Below, piece by piece: positions 1-64,000 of a stretch of DNA of 64,000 nucleotides. The DNA is from Agreia pratensis. GTDB taxonomy: Bacteria; Actinomycetota; Actinomycetes; Actinomycetales; Microbacteriaceae. Position 1 is the first letter of the stretch. Each line of letters opens with the position of its first letter. The stretch lies in NCBI RefSeq assembly GCF_900177685.1, contig NZ_FXAY01000003.1, positions 248,001 to 312,000 on the forward strand, written 5' to 3'. The notes beneath the pieces are model-generated. The model ran no database searches, had not been told where the DNA came from, and saw nothing but the letters and a program-made list of their open reading frames with translations. A program made the translations under genes and the position numbers.

Positions 1-1
1 A

Positions 2-1312
2 GTGAAGCAGGCGGCTGCCAGGGCGAACGTCGACATCGGTGTTCTCTCGGCAGAGAAGGGTGCCATGATCGATGCCGCCTGCGAGGCCATCCGGCAGGGT
101 GAGTATCACGACCAGTTCGTCGTCGGTGTCATCCAGGGAGGCGCCGGAACGTCGACGAACATGAACACCAATGAGGTCATCGCCAACGTCGCCCTTCAAC
201 TCGCGGGCGAAGAGAAAGGGCGATACGACCTGCTGCATCCGCTCGACGACGTCAACCGCAGCCAGAGCACCAACGACACGTACCCGACCGCGGTAAAGCT
301 CGCGCTGTGCTTCTCGCTCAAGCGCTTGCTGGTAGAACACGCGCTGATGCGCGACTCGTTCGCCGCGAAGGGCAAGGAGTTCGTCGGTGTGCTCAAGGTC
401 GGTCGTACTCAATTGCAGGACGCCGTGCCGATGACCCTCGGCCAAGAGTTCCACGGCTTCGCGACCACCCTCACCGAAGATCTCGACCGGCTGGAGGAGA
501 CCGTCCCGCTGCTGTGGGAGATCAACCTCGGCGCCACGGCCATCGGCACCGGTATCACGGCCGACCCTCGCTACGTGGAGTCGGTGCGTGCCCATCTGAG
601 CGCCCTCACCGGCTACGAGCACATCACCGCAGCCGACCTCATCGAAGCGACAAGTGATGCCGGTGTCTTCATGCAGCTGTCGGGGATTCTGAAGCGCAGC
701 GCCATCAAACTGTCGAAGATCTGCAACGATCTCAGGCTGCTCTCCAGCGGCCCCCAGGCTGGTTTCGGCGAGATCAACCTGCCGCCTCGGCAGGCGGGTT
801 CCAGCATCATGCCTGGCAAGGTGAACCCCGTCATCCCCGAGGTGGTCAACCAGATCGCCTTCTCTGTAGCGGGCGCCGACCTGACCGTCACGATGGCAGC
901 CGAGGGCGGCCAATTGCAGCTGAACGCATTCGAACCCGTCATAGCTCATTCCCTGTTGCAGAGCCTGGCCTGGATGAGGCAGGGCTGCCGAACACTGCGG
1001 ATCAACTGCATCGACGGCATCACGGCGAATCACGAGAGGCTCGACGCGATGGTCGCATCGAGCGTCGGCGTCGTCACTGCTCTCACCCCCTACATCGGAT
1101 ACTCGGCGGCATCCTCGTTGGCGCACGCCGCTCTGCTGACCAAGCGCAACATCGCCGATCTCGTGGTCGAGGCCGGGCTCATGGACAGGGAGCGCGTCCT
1201 GAAGCTGCTGTCACCCGCCCGGCTCACCGGACTCGAGCCGGTGACCGATGTGATCCAGGTGATCGCGCAAGCCGAGGCTGAGGCTGAGGCGTCTAAGACC
1301 GACGATCGCTGA
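2..1312 (+). CDS. aspA: Aspartate ammonia-lyase (5'-truncated by window)
   Basis: Cytosolic enzyme that reversibly converts L-aspartate to fumarate and ammonia. The frame is open from the window edge and gives 436 residues; the family is usually about 470, so roughly the first 30-40 residues lie outside the window and the GTG at position 2 is probably internal. The fumarase/aspartase signature GSSIMPGKVNP is present, with the flexible-loop serines, as is the substrate-site motif QSTNDTYP near residue 88. The similar class II fumarase is the main alternative; the GRTQLQDAVPMTLGQEF stretch favours aspartase. The gene ends 20 bases inside the convergent brkB-type gene, and no terminator is visible between them. 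Confidence 0.9.
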   Translation: MKQAAARANVDIGVLSAEKGAMIDAACEAIRQGEYHDQFVVGVIQGGAGTSTNMNTNEVIANVALQLAGEEKGRYDLLHPLDDVNRSQSTNDTYPTAVKLALCFSLKRLLVEHALMRDSFAAKGKEFVGVLKVGRTQLQDAVPMTLGQEFHGFATTLTEDLDRLEETVPLLWEINLGATAIGTGITADPRYVESVRAHLSALTGYEHITAADLIEATSDAGVFMQLSGILKRSAIKLSKICNDLRLLSSGPQAGFGEINLPPRQAGSSIMPGKVNPVIPEVVNQIAFSVAGADLTVTMAAEGGQLQLNAFEPVIAHSLLQSLAWMRQGCRTLRINCIDGITANHERLDAMVASSVGVVTALTPYIGYSAASSLAHAALLTKRNIADLVVEAGLMDRERVLKLLSPARLTGLEPVTDVIQVIAQAEAEAEASKTDDR

Positions 1313-2339
1313 CCTTCGACTCCGTCTCTCGCAGCATCTGCGAGAGACGACGTAGTTCGCGACCGTCTGAGAGATCGGCTGATAATCGTCGGGCCAGGAT
1401 GCTGTTGCGTGCGGTATCGCGCAGCGGCACCTGGATCGTCTCCTCAGCTGGAAGGCCGGCCAGGAGCTGACGCGCCCGGGTGAGTTCCGCATCGACCTCG
1501 ACACCGAGCATCAGGACCGCCGAGGAGATGTACAGCCAGATGAGTGCGGCGATCGGAACACCGAGCCAGCCGTACAAGCGGTCGTAGTTCGCGAACGTGG
1601 CGAGGTAGAGGCCGAAAGCGACGGCGGCGAGGGTCCACGTGGTCACAGTGAAGGTGGCGCCCACCGAGAGCCAGCGCAGGCGGGGCCGATGCAGATTCGG
1701 TGTTCCGTAGTAGAGGAAGCCGACCGTGAAGATCGCGATCAGGGCGAGCGGTATCCACTTGAGCGCCGACCAGAGCTGGGCGATGACCTCGGGCCAGCCC
1801 AGGGACGCGGCGAGAGCATCCGCCACCGAGGGAGTGATCGCAACGATGAGGCCGATGGCGAGGTAGCAGGCGATCAGTCCTGCCGCGACGCCCAGCATCA
1901 GCACGCGGTTCTTTGTCAGCCGACGCCCTTCCTCGACCCCGTACACGTTGTTCATGGCGCGACCGAACGCGGTGGCGAACCCCGACACGGTCCACAGAGT
2001 GAGGACGGTACCGACAAGGAGCGCCCAGCCCGAGTTCGGTAGGAGGGAGAGCTGGTCGAAGATCGCACGCACCGCCGTCGAGGTGTCAGGCTGCAAGAGG
2101 CGGCCGACGACATCGAGGATGAGCTCGATGGTCGCCCCTCGGCTGTCGAACAGCGCGAGTCCCGAGACGATGGCGAGCGCCGCAGGAAAGAGCGACAGCG
2201 CCGAGAAAAAGGTGATCGCGGCAGCCGCGTCGATGTCGCGATGCAGGATGAACCCGTGCCAGGTGCGACGAATCGCATAGAGAGTCGCTCTGCGGTCGAG
2301 CTGCCTGCGGGTGGGAAGGGGGTCACCCGCGCTCGTCAT
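1293..2339 (-). CDS. YihY/virulence factor BrkB family membrane protein
   Basis: A 348-residue integral membrane protein. After a short cytoplasmic N-terminus (RRTWHGFILHRDIDAAAAITFF, written here as the typical BrkB start region up to the first helix) it shows about six hydrophobic segments and a charged C-terminal tail of roughly 70 residues. The early DxAAAxTFF pattern and the WLYISSAVLMLGVEVDAEL segment are typical of YihY/BrkB. The function of the family is unsettled; 'ribonuclease BN' is an obsolete name. The ATG at 2339 is chosen because TACTAT ends six bases upstream, a leaderless-type promoter. A longer frame reaches 2525 but would run over the divergent neighbour. Confidence 0.85.
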   Translation of the reverse strand: MTSAGDPLPTRRQLDRRATLYAIRRTWHGFILHRDIDAAAAITFFSALSLFPAALAIVSGLALFDSRGATIELILDVVGRLLQPDTSTAVRAIFDQLSLLPNSGWALLVGTVLTLWTVSGFATAFGRAMNNVYGVEEGRRLTKNRVLMLGVAAGLIACYLAIGLIVAITPSVADALAASLGWPEVIAQLWSALKWIPLALIAIFTVGFLYYGTPNLHRPRLRWLSVGATFTVTTWTLAAVAFGLYLATFANYDRLYGWLGVPIAALIWLYISSAVLMLGVEVDAELTRARQLLAGLPAEETIQVPLRDTARNSILARRLSADLSDGRELRRLSQMLRETESKVSDRRS

Positions 2340-2345
2340 GATTCG

Positions 2346-2351
2346 ATAGTA
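2346..2351 (-). promoter_or_regulatory. Candidate -10 element of the BrkB gene
   Basis: TACTAT on the minus strand, followed by exactly six bases (CGAATC) and the ATG at 2339. This spacing puts the predicted transcription start on the A of the ATG, so the mRNA would be leaderless. No convincing -35 box was seen. Confidence 0.5.
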
Positions 2352-2383
2352 GAGGGCGGCCTGAAGAGCGCTGAGACACGGCC

Positions 2384-2389
2384 TAGCAT
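2384..2389 (+). promoter_or_regulatory. Candidate -10 element of the GlcD-like gene
   Basis: TAGCAT followed by six bases (GGCCGT) and the ATG at 2396, predicting a leaderless transcript. It lies only 32 bases from the opposing -10 element of the BrkB gene, so the two divergent genes share a very short promoter region. Confidence 0.5.
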
Positions 2390-2395
2390 GGCCGT

Positions 2396-3817
2396 ATGTT
2401 CTCCTCCGAGCCAACGTCGTCTCAGCTCGTTCTCGACCTGCTCCAGGCCGAACTGGGTGAGGTCGTATCCGCCGATCCGGCGCTTCTGCAGTCTGTCCGC
2501 ACAGACAAGTCGGGATGGGTGGCACCTGGAGCGCCCCTCGCTGTGGTTCTCGCCCGCACGACGGAACACGTGCAATCGGCCATGCGGATCGCGAGCAGGT
2601 TCAGGATTCCCGTCGTGCCGCGCGGTGCAGGAACCGGCCTGGCGGGCGGTGGTGTCGGCACAGACGGTGCGCTCGTCATCTCGACAGAACTCATGAACGA
2701 GATTCTCGAGGTGAACCCGGCAGACGAACTCGCCGTGGTGCAGGCCGGCGTCATCAACCAGCATCTGAGCGACGTCGTGGCGCCGCACGGTCTGGTGTTC
2801 TCTCCCGACCCGGCGTCGAAGGCCATCTCGACGATCGGGGGCAATATCGCCACGAACGCCGGAGGTCTGCTCTGTGCGAAGTACGGGGTCACCAGAGAAG
2901 CGGTGCTCGGACTCGTCGTCGTGTTGCCCGATGGCACGCTGCTTCGAACGGGACGACGCAGCGTGAAGGGAGTGACCGGCTACGACCTCACGGCCCTGTT
3001 CACCGGGTCCGAGGGCACGCTGGGGGTCATCGTCGAGGCGACAGTGCGACTCAGACCGATTCCGTCGGGCGACATCGTCACCCTCGGAGCTTTCTTTCCC
3101 GATGTCCGCGCCGGTGCGGCAGCGGCGGCAGCGATAACGGCAGCCCTCATCAGACCGGCTGTCATGGAGTTGATGGATCACGCGTCGCTCGTCGCAATCG
3201 ACGCTTACTCGGGCACCCGGCTCTCCGAGGGCGGCGGCGCCTATCTGCTCGTGCAGACGGACGCCCGCGGTGCAGCAGAGGAAGCCTCGGCGATCTCGGA
3301 GATCTTGACGAGGCTCGGAGCCGATGTACGCCTGGCTCGCGACTCCGCGGAAGGGGAGGCCCTTCTGGCCGTGCGGCGGAATTTCCACCCCGCGCTCGCA
3401 TCCGTCGGCGATGTGCTCATCGAAGACATCTGTGTTCCCCGATCACGCCTCGCAGCGATGTTCGACGCGATCGATGAGATCTCGCGGCGGCACGGCATCG
3501 CCATCCCGACGGTCGCGCATGCCGGTGACGGGAATCTCCATCCCAACTTCGTCCTGCCGCCACGCAGTTCCCAGCCAGCCACGGCATCGAGCGAGCCGAA
3601 CGAACAGTGGGTGCCGGCATCCGTCTGGGCCGCGGCCGACGAGCTGTTCGTCGCGGCCATGGAGTTGGGCGGGACCCTCACCGGCGAGCACGGTGTGGGC
3701 GTGCTGAAGAAGCGCTGGCTCGAGAACGAGCTCGGCCCCCAGAGCGTCGAACTGCAACGCGGCATCAAGAGCGTCTTCGATCCTCAGTCGATCATGAATC
3801 CAGGCGCCGTCTTCTGA
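2396..3817 (+). CDS. FAD-binding oxidoreductase, GlcD / D-lactate dehydrogenase type
   Basis: A 473-residue flavoprotein of the vanillyl-alcohol-oxidase fold. The PP-loop FAD domain occupies about residues 40-215, with PRGAGTGLAGGG and later GSEGTLGVI marking cofactor contacts. The FAD-oxidase C-terminal domain follows, with the usual HAGDGNLHPN and GEHGVG motifs near the end. Related enzymes oxidise D-lactate, glycolate or other D-2-hydroxyacids and pass electrons to quinone or a partner protein. No GlcE/GlcF iron-sulphur partners are adjacent, so the exact substrate and acceptor are open. Length is normal for a stand-alone GlcD-like enzyme. Confidence 0.88.
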   Translation: MFSSEPTSSQLVLDLLQAELGEVVSADPALLQSVRTDKSGWVAPGAPLAVVLARTTEHVQSAMRIASRFRIPVVPRGAGTGLAGGGVGTDGALVISTELMNEILEVNPADELAVVQAGVINQHLSDVVAPHGLVFSPDPASKAISTIGGNIATNAGGLLCAKYGVTREAVLGLVVVLPDGTLLRTGRRSVKGVTGYDLTALFTGSEGTLGVIVEATVRLRPIPSGDIVTLGAFFPDVRAGAAAAAAITAALIRPAVMELMDHASLVAIDAYSGTRLSEGGGAYLLVQTDARGAAEEASAISEILTRLGADVRLARDSAEGEALLAVRRNFHPALASVGDVLIEDICVPRSRLAAMFDAIDEISRRHGIAIPTVAHAGDGNLHPNFVLPPRSSQPATASSEPNEQWVPASVWAAADELFVAAMELGGTLTGEHGVGVLKKRWLENELGPQSVELQRGIKSVFDPQSIMNPGAVF

Positions 3818-3855
3818 CTCCCGGTTCCCCCCAAAGAGGTCCTGTGCCCGCTAGG

Positions 3856-3875
3856 ATCGGTGGCCTGTCACCGAT
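3856..3875. promoter_or_regulatory. 7-bp dyad over the start region of the PrsW gene
   Basis: ATCGGTG, six bases (GCCTGT), then CACCGAT: perfect 7-bp arms. A TAGGAT hexamer at 3852-3857 overlaps the left arm, and the Shine-Dalgarno AGGAG of the next gene follows directly at 3877. It could be an operator overlapping the -10 box or a hairpin in the 5' untranslated region. Confidence 0.4.
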
Positions 3876-3885
3876 GAGGAGCATT

Positions 3886-5217
3886 GTGTCCCAGCATTAT
3901 CAGCCCGGCTACTATCCCCAGCAGGCCGAGCCTGCATTCGCGCCTCAGCCACAGCAGGCGGTGAACCCCGTCTACGCCGAGAACGCCGTGTGGTCGGCGC
4001 CCACTCCTCCGACTCCGAAGTCCACCGGACTGGTGCTGTCGATCATCGGAATCAGCGTGCTCGGATTCGTCTTCCTCGCTGTGCTCGCCTACGTGGCGAT
4101 CGGGCTCGGACCGGTCGCGCTCGTGGTCTGCGGCCTCGTCGCGCTCATCCCTCTCTCGGTGGTGATCCTCACGATCACCTGGATCGATCGTTGGGAACCG
4201 GAGCCGCGTGGCGCCCTGTGGTTCGCGTTCCTCTGGGGAGCGGCAGCCTCGGTCGCAATCGCCCTGCTCGTGGGTCTCGGAATCCAGCTCGCTGTCTACT
4301 ACGCCACCGAGGGTCAGGGCGGCGTGGGCGACTTCTTCTCCGCGGTCATCCAGGCGCCTCTGGTCGAGGAGAGCGCGAAGGGTCTCGGTGTGCTGATCCT
4401 CTTCTTCGTACTTCGTCGTCACTTCGACGGCCCGATCGACGGACTCGTCTACGGAGCGACCGTCGCGGCCGGATTCGCCTTCACCGAGAACATCCTCTAT
4501 TTCGGTTCGTCGCTGATCGAGTCAGGGGGAGTCGGCCTCGGCTTCACGTTCTTCCTGCGCGGCATCATGTCGCCTTTCGCGCACGTCATGTTCACCGCCT
4601 GCACCGGTGTCGCCCTCGGCTTCGCATCACAAAAGAAGGGCTGGCTTCCGGGTATCGGATTCTTCTTCATCGGTCTGGTTCCGGCTGCCCTGCTGCACGC
4701 GCTCTGGAACGGTTCCTCGTTCATCGTCGAAGGCCTCGGCGGCTTCTTCCTCGTGTACGCGATCGTGCAGGTGCCGCTGTTCGCTCTGGCGATTATCGCG
4801 GTCGTGTTCTTGCGCAAACGTGAGGCCGCGCTCACCCGCGTGCGCCTCGAGGAGTACGCGTCGGCGGGATGGTTCACGCCTGAAGAGGTCGCGATGCTCT
4901 CGACCGGAGCGGGCCGACGACAGGCGCGTGCCTGGGCTGCGGCTCAGGGCGGCGACAAGGGTCGCGTTATGCGACGCTTCACGCTGGATGCGACACGGCT
5001 GGCATTCGCGCGACAGCGGGTCGTCACCGGCCGCGATGGCATCGGCGGCCAACGAGACGAGGCCGATCTGCTGCGAGCGGTCGCTGCAGACAGGGCATCT
5101 CTGCTCGCATCGGTGCCGCAGGGCCCCGCTTTCACGGCGCCTCAGCAGTACCCGCAGCAGCCTTCTGGGCAGTATGACTCTCCCTCGCAACCACAGCAGG
5201 GCCCGCCCGTCATCTGA
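3886..5217 (+). CDS. PrsW family intramembrane metalloprotease
   Basis: A 443-residue membrane protein. A proline/glutamine-rich cytoplasmic N-terminus of about 45 residues is followed by roughly eight hydrophobic segments and a soluble tail ending in another Q/P-rich stretch. The PrsW hallmarks are present: E161-E162 with K166 (VEESAKGL), FTENILYF, the HVMFTACTG histidine and HALWNG. In Bacillus PrsW cleaves an anti-sigma factor; actinobacterial homologues mostly have unknown substrates and no anti-sigma gene is nearby. The GTG at 3886 is preferred because AGGAG lies four bases upstream; the ATG at 3874 would include that sequence in the coding region. Confidence 0.85.
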   Translation: MSQHYQPGYYPQQAEPAFAPQPQQAVNPVYAENAVWSAPTPPTPKSTGLVLSIIGISVLGFVFLAVLAYVAIGLGPVALVVCGLVALIPLSVVILTITWIDRWEPEPRGALWFAFLWGAAASVAIALLVGLGIQLAVYYATEGQGGVGDFFSAVIQAPLVEESAKGLGVLILFFVLRRHFDGPIDGLVYGATVAAGFAFTENILYFGSSLIESGGVGLGFTFFLRGIMSPFAHVMFTACTGVALGFASQKKGWLPGIGFFFIGLVPAALLHALWNGSSFIVEGLGGFFLVYAIVQVPLFALAIIAVVFLRKREAALTRVRLEEYASAGWFTPEEVAMLSTGAGRRQARAWAAAQGGDKGRVMRRFTLDATRLAFARQRVVTGRDGIGGQRDEADLLRAVAADRASLLASVPQGPAFTAPQQYPQQPSGQYDSPSQPQQGPPVI

Positions 5218-5280
5218 GCGCACGGGCGCGGGCTCGAGACCCGAGTAAACTAGATGGCCGCTGTCAAGGAGTGTCTATTC

Positions 5281-7545
5281 GTGGTTTCAACCGAGCTCGC
5301 CCAGGAACGTCGCTACGTCGAGGAGTTGTATGCCCGTCTCGACGCGCTGAGGTTGGAGGCACGAACGGCGCTCGAGAGAGTGCGCCGCGACGATGTGGGC
5401 GGCAATCACCAGAGCCGTTCAGAGCGGGATGCCTATGCTCGGCTCTACGAGGACCGCATCGCTCAGCTCGACGAGGTCGACGACCGGCTCGCTTTCGGCA
5501 GGCTCGAGCTCTCCGACGGCGATGACTCCGACGATGGCTCGCCGTTCCGGTATATCGGCCGCATCGGGTTGCGCGACGAACAGCTGAAACCAATCCTGCT
5601 CGACTGGCGGGTGCCCCAGGCGGCCGCGTTCTACCAGGCGACCGCGGCGACTCCGCTGGGCGCTCGAGCGAGACGCCACCTCATCACCGAGGGTCGCGTG
5701 GTCACTCGTATCGACGACGAGATCTTCGATTCCGAGCTGCTGGTCGAGCAAGCAGACTCGCTGCAGGGCGAGGCCGCGCTCCTCGCGGCGCTCACCGGTC
5801 AGCGGACCGGTCGGATGAGCGACATCGTGGCCACGATCCAGGCCGAGCAAGACAGGATCATCAGATCCGACCTCGGGGGAGTGCTGGTCGTTCAGGGCGG
5901 GCCCGGCACCGGCAAGACCGCGGTCGCCCTTCACCGAGCCGCCTACCTGCTCTACTCCCATCGCGAGCGACTCGCGTCATCCGGCGTGCTCGTCGTCGGC
6001 CCATCGCGAGCCTTTCTGCAGTACATCGAAGCCGTCCTGCCGAGCCTCGGAGAGACAGGGGTCGTCGTCTCGAGCGTCGGCGGCCTGTATTCGGGCCTCG
6101 AGGCGGTGCACGACGATGCCCCCGAGACCGCTCGGGTGAAAGGCGCGGCCGAGATGGCCGGCCTCATCAAGCGCGCCGTACGCTCCCGACAGCGCGTGCC
6201 GCTCGAGGCGATCGACCTCGATATCAACGGTGAGCGGCTCACCCTCGAGCCGGGGCTCATCGCCTCAGCGATGAACCGGGCATGGGAGACCCGCAAGCCG
6301 CACAACGAGGCCCGCGTCGTCTTCGTCAAGAGCGCCCTCAACCAGTTGAGCCGTCTTCTCGCCGAGCAGCTGCGTTCACACGGCAACACGGTCGACGACG
6401 CCGATCAGGCCGTGCTGCGCGAAGACCTGCGCACCTCGCACGACGTGGTGGTAGCACTCAACACCGCCTGGCTGCCACTCACTCCCGAGAAGCTGCTCCA
6501 AGATCTCTACGCGAGGCCGCAGTGGCTCGCCTCGCTCACACCTCAGTGGTCGAACGAGAAGCGTGCGCTCCTTCGTCGCGACCGCGACGCGGTGTTCACT
6601 ATCTCCGATGTACCCCTGCTCGATGAGGCGGCCGAGCTACTCGGTGAATACAACGCGCAGAATGCGGCTCTGAAACGTGAGGAGAAGCTGCAGAAGAAGC
6701 GCGACATCGAGAACGCCGAGAACGCGATCCGCAACATGCAGGTCGAGGGCCTCGTGCACGCGGAGGACCTCGCTGCAGGCTTCGCCGAGCGAAGCGTGCG
6801 GGGAACCACGGCCGAGCAGGCCGCGGCCGATCGTACGTGGACGTATGGCCACATCGTGGTCGACGAGGCCCAGGAGCTGTCGCCCATGCAGTGGCGCGTT
6901 CTCGCGCGTCGCTGCCCCCTGCGATCGTTCACCGTCGTCGGCGACATGGCCCAAGCCAGCGCCGCGGCGAGCGCGCGCAGCTGGCAGGATGCCGTACACC
7001 CGCTGGTGGGGGCATCACCCCTCGGCGAGCGGTGGAGGCTGGAAGAGCTCACGGTCAACTACCGCACTCCCGCACAGATCGCAGCGGTCGCCGAAGCGAT
7101 GGCCGAGAAGAACCAGCTGCCGATCACCCGCGCGACGGCGGTGAGAGAGAGCGAATGGCCTGTCTCCACGACGATCGTCGAGCTGCGTCCCTCCGATCGG
7201 CCCGTCGATCCCGAGGCACTCGGCGACGCGGTGATCACGGTCATCGAAGACGACCGTGATATCGACGACCGAGGAACGGTGGCCGTCATCGCCCCCGAGG
7301 CTACGGTAGGCGCGCTGTATCCCGCCCTGTCGGAATCGTTCGGCCGCGATATCGGTCTGGGCGCTCAGGGCCTGAACCGCGCAATCGCCGTGCTGACGGC
7401 GCAGGACGCGAAGGGTTTGGAGTTCGACGCGGTCGTCGTCGTCGACCCCGACGGCATTCTCGCCGAGTCGAGTCGTGGGGCATCCGGGCTCTATGTAGCG
7501 ATGACCAGGCCGACTCAGCGCCTGCATCTCGTGCGGCCCTCCTGA
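5281..7545 (+). CDS. HelD-like RNA polymerase recycling ATPase (UvrD/Rep superfamily)
   Basis: A 754-residue SF1-type ATPase. The N-terminus is charged and probably coiled-coil (about residues 1-60), matching the arm that HelD proteins insert into the RNA polymerase channels. The Walker A motif GGPGTGKT is at about 206-213, VVDEAQELSP is motif II, and a C-terminal helicase half ends in GLYVAMTRPTQRLH. Bacillus HelD and mycobacterial/streptomycete HelD or HelR remove stalled RNA polymerase from DNA, and some protect against rifampicin. The GTG at 5281 is favoured by AAGGAG nine bases upstream; an ATG at 5254 lies before that site. UvrD itself is less likely because the N-terminal part is unlike a DNA helicase. 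Confidence 0.87.
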   Translation: MVSTELAQERRYVEELYARLDALRLEARTALERVRRDDVGGNHQSRSERDAYARLYEDRIAQLDEVDDRLAFGRLELSDGDDSDDGSPFRYIGRIGLRDEQLKPILLDWRVPQAAAFYQATAATPLGARARRHLITEGRVVTRIDDEIFDSELLVEQADSLQGEAALLAALTGQRTGRMSDIVATIQAEQDRIIRSDLGGVLVVQGGPGTGKTAVALHRAAYLLYSHRERLASSGVLVVGPSRAFLQYIEAVLPSLGETGVVVSSVGGLYSGLEAVHDDAPETARVKGAAEMAGLIKRAVRSRQRVPLEAIDLDINGERLTLEPGLIASAMNRAWETRKPHNEARVVFVKSALNQLSRLLAEQLRSHGNTVDDADQAVLREDLRTSHDVVVALNTAWLPLTPEKLLQDLYARPQWLASLTPQWSNEKRALLRRDRDAVFTISDVPLLDEAAELLGEYNAQNAALKREEKLQKKRDIENAENAIRNMQVEGLVHAEDLAAGFAERSVRGTTAEQAAADRTWTYGHIVVDEAQELSPMQWRVLARRCPLRSFTVVGDMAQASAAASARSWQDAVHPLVGASPLGERWRLEELTVNYRTPAQIAAVAEAMAEKNQLPITRATAVRESEWPVSTTIVELRPSDRPVDPEALGDAVITVIEDDRDIDDRGTVAVIAPEATVGALYPALSESFGRDIGLGAQGLNRAIAVLTAQDAKGLEFDAVVVVDPDGILAESSRGASGLYVAMTRPTQRLHLVRPS

Positions 7546-7611
7546 TCGTCTCGATTACCCCCTGAGAGAACGCTTTTGACCGGCACACCCCGGGAGCGGT
7601 TGGATGGGGTC

Positions 7612-7983
7612 ATGACCGAAAACATGAACACCAAGCCAGAGATCGACTTCCCCGAGGGCCCCGCTCCCACCGAGCTGGTCATCGAGGACATCGTCGTCGG
7701 AGACGGCGCAGAAGCGACCCCCGGAGCAACCGTGGAGGTGCACTACCTGGGCGTCGAGTACGAGACCGGCGAGGAGTTCGACTCGTCGTGGGGTCGCCAA
7801 GAGACCATCACCTTCCCCCTCAATGGCCTCATCGCCGGTTGGCAGGAGGGCATCCCCGGCATGAAGGCCGGCGGACGCCGCAAGCTGACGATTCCGCCTC
7901 ACCTGGCCTACGGTCCCGCCGGCGGTCACTTCCTCGGCGGCAAGACTCTCGTCTTCGTGATCGATCTGATCAGCGTTCCGTAA
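7612..7983 (+). CDS. FKBP-type peptidyl-prolyl cis-trans isomerase
   Basis: A 123-residue single-domain FKBP that isomerises X-Pro peptide bonds, probably in the cytoplasm since no signal peptide is seen. The core EVHYLGVEYETGEEFDSSW, the FPLNGLIAGWQEGIPGMKAGGRR stretch (here spanning about residues 65-87) and the IPPHLAYG loop are classic. The ATG at 7612 is chosen because TTGGAT ends six bases before it; a second in-frame ATG lies at 7624. A strong palindrome follows the gene at 8006. Confidence 0.9.
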   Translation: MTENMNTKPEIDFPEGPAPTELVIEDIVVGDGAEATPGATVEVHYLGVEYETGEEFDSSWGRQETITFPLNGLIAGWQEGIPGMKAGGRRKLTIPPHLAYGPAGGHFLGGKTLVFVIDLISVP

Positions 7984-8005
7984 CGTTCGCTCGTCTCGAC
8001 CGCAG

Positions 8006-8043
8006 CGGCGGGGCGTGGAGCAGATCTGCTCCGCGCCCCGCCG
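8006..8043. terminator. 19-bp palindromic terminator between convergent genes
   Basis: A 38-base palindrome centred at 8024/8025 whose arms begin GCGGGGCG and end GCCCCGCC, with one G-U wobble pair (8016/8033) and AGATCT at the centre. There is no T-tract on either side. It separates the FKBP gene from the convergent MFS gene and could stop transcription from both directions. Confidence 0.6.
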
Positions 8044-8077
8044 TCGTCGTCTGCGACGGTGGTTTCACAGTCTCGAA

Positions 8078-9403
8078 TCAGGGAGTCGGATGCAGCGCGT
8101 CGTACTCCCTCAGCGAGCGGTGCAGACGCACTGCGGCGAGAGAGAACAGCACCACGATCGCCCCACCGAGCAGGGGCGGCAGCCACAGCAGTGCGGTCGC
8201 CGCCGCAAGGCCCACGTAGGCGTCGCCAAGACGCGGACCGCCCGTCACCACGACCGTGAAGACTCCCTGGATTCGACCGCGCATGACGTCGGGGACGGCC
8301 GACTGCATCATGGTCTGCCTGAAGATCGCGCTGACGTTGTCGGAAGCACCCGCCCCGGCTAGCGCGACGCTCGCCAGGGCGAGCGCGGGCAGGTTGGCGT
8401 CATCGAACGATGACGTGATGCCGGCGGCCCGACCGTGATCCATCACGAGAAGCACGAGGCCGAACGCCGCGATGAATCCTCCATAGACGGCGACTGCGCT
8501 GCCGATCGCGCGGCCCTGCATACGAACGTGTCCCAGCCTGCCGGAGAACACCGACGAGAGCAGAGCACCCACAGCGAAGGCGGCCGAGAGGATGCCGACC
8601 GTGATCGCCCCGCCGCCGATCAGCAGGGCGCCGACCGCAGGGAACACGACCCGCGGCATCCCGAACGTCATTGCCACGATGTCGATGAGAAACGACATGC
8701 GGATGTTCGGGGCGCGTCTCAGAAACGCCAAGCCCTCCCACACGGCTGCGAAACCAGCGCGGCGGCTCCCGCCCTCCGGAATGATCCTGGGAAGAGTCAC
8801 GACGCCGGTGAACGCGGCGATGAAGAGCACGACATCGACCGTGTACGTCCATTGGAATCCCACCGTCGCCACGAGCACGCCGGCAAGCGCGGGTCCGACC
8901 GTCACCTGCACGCCGAAGCTGATGCCTCCGAGAGCCGACGCTGCGGGAAGCAGATCGGGCGACAGCAGTCTGGGCACGATCGCGGAGCGGGTGGCGCCGA
9001 CGACCGTGGTGGCGACGGCCGTGATTGTCGTGAGTGCATAGAACATCCACAGTTCGTCGACACGGTTCCAGGCGAGGAGCGCGAGTCCGACCGTAGACCC
9101 CCAGGCCAGGAACTCCGCCACGAGAACGACTGTGCGCCTGTCAAAGCTGTCAGCGAGGACACCGCCGTACACGCCGGCGATGATCATCGGAACGAGGGCG
9201 AAGACACCGACGAGCGACACGGCGGTCGTCGACCCGGTGATGTCGTAGATGTGCAGACCGACGGCGATGATGGTCATCTGGCCGCCGATTCCTGCGATCA
9301 GGCCTCCGAGCCACAGGCGAAAGAACGCTGGGCTGCGGCGGAACGGCGCGAGGTCGACGAAGTGCGTTCTGCGGGTCGGCGCATCTGCCTGGGGTCTTTT
9401 CAC
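8078..9403 (-). CDS. MFS transporter, EntS-like exporter family
   Basis: A 441-residue major facilitator protein with about twelve hydrophobic helices. Features of the EntS/MFS_3 group are GGLIAGIGGQMTIIAVG in helix 1, the loop GVLADSFDRRTVV between helices 2 and 3, and a repeated GxxSDNVSAIFRQTMMQ-type loop in the second half. Members export siderophores, drugs or other small molecules; the substrate here cannot be told. The start is GTG at 9403, since the nearby ATG at 9420 is out of frame. It is followed on the minus strand by the terminator palindrome at 8006-8043. Confidence 0.85.
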   Translation of the reverse strand: MKRPQADAPTRRTHFVDLAPFRRSPAFFRLWLGGLIAGIGGQMTIIAVGLHIYDITGSTTAVSLVGVFALVPMIIAGVYGGVLADSFDRRTVVLVAEFLAWGSTVGLALLAWNRVDELWMFYALTTITAVATTVVGATRSAIVPRLLSPDLLPAASALGGISFGVQVTVGPALAGVLVATVGFQWTYTVDVVLFIAAFTGVVTLPRIIPEGGSRRAGFAAVWEGLAFLRRAPNIRMSFLIDIVAMTFGMPRVVFPAVGALLIGGGAITVGILSAAFAVGALLSSVFSGRLGHVRMQGRAIGSAVAVYGGFIAAFGLVLLVMDHGRAAGITSSFDDANLPALALASVALAGAGASDNVSAIFRQTMMQSAVPDVMRGRIQGVFTVVVTGGPRLGDAYVGLAAATALLWLPPLLGGAIVVLFSLAAVRLHRSLREYDALHPTP

Positions 9404-9458
9404 TGCGCGGCGTTTCCCATCATCTGAAGAGTCGTTCTATCGTGCACGAGGATCGCCG

Positions 9459-10322
9459 TCATGCCGTTCGGTTGAGGGTGCGGCCCATGATGGCCGAGAT
9501 GAGTGCGTCGACCGGCTCCGCTGGAGCTGCAGGGTTTCGAAGCAGAGTCAGGTCGACCTCGCCCAATTCCGGCAGGTCGAACCGGTTTCCGACCACGACG
9601 AGGTCGTCGGGAATGAGAGACCGGGGGAAGACGGCAACGCCGAGACCCGCCCGCACCGCAGCAAGGAGACCGTTCACCTCTCGCGTGTTACATGTGATGC
9701 GCCAACGCCGCCCGGCCTGTTCGAGCGCCTCGATCGCGCTCGTGCGGCTGACGGTCGTTCCCTGATAAGTGATCAGCGGCACCGGTGTGCCGAGCTCGAC
9801 GATGGTCTTCTCCTGGCCGACCCACACGAGCTGGTCCCGCCGCACCACGGTTCCATCGGTGGTCTCGGGCCTCTGCTTGATGAAGATGAGATCGAGCGAG
9901 CCGGCGTGCAATTTGCGAAAGAGGGGCCCCGACTGGTCGACCGTGAGTTCGAGATTGATCTGTGGATAGAGCTGGCGAAAGTGCCTGAGGATGCGGGGGA
10001 GTTGTGTGATCGCCAGATCGTCTGCAGCGCCGAAGCGAAGCTTGCCTTTCATGGCCGAGCCGCTGAAATAGTCATCGGCCGCGCTGTGCGCCGCCAGGAT
10101 CGTTCGCGCGAAGCCCGCCATCGCATCCCCGTTGTCGGTCAGCGACACGTCGCGCGTGTCGCGGGCGACGAGAAGACGACCGGATGCTTGCTCGAGTCGC
10201 CTGACGTGTTGGCTCACGGTGGGCTGGCTGATGCCCAGACGCTGGGCGGCCACGGTGAAGCTCGAGGTCTCGGCAACGGCGAGAAAGGTGCGGAGCAGGG
10301 TGGGATCGAACACTGGTCTCAT
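9459..10322 (-). CDS. LysR family transcriptional regulator
   Basis: A 287-residue LysR-type regulator. The N-terminal winged helix-turn-helix is at about 7-65 (LLRTFLAVAETSSFTVAAQR, then SQPTVSQHVRRLE), followed by a periplasmic-binding-protein-like effector domain starting at about 93. It is divergent from the MFS gene at 10460, the usual arrangement of a LysR regulator with its target. TACTTT lies five bases before the ATG, suggesting a leaderless transcript. The effector is unknown. Confidence 0.9.
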   Translation of the reverse strand: MRPVFDPTLLRTFLAVAETSSFTVAAQRLGISQPTVSQHVRRLEQASGRLLVARDTRDVSLTDNGDAMAGFARTILAAHSAADDYFSGSAMKGKLRFGAADDLAITQLPRILRHFRQLYPQINLELTVDQSGPLFRKLHAGSLDLIFIKQRPETTDGTVVRRDQLVWVGQEKTIVELGTPVPLITYQGTTVSRTSAIEALEQAGRRWRITCNTREVNGLLAAVRAGLGVAVFPRSLIPDDLVVVGNRFDLPELGEVDLTLLRNPAAPAEPVDALISAIMGRTLNRTA

Positions 10323-10396
10323 TCGGAAAAGTAATGGGAGTTATAGGGTCAATTTAGTCGGGGAATGATCGGGGAGGGTAATAGCGTTGAAGAAAC

Positions 10397-10411
10397 GGAT
10401 GCCCGGCATCC
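10397..10411. promoter_or_regulatory. Candidate LysR operator dyad
   Basis: GGATGCC-C-GGCATCC is a perfect 7-bp inverted repeat in the 137-base gap between the divergent LysR and MFS genes. It is the only clear dyad there and so a candidate site for the LysR protein. It is not a textbook T-N11-A box. Confidence 0.35.
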
Positions 10412-10459
10412 ATCTTTTCTATACGCAACCGCTTTCGTTATCTCGCACTTGGATTATTC

Positions 10460-11803
10460 GTGACACCCCCTCCCTCCGACCCGTTTCCCGTAACCGCCCC
10501 GATGCCCGTTCTGAGTTCGGCACCTCCGTGGAAAGACACCTTCTCCTCCCTGAGAGTCCCCAACTTCCGACTCTTCACCTCGGCCAACATCGTCGCCATG
10601 ACAGCTCTCTGGATCCAGAGGATCGCCCAGGACTGGCTGGTGCTCGAGCTCTCCGGAAGCGTCGCCGCAGTCGGGCTGACCGTCGCGTTGCAGTTCGCAC
10701 CGATGCTTTTTCTGGGGCTGTACGGCGGTGTTCTGGTCGACCGCTACTCGAAGCGGATGCTCTTGGCGATCACTCAGAGCGTCTCGCTGCTCGCCAGCGT
10801 GGCGCTGGCGGTGCTCGCGCTGACAGGAGTCGTCGAGGTGTGGCACATCATGCTCGTCGCTCTGGTCGTGGGCCTGGCGACGGTGATCGACAACCCCACG
10901 AGGCAGGTCTTCGTCAACGAACTCGTAGGGCCGAAGTATCTGCGCAACGCGATCAGTCTGAACTCGTCCGTCTTCCAGCTCGGCGCGCTGATCGGGCCGG
11001 CGATCGGTGGCGTGCTGCTCGTCTCGGTGGGAGCCGGCTGGTCGTTCGCGATCAACGCCGTGGCGTGCCTTGGCGTCGTCATCACGGTCTTGAGACTCAA
11101 TCCTGCGACCCTCTACCCTGCTCCCGTCGCGCCGCGGGCGAAGGGGCAGCTGAAAGAGGGTCTGTCTTACGTCCTCGCCAAGCCCACGATTCTCTGGACT
11201 GTGGTGATGGTGGCATTCGTCGCGGTCTTCGCCCTGAATATGCCCGTGCTGCTCGCGGCCTACGCCTCAGACGTCTTCGACAGCGGCCCCGGGGGATACG
11301 GCCTTTTCAATTCCCTCGTGGCTGTCGGCGCATTGGCCGGCGCCGTGCTCTCGACACGGCGCACGAGCATCCGGCTTCGCGCCGTGGTCATCACGGGTCT
11401 CGCGTGGGGAACCATCCAAGCGATCGTCTCCGGCGCACCCACCGAGCCCGTTGTCTGCGTATTGCTCGTTCTGGTCGGATTCTGCACGCTGCAGTTCCTC
11501 ACGGGCGCGAATCAACTGATCCAACTCTCCAGCAACGTGTCTATTCGTGGTCGCGTCATGTCGGTCTACGTGCTGGTGCTGCTCGGTGGCCAGGCGCTCG
11601 GCGGCCCTCTCATGGGGTGGCTCGTCGAAAGCTATGGCCCACAGTTCGGCATGCTCGTGTCGGGAGTGGTTCCGGCTGCGGCGGCACTGGTCGTCGGCGT
11701 GCTTCTCGCTCGAAGCGGCAGATTCACCGTCCGACTGCGTCGGCGGCTGCCGCTGGTCGCCATCGTGCAGCACCAGCAGACCGGCTCGCGCGCGATCTGC
11801 TAG
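10460..11803 (+). CDS. MFS transporter (EntS-like)
   Basis: A 447-residue twelve-helix major facilitator protein. The first helices carry NFRLFTSANIVAMTALWIQR and the loop GGVLVDRYSKRM, again the MFS_3 exporter type; it is related to, but clearly different from, the exporter at 8078. A tail of about 35 residues rich in arginine follows the last helix. Control by the adjacent divergent LysR protein is likely from the layout. The GTG at 10460 is used; an internal ATG at 10502 would remove a proline-rich N-terminus of 14 residues and is also possible. The stop codon overlaps the -10 hexamer of rpsO. Confidence 0.85.
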   Translation: MTPPPSDPFPVTAPMPVLSSAPPWKDTFSSLRVPNFRLFTSANIVAMTALWIQRIAQDWLVLELSGSVAAVGLTVALQFAPMLFLGLYGGVLVDRYSKRMLLAITQSVSLLASVALAVLALTGVVEVWHIMLVALVVGLATVIDNPTRQVFVNELVGPKYLRNAISLNSSVFQLGALIGPAIGGVLLVSVGAGWSFAINAVACLGVVITVLRLNPATLYPAPVAPRAKGQLKEGLSYVLAKPTILWTVVMVAFVAVFALNMPVLLAAYASDVFDSGPGGYGLFNSLVAVGALAGAVLSTRRTSIRLRAVVITGLAWGTIQAIVSGAPTEPVVCVLLVLVGFCTLQFLTGANQLIQLSSNVSIRGRVMSVYVLVLLGGQALGGPLMGWLVESYGPQFGMLVSGVVPAAAALVVGVLLARSGRFTVRLRRRLPLVAIVQHQQTGSRAIC

Positions 11804-11806
11804 AAT
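11801..11806 (+). promoter_or_regulatory. Candidate -10 element of rpsO
   Basis: TAGAAT, overlapping the stop codon of the MFS gene. It would give rpsO its own transcript with a leader of about 85 bases. No good -35 box lies 17 bases upstream. Confidence 0.45.
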
Positions 11807-11814
11807 CTCAAGGT

Positions 11815-11880
11815 TGCCGTCTAACGGCCGCGGATAAAGAGAGCCCGCACATACTGTGTCGGGCACCGCGCAATGAGGAG
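11815..11880 (+). promoter_or_regulatory. Structured rpsO leader
   Basis: Two hairpins can be drawn before the rpsO ribosome-binding region: GCCG/CGGC around a TCTAA loop near 11817, and GCCCG plus CACA pairing with TGTG plus CGGGC at 11843-11864 with one bulge. S15 represses its own translation through leader structures in several bacterial phyla; that this leader does so is inferred from position and structure only. Confidence 0.4.
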
Positions 11881-11897
11881 AAAGGGGATCACCAACT

Positions 11898-12167
11898 ATG
11901 GCTCTTGAAGCTGATGTCAAGAAGGCGATCATCGAAGAATACGCAACCCACCCCGGTGACACCGGATCCCCCGAGGTCCAGGTCGCGATGCTCACGCGTC
12001 GCATCAAGGACCTCACGGAGCACCTCAAGGAGCACAAGCACGACCACCACTCGCGTCGTGGACTCCTGCTTCTGGTCGGACAGCGTCGCCGCCTGCTGGG
12101 TTACCTGGCCGACGTCGAGATCGAGCGCTACCGCGCACTGATCGAGCGTCTGGGCCTGCGTCGATAG
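11898..12167 (+). CDS. rpsO: 30S ribosomal protein S15
   Basis: An 89-residue primary-binding protein of the small subunit platform that contacts 16S rRNA helix 22 and forms a subunit bridge. The full family pattern is present: [38 protein letters not shown] and [12 protein letters not shown], and the length is exactly typical. GAGGAGAAAGG precedes the ATG. In most bacteria rpsO is next to pnp; here pnp begins 2.9 kb downstream behind five other genes, and a strong terminator follows rpsO directly. Confidence 0.98.
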
Positions 12168-12186
12168 TTCGCCGCACTTCTTGACG

Positions 12187-12220
12187 ATGGGCCGTTCTCT
12201 TCTCTAAGAGAACGGCCCAT
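12187..12220 (+). terminator. Intrinsic terminator after rpsO
   Basis: A perfect 15-bp stem, ATGGGCCGTTCTCTT pairing with its complement, around a CTCT loop, followed by TCGTATTTCC. It ends the rpsO transcript and uncouples it from pnp. Confidence 0.85.
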
Positions 12221-12280
12221 TCGTATTTCCACGCCCGATCCGACCGCGTGTGTAACCGCGCACGTCTCTAGGCGGGGCGA

Positions 12281-12568
12281 TCAGACGCGATCGTCGTCGC
12301 CGAGCTCCGCAGCGCTCTCGGCTTCGTAGTCCTCGTCGTCGAGATCATCGTTCGTCTCGTTGGGATCGTCGATCTGCAGGGTGTCGATGTCGTTCTCGAC
12401 TCCGAATTCCGTGTCGGCTCCGTCGAGAAGGCCTTCGTCGAGGCTCTCTTCATCGTCGACGGACGGGTCGCCCGGATTCGTGAATTCCGCATCGCCTCGG
12501 CCGTCGAGTTCACTCGAGACCTCGAGCAGATCTTCTTTGTTGTATTCGTCTCGTTCGCTGTCAGTCAT
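12281..12568 (-). CDS. Acidic hypothetical protein
   Basis: A 95-residue protein very rich in Asp and Glu, with no hydrophobic segment and no cysteine. It looks largely disordered, with short repeats of the D-D-E/E-S-L-D type. I do not recognise a family. Support for it being a gene: TAGAGT ends exactly six bases before the ATG, the same leaderless layout as its neighbours, and its codons carry the high third-position GC of the region. It is divergent from the VanZ-like gene and opens the block that separates rpsO from pnp. Confidence 0.6.
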   Translation of the reverse strand: MTDSERDEYNKEDLLEVSSELDGRGDAEFTNPGDPSVDDEESLDEGLLDGADTEFGVENDIDTLQIDDPNETNDDLDDEDYEAESAAELGDDDRV

Positions 12569-12630
12569 ATCTCGACTCTAGAACAGTGAATGCACACTTC
12601 CCACCAAGACTTGTGCGGCAGGATCGACCC

Positions 12631-13098
12631 ATGTTCCGACGCCATCCCGTGCTCTCCGTTCTCACGGTGCTCTATCTGGCGGGAGTGGGCTGGGTCACCC
12701 TGGGCCCGGAGCCCTACGATGACGGAACGAGCAGCATCCTGTGGCGCTTTCTCGACTTCTTCGGCCGCTATGAGGCGACCGACTGGATCACGTTCGACCG
12801 CGTCGAGTTCGTTGCGAACATCGCCATGTTCGTGCCCTTGGGCATCTTCTTCGTGCTTCTTTTCGGCCGTCGGCGCTGGTGGCTCGCAATTCTTCTGTGC
12901 TGTGGCATCTCGTGCGCAATCGAGATCTGGCAGGGCGCACTTCTCCCGACGCGCGTCGCCGATCTGGCCGACATCGCAGCGAACACGTCTGGTGGCACGG
13001 TCGGCGTGCTGCTCGGTGTCGTGCTCATGTCGATTTCGTTGGCGCGGCGTGGTCGCCGCAAGCGTGTTCGCGCACGAGCCGCGCAGGCGCTTGGATAG
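12631..13098 (+). CDS. VanZ-like family membrane protein
   Basis: A 155-residue protein with about four hydrophobic segments, matching the small VanZ domain. The pattern VEFVANIAMFVPLGIFFVLL, then CCGISCAIEIWQGALLPTR and ADIAANTSGGTVGVLLG is characteristic of the family. VanZ gives low-level teicoplanin resistance in enterococci, but most chromosomal homologues have no known role. The ATG at 12631 is preferred (CAGGAT ends six bases upstream); a longer frame starts at 12586. The arginine-rich tail is probably cytoplasmic. Confidence 0.8.
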   Translation: MFRRHPVLSVLTVLYLAGVGWVTLGPEPYDDGTSSILWRFLDFFGRYEATDWITFDRVEFVANIAMFVPLGIFFVLLFGRRRWWLAILLCCGISCAIEIWQGALLPTRVADLADIAANTSGGTVGVLLGVVLMSISLARRGRRKRVRARAAQALG

Positions 13099-13102
13099 AC
13101 GC

Positions 13103-13534
13103 ATGAGATTTCTTTCCTTCGGTCGCGTCAACAACCCAGAACTCGCGAAGACCGACCAGGGCTCGGGCTCGCTCGACGACTACCTGTACGACCTGGTACC
13201 GCGCAACCAGAAGGTGCGCATCCAGCTGGCCGACAGCGACCCTTGCCAGGACGCGCTGCGAGCCGTCCTCGATCAGGGAGTGACCGAGACCGAGGCTTTC
13301 ATCTCGAGACGAAGCGCAGCCGACGAGAGAACGGATGCGCCGACGCCCGTGCGGCTCTTTGTGAATCAGCGGCCCACCCCGGTCGTCGGCTTCGTTCCCC
13401 GTGGCCTTGAGGCCCCTGTCGAAGCTGCCCTGGGGCGGCTGGCCGACTCGGGTAAATCCACTCGCATGCAGGCGACGATCCGTCAGACCAAGAACGGTCT
13501 GCGGGTCGATCTGGCGGTCGGTCTGACTCGCTGA
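13103..13534 (+). CDS. GFVPRG-family protein, paralogue A (unknown function)
   Basis: A 143-residue soluble protein I cannot name. It contains GSLDDYLYDLVPR at about 22-34 and a C-terminal core at about 75-125 with PVRLFV, GFVPRGLEAPV, a helix LGRLADSGK and GLRVDL. The next two genes share this core, so they are tandem paralogues. The order (beta strand, G-[FY]-[VL]-P-R-[GE], alpha helix, G) recalls HIRAN-type DNA-binding domains; this is only a resemblance. The ATG at 13103 is preceded by TTGGAT and six bases, as in its sisters. It starts four bases after the VanZ stop. Confidence 0.75.
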   Translation: MRFLSFGRVNNPELAKTDQGSGSLDDYLYDLVPRNQKVRIQLADSDPCQDALRAVLDQGVTETEAFISRRSAADERTDAPTPVRLFVNQRPTPVVGFVPRGLEAPVEAALGRLADSGKSTRMQATIRQTKNGLRVDLAVGLTR

Positions 13535-13591
13535 TCCCGATTCGGGCAACTCGATCTTCCCTCTCGAACTCCGGGGGAGTTGAATGACCCT

Positions 13592-14017
13592 ATGGTCATC
13601 GGTGATCGGAGCGGTTCGGGTGTTCCCGACAGGCATGATTCGGGCGCGGGATCCCTCGCCGACTACACCTACAACCTGTTTCCCCGATTCGCGGGTGTCA
13701 TCCTGAGGGCGGCCGGAAGCATGCCATTCCAAAGTGAGTTGGCCGAACTGCGTGAGTTGCCTGATCGTCCGGCGGAGGCATTTGTCGAACGTCGGCCTCC
13801 GGCTGACGATCGCGTCGACGCGCCGATGCCGGTGCGCCTCTGGGTCGGCTCGGAGTTGAGCGGCGTCATCGGATTCGTACCACGCGGACTAGAGGCACCG
13901 GTCGACGCCTGCCTCGGACGGCTTTCAGACAGAGGCAAGGCGCCTCGCATCCCGTGCTCCATCGTCTCCACTCGACATGGACTCCGCGTCGACCTTCGAA
14001 TGGGTCGGGCGTACTGA
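13592..14017 (+). CDS. GFVPRG-family protein, paralogue B (unknown function)
   Basis: A 141-residue soluble protein, the closest relative of paralogue A. AGSLADYTYNLFPR aligns with its N-terminal motif, and DAPMPVRLWV, GFVPRGLEAPVDACLGRL and HGLRVDL align along the C-terminal core. The middle part, about residues 35-60, has diverged. The start is taken as the ATG at 13592, six bases after TTGAAT, the same spacing as in A and C; a TTG at 13580 is in frame but lies inside that hexamer. The function is unknown. The gap to A is 57 bases. Confidence 0.75.
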   Translation: MVIGDRSGSGVPDRHDSGAGSLADYTYNLFPRFAGVILRAAGSMPFQSELAELRELPDRPAEAFVERRPPADDRVDAPMPVRLWVGSELSGVIGFVPRGLEAPVDACLGRLSDRGKAPRIPCSIVSTRHGLRVDLRMGRAY

Positions 14018-14057
14018 GCGGTCCATTTATCGGGTGTGGACATGCTTGGATTGAACA

Positions 14058-14696
14058 ATGCCCGCACCTCGCCGAAAGCTCTCCGTCTTCGCGTGGGAAC
14101 CGTTTCTTCTCGGCCTCGTGATCCTTGCCGCCTTGGCTGCGTCCATGACGGTGCGTCTTCCTGTGGTCGGCACGGTCGTCGGCGCAATCTCCATCGCCGT
14201 CGCCCTCCCGGCGATCGTGCAGCTCGTGCGCCTTGGGCTCAAGAGCGGGGGAGAGCGCAATTCGGCATCGCGGCTCGCGAGGCTCGACGGCTTCCAACTG
14301 CGTGAGGTTCACGTAGACGGAGTCCTCATGCTCGACGAGACCAATCGGCGCCAGGATCCCATCGACCTCGCCCTCGGCTGGACCGATCCTGCGCTCACCG
14401 TGGTTCTCTGGCCCGGAGCGACCCGATGGCTTGGCCGCGAGCTGCGTGTCGAGGCGTATTTCTTCGGCGGCCCGAAGCCCGCTCGCGCGGGATTCCTGCC
14501 CCGCGGAACCGAGGCATCCATCGGCGAGGCCTTAGAGAAGCTGCGCGATGAGGGCGTGCTCGCGACAGTACCGGCGCGGGTCTTCGGCGACGGCAAGCTG
14601 CCCGATCCGTCGAGGCCCTTCACCCGACTCGCCCGCCCACTCACGGTCGAGGTCGGGCGACCCGCCGACGGAGCAATCGACGCTATCCGGCCGTAG
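14058..14696 (+). CDS. Membrane-anchored GFVPRG-family protein, paralogue C
   Basis: A 212-residue protein with two hydrophobic segments at about 12-32 and 36-57, then a soluble part. The core GFLPRGTEASIGEALEKLRDEG at about 138-158 (described here by its ends) corresponds to GFVPRGLEAPV...LGRLADSG of paralogues A and B, with LRVEAYF as the preceding strand. The family resemblance is weaker than between A and B. It may be the membrane-bound member of a small set acting at the envelope. TTGGAT lies six bases before the ATG. I know no function for it. Confidence 0.7.
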   Translation: MPAPRRKLSVFAWEPFLLGLVILAALAASMTVRLPVVGTVVGAISIAVALPAIVQLVRLGLKSGGERNSASRLARLDGFQLREVHVDGVLMLDETNRRQDPIDLALGWTDPALTVVLWPGATRWLGRELRVEAYFFGGPKPARAGFLPRGTEASIGEALEKLRDEGVLATVPARVFGDGKLPDPSRPFTRLARPLTVEVGRPADGAIDAIRP

Positions 14697-15066
14697 GGAG
14701 TCCATGCCTGCTAAGATCGGCCTGTTGCCCCTTGTGAGCAACGAGAACAAATAAATACACGAGCATCAAATGCGGAGCAGGCCGGCAGGACGCTGGTCAC
14801 CGGTGGTGGGTTTCGGAACGCGAATGAGGCGGTCCGAGGTTTTCTACTGTTGGCCAGACATGCGCCCCATGCTCTGATGGTTCTGACGAATCCCTCGAAT
14901 CCCTCGGATTCGACAAGGCGCGTACGTGCACGGGTCTCGCAATCGGCGAGTGCCCGCATGTCGCTCTGTCACCCCACTCCGCTGTACGCATCGCGAGAGC
15001 CCACACGGGGCCGCGAATTCTCTTCGCCTGCATGGCGAGAGACAACACATAAGGAGAAACCCCCAT
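14697..15066 (+). promoter_or_regulatory. Non-coding pnp leader and upstream region
   Basis: These 370 bases hold no convincing gene. Visible structure: TAAGAT at 14711, a possible -10; an 8-bp hairpin TCGAATCC/GGATTCGA at 14895-14913 embedded in a direct repeat GAATCCCTC; and a bulged 8-bp hairpin at 15020-15041 just before the pnp Shine-Dalgarno AAGGAG at 15051. Long structured leaders are usual for pnp, which controls its own mRNA through leader processing in E. coli; the same here is inferred. Confidence 0.5.
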
Positions 15067-17340
15067 ATGGAGGGTCCAGAAATCAAATTCGCCGAAGCCG
15101 TTATCGATAACGGCAAGTTCGGCACCCGCACGGTCCGCTTCGAAGCGGGACGTCTGGCACAGCAGGCACAGGGCGCCGTCGCGGCCTACCTCGACGAGGA
15201 AACCATGCTGCTGAGTGCCACCAGCATCGGAAAGCACCCGAAGGACAACTTCGACTTCTTCCCGCTCACCATCGACGTCGAAGAGCGCAGCTACGCCGCG
15301 GGAAAGATCCCCGGATCGTTCTTCCGACGCGAGGGACGTCCCTCGACCGAGGCCATCCTGGTCTGCCGTCTGATCGACCGCCCCCTGCGCCCGTCGTTCG
15401 TCAACGGTCTCCGCAACGAGGTCCAGGTCGTCATCACGGTGCTCAGCATCGCTCCCGACGAGTTCTACGACACCCTGGCGATCAACGCGGCCTCCGCGTC
15501 GAGCCAGATCTCGGGCATCCCCTTCTCGGGTCCCATCGCCGGCGTACGCCTGGCACTGATCGGTGACCAGTGGGTCGCCTTCCCCAAGTACTCGCAGCTC
15601 GAAGAGGCCGTATTCGACCTCACCGTCGCCGGCCGCGTCGTCACCGACGCCCAGGGCAACCAGGACGTCGCGATCATGATGGTCGAGGCCGAGGCCACCG
15701 AGAACAGCTGGAACCTGATTCAGGCCGGCGCCACGAAGCCGAACGAGGAGATCGTGGCGCAGGGCCTCGAGGCCGCCAAGCCGTTCCTCAAGCAGCTCGT
15801 CGAGGCCCAGGCCTCGCTCGCCGCGCAGGTGAACAAGCCCGTCCGCGAATACCCCGTGTTCCCCGCCTACAGCCAGGCCGGATATGACGCGGTCGCCGAA
15901 CTCGCCTACGACGAGCTCGTCTCGATCTACCAGATCGCCGACAAGACCGAGCGTCAAGATGCAGATGACGCACTGAAAGAGCGCGTCAAGATCGCCATCA
16001 ACGAGAAGGTCTCCGCAGGCGAACTGTCGGGCGACATCCCGCCGATGGTCTCGGCCGCATACAAGTCGGTCACCAAGACCGTCGTCCGCGGTCGCATCCT
16101 CACCGAGGGTGTGCGCATCGATGGTCGTGGCCTCGCCGACATCCGTCCGCTCGATGCCGAGGTTCAGGTGATCCCGCGCGTGCACGGTTCCGCCATCTTC
16201 CAGCGCGGTGAGACCCAGATCCTGGGCGTCACCACGCTGAACATGCTCAAGATGGAGCAGCAGATCGACTCGCTGAGCCCGATCAAGAAGAAGCGCTACC
16301 TGCACCACTACAACTTCCCGCCCTACTCCACCGGAGAGACGGGTCGTGTCGGTTCGCCGAAGCGCCGCGAGATCGGGCACGGCTTCCTGGCCGAGCGCGC
16401 GATCGCACCCGTGCTTCCGAGCCGCGACGAGTTCCCCTACGCCATCCGCCAGGTCTCCGAGGCTCTGGGCTCCAACGGCTCCACGTCGATGGGTTCCGTC
16501 TGCGCCTCGACCCTGTCGCTGCTGAACGCCGGTGTGCCCCTGCGCGCACCCGTCGCCGGTATCGCAATGGGCCTCGTCTCCGACACAATCGACGGAGAGA
16601 CCCGTTACGCGGCCCTCACCGACATCCTCGGTGCCGAAGACGCTCTCGGTGACATGGACTTCAAGGTTGCTGGAACCAGCGATTTCATCACCGCGATCCA
16701 GCTCGACACGAAGCTCGACGGTCTGCCCACGAGCGTGCTCGACGGCGCCCTGAAGCAGGCGAAGGCCGCGCGCACCGCGATCCTCAACGTCATCAACTCC
16801 GCGATCGACGCTCCCGACGAGATGGCACCGACCGCGCCTCGCGTCATCAGCGTGCAGATCCCCGTCGACAAGATCGGTGAGCTGATCGGCCCGAAGGGCA
16901 AGACGATCAACTCGATCCAGGACGAGACCGGCGCCGACATCTCGATCGAAGAAGACGGAACCGTGTACATCGGTGCCGTCGACGGCCCCTCTGCCGAGGC
17001 CGCTCGCGCCCAGGTCAACGCGATCGCCAACCCGACCAACCCCGAGGTCGGCGAGCAGTTCCTCGGAACCGTCGTCAAGATCGCGACGTTCGGTGCGTTC
17101 GTGTCGCTGCTCCCGGGCAAGGACGGCCTGCTGCACATCTCCGAGGTGCGCAAGCTCGCCGGTGGCAAGCGCGTAGAGAACGTCGAAGACGTGCTCGGCG
17201 TCGGCCAGAAGATCCTGGTCGAGATCACCAAGATCGACGACCGCGGAAAGCTGTCGCTCGCTCCGGTCGTCGCTGACGAAGCCGACACCGAGGGCTCCGC
17301 TGCAGCCAGCGAAGGACCCGACGCTCCGGCCGAAGGCTAG
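15067..17340 (+). CDS. pnp: Polyribonucleotide nucleotidyltransferase (PNPase)
   Basis: A 757-residue 3'-5' phosphorolytic exoribonuclease of the degradosome; in actinobacteria it can also add 3' tails. Two RNase PH domains (about 15-230 and 335-560) flank an all-alpha linker. [25 protein letters not shown] lies in the first domain and the second carries the catalytic [22 protein letters not shown] region (named here by its core SMGSVCAST). KH domain ([16 protein letters not shown]) and S1 domain ([24 protein letters not shown] area) end the protein. The ATG at 15067 follows AAGGAG by eight bases; the open frame extends further upstream without a ribosome-binding site. Confidence 0.97.
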
Positions 17341-17349
17341 TAGCCCAGC

Positions 17350-17387
17350 ACGAAGGCCCGTCCCACTCCGGTGGGGCGGGCCTTCGT
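17350..17387 (+). terminator. Intrinsic terminator after pnp
   Basis: ACGAAGGCCCG-T-CCCAC pairs with GTGGG-G-CGGGCCTTCGT around a TCCG tetraloop (one T-G wobble), about 17 bp, followed by CGTTTCGG. Confidence 0.8.
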
Positions 17388-17407
17388 CGTTTCGGTCCTC
17401 ACGCAAC

Positions 17408-17413
17408 TACACT
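17408..17413 (+). promoter_or_regulatory. Candidate -10 element of the aldo/keto reductase gene
   Basis: TACACT, then GCCCTC, then the ATG at 17420: a leaderless arrangement directly after the pnp terminator. Confidence 0.5.
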
Positions 17414-17419
17414 GCCCTC

Positions 17420-18352
17420 ATGACGCCGAACGACGACGCCAGCTCCAACACAGCCATGCCGCCCTCCCGCTTCCGGCTTGCGATCGACGGAAACGTCTTC
17501 GGGTGGGCTTCCGGTGTGTCCGCCACAGCCGAGGCTCTCGACGCGTTTCACGCCGCGGGCGGCCGGCTCATCTCCACCGCCGATCACTACGCGGGCGGTC
17601 GCAGTGAGATCATGATCGGCAACTGGGTCCGCAGCCGAAAAGCTCGTTCCCGGGTTTTCCTGGCCACGAAGATCGGTCGCCATCCGGATGCGCCCGGCTT
17701 GTCGGCCGACGACATCGTCACGGCGACGGAAGCGAGCCTCGAGCGTCTCCAGACCGATCACCTCGACCTGCTCTCGTTCGACGGTGACCATCCTCATACT
17801 CCTCTCGAGGAGAGTCTGGCGGCCGCCGCCGAACTGATCGCGAGCGGCAAGGTGCGTGCGCTGGCGGCATCGTCGTATTCCGGAGCACGTCTCCGTGATG
17901 CTGGGCGGCTCGCCGACGAGAACGGTCTCCCTCGCTTCCGAGCCGTGTTCAGCCCCTACAGCCTCATGACGAGACGGCCAGTCGAGAGTGATCTCCTCCC
18001 CGCCGTGAGAACGCTCAATATCGGCATCTTCGCGCGGCTACCCCTGGCGAACGGCTTCCTGACCGGCGAGTACCGTGTTCGATCAGACGTGCCGGAGTCG
18101 ACCATGTTCGCTGATGCGGCCGCGCATGTCGGTCGCGACGGATTCCGCGTGCTCAAGGCACTCGAGCAGGTCTCGGCCGAGCAGAACACGTCACTGGCCG
18201 CCTGTGCGCTCGCCTGGGTGCGGTCAAAACCGAACGTGATCGCGCCGGTGGTGCGGGCGGCGTCGGCCGAGCAGGTCGCCGAGCTCGTCGCATCCGCCGA
18301 TCTGGTTCTCGAGCCGCACCAGCTCATGGCCCTCGATCGCGCATCTGAGTGA
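17420..18352 (+). CDS. Aldo/keto reductase family protein
   Basis: A 310-residue TIM-barrel protein of the NADPH-dependent aldo/keto reductase superfamily. The catalytic pattern is recognisable: DHYAGGRSE (Asp and Tyr), the lysine of FLATKIGR, and a histidine position near HLDLLSFDGDHP that is not the usual Y-x-x-H. The C-terminal barrel ends in the cofactor-binding ALAWVRSKPNVIAPVVRAAS. Substrate cannot be inferred. The altered histidine region means activity should not be assumed. It lies alone between pnp and the M16 protease gene, though pnp-linked in this window. Confidence 0.85.
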   Translation: MTPNDDASSNTAMPPSRFRLAIDGNVFGWASGVSATAEALDAFHAAGGRLISTADHYAGGRSEIMIGNWVRSRKARSRVFLATKIGRHPDAPGLSADDIVTATEASLERLQTDHLDLLSFDGDHPHTPLEESLAAAAELIASGKVRALAASSYSGARLRDAGRLADENGLPRFRAVFSPYSLMTRRPVESDLLPAVRTLNIGIFARLPLANGFLTGEYRVRSDVPESTMFADAAAHVGRDGFRVLKALEQVSAEQNTSLAACALAWVRSKPNVIAPVVRAASAEQVAELVASADLVLEPHQLMALDRASE

Positions 18353-18354
18353 CA

Positions 18355-18360
18355 TAGGCT
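18355..18360 (+). promoter_or_regulatory. Candidate -10 element of the M16 protease gene
   Basis: TAGGCT, then seven bases (GGGCGCG) and the ATG at 18368. It begins just after the stop of the aldo/keto reductase gene and predicts a leaderless mRNA. Confidence 0.45.
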
Positions 18361-18367
18361 GGGCGCG

Positions 18368-19765
18368 ATGAACAACGCCGTGCCCTTACCTCTGAACCTG
18401 CCCGAACTCCGCGTCGAAGCGTCTGGGGGATCTCTGGTCCGGCGCACCATTCTTCCGTCGGGGGTGCGCATTCTCACAGAGAAGATGCCCGGGGCGCAGA
18501 GCGCCACCGTCGGGTATTGGGTCGCCGTCGGCTCTCGTGACGAACTCGGCAGCGTGCTCGCGACGCCCGCGGCTCCTGCCCTTCCCTCGCGTTACGGATC
18601 GACGCATTTTCTGGAACATCTGCTGTTCAAGGGAACTCCGACGAGATCGGCCCTCGATATCGCGGTGGCCTTCGATGCCGTAGGTGGCGAGCACAACGCC
18701 GCGACGAGCAAGGAATACACCTGCTACTACGCCAAGGTCCGCGACAAAGACCTGCCCATGGCGGTCGATGTCATCGCCGACATGCTGACATCGTCGTTGA
18801 TCGAGCGCGGCGAGTTCGAGACAGAGCGCGGCGTGATTCTCGAAGAACTCGCCGAGGCGTCAGACGACCCGTCCGATGTCGCGGGCGAGCGATTCTTCGA
18901 GGCGGTGCTCGGCGACCATCCCCTCGGGCGACCGGTGGGCGGCAGCCCTGACGCGATACGCGAGGTCACCCGTGACGCCGTATGGCAGCACTATCTAGAG
19001 AATTACCGCCCGCAAGACCTCGTGATCACGGCCGCCGGCGCAGTCGAGCATGACGAGCTCGTCGCGCGGGTCGTGACGGCGTTGACCGCGGCAGGTTGGG
19101 ACATGGAGAGCGTCGCCGAACCTGTCGCGCGACGCGAGTCCGCCGGAGTCGAGATTCACCGGGGTGCGCCCGTGGTCGTGGTGCAACGCCCCAATGAGCA
19201 GGCGAGCCTGATCGTCGGAACCTCCGGGTTCACGGCCAACGACGAGCGCCGCTCGGCGCTCAGCGTGCTGGGATCGGTTTTCGGGGGAGGCATGTCGTCG
19301 AGACTCTTCCAAGAGATCCGAGAGAAGCGTGGCCTGGCCTACTCGGTCTATTCGTTCGCACCCTCGTACTCCGACGCCGGCCTCTTCGGCATGAACGCCG
19401 GATGCACTCCTGCCCGGGTCGGCGACGTCGCCGAACTGATGGTCGAACAGCTTCACCTGCTCGCAGACGACGGGATCACCGACGAAGAGTTGCGCCGCGC
19501 ACACGGTCAGCTGTCCGGTTCGGCCGCTCTCGCACTCGAAGACTCAGACACCCGGATGTCGCGGCTCGGTCGCGCCGAGATCACCCAGGGCGAGTTCGTC
19601 GACCTCGATGAGGCGCTCAGACGCCTCGACCGAGTGACACCTCTCGACGTGCAGGGCCTCGCTCGCGACATCGCGTCCCGTCCAATCTCCATCTCGGCCG
19701 TCGGCGCCATCTCGGAGAACGCCTTCGATGGCCTCGGCTCGGCTTTAGAGGGGGTCGCATCGTGA
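18368..19765 (+). CDS. M16 family zinc metallopeptidase
   Basis: A 465-residue insulinase-type protease. The inverted zinc motif HFLEH (H80, E83, H84) and the downstream glutamate near E160 (ERGVILEELAE) form the active site in the first half. The second half is the usual inactive M16 domain, with REKRGLAYSVYSF. Actinobacterial homologues commonly lie beside pnp and are annotated as processing proteases with unknown targets. An insertion of about 15 residues (GSVLATPAAPALPSRY) sits just before the zinc motif. The next gene overlaps it by four bases. Confidence 0.92.
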   Translation: MNNAVPLPLNLPELRVEASGGSLVRRTILPSGVRILTEKMPGAQSATVGYWVAVGSRDELGSVLATPAAPALPSRYGSTHFLEHLLFKGTPTRSALDIAVAFDAVGGEHNAATSKEYTCYYAKVRDKDLPMAVDVIADMLTSSLIERGEFETERGVILEELAEASDDPSDVAGERFFEAVLGDHPLGRPVGGSPDAIREVTRDAVWQHYLENYRPQDLVITAAGAVEHDELVARVVTALTAAGWDMESVAEPVARRESAGVEIHRGAPVVVVQRPNEQASLIVGTSGFTANDERRSALSVLGSVFGGGMSSRLFQEIREKRGLAYSVYSFAPSYSDAGLFGMNAGCTPARVGDVAELMVEQLHLLADDGITDEELRRAHGQLSGSAALALEDSDTRMSRLGRAEITQGEFVDLDEALRRLDRVTPLDVQGLARDIASRPISISAVGAISENAFDGLGSALEGVAS

Positions 19766-20364
19766 CCCGCACGCTGTATCTGGTTCGACACGGCGAGCAG
19801 CAGGACGCCGAGTACGGCATGGATGACGGGCCGTTGTCTCCTCGCGGTCAGCGCCAGGCGCGACTCATTGCAGAGCGTCTCGGTGGTGTGCCGTTCACGA
19901 ACGTCTGGCACTCGCCCCTTCAGCGCGCGGAGGACACGGCCACCATCATGGCGGCCCATCTGCCGGCTCTGCAGCCGGAGCCCACGGCGTTGCTCTTCGA
20001 CTGCGTTCCCACGGGCTACTCGCCGCAGATGCCCCACTCGTTTCAGCCGTTCTTCAACTCGGTGACGATCGAACAGGTCGACGCGGGCAGAGCGCAGATG
20101 GCCGATGCCGTCGCGGAGTTCCTGTCGCCGACCCGTGAGACGACGAACGATCTCTTGATCACGCACAACTTCGTCATCGGATGGCTCGTGCGCGAGGCGA
20201 TGGGTGCGCCGGACTGGCGCTGGGTGGGCGTCAATCAGGCCAATTGCGGCCTCACGATCATCAACGTCAAGGCCGGGAGACTGCCCGAACTCGTGGCGCA
20301 CAACGACCTGGGTCATCTGCCGGTAGAACTCCGTACGGGACTTCCCGAGGCGCAGCCATACTGA
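19762..20364 (+). CDS. Histidine phosphatase family protein
   Basis: A 200-residue phosphoglycerate-mutase-like phosphatase. The phospho-accepting motif LVRHGE is at residues 7-12 (H10), WHSPLQRAEDTA supplies the second arginine and LITHNFVIG the second histidine. The members are phosphatases or mutases for diverse substrates, unknown here. The GTG start overlaps the TGA of the M16 gene (GTGA), so translation is probably coupled. Confidence 0.88.
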   Translation: MTRTLYLVRHGEQQDAEYGMDDGPLSPRGQRQARLIAERLGGVPFTNVWHSPLQRAEDTATIMAAHLPALQPEPTALLFDCVPTGYSPQMPHSFQPFFNSVTIEQVDAGRAQMADAVAEFLSPTRETTNDLLITHNFVIGWLVREAMGAPDWRWVGVNQANCGLTIINVKAGRLPELVAHNDLGHLPVELRTGLPEAQPY

Positions 20365-20395
20365 TCGCGCGTCCCGACATCGGGATTCGCACGAG

Positions 20396-20875
20396 CTACG
20401 CGGGAGTGCGCAGATCCTTGGAATACCAGACGGTGGCGTTCGGATTGTCGTTGTATGCCTCTACGGGAACGTAGGAGCGCGCGGAATAGAGACGCGCGGC
20501 GCCCGTGAGCGTGTGGTGCGTGTCGAGCACCATCAGGTCGGCTCCGAAGCCTCGCGCCCGCGATTCGAGCTCGTCCATCATCGCCGTGGCCAGACCTCGA
20601 CCGCGGCTGGAGGGTGCGAGCCAGAGATGCTTGACCTCGAATCGCACGCGCCCGGCGTCGTCCGGTGAGATGCGTCGGATGCCGCCGCATCCGACCGGTT
20701 CGTCGTCGACGGCGATGAGAAACACTCCGTCTGGCGCGACGAAAGCGCTCGGCTCGGGGTACGTGACCGTGTACGCGCCCTGCGCCGGAGGGAACTCGCC
20801 GGCGCGCCACGTGAAGTAGTCGGTCAGCAGTCGGTGTGCGTCGAGCGAATCCGTGCGGACCTCGCGGATATCCAT
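20396..20875 (-). CDS. GNAT family N-acetyltransferase
   Basis: A 159-residue acetyltransferase. The acetyl-CoA-binding motif A is FEVKHLWLAPSSRGRGLATAMMDELE (R/Q-x-x-G-x-G/A as SRGRGLA), preceded by the strand GCGGIRRIS and followed by LMVLDTHHTLTGAARLY, where a tyrosine commonly acts as acid. The acceptor is unknown. TACCCT lies six bases before the ATG on the minus strand, another leaderless start. It is convergent with the phosphatase gene and divergent from dapB. Confidence 0.85.
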   Translation of the reverse strand: MDIREVRTDSLDAHRLLTDYFTWRAGEFPPAQGAYTVTYPEPSAFVAPDGVFLIAVDDEPVGCGGIRRISPDDAGRVRFEVKHLWLAPSSRGRGLATAMMDELESRARGFGADLMVLDTHHTLTGAARLYSARSYVPVEAYNDNPNATVWYSKDLRTPA

Positions 20876-20907
20876 GGGTCAAGGGTAGGGGAGGAGACCG
20901 GCATTGG

Positions 20908-20913
20908 TAGATT
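20908..20913 (+). promoter_or_regulatory. Candidate -10 element of dapB
   Basis: TAGATT, then GGTGCC, then the ATG at 20920, giving a leaderless transcript. The opposing GNAT gene has its own -10 (TACCCT, 20882-20887, minus strand) in the same 44-base gap. Confidence 0.5.
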
Positions 20914-20919
20914 GGTGCC

Positions 20920-21669
20920 ATGACTACGAAGGTCGCCGTCGTCGGCGCATCCGGCCGCATGGGGCAGCTCTTCTCACGAATCGTCGACGAGACAGAGGGC
21001 TTCGAGCTCTTCGCTCAGATCGGTTCCTCGGGTGATCTGACAGACATGATCGGGGCCGATCTCACTGTCGATGTCACCGTGCCTGCCGTGTCGCATTCGA
21101 TCGTCGACTTCGCGCTGTCTCACGACATCCCTGTGCTGGTCGGAACGTCTGGATGGTCGGCCGATCGCATCAGAAGCCTGGAGCGGCGCCTCATTGACAG
21201 CCCAGAGCTCGGCGCCGTGATCATTCCGAACTTCTCTGTGGGCTCGGTGCTGGCAAGCTCGTTCGCAGCGATGGCGGCCCGCTTCTACGACTCGATAGAG
21301 ATCGTCGAGGCCCACCACGCCACCAAGATCGATTCGCCGTCGGGAACGTCTGTCAGAACGGCAGAACTCATTGCTGCTGCACGCGGAGCGCTCGGACCGG
21401 TGTCGGCTCCCCACACCGATCAGCGAGCACGGGGCCAACAGGTCGCCAGCGTTCCCATCCACAGCCTGCGCCTTCAGGGCGTTGTCGCGAAGCAGGACGT
21501 CATCCTCGGCGGCGTCGGCGAGGTGCTCACCATCAGTCATGACACGCTGTCTCCGAGCGCCTACGAGGCGGGGATCGCTATCGCCCTGCGCGCCGCGACG
21601 CGGGCGAGGGGCGTCGTCGTCGGACTCGACAAACTCATCGATCTCACCGCGGGCCCGGGCGCGCGATGA
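20920..21669 (+). CDS. dapB: 4-hydroxy-tetrahydrodipicolinate reductase
   Basis: A 249-residue NAD(P)H-dependent enzyme of the diaminopimelate/lysine pathway, giving tetrahydrodipicolinate for peptidoglycan and lysine. The Rossmann motif GASGRMGQ is at 9-16 and the active-site signature EAHHATKIDSPSGT at 130-143 (H133, K136). NFSVGSVL and the C-terminal GVVVGLDKLIDL are typical. Length is normal. It is followed closely by a small membrane protein gene, possibly in the same transcript. dapA is not in the window. Confidence 0.95.
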   Translation: MTTKVAVVGASGRMGQLFSRIVDETEGFELFAQIGSSGDLTDMIGADLTVDVTVPAVSHSIVDFALSHDIPVLVGTSGWSADRIRSLERRLIDSPELGAVIIPNFSVGSVLASSFAAMAARFYDSIEIVEAHHATKIDSPSGTSVRTAELIAAARGALGPVSAPHTDQRARGQQVASVPIHSLRLQGVVAKQDVILGGVGEVLTISHDTLSPSAYEAGIAIALRAATRARGVVVGLDKLIDLTAGPGAR

Positions 21670-21703
21670 GCCGCTGTGACCGCCGTCTCGAGCGGGCGAT
21701 GCA

Positions 21704-22147
21704 GTGAAAGGCCGTATCGCCGCGTGGTCGATGGCCGCGCTCCTGGCGCTCTACCTGATCCTCGTGGTCGACCGATCCGTGCGTCTTGTCGCAACAGGGG
21801 AGCCCGTCGCCATAGGGCTGGGCGTCGCGCTCATCGTCTTTCCACTCATCGCTGCCTGGGCGCTGATGCGAGAGCTGCTCTTCGGGATCCGCACCGAGCG
21901 TCTGGTCAAAGACCTCGAAGCCGAGGATTCTCTTCCCGAGGACGACCTGCCCAAGAGGCCGAGTGGCCGGCCTGACAGGGCGGCCGCAGACGCGGAGTTC
22001 GATCGATACCGGGCCGAGGTCGACGCTGCCCCCGAGAGCTGGCGCGCCTGGTTCAGGCTCGGTCTCGCCTATGACGCGAGCGGCGACCGCCGCCGTGCGC
22101 GCGCGGCTCTGCGCCGCGCCATAGCGCTGAACAGGCAGGCGGCGTGA
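21704..22147 (+). CDS. Small membrane protein with a TPR-like C-terminus
   Basis: A 147-residue protein with two hydrophobic segments (about 5-22 and 33-53), an acidic linker and a C-terminal stretch WRAWFRLGLAYDASGDRRRARAALRRAIAL that fits one tetratricopeptide repeat (only its ends matter: W-x2-L-G-x2-Y at the start and A-x3-Y/A-x-A-L at the end). Position after dapB is common in Microbacteriaceae; no function is known. The GTG at 21704 starts 35 bases after dapB. Confidence 0.7.
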   Translation: MKGRIAAWSMAALLALYLILVVDRSVRLVATGEPVAIGLGVALIVFPLIAAWALMRELLFGIRTERLVKDLEAEDSLPEDDLPKRPSGRPDRAAADAEFDRYRAEVDAAPESWRAWFRLGLAYDASGDRRRARAALRRAIALNRQAA

Positions 22148-22154
22148 CCGGCGC

Positions 22155-23075
22155 TCAGCGCGCCACGTGGTGAGACGCCGACAGCGCCGCGGTGATGCCG
22201 TCGTCGACGTTCTGGTCGCGGAAGGCGAAGCCGTCTGCGACCAACAGCTGCGACGACACGTTCTGGTCTGACAGCAGCAACTCTTTTCCCGCGTCGGCCA
22301 AGGCTGCCTTGATAGCCCAGCCTGGAGCGGGAAGCCAGAACGGTCGGTTGAGTGAGCGCGCGAGGGTCTCGGAGAGCTGAGTGGCCGTCACCGGACGAGG
22401 CGCGGCGAGATTCACCGGCCCTGCCAGCGATGAGCCGAGCGCAAGATGTGCGATTGCGGCCGCCTCGTCGTGCAGGCTGATCCAGGGCCAGATCTGCGTG
22501 CCTGAGCCGAGGGGCCCGGCCACACCCAGGCGGGCCAGAATCTCCAGCGGCTTCAACGCACCACCATTGCCGAGTACGAGTCCCGTTCGTGCCATGACCA
22601 CGCGCGTGGCGGGCGAAGCCTTGGCGGCCGCACGTTCCCACGCCTCGACGACCTTGGCGAGAAAGCCCGTGCCCTGGGCAGAGGTCTCAGTGAGTACCTC
22701 GCCCGGTCGATCTCCGTAGTATCCGACGGCGGAGCCATTGACCAGAGTGTGTGGGGGAGATGACGATTTGGCGATCGCCGTCGTGATGGTGCTCGTGGCC
22801 TGAAGCCTCGACGACAGGATCTGCTTCTTGTACGGCAAGGTCCACGGCAGCCGAGAGATGGATGCGCCGGAGAGGTTCACGATGACATCTGCGGCGTCGA
22901 CGGTGGCGACGTTCAGCCACGACACCTCCGGGTCCCACTGGCGCTCTTTCGGGTGGTGTGTGGGGTGCCTGACGAGCCGGATCACCAGGTGCCCCGCGGC
23001 CTCGAGTTGTCGGGTCAGTTCGGTGCCGATCATGCCGGACGCGCCGGCGATGACGATGGTCTGCTGTTCAGGCAT
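22155..23075 (-). CDS. TIGR01777 family NAD-dependent epimerase-like protein
   Basis: A 306-residue short-chain-dehydrogenase-like protein (YfcH/SulA-epimerase group). The N-terminal nucleotide motif is IAGASGMIGTEL; VNLSGASIS, NGSAVGYYGDRP and RTGLVLGNGGALKP follow in the family order, and the C-terminal DUF1731 part contains NLAAPRPVTATQL and LLLSDQNVSS. The biochemical function of the family is not established. GGGAGAGG lies just upstream of the ATG, and TAGGCT about 20 bases upstream may be its -10. It is convergent with the TPR-like gene. Confidence 0.88.
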   Translation of the reverse strand: MPEQQTIVIAGASGMIGTELTRQLEAAGHLVIRLVRHPTHHPKERQWDPEVSWLNVATVDAADVIVNLSGASISRLPWTLPYKKQILSSRLQATSTITTAIAKSSSPPHTLVNGSAVGYYGDRPGEVLTETSAQGTGFLAKVVEAWERAAAKASPATRVVMARTGLVLGNGGALKPLEILARLGVAGPLGSGTQIWPWISLHDEAAAIAHLALGSSLAGPVNLAAPRPVTATQLSETLARSLNRPFWLPAPGWAIKAALADAGKELLLSDQNVSSQLLVADGFAFRDQNVDDGITAALSASHHVAR

Positions 23076-23155
23076 TCGGCCTCTCCCTTTTGTTTCAGCC
23101 TAACCGCACGATGCGGTCAACCCCAGAAGTCGCTGTCGCCCGCGGCAAACGGTGC

Positions 23156-23161
23156 TACCGT
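23156..23161 (+). promoter_or_regulatory. Candidate -10 element of the leuA leader
   Basis: TACCGT preceded by TGC, an extended -10, with the leader peptide ATG starting six bases later at 23168. CTGTCG at 23133-23138 is a weak -35 with a 17-base spacer. The predicted start of transcription is the A of the leader ATG. Confidence 0.55.
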
Positions 23162-23167
23162 TGCAGG

Positions 23168-23212
23168 ATGCTGTTCGGTCTGCTCCTTCTTAGCTGCCGC
23201 GACGAGTCCTAA
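23168..23212 (+). CDS. leuL: leuA leader peptide
   Basis: A 14-residue open frame MLFGLLLLSCRDES with four consecutive leucine codons (CTG CTC CTT CTT) and a fifth at position 2, located 71 bases upstream of leuA. Such leucine-rich peptides are the sensing part of leu attenuators: ribosome pausing at low Leu-tRNA changes the folding of the downstream RNA. It appears leaderless, as described for several actinobacterial amino-acid leaders. It is too short for statistical gene finding, but the codon run, the hairpin overlapping its end and its position make it convincing. Confidence 0.85.
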   Translation: MLFGLLLLSCRDES

Positions 23213-23234
23213 CCTCAGGCCTTCCTCGTCGCGG
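23197..23234 (+). promoter_or_regulatory. leuA attenuator hairpin
   Basis: CCGCGACGAG at 23197-23206, inside the leader peptide frame, pairs perfectly with CTCGTCGCGG at 23225-23234. A ribosome stalled on the leucine codons would leave the left arm free or cover it depending on position. No T-tract follows, so the mechanism could be Rho-dependent, translational, or use a further structure reaching the leuA Shine-Dalgarno (AGAGGA near 23270). Confidence 0.7.
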
Positions 23235-23259
23235 AGTTCGCCATTGGCTGACAATCTGA

Positions 23260-25050
<1,791 letters not shown>

Positions 25051-25069
25051 TCGAGACCGGCGCCCGTTT

Positions 25070-25786
25070 TCAGCGCTGCCCCGGCTTGGCCGTACGGCGA
25101 AGCCGGGGCCAGCGCGGGCGCAGGGCTGCGCGCGAGATCCTGGGCATGCTCCGGATGGCGCGCTGCTCGGGAAGACTCCACCCGTAGCGCACGGCCAGCA
25201 GACGAACAACCGTGGTGACGAGGACACAGATCACTGCGGCGACGGTGATGTCCATGCCGCCGGCCCAGAAGGTGACGAGTACCACCGAGCCCGCTCCAGC
25301 GGCCACCGCATAGAGCGAACCCACGTGCATCAACGCGATCGGCATGGCGAGCAGAACGTCTCGAACGACGGAGCCGCCGACAGCCGAGACGACACCCACG
25401 AAGATCGAGGGGATCACGGGAAGACCCAACGAGAGAGCCTTGGTCGTTCCGATCGCTCCGAAGAGGCCGATGGTGAGGGCGTCGAGGATGGTGATCACCG
25501 TGTCGAGCCTCTCGAAGAGGCGCACGAGGAGCATTCCGAAGAGCGCCGAGAGAACGGCGACGCTCAGGTACCAGTTCGTGTGCAGGGCGACGAGGGGCAC
25601 CACGAGGAAGATGTCGCGAAGAAGACCGCCTCCGAGCCCCGTGGCGACACCGATGATGGCGACACCGAGCAGATCCAGCCTGCGATCCCTGAACTGCGAG
25701 GCGAACATGGCGCCCTGCAGGCTTCCGATTCCCACCGCCAAGAGATCCGACCAGAGGGGGATCGAGAAAGCCACGGCATCAGACAC
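25070..25786 (-). CDS. TRIC-type cation channel / UPF0126 family membrane protein
   Basis: A 238-residue protein with seven hydrophobic helices arranged as two three-helix repeats plus one, each repeat carrying the glycine-rich G-G-x-x-R-D pattern (GGGLLRDIFL and GGSVVRDVLL). This is the bacterial trimeric intracellular cation channel family; some relatives have been described as glycine transporters. A basic tail of about 35 residues follows. The GTG at 25786 is preferred because TACACC ends six bases upstream; a TTG at 25792 adds two residues. Its 3' end contains the leuA-side terminator hairpin. Confidence 0.85.
   Translation of the reverse strand: MSDAVAFSIPLWSDLLAVGIGSLQGAMFASQFRDRRLDLLGVAIIGVATGLGGGLLRDIFLVVPLVALHTNWYLSVAVLSALFGMLLVRLFERLDTVITILDALTIGLFGAIGTTKALSLGLPVIPSIFVGVVSAVGGSVVRDVLLAMPIALMHVGSLYAVAAGAGSVVLVTFWAGGMDITVAAVICVLVTTVVRLLAVRYGWSLPEQRAIRSMPRISRAALRPRWPRLRRTAKPGQR
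25078..25109 (+). terminator. Terminator hairpin for leuA inside the TRIC coding end
   Basis: GCCCCGGCTT at 25078-25087 pairs with AAGCCGGGGC at 25100-25109, a 10-bp stem with a 12-base loop, located 28 bases after the leuA stop and within the last codons of the convergent TRIC gene. No T-tract. Confidence 0.5.
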
Positions 25787-25851
25787 CTTCAAGGTGTACC
25801 ACGACCGCGCGTGCGCCGGGCATTCAGGCGGCCGAGGGTCGATAATGGATC

Positions 25852-26607
25852 GTGCCTGTTTACCGTGACGACTGCGTCGTGCTGCGCACCCACAAGCTGG
25901 GTGAGGCCGACCGGATCGTCACCATGCTCACTCGCCAGCACGGCAAAGTTCGCGCCGTGGCCCGCGGGGTGCGGCGCACGGGGTCGAAGTTCGGCGCGCG
26001 GCTCGAGCCGTTCATGGTCGCCGACGTCCAGTTCTACGAGGGCCGTTCGCTCGATACGGTCACCCAGGCCGAGACCATCTCGTCGTACGGGGCCGCTATC
26101 ACCGCCGACTACGCGAGCTACACCGCGGCCAGCGCCATGGTTGAGACGGCGGACAAGCTGAGCGAGGCAGAAGCCGGCCTCCCGCAATACCTCCTGCTGG
26201 TCGGCGCACTCCGTTCCCTGTCGCGCGGGGAGCACGGCGCAAGCCTCACTCTCGACTCGTATCTTCTGCGGGCCCTATCCATGGCCGGATGGGCGCCGAG
26301 CTTCCACGACTGCGCCGTGACCGGCGAGCCCGGTCCGCACTCCGCGTTCGTCGTGCAACTCGGAGGTGTCGTCAGCGACTCTGTGGCTCCTCCGGGCACG
26401 GTGCGGCTCGACGAGCAGACGATCGGCCTTCTCAGTGCGCTGCTGACCGGTGACTGGGCACGGGCCGATGCTGCAGACCAGGCTTCACGCTCGAAGGCGA
26501 GCGGCGTCGTCTCGGCCTATACGCAATGGCACCTGGAGCGGGGGCTGCGTTCTCTCGAACATGTAGACCGCTCCGCCCAGAAACAGCGCCAGGAGGCCGT
26601 GTCGTGA
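25852..26607 (+). CDS. recO: DNA repair protein RecO
   Basis: A 251-residue recombination mediator that works with RecF and RecR to load RecA on SSB-coated single-strand DNA. The N-terminal OB fold begins [24 protein letters not shown] and continues [21 protein letters not shown]; the helical C-terminal half holds the family's [15 protein letters not shown]. The zinc cysteines of some RecO proteins are not all present, as is common in actinobacteria. The GTG at 25852 has GATAAT five bases upstream. The TGA overlaps the uppS start. Confidence 0.93.
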
Positions 26608-27413
26608 GCAGATCTAGAGCATCAGAGGTCCCCGAGTTCCGTGCCATCGATTGGACCGGCGTCTACCCACCCGACATTCCTCGTGCGCAGGTACCCGGTC
26701 ATGTCGCGGTCGTTATGGACGGCAACGGTCGTTGGGCCAATTCCCGTGGCCTGACCCGAGTAGAAGGACACCGGGCCGGCGAAGCAGCACTGCTCGACGT
26801 GGTTGCCGGCGCCATCCAGATCGGTGTCAAGCACCTCAGCGTCTACGCGTTCTCGACCGAGAACTGGAAGCGCTCACCCGACGAGGTGCGTTTTCTCATG
26901 GGCTTCAACCGAGAGGTGCTGCACCGCCGCCGAGACCAGCTCAACGAGTGGGGCGTGCGCATACGCTGGGCCGGTCGCAAGCCGAGGCTCTGGGCGAGCG
27001 TCATCAAAGATCTGCAGCTCGCAGAGCAGATGACCGCCAAGAACAGCACGATGACGTTGAGCATGTGCGTCAACTACGGTGGTCGCAACGAGATCGTGGA
27101 TGCGGTGACGGCCATCGCCGAAGACGTGCGCGCGGGCCGGCTGAAGCCCTCGGGCATCAGCGAGAAGACGATCCAGAAGCACCTGTATCTGCCCGATCTG
27201 CCCGATGTCGACCTCTTCGTGCGGAGCTCGGGCGAGCAGCGCACCAGCAACTTCCAGCTGTGGCAGGCTGCGTACGCCGAGATGGTCTTCCTCGACACCC
27301 TCTGGCCCGACTTCACCCGACTCGATCTGTGGCAGGCCATCGAGCATTACACCGGCCGGTCGCGCCGCTTCGGCGGAGCCGTCGACAAGCCCGACGCGCC
27401 ACTTGCTTCCTGA
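26604..27413 (+). CDS. uppS: Isoprenyl transferase (undecaprenyl diphosphate synthase type)
   Basis: A 269-residue cis-prenyltransferase that builds the polyprenyl diphosphate carrier for cell-wall synthesis. The signature [13 protein letters not shown] (catalytic D39) and the C-terminal [20 protein letters not shown] with its diphosphate-binding arginines are intact. The GTG at 26604 overlaps the recO stop as GTGA, so the two are translationally coupled. Actinobacteria may make decaprenyl rather than undecaprenyl chains, so chain length is open. Confidence 0.94.
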
Positions 27414-27466
27414 ACCGGCGTTCGCCGAGTCTCTCGAAGAGACTTCGAGCCGGGAGCGGTCGCCGC

Positions 27467-27472
27467 TAGGCT
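27467..27472 (+). promoter_or_regulatory. Candidate -10 element of the gene at 27479
   Basis: TAGGCT, then TCGAGC, then ATG: a leaderless arrangement identical in spacing to dapB and def. Confidence 0.5.
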
Positions 27473-27478
27473 TCGAGC

Positions 27479-27871
27479 ATGTCAGATATGGTTTCGTCTT
27501 CGAACGCCCCGGCAGCTGAGCAGCCCCTCGTCGTCATCGGTGACGTCACCGTGACAGAGCACTGGCTCGTCACGCCTAGCGGTAGCACCGCTCTCTCCGG
27601 AACCGAGATCTTCGTCACCGACTTCACCCGCGTCGAGTCCAAGACCCCGACATGGGCCATCGTGCTGGCGATTCTCGGATTCTTCTTCCTCTTCCTCGGA
27701 CTCCTCTTCCTCCTGGTGCGCGAGCAGGTCGCCACGGGCTACGTGCAGGTGACGGTGCGCAACGGCACGCTGCTGCACACCACGAATATCCCGGCGGCGA
27801 ATTCCGCGACGGCGCCGGATGTCTTCGGTCGCGTTCAATACGCCCGTCACATCATCGCCCAGGCGTCGTAG
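27479..27871 (+). CDS. Conserved-looking single-pass membrane protein
   Basis: A 130-residue protein. About residues 18-55 form a soluble beta-rich segment (VIGDVTVTEHWLVTP, then TEIFVTDFTR), residues 60-80 are one strong hydrophobic helix (AIVLAILGFFFLFLGLLFLL), and the rest is again soluble (TGYVQVTVRNGTLLHTT). I recognise no named family. It has its own apparent leaderless promoter and is convergent with the YbaK gene. Confidence 0.7.
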   Translation: MSDMVSSSNAPAAEQPLVVIGDVTVTEHWLVTPSGSTALSGTEIFVTDFTRVESKTPTWAIVLAILGFFFLFLGLLFLLVREQVATGYVQVTVRNGTLLHTTNIPAANSATAPDVFGRVQYARHIIAQAS

Positions 27872-27898
27872 AGACACACGCTTCCGCGAGCGTGCGGC

Positions 27899-28381
27899 CT
27901 AGCGTGGCTTGAGTTCGTCGGTGATGTCCGCGATGGTCGCGCCGAAGGCATCCAGAAGCCCGTCTGCGTCGACGAAGGCCGACAGACCGTGCTCGCCGGC
28001 GCCCAGCGCAATGCGTCGGCCGACGATGCGCTCGTCGGCGAATACCGGCCACGCGGTCGTGCTTCCCAGCGGCGTGATCGTGCCGCGCTCGTACCCGGTG
28101 GCCTGCAAGGCGACGTCCTGATGCGGCATGGACAGCTTGTTCACGCCCACGAGTGCGCGGAGTTTGGCCCAGCTGATCTGCCGGTCTCCCGGAACAAGGG
28201 CGAACACGAAGTCGCCGTCATGCCGTTTGACCACCAGCGTCTTCACGATCGCAGAGGGATCGAGACCGAGCCCCGCCGCAGCTTCTTCGAGACTGCCCGC
28301 GGGCGGGCGTTCGACGATCTCCACCTGAATACCGCGGCGCGCCGCATCGTCGATCACCCGGTCACGCCCTGAAGTCGTCAT
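27899..28381 (-). CDS. YbaK/ProX-domain aminoacyl-tRNA deacylase
   Basis: A 160-residue cytosolic editing enzyme of the YbaK/prolyl-tRNA-editing family. The conserved lysine lies in AIVKTLVVKRHDGDF, and VNKLSMPHQDVALQATGYERGTITPLG leads to the glycine-rich end GAGEHGLSAFVDADGLL. Members hydrolyse mischarged tRNAs, often Cys-tRNA(Pro). The ATG at 28381 is chosen because the longer frame to 28471 covers the control region of the divergent DsbA-like gene and adds residues outside the family alignment. Confidence 0.88.
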   Translation of the reverse strand: MTTSGRDRVIDDAARRGIQVEIVERPPAGSLEEAAAGLGLDPSAIVKTLVVKRHDGDFVFALVPGDRQISWAKLRALVGVNKLSMPHQDVALQATGYERGTITPLGSTTAWPVFADERIVGRRIALGAGEHGLSAFVDADGLLDAFGATIADITDELKPR

Positions 28382-28472
28382 GAACGGAGTCAACCATGCG
28401 AGCCGAGAAATTCTTCCGAGCTCATGGCCCGCGATCGGGAATAGCGGGCCACGATCATCCGTTCGACCCACT

Positions 28473-29176
<704 letters not shown>

Positions 29177-29180
<4 letters not shown>

Positions 29181-29356
29181 CGTCGGTATCAGACGCGACG
29201 GCGTCGACTGAGGCGAGCACCACGTCGATGCTGGCCGCACCGGATGCGCCGGCTCTGCGCATGGTCGGCGCATCCGGCGCGGTGTGCGTCGACGGCGTCT
29301 GCATCATCGAGCCGGGGGAGCAGCCGTCTCGACAGGCGGCGGCCGACCCGAGCTGA
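29177..29356 (+). CDS. Small ORF coupled to the DsbA-like gene
   Basis: A 59-residue frame whose ATG overlaps the TGA of the DsbA-like gene (ATGA). The first half is rich in Thr, Ser and Ala. The second half contains AVCVDGVCI, a Cys-x4-Cys pair that could form a disulfide or act as the redox partner of the CPWC protein. Overlap, codon composition and the cysteine pair support it being real; I know no family, and it is too short for length to count as evidence. Confidence 0.5.
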
Positions 29357-29424
29357 CGGGCGTCGTCCACAGCTGCGTCCAGTCTGACCCGACCCGAACA
29401 AATCTCTGGGAGAATCGACGAGTC

Positions 29425-30630
29425 ATGAATTCCTCCCTCGCACCGGTCGATACGGCCGCCATCCCCGCTCCTGCCCTGCGCATCGGGCCGATCGAACTCG
29501 ACGTGCCCGTTGTTCTCGCGCCCATGGCGGGTATCACCAACACCGCATACCGGCGCCTCTGCCGTGAATACGGTGCCGGTCTGTATGTGAGCGAGATGAT
29601 CACGAGCCGGGCGCTCGTCGAGCGCACTCCCGAGTCCATGCGTCTCATCCGTCACCACCCCTCCGAGACCTTGCGCTCCATCCAGCTCTACGGAGTCGAT
29701 CCGGCCACGATGCGCCAGGCCGTCACCATGCTGGTCGAAGAGAATCTCGCCGATCACATCGACATGAATTTCGGATGCCCGGTGGCCAAGGTCACCCGCA
29801 AAGGTGGCGGCTCGGCTCTGCCGTGGAAGCTCGGGTTGTTCCGGCAGATCGTCGAGCAAGCAGTAGATGCCGCGGGCGACATTCCGGTGACGGTCAAGAT
29901 GCGCAAAGGCATCGACGACGATCACCTCACCTACCTCGAGGCCGCTAAAGCTGCAGAGGGCGCAGGAGTCAAGTCCATCGCGCTGCACGCGCGAACCGCC
30001 GCCGACTTCTACTCCGGCCAGGCCGACTGGTCGGCGATCGCCACCCTCAAAGAGACGATCACGAGCATCCCCGTGCTCGGCAATGGAGACATCTGGTCGG
30101 CCGACGATGCCATTCGCATGGTCGACGAAACCGGATGCGACGGGGTCGTCGTGGGGCGCGGGTGCCTGGGCAGGCCCTGGCTTTTCGGTGATCTCGCAGA
30201 CGCGTTCCGTGTGCGCAGTGGCCGGCTCGATGCATCCGTCGCCCGTGAGTCGCGCGCCGCACCGACGCTCGGCGAGGTGGCAGGTGCGATCCGGCGGCAC
30301 ACCGAGCTCCTCTCGGAGTTCTTCGAGGACGAAGACCGCGCGTGCCGCGATATCCGCAAGCACGTGGCCTGGTATTTCAAGGGCTACCCGGTCGGCCACG
30401 AGGTTCGCGCGAGCCTCAGCATGGTCAAGTCGCTTGCAGAGATGGACGAGGTTCTCGCCACGCTCGACGGCTCGCTGCCGTATCCCGGCATCGACGCCGA
30501 GGGGCCTCGAGGTCGGGCCGGCTCGCCGAAGCGGCCGTCGCTTCCCGACAAGTGGCTCGAATCGCGAGAGCTAGACCTGCCCGAGCGCGCCGAGCTGGCG
30601 AGCGCCGAGCTGCATCACAGTGGCGGTTAG
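29425..30630 (+). CDS. dus: tRNA-dihydrouridine synthase
   Basis: A 401-residue FMN enzyme that reduces uridines in the tRNA D-loop. The TIM barrel starts with VVLAPMAGITNTAYRRLC; NFGCPVAKVTRKGGGSAL holds the catalytic cysteine, and VTVKMRKGIDDDH, ALHARTA and NGDIW mark the FMN site. The C-terminal helical domain follows. It is the DusB-like form usual in Gram-positives. The ATG at 29425 begins the conserved region. The open frame extends upstream to 29284 without a good ribosome-binding site. dgt follows within a few bases. Confidence 0.93.
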   Translation: MNSSLAPVDTAAIPAPALRIGPIELDVPVVLAPMAGITNTAYRRLCREYGAGLYVSEMITSRALVERTPESMRLIRHHPSETLRSIQLYGVDPATMRQAVTMLVEENLADHIDMNFGCPVAKVTRKGGGSALPWKLGLFRQIVEQAVDAAGDIPVTVKMRKGIDDDHLTYLEAAKAAEGAGVKSIALHARTAADFYSGQADWSAIATLKETITSIPVLGNGDIWSADDAIRMVDETGCDGVVVGRGCLGRPWLFGDLADAFRVRSGRLDASVARESRAAPTLGEVAGAIRRHTELLSEFFEDEDRACRDIRKHVAWYFKGYPVGHEVRASLSMVKSLAEMDEVLATLDGSLPYPGIDAEGPRGRAGSPKRPSLPDKWLESRELDLPERAELASAELHHSGG

Positions 30631-30634
30631 AACC

Positions 30635-31912
30635 ATGCAGTCCTTCCCCGATGTCGCGGCCGCGCCGGCCGTTCTTCCTGCGGGATACGAGCTTCGTGAC
30701 AGCGAACGAATCGTCGCCGAACAACACTCCTCACGCCGCAGTGACTTCGCGCGTGACCGCGCCCGCATCCTGCACTCGAGCGCGTTTCGCCGACTTGCCG
30801 CCAAGACACAGGTGCTCTCGCCGGCCGACCTCGACTTCGCCCGCAATCGCCTCACGCACTCGCTCGAAGTCGCGCAGGTCGGTCGGGAGCTCGCCACGAG
30901 TCTCGGCCTCGACCCCGACGTGGTCGACACGGCCTGTCTGGCCCACGACCTGGGGCATCCGCCGTTCGGGCACAACGGAGAACGCGCATTGGCGGAATGG
31001 GCAGCCGACATCGGCGGTTTCGAGGGCAACGCGCAGAGCCTGCGCATCCTGACCCGGCTGGAGCCCAAGGTGATCTACGCCGACGGCACAAGCGCAGGTC
31101 TCAACCTCACCCGAGCCAGTCTCGATGCGAGCTGCAAGTACCCGTGGACTATCGAGGACGCGATCGGAGACCCCAGCGGCCGCGCGAAGTACGGCGTATA
31201 CCCCGAAGACGACGCGGCTTTCCGGTGGCTTCGCCAGGGTGCACCCGTGGGTCAGAAGTGCATCGAGGCGCAGGTCATGGATCTTTCCGACGACATCGCG
31301 TATTCGGTGCACGACTTCGAAGACGCCGTATTGACCGGCTACATCGACGTGGGCGCCCTCGGGGCACGAGCCGATCACGACGATCTCGTCGCGGCGATCT
31401 CGTCATGGGTCGGCGACGACTTCAGTCGCGACGAATTGACCGCGGCATTCGACGAACTGACCTCGCTGGAGATCTGGCTCGACGGCTGGGACGGATCGCG
31501 GCTCGCCCAGGGCCGGTTGAAGAATCTCACGAGTCAGCTGATCGGCCGGTTCGCAGGCAGATCGACAGCCGCCACCCGCGAGGCGTACCCCGCCGAGGCG
31601 CTCGCCCGTTTCGGCGGGAGTGTCGTCGTTCCTCGACCCGTGGAGGCTCAGATCGCGGTGTTGAAGGGAATCGTCGCCGCTTATGTGATGGCCAGTGACT
31701 CCCGCCAGCCTCTCTACGTCGAACAGCGCGCCATCCTCACCTCGCTCGCCACCGAGCTTCTTCGTCTGGGTGAGGGCGCGCTCGAGGTGGCGTTCGCGGC
31801 CGACTGGCGCGAGGCATCCGACGATGCGGCGCGCAAGCGTGTCGTCGTCGATCAGGTGGCGAGTCTCACCGACCAGTCGGCGATCGCCTGGAGCAGGGGA
31901 CTGCTGGGCTGA
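30635..31912 (+). CDS. dgt: Deoxyguanosinetriphosphate triphosphohydrolase-like protein
   Basis: A 425-residue HD-domain dNTPase that hydrolyses dNTPs to nucleoside and triphosphate. The HD metal site is clear: H75 in NRLTHSLEVAQ, then H104-D105 and H108/H113 in CLAHDLGHPPFGHNGE, and a later aspartate in MDLSDDIAYSVHD. The ATG at 30635 is used; a GTG at 30620 would overlap the dus stop by 11 bases and is a fair alternative. It overlaps dnaG by one base (TGATG), so dus-dgt-dnaG reads as one operon. Confidence 0.93.
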   Translation: MQSFPDVAAAPAVLPAGYELRDSERIVAEQHSSRRSDFARDRARILHSSAFRRLAAKTQVLSPADLDFARNRLTHSLEVAQVGRELATSLGLDPDVVDTACLAHDLGHPPFGHNGERALAEWAADIGGFEGNAQSLRILTRLEPKVIYADGTSAGLNLTRASLDASCKYPWTIEDAIGDPSGRAKYGVYPEDDAAFRWLRQGAPVGQKCIEAQVMDLSDDIAYSVHDFEDAVLTGYIDVGALGARADHDDLVAAISSWVGDDFSRDELTAAFDELTSLEIWLDGWDGSRLAQGRLKNLTSQLIGRFAGRSTAATREAYPAEALARFGGSVVVPRPVEAQIAVLKGIVAAYVMASDSRQPLYVEQRAILTSLATELLRLGEGALEVAFAADWREASDDAARKRVVVDQVASLTDQSAIAWSRGLLG

Positions 31913-33807
31913 TGGCTGGACTGATTCTGCGGCGCGATATCGACGAGGTCAGATCGCGCATCAACCTCGGCGACGTAGTCGGAGAGTACGTCACCCTGAA
32001 GAGCGCCGGCGTCGGGTCGATGAAGGGCCTGTGTCCGTTCCACGACGAGCGGAGCCCGAGCTTCCACGTGCGCCCGCAGGTGGGGTATTACCACTGCTTC
32101 GGTTGCGGCGAAGGCGGCGACGTCTTCACCTTCTTGCAGAAGATGGACCACGTCTCATTCAGCGAGGCCGTCGAGCGCATGGCCGCGCGGATCGGGTTCG
32201 AGCTGCACTACGAAGACGGGGGAGCCCCGTCGGACTACTCGTCGAGGGCGCGGCTTCTCGCTGCGAACGATGCGGCGCGCGAGTTCTTCATCGAGCAGCT
32301 CATGACCCCCGAGGCCGAGATCGGCAGGCGTTTTCTCGGAGAACGCGGATTCGACGCATCGGCCGCCCAGCGCTTCGGTGTCGGGTTCGCGCCCAAGGGC
32401 TGGGACATTCTCGGAAAGCACTTGCGCGGCAAAGGATTCACGGCAGACGAGCTCACCGCCGCCGGGCTCACGAGTGCGGGCGAGAAGGGCAGCTACGACA
32501 GATTTCGTGGCCGGCTCATCTGGCCGATCCGCGATCAGACCGGTCAGACCGTCGGCTTCGGTGCGCGTCGCCTGCTCGACGACGACAAGGGCCCCAAGTA
32601 CCTGAACACGCCCGAGACCCTCGTCTATCACAAGTCGCAGGTGCTCTACGGGCTCGACCTGGCCAAGCGCGACATCGCGCGAAGTCACCAGGTCGTGATC
32701 GTCGAGGGCTACACCGACGTGATGGCCTGCCACCTGGCGGGAGTCACCACGGCGGTAGCGACCTGCGGCACCTCGTTCGGCGTCGACCACATCAAGGTCA
32801 TGCGTCGTGTGCTCTCCGACGACACCGCCGGGCTCGGCGAAGTCATCTTCACCTTCGATCCGGATGCCGCGGGACAGAAGGCCGTGCTGCGCGCTTTCAG
32901 CGAAGAGCACCGCTTCGCCGCTCAGACCTATGTCGCCGTCGCACCCGACGGACTCGACCCGTGCGACCTTCGTCTCGGCCGTGGAGACGATGCGGTGCGA
33001 CGTCTCGTCACCGGCAAGAAGCCCATGTTCGAGTTCGTGATCAAGCAGAGACTCTCGACCTTCGATCTCAACACGGTCGAGGGCCGGGTCGCCGCCCTAC
33101 GGGCCGCCGCTCCCGTCGTCGCCGATATCCGCGATCCGTCGATTCGCCCGGGTTACGCCCGCGAACTCGCCCGGTTGCTCGGCATGGACCTCGGCGAGGT
33201 CGGCCGGGCCGTGGATGCCGCCGGCCGATCGAGCGAGCATGCCGCGTCGCGAGAACTCGAGTCCCCGCGGCTGGCTCCGGCCGCCGAAGGCGGTCCGGCA
33301 TCCATCACCTCGCTCGAGGTCGCGCCGCCCGTGGCGATCTCGCTGACCAGCCTGCCGAGCACCACGGCCACCCGCCTCGAGCGCGACGCGCTGATGGCGA
33401 TGCTGCAGTTTCCGAACAGCGTGGGCAAAGATCTGCTGGCGCGGGGAACGGCGGTGGCGTTCAGCAACGGAGCTCTGGCTGCGGTGCGCGACGCGGTGGC
33501 CATGCGACTCAACTCCTTCGACAAACCCGAGTGGGCGTCGATCATTCAGGAGACCGTCCCCGACCCTGTGAAGACTCTCGTCGCGCAACTCGCCGTGGCC
33601 CCGGTTCCGGAGCGCCCGGAGCGCGAGCTCGATGTGTATCTGCAGCAGGTGGTTCTCTCTCTCATCGAGCGCGACCTGGTTCGTCGCAAGGAGGAACTGC
33701 TCGGGCAGTTCCAGCGCACCGATGCGACCTCCCAGCCCGAGGAGCATCGCTCGTTGCAGCGGCAGCTGATGCAGGTCGAGGCAGACAGACGCGCCCTGCG
33801 CGAATAG
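31912..33807 (+). CDS. dnaG: DNA primase
   Basis: A 631-residue primase that makes RNA primers for replication. The zinc-binding domain has C41, H44, C62 and C65. The TOPRIM catalytic core follows, with E265 in VIVEGYTDVMA and FDPDAAG at about 315-321. The C-terminal region (about 480-631) should bind the DnaB helicase. Its ATG shares a base with the dgt stop. In E. coli dnaG lies with rpsU and rpoD; here the partner is dgt, as is usual in actinobacteria. Confidence 0.96.
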   Translation: MAGLILRRDIDEVRSRINLGDVVGEYVTLKSAGVGSMKGLCPFHDERSPSFHVRPQVGYYHCFGCGEGGDVFTFLQKMDHVSFSEAVERMAARIGFELHYEDGGAPSDYSSRARLLAANDAAREFFIEQLMTPEAEIGRRFLGERGFDASAAQRFGVGFAPKGWDILGKHLRGKGFTADELTAAGLTSAGEKGSYDRFRGRLIWPIRDQTGQTVGFGARRLLDDDKGPKYLNTPETLVYHKSQVLYGLDLAKRDIARSHQVVIVEGYTDVMACHLAGVTTAVATCGTSFGVDHIKVMRRVLSDDTAGLGEVIFTFDPDAAGQKAVLRAFSEEHRFAAQTYVAVAPDGLDPCDLRLGRGDDAVRRLVTGKKPMFEFVIKQRLSTFDLNTVEGRVAALRAAAPVVADIRDPSIRPGYARELARLLGMDLGEVGRAVDAAGRSSEHAASRELESPRLAPAAEGGPASITSLEVAPPVAISLTSLPSTTATRLERDALMAMLQFPNSVGKDLLARGTAVAFSNGALAAVRDAVAMRLNSFDKPEWASIIQETVPDPVKTLVAQLAVAPVPERPERELDVYLQQVVLSLIERDLVRRKEELLGQFQRTDATSQPEEHRSLQRQLMQVEADRRALRE

Positions 33808-33885
33808 ACCACATCGGCGGCAATCCGACGTTGCTTGTCTGGAACGGTCTTGTTTCGATCCGGTAAACATGTTCATGACCGCTAC

Positions 33886-33903
33886 CTGTCAGCTTGGTGA
33901 CAG
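33886..33903. promoter_or_regulatory. Operator-like dyad at the ABC operon promoter
   Basis: CTGTCA, six bases (GCTTGG), TGACAG: perfect 6-bp arms, overlapping the candidate -35 at 33894. A protein bound here would block the promoter. Confidence 0.45.
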
Positions 33904-33923
33904 TTCGCCTGCTGCGGTATGAC
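33894..33923 (+). promoter_or_regulatory. Candidate promoter of the peptide-type ABC operon
   Basis: TTGGTG at 33894-33899, an 18-base spacer and TATGAC at 33918-33923. The first gene starts 78 bases further on. A small hairpin CCCCG-ATA-CGGGG at 33947-33959 lies in the leader. Confidence 0.5.
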
Positions 33924-34001
33924 TGGGGTACAGCAATCACGGTATGCCCCGATACGGGGTACATCTGTGTCTGAAACATCACTCCAGAGAGGTAGACGGA
34001 T

Positions 34002-35642
34002 ATGAAATCCGCATCCACACGTATGGCGCGCGGTATAGCGTTGCTCGCCGGAACCGCAGTGGCGGCGCTGGTACTCGCCGGTTGCTCCGGTGGCACCACC
34101 GGCGGCGGCGCGGGCGGCGCTATCACCATCGGCACGACCGACAAGGTCACCGTGCTCGATCCGGCCGGCTCGTACGACAACGGATCGTTCGCCGTGATGA
34201 ACCAGGTGTATCCGTTCCTCATGAACACGCCCTACGGCAGCCCGGATGTGCAGCCGGACATCGCCGAGAAGGCCGAGTTCACCGCGCCGACCGAATACAC
34301 GGTCACCCTCAAGCCCGGTCTGAAGTTCGCGAACGGACACGATCTCACCTCGTCTGACGTGAAGTTCAGCTTCGATCGCCAGCTCAAGATCGCCGACGCG
34401 AACGGACCGTCGTCGTTGCTCTACAACCTCGACTCGGTTGCCGCGCCCGACGACACCACAGTGGTCTTCACGTTGAAGACCGAGAACGACCAGGTGTTCC
34501 CGCAGATCCTGTCCAGCCCCGCCGGCCCCATCGTCGACGAAGAGGTGTTCGCTGCCGACAAGATCACGAGCGATAAGGAGATCGTCGACGGCAAGGCCTT
34601 CGCCGGCCAGTACGAGATCACGAGCTACGACTTCAACAACCTGATCGCGTACAAGGCATACTCCGGCTACAAGGGCGTTCTCGGCACGCCCAAGACCGAC
34701 GTCGTCAACGTGAAGTACTACGCCGACGCGTCGAACCTCAAGCTCGACATTCAGGAGGGCAACATCGACGTGGCGTTCCGCAGCCTTTCGGCGACGGACA
34801 TCTCTGATCTCTCCACCAACGACAAGGTGAAGGTCGTCAACGGTCCGGGTGGCGAGATCCGCTACATCGTCTTCAACTTCGACACCCAGCCCTATGGTGC
34901 GAAGACTCCCGAGGCAGACCCCGCTAAGGCTCTCGCGGTTCGCAAGGCCGTTGCCGACGTCATCGACCGCAAGGAACTCGCCACCCAGGTCTACAAGGAC
35001 ACCTACACGCCTCTGTACTCCTACGTGCCGCAGGGCCTCACCGGCGCCACCGAGTCGCTGAAGCCGCTCTACGGCGACGGCAACGGGGGCGCCGATGTTG
35101 AGAAGGCGAAGGCCGATCTGACCGCCGCCGGCGTCACGGTGCCGATCAAGCTGAGCCTGCAGTACAACACCGATCACTACGGCCCGGGCTCCAGCGACGA
35201 GTACGCGCTGATCAAAGACCAGCTCGACTCGAGCGGACTCTTCACGGTCGACCTCCAGTCGACGGAGTACGTGCAGTACTCGAAGGACCGCGTCGCCGAC
35301 GCCTACCCGGCCTACCAGCTGGGATGGTTCCCCGACTACTCCGACGCAGACAACTACCTGACGCCGTTCTTCCTGAACCCGACGGGCAAGGAGAGCTTCC
35401 TGCAGAGCCACTACCAGAACCCGGCCGTCGACAGCCTCGTGCTGGAGCAGAGTGTGACAAGCGACCCGGCCGCGCGTACCGCGCTCATCGAGAAGATCCA
35501 GGACACCGTCGCTGGTGACCTGCCGACGATCCCGCTGCTTCAGGGCGCCCAGGTGGCCGTCACCGGCACCACGGTGACGGGCACCAGCGACACGCTGGAT
35601 GCCTCGTTCAAGTTCCGCTACGGAGCACTGGCCAAAGGCTAG
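34002..35642 (+). CDS. ABC transporter substrate-binding lipoprotein, family 5 (peptide type)
   Basis: A 546-residue extracytoplasmic solute-binding protein. The signal peptide ends in the lipobox VLAGC with C28 to be lipidated. The family 5 pattern is present: the strand ITIGTTDKVTVLDPAGSYD, YTVTLKPGLKFANGHDLTSSDVKFSFDR (named by its core GLKFxNGxxLTSxDVKFSF) and WFPDYSDADNYLTPFF near the end. Such proteins bind oligopeptides, dipeptides, nickel chelates or sugars; the ligand is unknown. Two permeases and ATPases follow in order. An imperfect terminator separates it from the first permease. Confidence 0.92.
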   Translation: MKSASTRMARGIALLAGTAVAALVLAGCSGGTTGGGAGGAITIGTTDKVTVLDPAGSYDNGSFAVMNQVYPFLMNTPYGSPDVQPDIAEKAEFTAPTEYTVTLKPGLKFANGHDLTSSDVKFSFDRQLKIADANGPSSLLYNLDSVAAPDDTTVVFTLKTENDQVFPQILSSPAGPIVDEEVFAADKITSDKEIVDGKAFAGQYEITSYDFNNLIAYKAYSGYKGVLGTPKTDVVNVKYYADASNLKLDIQEGNIDVAFRSLSATDISDLSTNDKVKVVNGPGGEIRYIVFNFDTQPYGAKTPEADPAKALAVRKAVADVIDRKELATQVYKDTYTPLYSYVPQGLTGATESLKPLYGDGNGGADVEKAKADLTAAGVTVPIKLSLQYNTDHYGPGSSDEYALIKDQLDSSGLFTVDLQSTEYVQYSKDRVADAYPAYQLGWFPDYSDADNYLTPFFLNPTGKESFLQSHYQNPAVDSLVLEQSVTSDPAARTALIEKIQDTVAGDLPTIPLLQGAQVAVTGTTVTGTSDTLDASFKFRYGALAKG

Positions 35643-35676
35643 ATCCATCGCAGGCTAGAGTTCCTCTAGCGCGATC

Positions 35677-35709
35677 TCAGGGGCGAGGCGTTACGCGCCT
35701 CGCCCCTGA
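35677..35709 (+). terminator. Hairpin between binding-protein and permease genes
   Basis: TCAGGGGCGAGGCG pairs over 14 bp with CGCCTCGCCCCTGA around a five-base loop. No T-tract follows. It lies 34 bases after the lipoprotein stop, where partial termination or a 3'-end block would give more binding protein than permease. Confidence 0.6.
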
Positions 35710-35753
35710 TGTGTTCGTCGGCCACCCACTCGTCTAACCAAGGACTTCTTCTT

Positions 35754-36851
35754 GTGACTGCAGAATTGGCAACTCCGGATCCCGCGTCCGCGGCACCGCC
35801 CGTGGCGGCTCGCCGCTCGGCATCCAGCGGCGGGGGATTGCTGCGCTACCTCATCGTGCGCTTTCTCCTGATCATCCCCACCATCTTCATCCTGGTGACC
35901 CTCGTGTTCGTGCTCATGCGTTCCACGGGTGATCCGATCACCGCGGCCCAGGGTGGCAAGCTGACCGCCGTCGAACTCGCCAAGCGCATTCACGACGCAG
36001 GATACGATCGCCCGATTCTCGTGCAGTACTTCGAGTACATCGGACAGGTCTTCACCGGAAATTTCGGCAACACGATCACCGACAACCGTCCTGTGACCGA
36101 GGTGCTCTTGACCTATGGCGGCGCCACGCTGGAGTTGGCGTTCTACGCCCTCATCGTCGCCTTCGTCGTCGGAATCCCGCTCGGTATGGTGGCCGCGTAC
36201 TTCCGTGACAAGGCTCCGGATGCGTTCCTGCGCATCTTCGCCATCCTCTGTTATGCGACACCCGTGTTCTTCGCCGGGCTGCTGCTGAAACTGGTCTTCT
36301 CTGTCTGGCTGCACGTGCTGCCGGTCGCCGGCCGAGCCTCGACCGGAGCCGAACTACAGATGCAGGTGCTGCCGGGTAAGACAGGCATCTATCTGATCGA
36401 CGCTTTTCAGACGGGCAATCCCGATGTGATCGGGGATGTCCTGTCGCACGCGGTGCTGCCCGGCATTGCCCTCGGCCTCCTCACTGCCGGAGTCTTTCTG
36501 AGGCTGGTACGCACGAACCTCATCGGCACGCTCGGAACCGACTATGTCGATGCCGCCCGCTCTCGCGGGGTGAGCGAGTTCCGCCTGGTGCGCAAGCACG
36601 CGTACCGTCCGGCGCTCATTCCCATCATCACGGTGATCGGTCTTCAGATCGCGCTGCTCCTCGGTGGCGCGGTGCTGACCGAGACCACCTTCGAGTGGAA
36701 GGGCCTCGGCTTCCAGCTCGCGCAGTATCTCGCTTCACGCGACTTCGTGGCCGTGCAGGGCATCGTGGCTCTGCTCGCCGTGATCGTCGCGGTGACCAAC
36801 TTCATCGTCGATGTGATAGCCGCCCTCATCGACCCCCGAGTGAGGTACTGA
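35754..36851 (+). CDS. ABC transporter permease, DppB type
   Basis: A 365-residue inner-membrane permease with six helices: one near residue 30-50, then the BPD_transp_1 domain from about 120. The EAA loop DYVDAARSRGVSEFRLVRKHAYRPALIP contacts the ATPase (core AARSRGVSEFRLVRKHA). The GTG at 35754 is favoured by AAGGA nine bases upstream. It pairs with the next permease, three bases downstream. Confidence 0.92.
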   Translation: MTAELATPDPASAAPPVAARRSASSGGGLLRYLIVRFLLIIPTIFILVTLVFVLMRSTGDPITAAQGGKLTAVELAKRIHDAGYDRPILVQYFEYIGQVFTGNFGNTITDNRPVTEVLLTYGGATLELAFYALIVAFVVGIPLGMVAAYFRDKAPDAFLRIFAILCYATPVFFAGLLLKLVFSVWLHVLPVAGRASTGAELQMQVLPGKTGIYLIDAFQTGNPDVIGDVLSHAVLPGIALGLLTAGVFLRLVRTNLIGTLGTDYVDAARSRGVSEFRLVRKHAYRPALIPIITVIGLQIALLLGGAVLTETTFEWKGLGFQLAQYLASRDFVAVQGIVALLAVIVAVTNFIVDVIAALIDPRVRY

Positions 36852-36853
36852 TC

Positions 36854-37897
36854 GTGACCCGTCTCTCAACGCCCTCCCGACCGCGCCGAAGCCTGGCCTC
36901 GCGCATCCCGCTCTTCGACCAGGTGCGTTCGAGCATCGGTTTGCAGCGAGGGATGCTCGTGGCCGGCGTGGTCATCACCCTCGCTTTCGTTCTGGTCGCG
37001 ATCCTGGCCCCCGTGCTTGCCCCGTTCGGCTTCTCACAACTGCGCTCGAGCGGTGAGACGTTCGGAGCCCAGCAGCCGCCTTCGTCTTCGCACCTGCTCG
37101 GCACCACCGTCGGTGGCTATGACGTGCTTTCCCGTGTTCTCTGGGGGGCTCAGACCGCCTTGCTGACGATCATCGTGTCGGTGCTGCTGTCGATCTTCGT
37201 CGGCATCGCGCTCGGCTTGATCTCCGGATACCTCGGTGGTTGGCTCGACAGAGTGCTCGTGGTCGTCTGTGACGCCGTCTACGCGTTCCCGTCGCTGCTG
37301 CTCGCCATCGTGATGTCGATCGTCATCTCGGGAGGAAAATCGGATCTTGCTGGAGGAATTCTGGCGGCCTCGATCTCGATCACGGTCGTCTTCATTCCGC
37401 AGTACTTCCGGGTGATCCGGGCCGAGACGGTGCGCATCAAGAGTGAGGCGTACGTCGAGTCGGCCAAGGTCATCGGCACCCGAGCACCCCGCATCATCGT
37501 GCGGCACGTGTTGCGCAATGCGACGCGCTCGCTGCCGCTTCTGCTCACCCTCAACTCCTCCGAGGCGCTGCTGACTCTCGCCGGCCTGGGGTTCCTCGGC
37601 TTCGGCATCGAGCCGTCGGCCGCGGCAGAATGGGGCTACGACCTCAACAAGGCGCTGTCGGACGTGACCAGCGGCATTTGGTGGACCGCCCTGTTCCCGG
37701 GCCTGGCGATCGTGCTCGCCGTGCTGGGCATCACGCTGGTGGGCGAGAGTCTCAACGACCTGGCAGATCCGCGACTGCGCGGGCGTCGCGCGGCTGTCGA
37801 CTCGGGCGCGCCGAGCGCCGACGATGACGCCGTTCCGCATGGAGCCGGCGCCTCGGGTGACCCCCTGATCGATTCGAACGAGGAGGCTCGACCGTGA
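36854..37897 (+). CDS. ABC transporter permease, DppC type
   Basis: A 347-residue partner permease. It has the N-terminal OppC-N helix (about 30-55), five further helices and the EAA loop YVESAKVIGTRAPRIIVRHVLRN (core ESAKVIGTRAPRIIVRHV). The C-terminal tail of about 45 residues is hydrophilic and unlike the family. The GTG at 36854 starts two bases after the stop of the DppB-type gene; the end overlaps the ATPase start by four bases (GTGA). Confidence 0.92.
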   Translation: MTRLSTPSRPRRSLASRIPLFDQVRSSIGLQRGMLVAGVVITLAFVLVAILAPVLAPFGFSQLRSSGETFGAQQPPSSSHLLGTTVGGYDVLSRVLWGAQTALLTIIVSVLLSIFVGIALGLISGYLGGWLDRVLVVVCDAVYAFPSLLLAIVMSIVISGGKSDLAGGILAASISITVVFIPQYFRVIRAETVRIKSEAYVESAKVIGTRAPRIIVRHVLRNATRSLPLLLTLNSSEALLTLAGLGFLGFGIEPSAAAEWGYDLNKALSDVTSGIWWTALFPGLAIVLAVLGITLVGESLNDLADPRLRGRRAAVDSGAPSADDDAVPHGAGASGDPLIDSNEEARP

Positions 37898-39627
37898 GCA
37901 TCGCAGACGGCACTGTCACCACAGGCGGCACGGGCGTCGACGACATCGTCGCCATCAAAGACCTGCGGGTGACGTTCGCCACCGATGGCGGCGCTGTTCG
38001 CGCGGTAGATGGCGTATCTATCGCCGTGCGGCCGCGCGAGATCGTCGCGATCGTTGGCGAGAGCGGCAGCGGCAAGAGCGTCACGGCCAAGTCGATTCTC
38101 GGCCTGGTCCCGGCGACGGCCACCTCGTCGGGCTCGATTCTGCTGCGAAGCCGTGACCGAACCCGTACGACCGATGTCGTAGCGGCCTCGGCCAACACGC
38201 TTCGAGAATTGCGCGGCGACGACGTCGCCATGGTCTTCCAGGAACCGTCGACCGCGTTGAACCCCGTCTACACCGTCGGATGGCAGATCGCCGAGGGCAT
38301 CCGGGCGCATGGATCCGTGTCGCGCGCCGATGCGAAGAAGCAGGCCATCGACATCCTGCGCCGCGTCGGGATTCCCGATCCGGAGACGCGGGTCGACTAC
38401 TACCCGCACCAGTTCTCGGGTGGCCAGAAGCAGCGTGTGGTGATCGCCATGGCGCTCGTACTCAACCCCGGCCTGATTGTCGCCGACGAACCGACGACCG
38501 CGCTCGACGTCACCGTGCAGGCAGAGATCCTCGACCTGCTCAGGCGCCTGCGCGACGAGTTCGACACCGCGATCGTGCTGATCACGCACAACATGGGGGT
38601 GGTCGCCGATCTCGCCGACCGCGTGGTTGTGATGTATCAGGGCAAGGTCGTCGAAGAGGCGGATAGCCGTACGCTGTTCGCGTCTCCTCAGGCCGACTAT
38701 ACGAAGCAGCTTCTTGCCGCGGTTCCCCATATCGGCCAGGGCGAAGCGCGGGCGGCCGTTCGCACGCAGGAGCGTCTCGAGCGCGCCTCTTCCAGCACGC
38801 CAGTGGTGGCTGCTCGCGATCTCGTGATCGAATATCCCGGGCGTCTCGGCCGCGGTGGGTTCCGCGCTGTCAACGGCGTCTCCTTCGAGATCAAAGAAGG
38901 AGAGGTTCTGGGACTGGTGGGGGAGTCGGGCTCGGGCAAGACCACCATCGGTCGTGCGATCGCCGGGCTCTCCAAGGTCACCGGCGGCTCGCTCAACGTG
39001 CTCGGACGCGAGATGCTCGGCATCAAGGAGCGGTCTTTCCGCAGTGCCCGAGTCGACATCGGGTTCGTGTTCCAAGATCCGGCGTCGAGTTTCAATCCTC
39101 TGCTCACCATCGCGGAATGCGTGGCGGAGCCGTTGGTCGTACACGGTCGGGCGACTGATGCCCGCGACGCTCGCACCCAGGTCGACGACCTGCTCGAGGC
39201 CGTTCAGCTGCCCAAGGCATTCGGTGATCGCTACCCGCACGAACTCAGCGGTGGCCAGAGGCAGCGCGCGAGCCTGGCCCGGTCGCTCGCCCTTCGTCCG
39301 AAGCTGCTCATCGCCGATGAGCCCACCAGTGCGCTCGACGTGTCTGTTCAGGCGCGCGTGCTCGAGCTCTTCACCGAGCTGCAGAGGGAATTCGGATTCG
39401 CGTCGCTGTTCATCAGTCATGATCTGGCCGTCGTCGACATGCTCGCCGACCGCATCGCGGTTCTCTACAAGGGCGAGCTCGTCGAAGAGGGAACGGGCGC
39501 GGAGGTTCTGGGCGCGCCGCGCCATCCCTACACGCAGAGACTTCTCGCATCGCTTCCCGTACCCGATCCGATCGAACAAGAGACGAGGCGCGAGGCGCTG
39601 CACCGACTTCAGGCGGTCGACAGCTAG
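37894..39627 (+). CDS. Double ABC ATPase (DppD-DppF fusion type)
   Basis: A 577-residue protein with two complete nucleotide-binding domains. The first has Walker A GESGSGKS at 55-62, signature FSGGQ at 174-178 and Walker B LIVADEP at 194-200; the second has GESGSGKT at 343-350, LSGGQ at 451-455 and LLIADEP at 471-477. Each is followed by the oligopeptide C-terminal extension. It should power the two upstream permeases alone, since both sites are intact. Such fusions are common in actinobacteria. Confidence 0.93.
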   Translation: MSIADGTVTTGGTGVDDIVAIKDLRVTFATDGGAVRAVDGVSIAVRPREIVAIVGESGSGKSVTAKSILGLVPATATSSGSILLRSRDRTRTTDVVAASANTLRELRGDDVAMVFQEPSTALNPVYTVGWQIAEGIRAHGSVSRADAKKQAIDILRRVGIPDPETRVDYYPHQFSGGQKQRVVIAMALVLNPGLIVADEPTTALDVTVQAEILDLLRRLRDEFDTAIVLITHNMGVVADLADRVVVMYQGKVVEEADSRTLFASPQADYTKQLLAAVPHIGQGEARAAVRTQERLERASSSTPVVAARDLVIEYPGRLGRGGFRAVNGVSFEIKEGEVLGLVGESGSGKTTIGRAIAGLSKVTGGSLNVLGREMLGIKERSFRSARVDIGFVFQDPASSFNPLLTIAECVAEPLVVHGRATDARDARTQVDDLLEAVQLPKAFGDRYPHELSGGQRQRASLARSLALRPKLLIADEPTSALDVSVQARVLELFTELQREFGFASLFISHDLAVVDMLADRIAVLYKGELVEEGTGAEVLGAPRHPYTQRLLASLPVPDPIEQETRREALHRLQAVDS

Positions 39628-39638
39628 GGTCGGTATCC

Positions 39639-40451
39639 ATGAGCGAACGGATAATGACGGCGTCTGACGTCACGATCGAATATCCGGCACACAGCGTCAG
39701 TTCCGCGCATACCGCGGTCAAGGGATTCACGCTGAATGTCGAACCAGGCGAAATCATCGGTCTGGTGGGGTCGAGCGGGTCGGGCAAGTCGACGATCGCG
39801 TCGGTGATCTCCGGTGCCGCTGCCATGGCGCCGTCCCGTGACGGTGCACCGCGAATCGTCGGTGGGGCGCTCTCGGTGCTCGGCTACGATCTCAAACGCA
39901 CTCGAGGCCGTAAACTCTCGAGGTTCACGTTCGGTATCGGCCATCTCGCACAAGATGCCGGATCGACATTGACCTCGAATATGACGGTCGCCGAGATCAT
40001 CGCCGAGCCGCTCTTTCTGCGCGACAAGCACTACGACGCCAACGACGCCGGACTGCGAGCGGCGACCCTCCTCGACAGTCTCCTGCTGCCGGTCGGCATG
40101 CTCAATATGCTGCCGCACGAGCTTTCCAGCGGTCAGCGTCAGCGGGTAGCGGTTGCTCGAGCTCTGGTCATGGATCCCGTCTTCCTCGTCGCCGACGAGC
40201 CGACCGCCGGCATCGATGTCTCCGTTCGCGGTCAGGTGGTCGATGTCATCGCCTCTCTGCAGCGTGATAGAGGAGCCAGCGCCATCATCATCAGCCACGA
40301 CCTCGACGTGCTTCGTCGGTCCGTCGACAGGATCGCGGTGCTGCACGAAGGCATGGTCGTGGGGCTGGGAACGATCGACGAGGTGCTGGACGACCCCCAC
40401 CACCCCTATGTGCAGGGCCTCGCTCGCACCGTGTCGGGCGATCCTCGGTGA
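39639..40451 (+). CDS. Extra ABC ATPase subunit, divergent
   Basis: A 270-residue single nucleotide-binding domain: Walker A GSSGSGKS at 44-51, Q-loop Q105 in an unusual AQDAGSTLTSN context, signature LSSGQ at 162-166 (not LSGGQ), Walker B VFLVADEP at 181-188, then ISHDLDV. The double ATPase before it already supplies two sites, so its role is unclear: an alternative subunit, a regulator or a remnant of separate DppD/DppF genes. It starts 11 bases after the fusion ATPase and overlaps the dehydrogenase by four bases. Confidence 0.85.
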   Translation: MSERIMTASDVTIEYPAHSVSSAHTAVKGFTLNVEPGEIIGLVGSSGSGKSTIASVISGAAAMAPSRDGAPRIVGGALSVLGYDLKRTRGRKLSRFTFGIGHLAQDAGSTLTSNMTVAEIIAEPLFLRDKHYDANDAGLRAATLLDSLLLPVGMLNMLPHELSSGQRQRVAVARALVMDPVFLVADEPTAGIDVSVRGQVVDVIASLQRDRGASAIIISHDLDVLRRSVDRIAVLHEGMVVGLGTIDEVLDDPHHPYVQGLARTVSGDPR

Positions 40452-41443
40452 GTTCCGAGCAACACCGCGAGATCCTCGCAACGGCGGCATACGTCCCCGC
40501 TGACGACGCTCGTCCCGTTCCTGGACCCATCGCGGTTCTACCTGAGCCGGTGCAGCTGTTCGTCGATGCGGTCGAATCGGCGGGAGGCCAGGTCGCTGCG
40601 CTGTCGGCGCGGACCCGCGGGCTGATCTGGCTCGATCCGAAAGGATCAGAGCGATTCGGGGAGGTGCTCTCCGAGAATCCGCAACTCAGCTGGGTGCAGT
40701 TGCCCTACGCGGGAGTCGATGCTTTTGCCGAGACCCTGAAGAGCTCTGCGCGGCCGACGTTGACCGTCACCAGCGCCAAGGGAGCCTTCGCCCAACCTGT
40801 GGCAGAGCACGCTCTCATGCTCGTTCTGGCACTGCTGCGCCGTCTTCCTCTGCGTCTATCCGCGAGATCATGGGGCGACGGCACTGTGGGCACGTCGCTC
40901 TACGGTCTGCACGTCGTGATCGTGGGAGCCGGCGGAATCGCAATCGAGCTCATCCGCCTTCTCAGTGCGTTCGATGTCACCATCACTGTCGTTCGGCGAG
41001 GCAGCGAGCCGGTCGACGGCGCATCAGCAACCGTGTCGACGAACGATCTCGATGCCGTGCTGCCGACAGCCGACGTCGTCGTACTCGCTGCCGCTCTCAC
41101 CGACGACACGCGCGGGCTCATCGGTGGCAGGCAGTTCGAGCAGATGAAGAATTCGGCCGTCGTGGTCAATATCGGCCGTGGCGGTCTCATCGTCACAGAC
41201 GCCCTCGTCGACGCGCTTCAGACCGACAGCATCGCCGGCGCCGGCGTCGACGTGACCGACCCTGAACCGCTTCCTGATGGGCATCCGCTGTGGATCGCCC
41301 GGAACATCATCATCACGCCGCACAGTGCTGACACGCCCGCCATGACACGCCCTCTTCTCGCGCGGAGGGTGTCGAACAACACGCGCGCGTTCCTCGGTCA
41401 CGGGGGTTTTGACGGAGTGGTCGATCCAGTTGTGGGATACTGA
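40448..41443 (+). CDS. D-isomer-specific 2-hydroxyacid dehydrogenase
   Basis: A 331-residue NAD(P)-dependent dehydrogenase. The nucleotide domain begins GLHVVIVGAGGIAIELIRLL (glycine motif GAGGIA, looser than usual). The catalytic triad positions are visible: Arg in NIGRGGLIV, Glu in GVDVTDPEPLP and His in ITPHSADT. The GTG start overlaps the ATPase stop (GTGA), making it the last gene of the transporter operon; it may act on the imported compound or on a product of it. The substrate is unknown. Confidence 0.88.
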   Translation: MSSEQHREILATAAYVPADDARPVPGPIAVLPEPVQLFVDAVESAGGQVAALSARTRGLIWLDPKGSERFGEVLSENPQLSWVQLPYAGVDAFAETLKSSARPTLTVTSAKGAFAQPVAEHALMLVLALLRRLPLRLSARSWGDGTVGTSLYGLHVVIVGAGGIAIELIRLLSAFDVTITVVRRGSEPVDGASATVSTNDLDAVLPTADVVVLAAALTDDTRGLIGGRQFEQMKNSAVVVNIGRGGLIVTDALVDALQTDSIAGAGVDVTDPEPLPDGHPLWIARNIIITPHSADTPAMTRPLLARRVSNNTRAFLGHGGFDGVVDPVVGY

Positions 41444-41511
41444 TGGAGGTCGATGAGCGTGACAAAGGCATCGCCGAATAGGTGATAGTGTAACTACGCT
41501 GTTTCCAGCAA

Positions 41512-41584
41512 TCCTCGATAGCTCAATTGGCAGAGCAGCCGGCTGTTAACCGGCAGGTTCTTGGTTCGAGTCCAAGTCGGGGAG
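41512..41584 (+). tRNA. tRNA-Asn (GTT)
   Basis: A complete 73-base cloverleaf. Acceptor TCCTCGA pairs with TCGGGGA; the D arm is GCTC...GAGC; the anticodon stem GCCGG/CCGGC closes loop CTGTTAA with anticodon GTT at 41545-41547; the T loop is TTCGAGT. The CCA end is not encoded. Confidence 0.95.
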
Positions 41585-41586
41585 CG

Positions 41587-41625
41587 AAAAGGCCACCACG
41601 GGCTCCACCCCTGGTGGCCTTTTTT
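41587..41625 (+). terminator. Intrinsic terminator after tRNA-Asn
   Basis: GGCCACCA at 41591-41598 pairs with TGGTGGCC at 41612-41619, with an inner GGG/CCC extension, followed by TTTTTT. AAAA precedes it, so it could also work in reverse. Confidence 0.9.
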
Positions 41626-41641
41626 CGTTCCCGATCGGTCA

Positions 41642-41647
41642 TAAAAT
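41642..41647 (+). promoter_or_regulatory. Candidate -10 element of the gene at 41654
   Basis: TAAAAT, then GGAACG, then ATG; leaderless spacing and a close match to the -10 consensus. Confidence 0.5.
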
Positions 41648-41653
41648 GGAACG

Positions 41654-41965
41654 ATGAGTGATCCCTCCGCGCCGACCGTGTTCGAGAATCCGATCATGCT
41701 GCGGCGGCGAGCGCGAGGCTTCATGGCCGCCGCCATCATCGCCTGGGTCGTCGTCCTCCTCGTGCTTCTCGGATCGCTCGCCGGTTCGATGATCGCAACA
41801 CGCTTCAGCGGCCAGGTCAATGGAGCCGAGATCCTCGGCCGGATCATCGCCCTCGTACTGATGCTCACGGTGCCGACCGTGCTCGGTGTTCTTTTCACCG
41901 TTCGAAGCTCGAGACTCTACAAGCGGGCGGCCGTCGTCGAGCTCCGCGAAGCATCGTCGTACTGA
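41654..41965 (+). CDS. Small two-helix membrane protein
   Basis: A 103-residue protein with hydrophobic helices at about 23-47 and 60-82 and a basic region (RRRARG) before the first, suggesting a cytoplasmic N-terminus. I do not recognise the family. Its own leaderless promoter and a regular codon pattern support expression. It is convergent with def. Confidence 0.7.
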   Translation: MSDPSAPTVFENPIMLRRRARGFMAAAIIAWVVVLLVLLGSLAGSMIATRFSGQVNGAEILGRIIALVLMLTVPTVLGVLFTVRSSRLYKRAAVVELREASSY

Positions 41966-41983
41966 ACCGACTCGTCGGCTCGG

Positions 41984-42550
41984 TTACGCGTCGAGGTCGT
42001 CGACCCCGGGCATCCAGCTGCTGCCGGGCTCGGTCCAGCCTCGCTTTCGGGCGATCTTGGCCGCGCGCCGACCATAGATGAACTCGAGACGGTCGACGTA
42101 GAGGATGCCGTTGAGGTGGTCGAATTCGTGTTGGAAGATGCGGGCGAGCCAACCCGAGGCCGCTATTTCGAATGGCTTCTGGTCGAGGTCGACGGCACGC
42201 AACAGCGCATCTGCCGACCGCACGAGAGGAAAGCGCTCACCGGGGAACGAGAGACAGCCCTCGGCGTCCGAGTCCTCGTCGCTCTCGACGACGGGCGGCG
42301 GGCTGATGAGCAGAACCGGGTTGATCGCGACACCTCGGTGTTCCACGTCGTAGTCATCGGTCCACCCGTAGGTGAAGAGCCGGAGTGGCACACCGACTTG
42401 CGGCCCTGCCAGACCGACGCCGGGCGCGGCATCCATCGTCTCGAACATATCGGCGACCAGTTGACGCAGGGTGTCATCGAAGACGGTGACATCAGATGCG
42501 GGGGAGTGGAGAACGGGATCTCCGGAGATACGAATCGGGAGAACAGCCAT
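41984..42550 (-). CDS. def: Peptide deformylase
   Basis: A 188-residue metalloenzyme removing the formyl group from new proteins. The three family motifs are intact: GVGLAGPQVG (44-53), EGCLSFPG with the metal ligand C99, and QHEFDH with H141, E142 and H145. Motif 1 has G-P in place of the common A-P/A-A, within family variation. TAGGCT lies six bases before the ATG, giving a leaderless mRNA, and the DMT gene opposite has the same layout. Confidence 0.96.
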   Translation of the reverse strand: MAVLPIRISGDPVLHSPASDVTVFDDTLRQLVADMFETMDAAPGVGLAGPQVGVPLRLFTYGWTDDYDVEHRGVAINPVLLISPPPVVESDEDSDAEGCLSFPGERFPLVRSADALLRAVDLDQKPFEIAASGWLARIFQHEFDHLNGILYVDRLEFIYGRRAAKIARKRGWTEPGSSWMPGVDDLDA

Positions 42551-42556
42551 TCGCTA

Positions 42557-42562
42557 AGCCTA
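42557..42562 (-). promoter_or_regulatory. Candidate -10 element of def
   Basis: TAGGCT on the minus strand, then TAGCGA, then the ATG at 42550. Confidence 0.5.
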
Positions 42563-42580
42563 TCGGCGCGATCGTCAGGG

Positions 42581-42586
42581 TAATCT
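42581..42586 (+). promoter_or_regulatory. Candidate -10 element of the DMT gene
   Basis: TAATCT, then CGGGGG, then the GTG at 42593. Together with the def element it makes a divergent pair of leaderless promoters 18 bases apart. Confidence 0.5.
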
Positions 42587-42592
42587 CGGGGG

Positions 42593-43510
42593 GTGCCTCC
42601 CGAACTCACCGACATTCAGGACCAGTTCGCTCTCGATCCGGCTCAGTTCATCGGAATTCCTATTGCGATCGTCGGCGCGGTCTTCTTGAGCCTGGGCGCA
42701 CAGTTCCAATCTCGCGGTGTCGCCAAGGTCGAGGCGAACACCAATCTCTCCGGTTCGAGCGGCCTGAATCTCGCGCAACTCTGGTCTCTACTCTCGCGTC
42801 CCTCGTGGGTCTTCGGCACTCTGATGCTCGGGCTCGCCGTCGTATTCCAGCTCACGAGCCTCGGCTTCTCACCGATCATCGTCGTGCAGCCTCTCGGAGT
42901 CGTCGCCCTCGTGATGACGGCTTTCCTCAACGCCAGACTCAGCAAGGTCAATCTCGACCGCAAGTCGATTCTGTCGATCGTGCTCTGCGTGGGAGGCGTC
43001 TTCCTCTTCGTCGTGCTTGCGGCGTTCACCGCTCGGGATCGCCCGATCACGGAGGTGCAACTCACCGTGATCCTCGTGATCCTGGCCGTCGTTCTGTTGG
43101 TCTTCGGCGCGGGTTTCATCGTGTTCCGTCGCAAGGTGCGCGCGATCGGTTACATCATCGGTGCGGGTGTGCTCTACGGCTTCGTCGCCACGCTCGCCAA
43201 AGTCGTGATCAAGCGCTTCCAGCAGGGCGACTTCGAATGGCTCACGCTGATCTGCGTGGCCGGGCTGGTCGCCGCGTTCGCACTCGGCGGGTATTTCGTG
43301 CAGACGGCCTATTCGTCTGGGCCACCCGACCTCGTGGTCGCCGGCCTCACCGTCGTCGATCCACTCATCGCCGTGGGAATCGGCATCATCGTGCTCGGTG
43401 AGGCCGCCCAGGCGCCGTGGTGGGCGATGATCGGTTACGTCATCACCGGCCTCATCGCCATCGTCGGAGTCTTCGGCCTGGCCCGATACCACCCGCAAAT
43501 CGAACGCTAA
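42593..43510 (+). CDS. DMT family permease
   Basis: A 305-residue membrane protein with about nine hydrophobic helices in two related halves, as in the drug/metabolite transporter superfamily. The first half has GAVFLSLGAQFQSRGVAK and IIVVQPLGVVALVMTAFLNA; the second ends GLTVVDPLIAVGIGIIVLGE. It resembles actinobacterial multidrug DMT proteins (NIPA-like). The substrate is unknown. Confidence 0.82.
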   Translation: MPPELTDIQDQFALDPAQFIGIPIAIVGAVFLSLGAQFQSRGVAKVEANTNLSGSSGLNLAQLWSLLSRPSWVFGTLMLGLAVVFQLTSLGFSPIIVVQPLGVVALVMTAFLNARLSKVNLDRKSILSIVLCVGGVFLFVVLAAFTARDRPITEVQLTVILVILAVVLLVFGAGFIVFRRKVRAIGYIIGAGVLYGFVATLAKVVIKRFQQGDFEWLTLICVAGLVAAFALGGYFVQTAYSSGPPDLVVAGLTVVDPLIAVGIGIIVLGEAAQAPWWAMIGYVITGLIAIVGVFGLARYHPQIER

Positions 43511-43579
43511 GGTAGTTTGTCCTCTTAGCGCCTTTCGGTCGCCCGCTTTTTCCCTATCTCCCAACAGAAGGTTCATTTC

Positions 43580-44839
43580 GTGTCAGATTCCTCCGACCCA
43601 CGTCCCGCCTCGGCGGAGGTGCCGTCGACGGCTTCCTCCGAGCATCGCCTGCGTATCGTGATCGGTGCCGACACTTTCTCTCCCGATGTGAACGGATCGG
43701 CCCGATTCTCCGAACGTCTGGCTTCGGGTATGGCCTCGCGAGGTCACGACGTGCACGTCGTCGCACCGGCAGCGTCGAAAAAGCATGGCACCTGGACCGA
43801 GACCTACGACGGTCACGACATCACGGTGCATCGACTGCGCAGCTGGCGTTGGTACCCGCATGACTGGCTGCGGTTCGCGCTGCCCTGGGTGATCAACCAG
43901 AACAGCGCGAAGATCCTCGACGCTGTCAAACCAGACGTGGTCCACTTCCAGTCGCACATCGTCGTAGGACGTGGGCTGTCGATCGAAGCCGAGAAACGCA
44001 ACATCCGCATCGTCGGCACCAACCACTTCATGCCCGAGAACCTGCTGGAGTTCACGCTGCTGCCCAAGTCATGGCAGGACTGGGCCGTCGGGCTCGCATG
44101 GAAGGCGGCGAAGCGCACCTTCGGACGGGCCAGCGCGATCACGACCCCCACAAGACGAGCTGCGGAATTCCTGGAGAAGTCCACAGGGCTCAGCAACGTC
44201 TACGCGATCTCGTGTGGAATCAACGCCGACAACTACACGCCCGATTTCACCGTTCGCCCGAAGAACCGCATCCTGTTCGTCGGGCGCGTCACGGGCGAGA
44301 AGCAGATCGATGTCCTCCTGAAGGCGATGACCCTGCTTCCTTCCGACCTCGACGCACAGCTCGAGATCGTCGGTGGCGGCGATCTGAAGAAGACCCTCGA
44401 AGCGATGGCCGTCACGCTCGGCATCGCCGACAGGGTCACTTTCACCGGATACGTCACCGAGCAGGAACTGCGGGATGCCTACACGCGCGCCACCGTGTTC
44501 GCCATGCCCTCGATCGCCGAGTTGCAGAGCATCGCGACGATGGAAGCGATGGCGTCTGGCCTGCCGGTTGTCGCGGCCGACGCGATGGCCTTGCCGCATC
44601 TTGTTCACGACGGCGAGAACGGACACCTGTTCGCTCCCGGTGACGCCCAGCAGATGGCCGACCGCCTCGCCGATATCCTCACGCTGCCGCAAGACGAGCT
44701 CGACGCGTTCAAGAATGCTTCGCTTCGGCTCATCGCAGTCCACGACATCCAGCGCACACTCACCACATTCGAGAAGCTCTACCGAGGTGAGGTCGTCACA
44801 GACCCGCTCATCGTCTCGCCGAGTGCTTCGCACGAATAG
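43580..44839 (+). CDS. Glycosyltransferase family 4/GT-B protein
   Basis: A 419-residue GT-B glycosyltransferase. The acceptor half has the N-terminal glycine-rich DTFSPDVNGSARFSERLA and the donor half RILFVGRVTGEKQIDVLL, ending with the retaining E-x7-E motif AELQSIATMEAMASGLPVVA. The form resembles actinobacterial mannosyl- or glucosyltransferases acting on lipids or wall polymers. The GTG at 43580 has AAGG 11 bases upstream. No other glycan genes are near. A membrane anchor is absent. Confidence 0.88.
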   Translation: MSDSSDPRPASAEVPSTASSEHRLRIVIGADTFSPDVNGSARFSERLASGMASRGHDVHVVAPAASKKHGTWTETYDGHDITVHRLRSWRWYPHDWLRFALPWVINQNSAKILDAVKPDVVHFQSHIVVGRGLSIEAEKRNIRIVGTNHFMPENLLEFTLLPKSWQDWAVGLAWKAAKRTFGRASAITTPTRRAAEFLEKSTGLSNVYAISCGINADNYTPDFTVRPKNRILFVGRVTGEKQIDVLLKAMTLLPSDLDAQLEIVGGGDLKKTLEAMAVTLGIADRVTFTGYVTEQELRDAYTRATVFAMPSIAELQSIATMEAMASGLPVVAADAMALPHLVHDGENGHLFAPGDAQQMADRLADILTLPQDELDAFKNASLRLIAVHDIQRTLTTFEKLYRGEVVTDPLIVSPSASHE

Positions 44840-44894
44840 CGGTAATGTGGTGAGTCGGCATCCGGCCTGAGATCATCAGAATCAGATGCCGCGA

Positions 44895-44968
44895 GGGGCG
44901 TTAGCTCAGCCGGTTAGAGCAGCGGACTCATAATCCGTCGGTCGTGGGTTCAAGTCCCACACGCCCTA
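44895..44968 (+). tRNA. tRNA-Met (CAT), elongator type
   Basis: A 74-base cloverleaf. Acceptor GGGGCGT pairs with ACGCCCT (first pair G-T); the anticodon stem and loop CTCATAA hold CAT at 44929-44931; the T loop is TTCAAGT. It lacks the GGG/CCC anticodon-stem pairs and 1:72 mismatch of initiators. The body matches actinobacterial elongator tRNA-Met from memory; a lysidine-modified tRNA-Ile2 is the alternative. No CCA is encoded. Confidence 0.88.
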
Positions 44969-45057
44969 CCCCTTAAGTCACGGCGCGCCGCTCAGGTTTT
45001 CGCAAGTGCAGTGCAAGCGTTAGAGTCAAATTCAGCCACGCGCCGGGGAGGAGCCTC

Positions 45058-45582
45058 GTGTTCAGTTCGTTCGAGATTCGCATCCCCGCACCGATTCCCC
45101 GTGCTCTGCAATCACCGATGCCGGCATCCGTGACCTACATCAGCACCTACAGACTTCTCGACCCCGAGACGCCGAGTCTCACCATCGGCATCGGCATCGC
45201 CAATGCGAACTACTGGGTCATCGATGGCGAGCTGAAGTACCGCTACTTCTCAGACAGCGACAAGACCCTCCGCAATTGCCCGTGGGATGCCAAGACCGAC
45301 TTCGATCTCGTGGCGTGGGCACAGGGTGTCTTCCGAGATGGAGAAGACTACGGCCCGTCGTTCGCGGTGCATCTGCAGGCAGCCCAGGCCGCCTACAGGC
45401 GAGGTGCGTCGAGTTACTTTCCGGTCGAAGAGGGACTTGTGACGACCGCGCTTATCGACCATCCCGATCTCGGTGAAGTGCAGATTCGAGACGACATGGT
45501 GATGTTGTTCACCGAATGGCTCACAGACCCGGACGAGGGCGCTAAGTACCTGAGCATCGGGCATCCGGCTCACCGCTCGTAA
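45058..45582 (+). CDS. Hypothetical protein beside tRNA-Met
   Basis: A 174-residue soluble protein of unknown family with one cysteine, many aromatic residues and no hydrophobic helix. GGGGAGGAG lies five bases before the GTG at 45058, an unusually strong ribosome-binding site for this window, so it is probably a real, well-translated gene. It sits between a tRNA gene and the moxR operon, a possible insertion point, but no integrase, repeat or att-like duplication is visible. Confidence 0.65.
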   Translation: MFSSFEIRIPAPIPRALQSPMPASVTYISTYRLLDPETPSLTIGIGIANANYWVIDGELKYRYFSDSDKTLRNCPWDAKTDFDLVAWAQGVFRDGEDYGPSFAVHLQAAQAAYRRGASSYFPVEEGLVTTALIDHPDLGEVQIRDDMVMLFTEWLTDPDEGAKYLSIGHPAHRS

Positions 45583-45632
45583 CACGAGCGCTGATTCGCG
45601 GCAGTCAGGACGGATCACTCGATTTCGGCGGT

Positions 45633-45638
45633 TAGAAT
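45633..45638 (+). promoter_or_regulatory. Candidate -10 element of the moxR operon
   Basis: TAGAAT with the ribosome-binding site GAGGGAG at 45649-45655 and the TTG start at 45663. This gene, unlike many neighbours, would have a short leader. Confidence 0.5.
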
Positions 45639-45662
45639 CGAGCGAAACGAGGGAGTTTCCTG

Positions 45663-46682
45663 TTGCCCGATTCGATCACCCAGTCCCGCTCACGTGCCGC
45701 CGCCCCCGATATCGATCTCGACGAGTTCGATCGGCTTTCTCGTGCGATCATGGGCAACCTCGAAGCGGTCATCAATGGTAAGACCGACGTCGCCACGTTG
45801 TCGCTGATCGTTCTTCTGGCTGAAGGGCACCTGCTCGTCGAAGATGTTCCCGGTGTCGGCAAGACCACCCTGGCGAAGGCTCTAGCCCGCTCGGTCAGCG
45901 CATCGGTCAGTCGTATCCAGTTCACTCCCGACCTGCTGCCCTCAGATGTGACGGGCGTCTCCATCTTCAATCAGCAGGCCAATCGGTTCGAGTTCAAGCC
46001 GGGCGCCGTATTCGCCAACATCGTCATCGCCGACGAGATCAACAGGGCTTCGCCGAAAACGCAGTCGGCCCTCCTCGAATGCATGGAGGAGAGACAGGTT
46101 TCTGTCGACGGCGTGACCCATCTTCTCGAGACGCCCTTCAGCGTCGTCGCGACACAGAACCCCATCGAGATGGAGGGGACCTTCGCTTTGCCCGAGGCCC
46201 AACGCGACCGATTCATGGCTCGGATCTCGATGGGCTACCCCGATGCCGAAGCTGAACTCGCCATGCTGCACAACCGTGAGCTGCAGAGCCCGCTCGACGA
46301 CATCGAAGCCGTTGTCGACCGTGAGGAGCTTCAGGCGATGACTCGCTGCGCCCGCGAAGTGTTCGTCTCTCGGGCAGTCGAACAGTATGTCGTGAACATC
46401 GCGCAGGCGACTCGGCGTGATCCAGAAGTTCGCCTGGGAGTCAGCCCTCGTGCCACGCTGCATCTCGTTCGCGCGGCGAAGGTCGCCGCTGCGCTCGAAG
46501 GGCGCGATTTCGTTCTTCCCGACGATATCGACGCACTGGTGATCCCCGTGCTGGGGCACCGCATCGTTCCCACCCGCAAATCGGTGAGCGACCACCGCAG
46601 TGGGGTCGATGCGATCGAGGAGATCCTCACGAGGATCGTGCAGGCGACGCCGGTACCGCTCGTCGCGGCGCGGTCTCTCTGA
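45663..46682 (+). CDS. MoxR family AAA+ ATPase
   Basis: A 339-residue AAA+ chaperone-like ATPase. Walker A is GVGKTT at 64-69, Walker B VIADEIN at 121-127, sensor 1 ATQNP; the C-terminal lid contains LGVSPRATLHLVRAAK. MoxR proteins act with DUF58 and transglutaminase-like partners, probably in protein maturation at the envelope. The TTG start has GAGGGAG seven bases upstream. The next gene begins three bases after its stop. Confidence 0.93.
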   Translation: MPDSITQSRSRAAAPDIDLDEFDRLSRAIMGNLEAVINGKTDVATLSLIVLLAEGHLLVEDVPGVGKTTLAKALARSVSASVSRIQFTPDLLPSDVTGVSIFNQQANRFEFKPGAVFANIVIADEINRASPKTQSALLECMEERQVSVDGVTHLLETPFSVVATQNPIEMEGTFALPEAQRDRFMARISMGYPDAEAELAMLHNRELQSPLDDIEAVVDREELQAMTRCAREVFVSRAVEQYVVNIAQATRRDPEVRLGVSPRATLHLVRAAKVAAALEGRDFVLPDDIDALVIPVLGHRIVPTRKSVSDHRSGVDAIEEILTRIVQATPVPLVAARSL

Positions 46683-46685
46683 CCG

Positions 46686-48014
46686 ATGTCAGCTCGCACG
46701 CACCTTCTTCACCGAGGCACGCGGTTGCCGACTCTCACTCTGCGGGGCTGGGGATTCCTGGCAGCGTCTGTCGTTCTCTTCGTTCTCGCGCCGATTCTGG
46801 GCCAACGAGAAATTGCATTCGCTGCCTCCGCCTCATTGACACTGCCCCTGCTGTCGTTCGCGCTCGTCGCCGCGCGCCGGCCTAAGCTCACCGTCGTGCG
46901 GCGGTTCTCGCCGGAGACAGCCAGCGCGGGCACCGATTGCGAGGTCATTCTCTCCATTCAGAACTGGGGCTTCGCACCGACCCCGGCGGCGCTCTGGTAC
47001 GACGACGCGGTCGCACCTCTGAAGCGCAGCTCTGTCGCCACCCTCCCCGCGTTGCCCTCGTTCCGCGCACTCGAGACAGACAGACCACGAGTGACGACCG
47101 TGCGATACCTGATCGAGTCCCCGCGACGGGGTGTGCACTCTGTGGGTCCGTTCTGGGTCAGGTTCGGCGACCCTTTCGGTCTTGCCACGCGACGATTCTC
47201 GGTGGGCGCAACCGATAGCATCACGGTCACGCCCGAAGTAGAGACTCTCTCTCGGGGGTCGTTCCGGCTCCCGAGCGGCGACGGACAGGCGATGCAATCT
47301 CGACGCCCCTCCGCGAGCGGCGAACAAGACGTGATCGCGCGCAAGTATCAGACCGGTGACAGTATCCGACGAGTGCACTGGCCAGCGACGGCGCGGCACT
47401 CGGAACTCATGGTGAGACAGGACGACCAGCACAGCGATCACGAGGCGGTCGTCGTGCTCGACAATCGTCTCGACAGTTTCGTGCATATCCGGCGTGGGCG
47501 ATCCGACAAGGCACAGTCGGACACGTTCGAGTGGGCGGTGTCAATGGCGGTCTCGATAGGCCTACATCTCCTTCATGAGGGCTACCGCACGGTGTTCGTC
47601 GAATCACACGATCCTGCACCACCGCATTCGAATGAGCGTGCATCCGACGGACCGGACGAGCTGCTTCTCCGGGGCGCTCACGCTCGACTCGGCCCCGAGC
47701 ATCCGCCGCTTGCCGTTAGCGACATCGTCGCGGATGCCGGACGGGTGTCGGGTGAGCTTCCTCCTCTTTTCGCGGTGCTGGGAGATATCGATGATCAATC
47801 GCTCGACGCGCTGACACGGGCAGCATCGGCGAGTTCGTCGGCACTGGCATTCGTCGTTCACGATGCGCCGAAGGTCTCTGCCGAATCCGCACCTGAGTGG
47901 GCACAGCAACTGTGTGAACGTCTCACACAGTCCGGATGGACGACTCGACTTGTCTCGCCCATGGACACACCGTCATCAGTCTGGGAACCAGACACCGCGA
48001 GGATCGCCCGATGA
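46686..48014 (+). CDS. DUF58 domain-containing membrane protein
   Basis: A 442-residue protein with two adjacent N-terminal membrane helices (about 20-62), an Ig-like region and the DUF58 core. The family core is GDSIRRVHWPATARHSELMVRQ, here with the usual R-x-I-x-W and E-L-M-V-R elements (about residues 222-243), followed by a von Willebrand-like fold. It overlaps the transglutaminase gene by four bases (ATGA). It is thought to work with the MoxR ATPase; the mechanism is not known. Confidence 0.9.
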   Translation: MSARTHLLHRGTRLPTLTLRGWGFLAASVVLFVLAPILGQREIAFAASASLTLPLLSFALVAARRPKLTVVRRFSPETASAGTDCEVILSIQNWGFAPTPAALWYDDAVAPLKRSSVATLPALPSFRALETDRPRVTTVRYLIESPRRGVHSVGPFWVRFGDPFGLATRRFSVGATDSITVTPEVETLSRGSFRLPSGDGQAMQSRRPSASGEQDVIARKYQTGDSIRRVHWPATARHSELMVRQDDQHSDHEAVVVLDNRLDSFVHIRRGRSDKAQSDTFEWAVSMAVSIGLHLLHEGYRTVFVESHDPAPPHSNERASDGPDELLLRGAHARLGPEHPPLAVSDIVADAGRVSGELPPLFAVLGDIDDQSLDALTRAASASSSALAFVVHDAPKVSAESAPEWAQQLCERLTQSGWTTRLVSPMDTPSSVWEPDTARIAR

Positions 48015-50299
48015 CCACCCGCACACGAACCGACCGTCGCCAACGGCAACGCGGCTCGTGGATGGTCTCGCTTGCCACCCTGATGACGATCGGGATACCG
48101 CTCGCGGGCTTGGCGCCGATCATCCAGGGCGCCGACTGGTGGTTTGCAGCGATGGCCATGTCCACCGCGTGCATCGCCGCATCCTGGGTCGTTCGGGCCA
48201 GCGGCTTGCGACCGGCGCTGGGAGTGGTTGCGGCCTTCATGGTGTGGGTCCTCGCCAGCCAATGGTTTTTCGCACCCGGCACGGCGATCGCCGGCATCAT
48301 TCCCACACCGGCGACCATCGACACACTCGTGGCGGGCTTCATCGATGCTGGGGGCCAGATTCAAGTACAGACGATCCCGGCAGACCCTGTCGCGTCGCTC
48401 ATCCAATTGATCTGCATGGCCTGCGGGCTTGTTGCCGTCGTTGCAGACGCGGCCATCATCGCTCGGTTTCCTGCCTTCGTCGGGCTTCTTGCGCTGGTGC
48501 TCTTCGCGATGCCCTCGGCTGTTCAGGCGCGTGATGTCGACGTCGTTCGGTTCATCGCGACGACGGCTTCGTTCCTCCTGTTGCTGTGGATTGCCGCGAG
48601 AGTCGACGGGAGTACGAGGTCGCAGCACCGTAGCGCGAGCCGCGCCGGACGTGCCCCTGCTACAGCGTTGGCCCTGGGAGCCGCGGCCGTCGCGTGTGCA
48701 CTCATCATTCCGTCTGCTACACCTGGGCTGACCGCTCAAGCCTTCGCCGATTCACGAAATACCGGAAGCCTGCCGTCTGTCTATGGCGCTGGCATCGACC
48801 CCGTGATCCAGCTCGGACGCGATCTCCGACGAACGACTCCCATCGTTTCGCTCCGCTATTCGACAACGGCCGACAAGCCGCTTTATCTCAAGATGGTCGA
48901 CCTGACAGACTTCTCGACCGGATCGTGGCAGCCGAGTGAGAACTCCGATGGGTTGTTCGAGCAGCTGTCCCGTCCTAGCGGCTTGGCCGACGATGTAGAG
49001 CGCTCGACGGTGAACACCGAGGTGTCGATCGAGGGGTTGAGGAGCGAATGGTTGCCCCTTCCGTACCCGGCGACCACGCTCAGCAACGCCGGTCAAGGCT
49101 GGACTGCTGACCCTGAGACGGGCGTTGTCACTCTTCCCGACAGCCGCAACGACAGCAGGGGAGATGACTACTCGGTAGAGAGTCTTGCACTCACTCCCTC
49201 GGCGGAGCAGTTGGCGTCGGCGGGAACGACAGTGCCGACCGAACTGAGCCCTCTGCTGCAGCTCCCTCCCGATCTGCCGGCGATCGTGTCCGACGTCGCC
49301 AACAACGTCACCGCCGGTGCCACGACGAACTACGACCGTGCGGTCGCTCTGCAGTCCTACTTCACGTCGGGCAAGTTCACCTACTCGGTCGATACGCCCG
49401 TGGAAGAATCATTCGACGGCAGCAATGCCGAAGCGCTGGCGGCCTTCCTCGAAGTGAAGAGCGGCTATTGCGTACATTTCGCCGCGTCGATGGCCACGAT
49501 GGCGCGCGTACTCGGAATACCGTCGCGCATCGCAATTGGCTACTTTCCGAGTTCGGCCGCGTCTAGCTATGTCGACGGCGAACCGCAATACGAGGTACTG
49601 ACGGATCAGCTGCACTCCTGGCCTGAGTTGTATTTCGAGGGCATCGGTTGGCTGCCGTTCGAGCCGACACCGGGCCTGGGTATCTCGGTTCCTGCTTATT
49701 CGCTGCCGGCGTTTGCCGAGAAGTCGGCGCAATCCGAGGCACCCACGCCCCAGACCTCAGAAGTGACTCCCACGACGCAAGCTAAAGAGAAAGCAGACCC
49801 TACAACGCAGTCGAACGCGGGGGAGACCCGATCTCTCGCTCAGGCGCGAGGGTGGTTGACCGCCTTGGCCGTTGCGGCGGGGGTGTGCCTCGCGGGTCTG
49901 ATCCCGGCTTTCGTCAGAATGTGGCGACGGCGACGCTTGATGACATCGATCGAACGTTCGGGGAATCCTGCGACTCGGGCATGGTGGGAGCTTCAGGACT
50001 TCGCCCGCGATTTCGGAATCGAGGTGAGTGGGGGAGACACTCCCGCCATGTTCGCTCAACGACTGCTGTCGCTTCGGCGAATACCACATGCCGACGTGGA
50101 GTCGCTGCGCAGGGCTGTCGAGCAGGAACAGTTCGCCGAGAGTCGCGGGGCGCCTGCCGGAGCACTCGAGCGGGCAGCGATCAGAGCCGCGCTGGTCTCG
50201 ATCGAGAAAGCCATAAGCGACGAGGCGGAACAGTCCGTGCGCCGACGGGCCCGGTTGCTTCCCGCCTCGCTCTTCGTGCGCTCCGAGAGGACTTCCTAG
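48011..50299 (+). CDS. TgpA-type membrane transglutaminase-like protein
   Basis: A 762-residue membrane protein. About five to six helices lie within residues 15-235, then an extracytoplasmic region with the transglutaminase core: C487 in SGYCVHFAASMATMARVLG, H535 in DQLHSWPELYF and the end GWLPFEPTP. A further helix at about 615-640 is followed by a DUF4129-like tail. Such proteins (TgpA) are cysteine-peptidase-like enzymes of unknown substrate. The N-terminal ATG at 48011 overlaps the DUF58 stop; a longer frame from 47936 lies inside the DUF58 gene. Its end overlaps the convergent PadR gene by four bases. Confidence 0.9.
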   Translation: MTTRTRTDRRQRQRGSWMVSLATLMTIGIPLAGLAPIIQGADWWFAAMAMSTACIAASWVVRASGLRPALGVVAAFMVWVLASQWFFAPGTAIAGIIPTPATIDTLVAGFIDAGGQIQVQTIPADPVASLIQLICMACGLVAVVADAAIIARFPAFVGLLALVLFAMPSAVQARDVDVVRFIATTASFLLLLWIAARVDGSTRSQHRSASRAGRAPATALALGAAAVACALIIPSATPGLTAQAFADSRNTGSLPSVYGAGIDPVIQLGRDLRRTTPIVSLRYSTTADKPLYLKMVDLTDFSTGSWQPSENSDGLFEQLSRPSGLADDVERSTVNTEVSIEGLRSEWLPLPYPATTLSNAGQGWTADPETGVVTLPDSRNDSRGDDYSVESLALTPSAEQLASAGTTVPTELSPLLQLPPDLPAIVSDVANNVTAGATTNYDRAVALQSYFTSGKFTYSVDTPVEESFDGSNAEALAAFLEVKSGYCVHFAASMATMARVLGIPSRIAIGYFPSSAASSYVDGEPQYEVLTDQLHSWPELYFEGIGWLPFEPTPGLGISVPAYSLPAFAEKSAQSEAPTPQTSEVTPTTQAKEKADPTTQSNAGETRSLAQARGWLTALAVAAGVCLAGLIPAFVRMWRRRRLMTSIERSGNPATRAWWELQDFARDFGIEVSGGDTPAMFAQRLLSLRRIPHADVESLRRAVEQEQFAESRGAPAGALERAAIRAALVSIEKAISDEAEQSVRRRARLLPASLFVRSERTS

Positions 50300-50847
50300 A
50301 TATCTTCTCGTCGCGGCCGACGGCCTCGTCGGGGACGAAAGCTGCCAAGCGGACGCGCGCAGTCGACTCGCGCCAGCACATCCTGCACCTCATCGAGCCA
50401 CGCGATGGCAGCGGTCGACAGGATCTCGCCGCTTCTGAGCCCCAGTTCATCGAGAGGTCCGTCAATGCTGTCGGCCGGAGGAGTGCGGCTCTCATGCAGC
50501 TGTCGATACGCGTCGATGAGCGCGCCGATGGGGGCGTCGGGAAGAGACGCGACGAGAAGCACATGGCCCACGAAATCAGTCCACCCTGCCCGGGTGTCGG
50601 GCTCGGTCAGCCAGGTGGCGACCTCAGCGCGACCCCGCTTGGTGAGCGTGTAGAGGGGCAACCCGTCACCGGTCATGCCGTCGTTGACCACAGACCCTTG
50701 CGACTGGAGTCTGTCGAGGGTCGAGTAGATCTGCCCGACGTTGATGGCACCGACCCTGTGCATTCGCGTTTCGACCTCGCCGTGCACCTGAGAGCCATAG
50801 GCCGGGCCAAGGCTCAACACCGCGAGGATTCCCGACCTCACCGACAT
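50296..50847 (-). CDS. PadR family transcriptional regulator
   Basis: A 183-residue repressor. The N-terminal winged helix (about 1-85) has ILAVLSLGPAYGSQVHGEVE and INVGQIYSTLDRLQSQGSV with the wing LYTLTKRGRAEV; the C-terminal helical part (Vir_act_alpha_C-like) serves dimerisation. The ATG at 50847 has GGAG six bases upstream; a TTG at 50859 is the alternative. A TACT-C-AGTA dyad lies about 30 bases upstream and could be its own operator. Target genes are unknown. Confidence 0.87.
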   Translation of the reverse strand: MSVRSGILAVLSLGPAYGSQVHGEVETRMHRVGAINVGQIYSTLDRLQSQGSVVNDGMTGDGLPLYTLTKRGRAEVATWLTEPDTRAGWTDFVGHVLLVASLPDAPIGALIDAYRQLHESRTPPADSIDGPLDELGLRSGEILSTAAIAWLDEVQDVLARVDCARPLGSFRPRRGRRPRREDI

Positions 50848-50871
50848 AACGCACTCCAACGCAATAATTGT

Positions 50872-50882
50872 CTACTCAGTAT
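50872..50882. promoter_or_regulatory. Small dyad upstream of the PadR gene
   Basis: CTACTCAGTAT: TACT-C-AGTA has perfect 4-bp arms near the expected PadR promoter. PadR proteins usually repress their own genes through short AT-rich dyads; this is a weak candidate. Confidence 0.25.
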
Positions 50883-51053
50883 GTCGGAGGCACGTAGGCA
50901 CCGAGAGTCGGCTCGCCGCGCGCGAGTGCGGCAATTCATCTGGTACTACGCAGCGAGGTCGTGCATAATGCAAGAACAACTTCATAACAGTGCCGCCGCA
51001 GTTCCATTTCACAGGTCGTTGGGGAAGACGTACCTCACGAAATGGAGAAAACA

Positions 51054-51557
51054 ATGGTGGCACCCGTCGCACACGGAATGATCTTCGTTCATTCCGCCCC
51101 TCGCGCGCTCTGCCCCCACGTCGAGTGGGCCGCAGGTCGCGCTATTGGTCGTGCCGTCAATTTCACCTGGCGTGAGCAGCCTGTTCTCCGCGGTTCCCAA
51201 CGCACAGAGTTCTACTGGGAGGGACCAGCAGGAACGGGTGCGGCCATCGCCTCCGCACTTCGAGGCTGGGAGCACCTTCGTTTCGAGGTGACCGAGGATC
51301 CCGCCGCCGGCTCTGATGGCGGGCGTTGGATCCACACCCCCGACCTCGGCATCTTCTACGCGCAGACCGACAGCGCGGGCAACACCGTCATACCGGAGGA
51401 CCGCATTCGTGCGGCCATGGAGAATGCCGGCACCGACGCGCTCGAGCTGCACCGTGAACTCCGCCTGGCCTTAGGACAGGCATGGGACGACGAGCTGGAA
51501 CCCTTCCGCCACGAGAGCGACTTCTCGCCCGTGGTGTGGCTCCACTCCGTCGGTTAA
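51054..51557 (+). CDS. DUF3145 family protein
   Basis: A 167-residue cytosolic protein of an actinobacteria-specific family of unknown function. The recognisable core is VHSAPRALCPHVEWA, then GPAGTGAAIASALRGWEHLRFEVTEDP (core GPAGTGxxxASALRGW) and the end ELDPFRHASDFSPVVWL-like, here EPFRHESDFSPVVWLHSVG. The ATG at 51054 has GGAG six bases upstream; the ATG at 51042 precedes that site. It lies convergent with the fatty-acid operon, a position I also recall from other actinobacteria. Confidence 0.88.
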   Translation: MVAPVAHGMIFVHSAPRALCPHVEWAAGRAIGRAVNFTWREQPVLRGSQRTEFYWEGPAGTGAAIASALRGWEHLRFEVTEDPAAGSDGGRWIHTPDLGIFYAQTDSAGNTVIPEDRIRAAMENAGTDALELHRELRLALGQAWDDELEPFRHESDFSPVVWLHSVG

Positions 51558-51560
51558 ATA

Positions 51561-51613
51561 GTTCGGTCCCCTTGCCTCGACCGACACAGTCGGATGAGGC
51601 AAAGGGACCGAAC
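51561..51613. terminator. Long bidirectional terminator between DUF3145 and fabF
   Basis: A near-perfect hairpin of about 25 bp. GTTCGGTCCC pairs with GGGACCGAAC, TTGCCTC with GAGGCAA and CCGAC with GTCGG, around an ACA loop, with two mismatches. It lies between two converging stop codons, with no long T-tract. Confidence 0.8.
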
Positions 51614-51629
51614 GACAACCGTTCGCGCG

Positions 51630-52868
51630 TCAGACCGTTTTGAAGGCCACGACCGCGTTGTGGCCACCGAAGCCGAATGAGTTGCTGATAGCCACGAGGT
51701 CGCCGTCCGGCAATGTGCGCGGGGCAGTGACCACGTCCATATCGATCTCAGGGTCTTGTTCGGTGAGGTTGATCGTGGGCGGTGCCGTGCGCTCGTGCAG
51801 CGCCAGAATTGTGAAGATCGCCTCGATTCCGCCGGCGCCACCGAGAAGGTGGCCGGTGGATGCCTTGGTCGCCGAGACAGGGATGCCCGCAAGCGAGTCA
51901 CCGAACACGTGACGGAGCGCCTTGAATTCGGCGATATCGCCGACGGGGGTCGACGTCGCGTGGGCATTGATGTGCGCGACGTCGGACAGCGAGTACCCGA
52001 ATCCCTCGACCGCTGCGATCATCGCGCGGGCCGCGGCCGATCCTTCGGGATCAGGAGCGGTGATGTGATACGCGTCGCTGGTGACGGCGCCGCCGACGAC
52101 CTCGGCGTAGATGCGTGCGCCGCGGGCCAGAGCGTGTTCTTCGGTCTCGAGAACGATGGCCGCTCCGCCTTCACCCAGCACGAAGCCGTCTCGGGTGACG
52201 TCGTAGGGACGTGAGGCCGTGGCCGGGTCATCGTTGCGCTTGGAGAGGGCCTGCATCGCCGCAAACGATGCGATGGGAAGAGGGTGGATCGCCGCCTCCG
52301 AACCGCCCGCGATGATGATGTCTGCATAACCGGCTTGCAGGTGGTCGTAAGCGTTCGCGATCGACTCGGTGCTGGATGCGCAGGCAGAGACGACCGTGCG
52401 GGCGCCGGCACGCGCGCCCAGACTCATCTCGATGGCAGCTGCGGGCCCGTTGGGCATCAGCATAGGAACAGTCATGGGCAGGACTCGGCGGGGACCACGC
52501 TCGCGCAGAGTGTCCCAGGCGTCGAGCAGCGTCCAGACGCCGCCGATTCCCGTCGCCCAGTCGACGCCGAAACGCTCGGGCACGACCTCGGGCGAGCCCG
52601 CGTCAGCCCAGGCCTCCCGTGCCGCGGTGAGCGCGAACTGGCTCGACGGGTCGAGGCGCTTGGTCTCGATACGCTCGAGCACCTCGCTCGAGGGGACTTT
52701 CGCCTGCGCGGCGAACGTGATGGGGATCTCCCACTTGGCGACCCACTCCTGCTCGAGGGTGGTGGCACCTGATGCTCCTGAGAGCAGCGCTGCCCACGTG
52801 TCGCGGGCGTTGCCGCCGAGGGGGGAGGTCGCACCGATTCCGGTGACGACGATTCGTTTGGAACTCAT
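51630..52868 (-). CDS. fabF: 3-oxoacyl-ACP synthase II
   Basis: A 412-residue condensing enzyme that elongates acyl-ACP with malonyl-ACP. The Cys-His-His triad is complete: C163 in VVSACASST, H303 in INAHATSTPVGD and H340 in TKASTGHLLG. It is the last gene of the minus-strand operon fabD-fabH-acpP-fabF. A 16-bp hairpin separates it from acpP. The ATG at 52868 matches the family; the frame is open for six more codons. Confidence 0.96.
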   Translation of the reverse strand: MSSKRIVVTGIGATSPLGGNARDTWAALLSGASGATTLEQEWVAKWEIPITFAAQAKVPSSEVLERIETKRLDPSSQFALTAAREAWADAGSPEVVPERFGVDWATGIGGVWTLLDAWDTLRERGPRRVLPMTVPMLMPNGPAAAIEMSLGARAGARTVVSACASSTESIANAYDHLQAGYADIIIAGGSEAAIHPLPIASFAAMQALSKRNDDPATASRPYDVTRDGFVLGEGGAAIVLETEEHALARGARIYAEVVGGAVTSDAYHITAPDPEGSAAARAMIAAVEGFGYSLSDVAHINAHATSTPVGDIAEFKALRHVFGDSLAGIPVSATKASTGHLLGGAGGIEAIFTILALHERTAPPTINLTEQDPEIDMDVVTAPRTLPDGDLVAISNSFGFGGHNAVVAFKTV

Positions 52869-52917
52869 GGAAAAACTCTCTAGCACGTGGTCAATCGTGG
52901 GCAGTATTCGGTGCGTG

Positions 52918-52954
52918 GACGACGGGCCCGGGCGTGATGCCCGGGCCTGTCGTC
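52918..52954 (-). terminator. Intra-operon hairpin between acpP and fabF
   Basis: A 16-bp stem, GACGACAGGCCCGGGC on the minus strand side pairing with its complement (one wobble), around a five-base loop. It lacks a T-tract. It lies 20 bases after the acpP stop and may give partial termination or stabilise the acpP message. Confidence 0.65.
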
Positions 52955-52973
52955 TGCGCTGCGGCGGGGAGTG

Positions 52974-53222
52974 TTAGTCCTGTGCCGCGACGATGAACGT
53001 GACGGCGTCTCCGACGGTCTTGAGGTTCTTGACCTCTTCGTCGGGGATCTTCACGTCGAACTTCTCTTCAGCGTTGACGACGATCGTCATCATGGAGATC
53101 GAATCGATGTCCAGGTCGTCGGTGAACGACTTGTCCATCTCGACCGTGTCGGTGGCGATACCGGTCTCGTCGTTGATGAGTTCGGCCAGGCCGGCCAGCA
53201 CTTCTTCGGTGGACAATGCCAT
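52974..53222 (-). CDS. acpP: Acyl carrier protein
   Basis: An 82-residue acidic four-helix carrier. S41 in DLDIDSISMM is the 4'-phosphopantetheine attachment site. It carries growing acyl chains in type II fatty-acid synthesis. AAGGAGAAACACA precedes the ATG. The length and charge pattern are normal. It is flanked by its partner enzymes. Confidence 0.96.
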   Translation of the reverse strand: MALSTEEVLAGLAELINDETGIATDTVEMDKSFTDDLDIDSISMMTIVVNAEEKFDVKIPDEEVKNLKTVGDAVTFIVAAQD

Positions 53223-53287
53223 TGTGTTTCTCCTTGAGGGTTGAATTGACCGTCACTTAGTTTAGGTCAGGCGGTACGACTTGATGA

Positions 53288-54295
53288 CTAAGGCAGCACG
53301 ACGACTTGCGCGCCGAACACCAGACCGGCGCCGAAACCGATCTGCAGTGCGAGTCCGCCGGAGAGCTCGGGGTTCTCCTCCAGCAGTCGGTGGGTTGCGA
53401 GAGGGATGGACGCTGCCGAGGTGTTTCCCGTGGTCGCGATGTCGCGAGCGATGGCCACCGACTCCGGGAGCTTCAGCTGCTTCGCGAACTCGTCGACGAT
53501 CCGCATGTTCGCCTGATGGGGGATGAAGGCTGCAAGATCCGCGCTCGTGATGCCCGCGGCATCCAATGCACGCTGAGCGACCTTCGCCATTTCCCAGACG
53601 GCCCAGCGGAACACGGTGGCGCCTTCTTGGCGCATGGTCGGCCACACGTCTATCTCGCCGTCGCGGTACTGCGCGTGGGTTCCGGTCATGTAGATCGTGT
53701 CCCACTTCGAGCCGTCGGAACCCCAGATGCTGGGGGAGATGCCGGCGAAGTCGCTGGGGCCCACGATGGCGGCACCCGCGCCGTCACCGAGAAGGAAGGA
53801 GATGGACCGGTCTGCCGGGTCGATGAACTCGGAGAGCTTCTCAGCGCCGACGACGAGCACGTACTCGGCGAGGCCGGAACGGATCAGCGAGTCGGCCTGG
53901 GCGATGCCGTAGGTGTACCCGGCGCACGCGGCCTCGATGTCGTACGCGGCGGCGGGGTTCGCTCCGACGCGCTCGGCCAGCAGCGACGAGATCGACGGCG
54001 TGACGACGGGGTTGCTGATAGTCGCGACGATCACTGCGCCGATCTGCTGCGGATCGATGCCCGCCCGCTGGATGGCCTCGAGGGAGGCCGTCGTCGCGAG
54101 GTCGACAGCGAGCACGTCCTTGCCGGCGCGTCGACGCTCGATGATGCCCGTGCGCTGCCTGATCCATTCGTCGGAGGAGTCGATCGGGCCGACGAGGTCG
54201 TCGTTCGGAACGACGTTCTCGCCGCGCGCGGCGCCGACACTGTGGATGCGCGTGAACTCGCTTCCGCGATTCTGCTTGAGCGGGGCATGCTTCAT
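53288..54295 (-). CDS. fabH: 3-oxoacyl-ACP synthase III
   Basis: A 335-residue enzyme starting fatty-acid synthesis by joining an acyl-CoA primer to malonyl-ACP; in branched-chain actinobacteria the primers are usually iso/anteiso acyl-CoAs. C124 in EAACAGYTYG, H260 in FIPHQANMRI and N291 in TTGNTSAAS form the triad. The ATG at 54295 has GGAG seven bases upstream. A GTG at 54334 would overlap the fabD stop as GTGA and add 13 residues; the ribosome-binding site favours the ATG. Confidence 0.95.
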   Translation of the reverse strand: MKHAPLKQNRGSEFTRIHSVGAARGENVVPNDDLVGPIDSSDEWIRQRTGIIERRRAGKDVLAVDLATTASLEAIQRAGIDPQQIGAVIVATISNPVVTPSISSLLAERVGANPAAAYDIEAACAGYTYGIAQADSLIRSGLAEYVLVVGAEKLSEFIDPADRSISFLLGDGAGAAIVGPSDFAGISPSIWGSDGSKWDTIYMTGTHAQYRDGEIDVWPTMRQEGATVFRWAVWEMAKVAQRALDAAGITSADLAAFIPHQANMRIVDEFAKQLKLPESVAIARDIATTGNTSAASIPLATHRLLEENPELSGGLALQIGFGAGLVFGAQVVVLP

Positions 54296-54330
54296 AGGAG
54301 TCTCCGGATGGGTCGAATCGGGTGTCGGGT

Positions 54331-55251
54331 TCACGCGTCGCCGTCGAACAGCGCGAAGGCCGCCTCGAGGTCGTCGGGGGTCTTGACCGCGACTGCGGGC
54401 ACACCGCGCAGGCCGCGCTTGGCGAGGCCGGTCAAGGCGCCGGCGGGCGCGACCTCGATGATTCCGGTCACCCCGGCGTTCGCGAAGGCCTCCATGTCGA
54501 GATCCCACCGAACGGGTGACGAGACCTGACCGACAAGCAGATCGACGAACTCGCGGCCGCTGGTCACGACGCTGCCGTCCCTATTCGTCCAGAGAGTGGT
54601 CGTGGGGTCGTGCGCGTCGAGTCGCGAGGCGACCTCGGTGAGAGTCGCTACGGCGGGCGTCATGTAGCGCGTGTGGAACGCGCCGGCTACCTGCAGAGGA
54701 ATGACCCGAGCCTTCGCCGGGGGTTCCGCGGCGAGGGCAGCGAGAGCATCCGGCGCACCGGCCACGACGATCTGGCCACCGCCGTTGAAGTTGGCTGGCT
54801 GCAGTCCGAGCGAATCGAGTCGGGCGAGGAGCTCCTGCTCGTCGGCGCCCACGACCGCGCTCATGCCGGTCGACGTCTCTGCGGCGGCCGCGGCCATCGC
54901 GAGCCCGCGCTGACGAACGAAAGCCATCGCATCCGTCTCTGTAAGCACACCGGCGCCTGCCGCAGCCGTTATCTCGCCGACCGAGTGCCCAGCGATACCG
55001 CCGATGCGATCGACGCGGCCGTCGGCCAGCAAGGCGCGAAGGGTCAGGATGCCGGCAGCGACGATCAGAGGCTGCGCGACGGCGGTGTCGCGAATCGTGT
55101 CGGCGTCGCTCGTCGTGCCGTGAGCAACGAGGTCGAGGCCTGCGGCAGCTCCCAACTCGTCGAGGTGCTCGCGATAGCCCGGCACATCGAGCCAGGGAGA
55201 CAGGAAGCCGGGGGTTTGAGAACCCTGGCCGGGACAGACTATGACGATCAC
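54331..55251 (-). CDS. fabD: Malonyl-CoA:ACP acyltransferase
   Basis: A 306-residue enzyme that loads malonate from CoA onto the acyl carrier protein. The catalytic GHSVGE (S90) follows the N-terminal VCPGQGSQ, and AFHTRYM contains the active histidine. The GTG at 55251 is chosen for GGGAGG eight bases upstream; the open frame continues to 55305. It is the first gene of the fab operon, downstream of the FasR-like regulator. Confidence 0.95.
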   Translation of the reverse strand: MIVIVCPGQGSQTPGFLSPWLDVPGYREHLDELGAAAGLDLVAHGTTSDADTIRDTAVAQPLIVAAGILTLRALLADGRVDRIGGIAGHSVGEITAAAGAGVLTETDAMAFVRQRGLAMAAAAAETSTGMSAVVGADEQELLARLDSLGLQPANFNGGGQIVVAGAPDALAALAAEPPAKARVIPLQVAGAFHTRYMTPAVATLTEVASRLDAHDPTTTLWTNRDGSVVTSGREFVDLLVGQVSSPVRWDLDMEAFANAGVTGIIEVAPAGALTGLAKRGLRGVPAVAVKTPDDLEAAFALFDGDA

Positions 55252-55341
55252 TAGATCATCCTCCCAAGAGTTGAGATCAAAGGTGTGTACATTTCCCACC
55301 AACAATGGCGAGAACTGCTGTCGAAAGGGTACAGGGGGTCA

Positions 55342-56571
55342 TCAGCGTCGTGTGCCGGCGCCGTCGTGGTCGTTCATCGTGCCGAGGATGAGCGCCGACT
55401 GCAGGATGAGAGCCTCTCGTGCACCCGTGGCGTCCCATCCGATGACCTGAGACACGCGCTTGAGGCGATATCGCACCGTGTTGGGGTGCACATAGAGCTC
55501 TCGAGCCGTCGCCTCGAGCGAGCGGCCGTTGTCGAGGTAGCACCACAGCGTGGCCATGAGCTCCGGTGACTGATCCTGCAGTGGACGGTACACGCGGTTG
55601 ACGAGAGTCGAGCGCGCCAACGGGTCGCCGGCGAGCGCACGCTCGGGCAGCAGATCGTCGGCGAGTGTGGGCCGGGGGGCGTTGCGCCAGGCGCGAGCCA
55701 CAGCGAATCCAGCCAGTGCCGCCTTCGCGCTCCTGGATGCGTCGACCAGGCTCGGCACCTCGTGTCCGAGAACGAGATGGCCGGGGCCGAATCCCGGCTC
55801 CAGCGCTCGGGCGATATCCATGAAGCTCAGAGTGGGCTCGGCGTTCGCCTCGTCGGTCTCCGCAGCCGATGCCGCCTCGCTTGCCGGAGTAGCGCTGCCG
55901 GGGGCGGGAATCGACCGACCGATCACCAGCACGAGTCGATTGCCCTGCACCCCGATCAGAACGTCTGCCTGAAGGTGTCGGGCAGTGCGGCGCAGCTGGT
56001 CGACGTCGAGAACCCGAGGGGTCGTTCCGACGAGGACACTCACCTCGCCATGGCCGTGCCAGCCCAAGGCGGCGATGCGGGAGGGAAGCTCGTCGTCGTA
56101 TTCTCCGCTCAGAATCGAATCGACCACGAGAGCCTCGAGGCGCGCGTCCCAGAGGCCTCGGGCCTCGGCAGCACGGGCGTAGACATCGGCCGATGCGAAG
56201 GCGATCTCTCGTGAGTACAGCAGGATGGCCTCGCGTAGCGAGGCATCCGCGCCCTTGACCCGATCCTCGACGACTTCGACGACCACGCGGATCAGTTGCA
56301 GCGTCTGCTGCAGGGTCACCGAGCGAAGGAGTTCGCGCGGCGCGGATCCGAACACATCCGACGCGATCCACGTGGTTGTCGAGGGGTCCTCGTACCACTG
56401 GATGAACGACTTGATGCCGGCCTGCGCCACGAGGCCGACGGCGCTACGCCGCCCTGGTGGCATGTCGCCATACCAGGGCAGCGTCGCGTCGAGGCGCTTG
56501 ATCGTAGCGGTCGCGAGCTCACCCGAGATGGTTCGGAGCCACGCGAGCGTCTCCGCCTTACTCTTTGCCAT
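55342..56571 (-). CDS. fasR: FasR-like activator of fatty-acid genes (PucR/CdaR C-terminal HTH)
   Basis: A 409-residue regulator. The C-terminal helix-turn-helix at about 335-385 (LATLWCYLDNGRSLEATARELYVHPNTVRYRLKRV, of which only the core ARELYVHPNTVRYRLKRV is diagnostic) is of the PucR/CdaR type; the N-terminal 300 residues are probably a GGDEF-like degenerate domain and a helical region. In Streptomyces coelicolor FasR, of the same type and gene position, activates fabD-fabH-acpP-fabF. The symbol is given on that synteny. The 90-base gap to fabD should hold its binding site. Confidence 0.85.
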   Translation of the reverse strand: MAKSKAETLAWLRTISGELATATIKRLDATLPWYGDMPPGRRSAVGLVAQAGIKSFIQWYEDPSTTTWIASDVFGSAPRELLRSVTLQQTLQLIRVVVEVVEDRVKGADASLREAILLYSREIAFASADVYARAAEARGLWDARLEALVVDSILSGEYDDELPSRIAALGWHGHGEVSVLVGTTPRVLDVDQLRRTARHLQADVLIGVQGNRLVLVIGRSIPAPGSATPASEAASAAETDEANAEPTLSFMDIARALEPGFGPGHLVLGHEVPSLVDASRSAKAALAGFAVARAWRNAPRPTLADDLLPERALAGDPLARSTLVNRVYRPLQDQSPELMATLWCYLDNGRSLEATARELYVHPNTVRYRLKRVSQVIGWDATGAREALILQSALILGTMNDHDGAGTRR

Positions 56572-56637
56572 GCTCGGTCGTCTCGTCGATCGGCGCGCGT
56601 GATCTGCTCATCGAACGCTTCGGCCGTCGCGCGGTCG

Positions 56638-59364
56638 TCAGCTCTCTCCGCCGGCGGAACCCGAGGTTCCGGCCGTCACGTCGTACAGACGGTACTTCTC
56701 GATTGCCCATGCCGGCGCCGAGGCATCGACCTCGCCCTTGGCGGCGAGCTGCTCGAGCGTGCGTACGACCACAGACGGGCCGTCGATCTTGAAGAATCGA
56801 CGAGCCGCGGGCCGAGTGTCCGAGAATCCGAAGTCGTCGGCACCGAGGGTCGCGTAGTCACCGGGCACGAACTGCCTGATCTGGTCGGGCACGGCGTGCA
56901 TGTAGTCGCTCACCGCGACGAACGGGCCAGCTGCGTCTGCCAGCTTCGAGGTGACGTACGCCGTCTGCTTGGGGGCATTCGGGTTGAGGAAGTTGTGCTC
57001 CTCGGCCTTCAGCCCATCGCGACGAAGTTCGGTCCACGAGGTGACGCTCCACACATCTGCGGATACGCCCCAGTCGTCAGCCAGAAGCTGCTGTGCCTCG
57101 AGGGCCCAGGGCACCGCGACGCCGGAGGCGAGGATATTCGCCTTCGGGCCCTCGACGGAGCCGTTCTTCAACTTGTAGATGCCGCGAAGGACGCCGTCGA
57201 CGTCGAGACCCTCGGGCTCGGCCGGCTGCACGTGCGGCTCGTTGTAGACCGTCAGGTAGTACATGACGTTCGGGTCGCTGTGTGTGCCGCCGTACATGCG
57301 CTCGAGACCGTCACGCACGATGTGGTTGATCTCGTAACCGTAGGCGGCGTCATACGAGACGACCGCCGGGTTCGTGGATGCGAGCAGGAGCGAGTGTCCG
57401 TCGGCGTGCTGCAGGCCCTCACCCGTGAGCGTCGTGCGTCCGGCGGTCGCACCGATGACGAATCCACGAGCCATCTGGTCGCCTGCGGCCCACAGAGCGT
57501 CGCCCGTGCGCTGGAATCCGAACATCGAGTAGAAGACGTAGACCGGGATGAGCGGCTCGCCGTGCGTGGAGTAAGACGTTCCCACGGCGGTGAAGGCAGC
57601 CAGCGCGCCGGCCTCGTTGATACCCACGTGAATGATCGTTCCTTGCGGGCTCTCCTTGTAGGCGAGCAGCAGGTCGCGGTCGACCGAGGTGTAGTTCTGA
57701 CCGTTCGGGTTGTAGATCTTCGACGTCGGGAAGAACGCGTCGAGACCGAAGGTGCGCGCCTCGTCGGGAATGATCGGCACGATGCGGTGGCCGAAGCCCT
57801 TGGCGCGCGTCAGATCCTTGAGCAGACGGACGAACGCCATGGTGGTCGCGATCTCCTGCGTTCCCGAACCCTTCTTGAGGGTCTGGTATGCGGAGTCGTC
57901 GGGCAGAGCGACCTGCTCGTACTTCGAGCGGCGCTCGGGCAGATAGCCGCCCAGCTCGCGTCGACGCTCGTGCAGATACTCGATGGCCTCGTCGCCCTCG
58001 GCCGGCTTGTAGTACGGCGGAAGGTAGGGGTTCTCCTCGAGCTGAGCGTCGGTGATGGGAATCCGAAGCTCGTCGCGGAACGCCTTGAGGTTGTCGAGCG
58101 TCATCTTCTTCATCTGGTGGGTCGCGTTGCGGCCCTCGAAGCTCTTGCCCAGGCCGTAGCCCTTGATCGTGTGGGCGAGGATGACGGTGGGCTGGCCCTT
58201 GTGTTCGGCCGCAGCCTTGAACGCCGCGTACACCTTGCGGTAGTCGTGTCCACCGCGCTTGAGGTTCCACACGTCGTCGTCGGTGTAGTTCTCAATGAGC
58301 TTGAGCGCGCGGGGGTCGCGACCGAAGAAGTTCTCGCGCACGTAGGCGCCGTCTTCGGTCTTGTACGTCTGGAAGTCGCCATCCGGCGTGGTGTTCATGA
58401 GGTTGAGCAGCGCACCGTCGGTGTCGTTGGCGAGCAGCGAGTCCCACTCGCGACCCCAGATGACCTTGATGACGTTCCAGCCGGCGCCGCGGAAGAAGCT
58501 CTCGAGCTCCTGGATGATCTTGCCGTTGCCGCGCACAGGGCCGTCGAGGCGCTGCAGGTTGCAGTTGATCACGAAGTTGAGGTTGTCGAGGCCCTCGTTG
58601 GCTGCGACCTGCAGCTGTCCGCGGCTCTCGACCTCGTCCATCTCGCCATCGCCGAGGAACGCCCAGACCTGCTGGTCAGACGCGTCCTTGATGCCACGGT
58701 TCGTGACGTACTTGGCCAACTGGGCCTGGTAGATCGCGTTGATCGGGCCGATACCCATCGAGACCGTGGGGAACTGCCAGAAGTCGGGCATCAGACGCGG
58801 GTGCGGATACGACGACAGTCCGCCGCCCACATGCGACTTCTCCTGGCGGAAGCCGTCGAGCTGGTTCTCGCCCAGGCGACCCTCGAGGAAGGCGCGAGCG
58901 TAGGTTCCGGGGGAGGCGTGGCCCTGAACGAAGATCTGGTCTCCGCCGGACGCATGGTCTTGGCCACGGAAGAAGTGGTTGAAGCCGACCTCATAGAGGG
59001 CGGCGCTCGACGCGTAGGTCGAGATGTGTCCGCCGACGGCGATGCCGGGTCGCTGTGCGCGGTGCACGAGCACGGCGGCGTTCCAGCGGATCCACGCGCG
59101 GTAACGGCGCTCGATCTCTTCGTTGCCCGGGAACTCGGGCTCGTTCTCTGAAGCGATCGTGTTGATGTAGTCGGTGGTCGGAACCATCGGCACACCGAGA
59201 TGCAGCTCCTTGCTTCGCTTCAGCAGGCTCAGCATGATCTCGCGAGCACGCCCGTGGCCGTGAGCCGCAACCAGCTGGTCGAGTGACTCGTTCCACTCCG
59301 CGGTTTCTTCGGGATCGGAATCGGTCGAGCTAACCGAGTACGGGTCCTGGTCGTTGACAGTCAA
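56638..59364 (-). CDS. aceE: Pyruvate dehydrogenase E1 component (homodimeric type)
   Basis: A 908-residue thiamine-diphosphate enzyme that decarboxylates pyruvate and passes the acetyl group to the E2 lipoyl domain. The TPP motif is [14 protein letters not shown], with [22 protein letters not shown] and HGWQxTG-type [10 protein letters not shown] also present. The full-length single-chain AceE form is the actinobacterial one. The start is TTG at 59364 with AGAGG seven bases upstream. It lies upstream of the fatty-acid regulator and makes acetyl-CoA, the precursor of malonyl-CoA. Confidence 0.96.
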
Positions 59365-59496
59365 CGTCGACCTCTTTCTGTGGGTGACAGATTTTCTAGT
59401 GCTGGTGCGTGCCGTGCCCGGATTCGTGTCCGGGCGTCGGGATGCGCGCCATCCTCCAGCCTAGTGAATGTTGACGGCACTCTGGCCGCGTTCCGG

Positions 59497-59525
59497 TTGG
59501 TACTGGCTGGGATCAGGCGTAGGAT
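59497..59525 (+). promoter_or_regulatory. Candidate promoter of the peroxiredoxin gene
   Basis: TTGGTA at 59497-59502, a 17-base spacer and TAGGAT at 59520-59525, giving a leader of about 75 bases. It lies in the 241-base divergent gap next to aceE. I see no clear promoter for aceE. Confidence 0.6.
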
Positions 59526-59605
59526 CGGCGACGTTCAGCGAACGGGCACCCAGGTCGGGGCCCACAAGGCGTCCATCCCCGCTCGCGAAAGGAATCAGTA
59601 CAACC

Positions 59606-60079
59606 ATGGCTTTGGAGAACGACACCCGCGCTCCCGATTTCGACCTCGCCAACCAGTTCGGCGAGAGAATCCGGTTGAGCCAGTTCCGCGGCAAGAAGGC
59701 CGTCGCTCTCGTCTTCTTCCCGCTGGCGTTCTCCGGCACGTGCACGAGCGAGCTATGCGCTCTCGAGGAGAACCTCAACCTCTTCAAAGACAACGACGTC
59801 GAGCTCCTCGGTATCTCGGTCGACTCCAAGAGCGCACTGCGCTCGTGGGCCGAGGTGCAGGGCTACGACTTCACCCTGCTGGCCGACTTCTGGCCGCACG
59901 GCGCTGTCGCCAAGGAGTATGGAGTCTTTCTCGAGGGCAAGGGCTTCGCCAATCGCGCCACCTTCCTCATCGACATCGACGGCATCATCCGCGAGAGCTT
60001 CATCACCGCTCCGGGTGAGGCCCGCTCGATCGAGGCGTACAGGGCGGCGCTCGACGAGATGCGGTCGGTCTCGGTCTGA
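59606..60079 (+). CDS. Peroxiredoxin (AhpE/BCP-like)
   Basis: A 157-residue thiol peroxidase. The peroxidatic cysteine is C46 in PLAFSGTCTSELC; C51, five residues later, could resolve it, as in BCP proteins. The strand pattern APDFDLANQFGERIRLSQFRGKKAVALVFFP (core PDFxLxNQxGExxxLSQFRGKK) and FLIDIDGIIRESF is typical. It reduces hydroperoxides in the cytoplasm, with thioredoxin or mycothiol-linked reductants. The ATG at 59606 has AAAGGA 11 bases upstream. The GH13 gene follows nine bases later. Confidence 0.9.
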   Translation: MALENDTRAPDFDLANQFGERIRLSQFRGKKAVALVFFPLAFSGTCTSELCALEENLNLFKDNDVELLGISVDSKSALRSWAEVQGYDFTLLADFWPHGAVAKEYGVFLEGKGFANRATFLIDIDGIIRESFITAPGEARSIEAYRAALDEMRSVSV

Positions 60080-60087
60080 GTCACCCG

Positions 60088-61341
60088 ATGCCCGCATGGA
60101 CCGAGCACGTCATCTGGTGGCAGGTCTACCCTCTGGGATTCGTCGGAGCCGACACGACGAGCAACCCGCATGCGCCCGTCGAGCATCGGCTGGGCGACAT
60201 CGTGCCATGGCTCGATGATGTCGTCGATCTCGGGTCGAACGGTCTCGCGCTCGGACCGATCTTCGACTCCGAGAGCCACGGCTACGACACGATCGATCAT
60301 CTGAGCATCGATCCGAGGCTCGGCGACGACTCCGACTTCGATGCGCTCGTCGTCGCCTGTCGCGAGCGAGGCATCCGAATTCTTCTCGACGGCGTGTTCA
60401 ACCACGTTGCTCGCAGCAACCCGCTGTGGCAGGCCGCGATAGAAGCTGGTCCCGGTTCGGCCGAGGCGGCGTGGTTCCGGCTCGACGCCGAGCAGCCCAC
60501 AAGCGGCGAACTCAAGCCGGCCGTCTTCGAGGGCCATGGCCATCTCGTCGAACTCGACCTCTCGCATCCGCCCGCCGCCGACTATGTGACGCGCGTCATG
60601 CGGCACTGGCTCGACCGCGGTGCCAACGGCTGGCGACTAGACGCGGCGTACGCCGTGGCTCCGGATGCCTGGCGGCCGATCCTCGACGCGGTCCGCTCGA
60701 CGCATCCCGACGTGTGGATCGTGGGCGAGGTGATCCACGGAGACTACGCCTCGATCGTCGACGAGTCCGGCATGGATTCCGTGACCCAGTACGAGCTGTG
60801 GAAGGCGATCTGGAACTCGCTGAACGAGAAGAACTTCTTCGAACTGGCGTGGTCGCTCGAGCGGCATCAGGAGTTCGTCGAGCGATTCTCTCCGCTCACC
60901 TTCGTCGGAAACCACGACGTCACTCGCATCGCCTCGCTCGTTGGCGATAGTCGCCATGCACAGCTGGCGCACGCGCTGCTCTTCTTCCTGCCCGGCGTTC
61001 CGAGCGTCTACTACGGAGACGAGCGCGGTCTGACCGGAGTGAAAGAAGACAGGGCAGGGGGAGACGACGCGGTGAGGCCGCGGGCCGATCGCGACGCGCC
61101 GGAGTGGCAGCGAAACGAGGTCTTCGAGTTGCACCAGCGCCTGATCGCCTTCCGTCGGCAGCACGCGTGGTTGCATGACGCGCGCGTCGAGGTGCTGGAG
61201 CTGGCGAACGAGACACTCCTGCTCGAGGCGACGGCCCGTTCGGGCGACGGCCGCGCGACGCTGGCACTCAATCTGACGGATGACGAGGTCGCCCTGCGGG
61301 GAACCACGGTGCCTGCCCACGGATACGTCCTCGCGGACTGA
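60088..61341 (+). CDS. GH13 alpha-amylase family glycosidase
   Basis: A 417-residue (beta/alpha)8 glycosidase. The catalytic residues are D185 (GWRLDAAYAV), E214 (IVGEVIHG) and D277 (FVGNHDVTR), preceded by DGVFNH at 101-106. The core lacks an insertion domain of the usual size and there is no signal peptide, so it is cytoplasmic and short for the family. It may cut maltodextrins or related alpha-glucosides. It starts nine bases after the peroxiredoxin stop. Confidence 0.9.
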   Translation: MPAWTEHVIWWQVYPLGFVGADTTSNPHAPVEHRLGDIVPWLDDVVDLGSNGLALGPIFDSESHGYDTIDHLSIDPRLGDDSDFDALVVACRERGIRILLDGVFNHVARSNPLWQAAIEAGPGSAEAAWFRLDAEQPTSGELKPAVFEGHGHLVELDLSHPPAADYVTRVMRHWLDRGANGWRLDAAYAVAPDAWRPILDAVRSTHPDVWIVGEVIHGDYASIVDESGMDSVTQYELWKAIWNSLNEKNFFELAWSLERHQEFVERFSPLTFVGNHDVTRIASLVGDSRHAQLAHALLFFLPGVPSVYYGDERGLTGVKEDRAGGDDAVRPRADRDAPEWQRNEVFELHQRLIAFRRQHAWLHDARVEVLELANETLLLEATARSGDGRATLALNLTDDEVALRGTTVPAHGYVLAD

Positions 61342-61373
61342 CGGTCGGATTCCGGCTTTGCGCCGCGAGCGTG

Positions 61374-61379
61374 TAATCT
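61374..61379 (+). promoter_or_regulatory. Candidate -10 element of tRNA-Val
   Basis: TAATCT, 38 bases before the mature 5' end of tRNA-Val, within the gap after the GH13 gene. Confidence 0.35.
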
Positions 61380-61416
61380 GTTCACCGCACGAGACATGAG
61401 TTTTCTCGTGATGCAG

Positions 61417-61489
61417 GGGCCTTTAGCTCAGTTGGTAGAGCGCCACGTTTACACCGTGGATGTCATCGGTTCGAGCCCGGTAGGGCCCA
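61417..61489 (+). tRNA. tRNA-Val (TAC)
   Basis: A 73-base cloverleaf. Acceptor GGGCCTT pairs with AGGGCCC; the anticodon stem CCACG/CGTGG closes loop TTTACAC with TAC at 61450-61452; the T loop is TTCGAGC. The CCA end is not encoded. Confidence 0.95.
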
Positions 61490-61549
61490 CCCCTGTTGTC
61501 TCTGGCGTGTTTCTCGGTGACGAACTCCCTCCGTTCGTACCTTTTGCCG

Positions 61550-62119
61550 CTATGGCGATGCCTCGTCGGTGCGTGCGCGATCGGTGAGCCGAGCGTACAT
61601 GTACATGTCCCGGGGGCGACCGTCGATTCGTTCCCACGCACGCAACAGCCCCTCACGCTCGTAACCGGCTTTCTCCGCCGCTCTCCACGAGCCGACGTTC
61701 CACGGCTCCACGTACAACTCGAGCCGATCAAGATCGTGAAGCTTCAGCGACCAAGACGTCAGCGTGGCGAGCGCGTCCGCGGCGTATCCGCGTCTGCGCT
61801 CAGAAGGACCGATCCAGTATCCGATACTGGCGCGCGCGCCCGCGCCGTTCGCGAAGAAGAGGCCAATGTGGCCGACGGCTCGATCGTCTTCGTTTGCGAT
61901 CGCGAAGACATATCCTGCGCCTGATGCGACCCGGTGGTTCTGGCGCTCGATGAACGCCAGCGCCTCAGGCTCGCCCGCCGTGTCGGGCACGGTCGTGAGA
62001 AGCGGGATCAGCGGATCGTGGGATGCATCGCGCACGATCGCGCTATCGGACTGCCGCCACTCTCGAAGGCGTACGTGCTCTCCACGCAGCGTGGGGAGAT
62101 GCAATGGCACGGCGTTCAT
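61550..62119 (-). CDS. GNAT acetyltransferase, RimJ/RimL type
   Basis: A 189-residue acetyltransferase of the acetyltransf_3 type. It begins with the family's LRGEHVRLREWRQSD; GARASIGYWIGPSERRRGYAADALATLTSW holds the acetyl-CoA motif (core ERRRGYAADAL), and WRAAEKAGYEREGLLR is the classic end. Its target may be a ribosomal protein, aminoglycoside or other amine; unknown. It ends before tRNA-Val on the opposite strand. Confidence 0.87.
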   Translation of the reverse strand: MNAVPLHLPTLRGEHVRLREWRQSDSAIVRDASHDPLIPLLTTVPDTAGEPEALAFIERQNHRVASGAGYVFAIANEDDRAVGHIGLFFANGAGARASIGYWIGPSERRRGYAADALATLTSWSLKLHDLDRLELYVEPWNVGSWRAAEKAGYEREGLLRAWERIDGRPRDMYMYARLTDRARTDEASP

Positions 62120-62126
62120 ACGTTCG

Positions 62127-62657
62127 TCACGCCCTCAGCAACTCCGGAAGCGATGCCAGCGTCTGCAGCATGCGGTTCTCGGCGTCGATATCGCCCGCGG
62201 CAGCGTAAAGCGCTGCTGCCTCTTCGAGCCTCAGCTGCGCCTGCAGCCCGTAGCCGTCTTTGATGGCGTGGCCTGCGAGGAGGGTTGCCGCCCGGGCGCA
62301 CCAGAGGCCGTCGCGCTCTTCGTCTGACGAGGTGCGCAGCACCTGCGCGATGGCCTGACCGCCCGATCGATCGGCTTCGTCGAACTCGTCTGTGGCCGTG
62401 CTGTAGAGCCGGTCGCGCAGCGATTCAAGCACGGCGTCGAACGGCGTCTCGATGTCGCCCAGCGACGACGTTCGGATGCCTCGGCCCGACACCGTCTCGA
62501 GCTGCCACGTGCCTGCCGCGGCCGCGAGCCGCACGGAGTAGGGTGCTGCGACGTCGAACTCGATCGACTCATCACCGACTCGCTGCCAGGCAAGGGGGGC
62601 CGCGTTCTCAGCCGCCCAGCGCATCAATTCGGCTACCGCGTGCGCGTCGTTCATCAT
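62127..62657 (-). CDS. Hypothetical protein
   Basis: A 176-residue soluble protein, mostly helical in its second half (LAGHAIKDGYGLQAQLRLEEAAALYAAAGDIDAENRML, of which only the EEAAALYAAAG part recalls TPR packing). GGGAG is seven bases before the ATG at 62657. I do not recognise a family. Seven bases separate it from the GNAT gene downstream, so both are probably co-transcribed. Confidence 0.65.
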   Translation of the reverse strand: MMNDAHAVAELMRWAAENAAPLAWQRVGDESIEFDVAAPYSVRLAAAAGTWQLETVSGRGIRTSSLGDIETPFDAVLESLRDRLYSTATDEFDEADRSGGQAIAQVLRTSSDEERDGLWCARAATLLAGHAIKDGYGLQAQLRLEEAAALYAAAGDIDAENRMLQTLASLPELLRA

Positions 62658-62732
62658 GGTGTTCTCCCGTTGTCCGCCCCCAGCAATCGACGATAGCGAG
62701 AGCCCCCGACAGCGGGACGTCACGACACCACC

Positions 62733-63374
62733 TCACACTGAGACAGCGCGTCTCAACGTGAGCACTGCGTCGGTCATAACGACCGGTTCGCCCGACGGAG
62801 ACACGGCGTCGCGGTCGACCATGGCGCTCGTCAGCACGGTCCACTCAGCCACCGGCAGGGCAAGACTCGTCAACACCGCGTCAGGCCCGGGCAGCGGAGG
62901 GCCTTCGTGTCGATGCGTCGACCACGGGGGAAAGGCACCGTGTCCGACGATGAGGAGCACTCCGGAGGGAGCCACGGCCGACGCCGCACGCCGCAGAATC
63001 GCCTCTCGCGGAAGCTCTACGGGGGAGTGCAAGAAGTGCGCCGACACGAGATCGAACTCTCCGTCAGGAATCCATGTTGCGAGGTCCGCCTCGACCCACG
63101 AGATCCGCTCGCCCAACCCCGCGTAATCGGCCGCAGCGCGCCCTCGTTCCAACGCCGTAGGCGAGATGTCCACCGCGGTCACCCTCCACCCGCGGGACGC
63201 CAGCCACAACGCGTCACCGCCCTCGCCGCTGCCGAGGTCGAGTGCCCTGCCAGGAGCCAGGTCGACGGCTTCCCGCTCGAGCGCCGCGTTCGCGCGTCCG
63301 CTCCAGGCCCTGTCGGCCTCCCGGTAACGCGATTCCCAGAAAGACGCCGGCGACTGCTGCTCGTGATCGGTCAT
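62733..63374 (-). CDS. Class I SAM-dependent methyltransferase
   Basis: A 213-residue methyltransferase. Motif I is ALDLGSGEGGDALWLA, followed by the acidic VTAVDIS that binds the SAM ribose and ERISWVEADLATWIPDGEFDLVSAHFLHS (core VEADLATW...FDLVSAHF). N-terminal FWESRYREADRAWSG is typical of the tellurite-resistance/SmtA-like methyltransferase group. The substrate is unknown. It is divergent from the Nif3 gene. Confidence 0.88.
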   Translation of the reverse strand: MTDHEQQSPASFWESRYREADRAWSGRANAALEREAVDLAPGRALDLGSGEGGDALWLASRGWRVTAVDISPTALERGRAAADYAGLGERISWVEADLATWIPDGEFDLVSAHFLHSPVELPREAILRRAASAVAPSGVLLIVGHGAFPPWSTHRHEGPPLPGPDAVLTSLALPVAEWTVLTSAMVDRDAVSPSGEPVVMTDAVLTLRRAVSV

Positions 63375-63488
63375 GACTCAACGATGGGTCGAGCGCGTCG
63401 CCGGTGCAACTCCCCGTGCTGCTTCGGCAAGACGGATGCCGTGGGTCGCGCCAGGTGCGGGTGCCGGAGTCACACAGGCCCCCGCCGG

Positions 63489-63494
63489 TAGGCT
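63489..63494 (+). promoter_or_regulatory. Candidate -10 element of the Nif3-family gene
   Basis: TAGGCT, then GGGCGG, then the GTG at 63501, which is directly followed by ATG at 63504. The mRNA would be leaderless, beginning at one of these codons. Confidence 0.5.
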
Positions 63495-63503
63495 GGGCGG
63501 GTG

Positions 63504-64000
63504 ATGCACACGCTCCAGGATTTCGAAGCCGCCGTCGAACGACTCTGGCCTTCGCGCTTCGCCGAAGACTGGGATCGTCCGGGCGTCAGCACCGGAGATG
63601 CGACGCAGTCGGCAATGCGCGTTCACCTCGCCGTCGATGCCGTCGCCGAGACCGTCGATGAGGCGATCGAACTCGGGGCTGACGTGCTGTTCGTTCATCA
63701 CCCCCTTCTGCTCCGCGGAATCACCTCCGTCGCCTCCGACCGCTACAAGGGCGCCCTGCTCACGCGGCTCATTCGCTCGGGCTGTGCCCTGGTCGCAGCC
63801 CACACCAACGCCGACATCGTCGACGATGGAACCTCGTCGGTTCTCGCGAAGCGTCTCGGGCTGATTCAGTCCGAACCGATCGTGGTCGGCGAGCGTTCTG
63901 GTACCGGTATCGGTCGGGTCGGAGACCTTGCCGAGCCGACGACTCTCGGCCGACTGGCACTCGCCCTCGGCGAGATCCTCCCGGCGACGGCCACGGGCAT
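63504..64000 (+). CDS. Nif3-like dinuclear metal center protein (cut by window end)
   Basis: At least 165 residues are visible; the family (PF01784) is about 260-370 residues, so the C-terminal part lies beyond the window. The metal-binding histidines appear in LFVHHPLLLRG and VAAHTNADIV; the opening TLQDFEAAVERLWPSRFAEDWDRPG (core AEDWDRPG) is typical. The proteins are hexameric, with a proposed GTP cyclohydrolase-like or metal-handling role, not settled. The GTG at 63501 is an in-frame alternative start. Confidence 0.88.
   Translation, partial: MHTLQDFEAAVERLWPSRFAEDWDRPGVSTGDATQSAMRVHLAVDAVAETVDEAIELGADVLFVHHPLLLRGITSVASDRYKGALLTRLIRSGCALVAAHTNADIVDDGTSSVLAKRLGLIQSEPIVVGERSGTGIGRVGDLAEPTTLGRLALALGEILPATATG

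Follow-up and report, generated by a model that had tools for sequence, protein, structure and literature searches.

The window analysed here, a stretch of 64,000 nt from Agreia pratensis, carries three consecutive genes, which we denote A, B and C, in the interval between rpsO (11898–12167, forward strand) and pnp (15067–17340, forward strand). Gene A (13103–13534, forward strand) starts with ATG and encodes a 143-aa protein that we read as soluble and HIRAN-like. Gene B (13592–14017, forward strand) encodes a 141-aa protein placed by the tree as a paralogue of A; an ATG stands at the position aligned with its ATG 13592 in six of the six Agreia B genes compared, and an alternative in-frame start, TTG 13580, is possible. 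Gene C (14058–14696, forward strand) encodes a 212-aa protein for which hydropathy and model predict two transmembrane helices, followed by a putative HIRAN-like domain. The preliminary description of this DNA, made from the letters alone, had reported the three open reading frames, with the motifs they share, in a 2.9 kb block separating rpsO from pnp; coordinates and motifs were confirmed, and the block, from the end of rpsO at 12167 to the start of pnp at 15067, measures 2,899 bp.

A VanZ-like membrane protein is encoded directly upstream of A (12586–13098, forward strand; Pfam VanZ, E 7.1e-20), with a start that may instead be ATG 12631. This gene ends 4 bp before A, and the A-B and B-C gaps are 57 bp and 40 bp. 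Because of this tight spacing VanZ-A-B-C is likely an operon, of which the VanZ-like gene would be a possible first member. A search for sigma-70-type promoters in 11800–15200 returned no match, which is uninformative since only 0.4 would be expected by chance. Between C and pnp lies an Actino-pnp RNA-like element (14792–14858, forward strand; Rfam RF01688, 38.7 bits, E 5.3e-6), scoring below the Rfam gathering score of 47.7, a cut-off reached at one (L156) of the ten other Microbacteriaceae loci searched; given this element, pnp may have its own leader. By eye, a perfect 13-bp inverted repeat (12189–12218) just 3' of rpsO looks terminator-like with a poor T run, and the terminator scan did not report it. 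The interval also holds, on the reverse strand, a gene for a small, very acidic protein outside the A/B/C family (12281–12568), which has no Pfam match and is matched in five other Agreia loci (L036–L040).

All three genes are coding and evolve under purifying selection. Over 15 pairs from six Agreia genomes the mean dN/dS was 0.08 for A, 0.10 for B and 0.21 for C, the figure for B being rough because dS exceeds 1 in some B pairs. In the closest Agreia records gene A is 90–94% identical.

The three proteins share a common ancestry and form one protein family, as judged from sequence comparison. Over 125 aa, 50% of the residues are the same in A and B (E 5e-41), and pairwise BLASTP links C to both only weakly (A-C 1e-4, B-C 3e-5). 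At the profile level, hhalign aligned the A/B family with the C family over 115 columns with a probability of 96 and E 4.8e-9 (3.4e-10 when 36 C-type rows were used), pairing nearly all of A with the soluble part of C, whereas the best alignment of any other type reached 0.03 against the A family among 59 alignments tried. The earlier proposal that the three genes are one family thus holds, and their cores, which would have had to be separated had the profiles proved unrelated, belong together.

In an unrooted tree a single branch (100/99) separates eight C-type rows from all A/B rows. Inside the A family, seven B rows form a single group (100/100) that lies near Agreia A, its exact place being weakly supported (88/78 and 82/0). 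By this topology B is a local paralogue of A, seen only in Agreia among the genomes examined. A recent origin of C by duplication of A or B was also considered, but both the tree and the wide distribution of C-type genes speak against this.

Both types are spread through the Microbacteriaceae. The A profile matched at least 77 of 299 genomes of the family, with 76 strong matches and one (7.0e-4) set aside, and the C profile matched at least 68 of the 299, of which 39 were strong (8.2e-35 or better) and the remainder stood at 9.1e-8 or worse, some of them falling at A-type genes; as these searches scored the best 10–13 candidates per genome, the counts may be low. The 39 strong C matches, in nine other genera, begin at profile position 1–5 and so include the helices. 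The preliminary description had C gaining membrane helices; helices are indeed predicted, but since the same ones occur in those nine genera, they were not gained inside Agreia.

By hand count, at least 11 of the 299 genomes have both types (six Agreia and five of genus g8), against about 10 expected if the two were independent, so that mutual exclusion of A and C gives no signal and was rejected. A fragmented, 96% complete genome of the genus Agreia (G005) has a C-type gene adjoining rpsO and no A or B match. Neither type was found in 195 of the 299 genomes (hand count, best 10–13 candidates per genome), and we therefore propose that A, B and C would be accessory factors. Among 297 genomes of the order, the A profile found the window's own genome alone, and the C profile gave five weak matches outside the Microbacteriaceae. 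When 84,980 genomes were scanned with a single peptide pattern, 69 A-type loci emerged, all in records labelled as Microbacteriaceae or actinobacterial with one exception, a contig labelled Acidobacteria (L086). That contig carries an A gene and rpsO, its A gene groups with a Microbacteriaceae gene in the tree, and it is probably mis-binned. Viral contigs held no relative detectable with the A and C profiles, and plasmids no match to A or C by tblastn; these results, together with the conserved chromosomal position, speak against cargo of a mobile element.

That position is shared far beyond Agreia. We examined the 69 A-type loci with 6 kb flanks (five of the 69 are Agreia) and found rpsO and/or pnp beside the gene in 46. 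Where found, rpsO was always upstream and co-directional (35/35) and pnp always downstream and co-directional (24/24); the 23 loci with neither gene within the flank include several short contigs and four Subtercola loci. For the C type we used 20 regions from nine other genera and one more from one of these genera, picked before synteny was viewed, and all 21 have rpsO and/or pnp, again with rpsO upstream and co-directional (17/17) and pnp downstream and co-directional (17/17). In one genome (G014) C lies between rpsO and pnp and a Subtercola-like A lies elsewhere on the chromosome. Because relatives occupy the same chromosomal spot in many Microbacteriaceae, A and C are long-standing residents by rpsO/pnp in this family and not a recent insertion. 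The block had been proposed to be a lineage-specific addition with repeated duplication. Inspection of the rpsO-pnp interval across the Microbacteriaceae goes against the first part for A and C, which lie by rpsO/pnp in 46 of 69 and 21 of 21 loci, and what stands of the proposal is the duplication that gave B in Agreia.

We lean towards reading this residence as positional only, with A and C kept by rpsO/pnp through descent and having no functional tie to the ribosome or to RNA turnover. Unrelated genes recur at these loci too, an LLM-type flavin oxidoreductase near the A-type gene in 40 of the 69 loci and an FMN-reductase-like gene in 26 (L036–L104; both named by eye), and the hairpin seen by eye 3' of rpsO, taken with the Actino-pnp-like leader of pnp, implies that co-transcription with rpsO/pnp is not required. 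However, order and direction are identical at every A or C locus where rpsO or pnp was found, whereas several other clusters of neighbouring genes run mostly on the other strand. A purely positional link is compatible with either of the two readings of the ligand site discussed below. A direct role in RNA turnover with PNPase, to which gene position would point, is possible. The literature searched held no paper joining rpsO, pnp and Microbacteriaceae, or a HIRAN domain with Microbacteriaceae or with polynucleotide phosphorylase.

HIRAN domains are small beta-barrels capped by helices; they act as DNA-end readers in replication-fork remodelling, and the pocket of human HLTF holds the end of a DNA strand. 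The preliminary description had recognised no named family and had likened the core of the three proteins to HIRAN-type domains. In single-protein scans A, B and C indeed stay below every Pfam and NCBIfam cut-off. Pfam HIRAN (PF08797; cut-off 24.7 bits) was listed at E up to 10 for none of 63 A/B rows and none of 11 C rows, in scans whose HMMER filters discard most matches above 0.1, and it matched in none of eight genomes of the genus. The same scans gave weak matches to other families, DUF5719 in 4 of the 63 A/B rows (best 3.5e-4) and Trp_oprn_chp over the C helices (0.0049). Sequence searches of the PDB, whether started from A by itself or from the C profile, returned nothing.

Profile comparison was more informative. 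We gathered canonical HIRAN domains by Pfam searches of 20 and 197 genomes and chose by eye, as clean actinobacterial domains, seven of twelve loci; the resulting profile can fairly serve as a reference, since in the PDB it recovers HLTF and lp_0118. Against it hhalign gave 7.7e-5 for the C family (3.3e-6 with 36 C rows), 0.0019, weak alone, for the A family, and 0.0018 for a mixed alignment (A4). Adding three further HIRANs improved these values to 5.3e-9 for C and 1.1e-5 for A, a gain that is partly circular because the added HIRANs had been retrieved by the C profile. As a decoy control, which with the original seven HIRANs is free of this circularity, we used 59 alignments from neighbouring genes, four of A/C type and 55 others (a few families occurring twice). 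The four A/C-type alignments were the top four against both HIRAN sets, with values against the original seven of 8.9e-7, 2.3e-4, 2.3e-3 and 2.4e-3 versus 0.0085 for the best other; the best of the 55 against the second set reached 0.0033. Reversed HIRAN controls gave 0.2–0.5. These comparisons support homology to HIRAN at the profile level, with a clear margin for the C family and a modest one for the A family.

The C profile, built without any HIRAN, points the same way. Of its five weak matches outside the Microbacteriaceae, the three that cover the core of the soluble domain are all HIRAN proteins, two of them exceeding the Pfam cut-off of 24.7 bits and the third, at 23.8 bits, falling just short of it; the two other matches lie mainly in the helix and linker part. 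Like the HIRAN domains (PF08797; HLTF, PDB 4XZF and 5BNH; lp_0118, PDB 3k2y), with which they show profile similarity over 65–92 columns, A, B and C have the element order helix, strand, loop, strand, strand with G[FY].P, helix, strand. Unlike them, A and B have an additional N-terminal D.G.GS..DY motif and C has membrane helices.

The AlphaFold2 model of A (mean pLDDT 88.0, pTM 0.81) contains five strands of at least three residues, shorter strand pieces, two long helices and two short ones. The HIRAN fold is described in PMC4666394 as a six-stranded beta-barrel with two helices over it. In the model of C (mean pLDDT 72.1, pTM 0.55) N-terminal helices at residues about 10–30 and 35–63 precede a domain at about 80–202; the models of A and C are not independent, since the C alignment consisted of six C rows and 32 A/B rows. 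Both hydropathy and model support two hydrophobic helices in C, a pair that has positive charges ahead of its first helix and behind its second. By the positive-inside rule, positively charged flanks face the cytoplasm, and the domain of C, whose helix pair they flank, is therefore probably located in the cytoplasm.

Foldseek searches against predicted viral proteins (BFVD) placed a HIRAN-annotated protein at rank 1 for A (probability 1.00, E 1.0e-3; TM 0.47/0.39, rmsd 12.3 over the whole alignment) and a second one at rank 9 (probability 0.35). For C, HIRAN-annotated proteins came at rank 2 (probability 1.00, E 4.6e-4, TM 0.42/0.50, rmsd 2.9) and rank 4 (probability 0.82), the top match being a phage protein with a DNA-binding domain (E 1.6e-4). 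The TM-scores to HIRAN-annotated viral models are modest (0.29–0.50). In the PDB nothing matched A with an E of 0.001 or lower, and the best 50 of 497 matches contained no HIRAN; the PilB/GspE-type ATPases at the top, with TM about 0.2, were judged to be noise. Profile ranking, retrieval by the C profile and viral fold matches thus support the HIRAN-type core proposed earlier, with the Pfam cut-off missed.

The residues that would line the pocket differ from those of HIRAN. In the HLTF study, Y72 and Y93 are reported to flank the cavity that takes up the dinucleotide, and among the changes tested the 90/91 double change alone fully impaired function (PMC4666394). We scored the corresponding N..D pocket-loop motif, the region of HLTF N90/N91 and Y93, at up to 34 residues before the GY core. 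It is present in ten of ten HIRAN rows and absent from all 75 A/B rows and from all 28 C rows that could be scored (8 of the 36 C rows have no anchor pattern). The same stretch is strongly conserved in other residues: R70 (74/75), E75 (67/75), D78 (75/75) and R84 (75/75) in A/B, and W124 (33/36) and R130 (35/36) in C, residues that are placed at the HIRAN loop through profile alignments and not through superposed coordinates. With N..D absent and other residues fixed, the DNA-binding mode of HLTF is therefore not expected. As both the Pfam cut-off and the N..D motif were tested and neither was reached, we do not assign A, B and C as HIRAN proper, from which they differ also in their conserved residues.

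The explanation we favour, with somewhat better than even confidence, is that A, B and C represent two divergent HIRAN-superfamily branches whose ligand site has probably been remodelled. The pocket would have been re-tooled for another ligand and not lost, and the likeliest ligand would be a nucleic-acid end or another phosphate-bearing molecule, which A and B would recognise in the cytoplasm and C at the membrane's inner face, with the four genes presumably expressed as the VanZ-A-B-C operon suggested by their spacing.

A less probable alternative, which we hold to be unlikely but serious, is that the HIRAN-like scaffold is a pure protein-protein adaptor whose nucleic-acid pocket was lost and whose conserved residues bind a partner protein, with C drawing such a partner to the membrane; A or the VanZ-like protein might be that partner. 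The absence of N..D in both branches fits this idea, as does the VanZ-like gene, found no more than about 150 bp from A or C in the window, in its five Agreia relatives (L036–L040), in the A-type loci L044 and L046 and in the C-type loci L152, L154 and L156. PMC8262856 and PMC11706625 treat bacterial HIRAN domains in the context of HipA-type modules and diDNases, and the former reports actinobacterial HipN as an exception in which most DNA-contact motifs are not kept. However, the stretch is not eroded: each branch has near-invariant residues of its own there, which is what a ligand site would be expected to show. Moreover, a VanZ-like gene was found in no more than 12 of the 69 A-type loci and 5 of the 21 C-type loci. 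That the three proteins are unrelated to HIRAN, their strand-GF.PRG-helix-strand core being convergent, is improbable: A has no PDB fold match, the Pfam cut-off is missed and the A-family profile score is weak alone, but the profile ranking with controls, the HIRAN proteins retrieved by the C profile and the high ranks of viral HIRAN models in the fold searches with A and C all argue against it.

The HIRAN domains of HipN and HipL, bacterial as those proposed here, are joined to HipS-like or kinase domains, whereas A, B and C have no such partner domain. No HipA-type partner gene was seen by eye among the 25 commonest neighbour clusters of A-type or of C-type loci. Neither A, B and C nor the VanZ-like and acidic proteins matched a PADLOC model at E up to 1, and a PHROGs scan gave nothing for A and B and a single match at 0.65 for C. 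With no defence-model match and no partner seen, an anti-phage or toxin-antitoxin role was rejected. The closest parallels to C are three proteins (L179, L180 and L181) that likewise have a HIRAN domain in a protein with hydrophobic segments, a TM2 domain in L181 and, by eye, N-terminal hydrophobic stretches in L179 and L180. Unlike C, they keep the N..D motif and come from other actinobacterial families, outside the Microbacteriaceae; no rpsO or pnp was noticed by eye in their short loci. By eye, L179 and L180 each seem to contain another HIRAN-like repeat in degenerate form, and an integrase-like gene is seen close to L180.

A far-reaching version of the reading with a re-tooled pocket would make A/B and the membrane-tethered C a pair of RNA-end sensors coupling PNPase or the translation machinery to the inner membrane face. 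We regard it as very improbable; if true, a DNA-end-binding barrel would have been re-tooled for RNA turnover in the Microbacteriaceae. Independently of this, genes without a named family match here now receive a name, and the content of the rpsO-pnp interval in many Microbacteriaceae is now described. With the fold seemingly kept and the DNA loop residues replaced, these genes may offer a natural test of ligand change in a HIRAN barrel.
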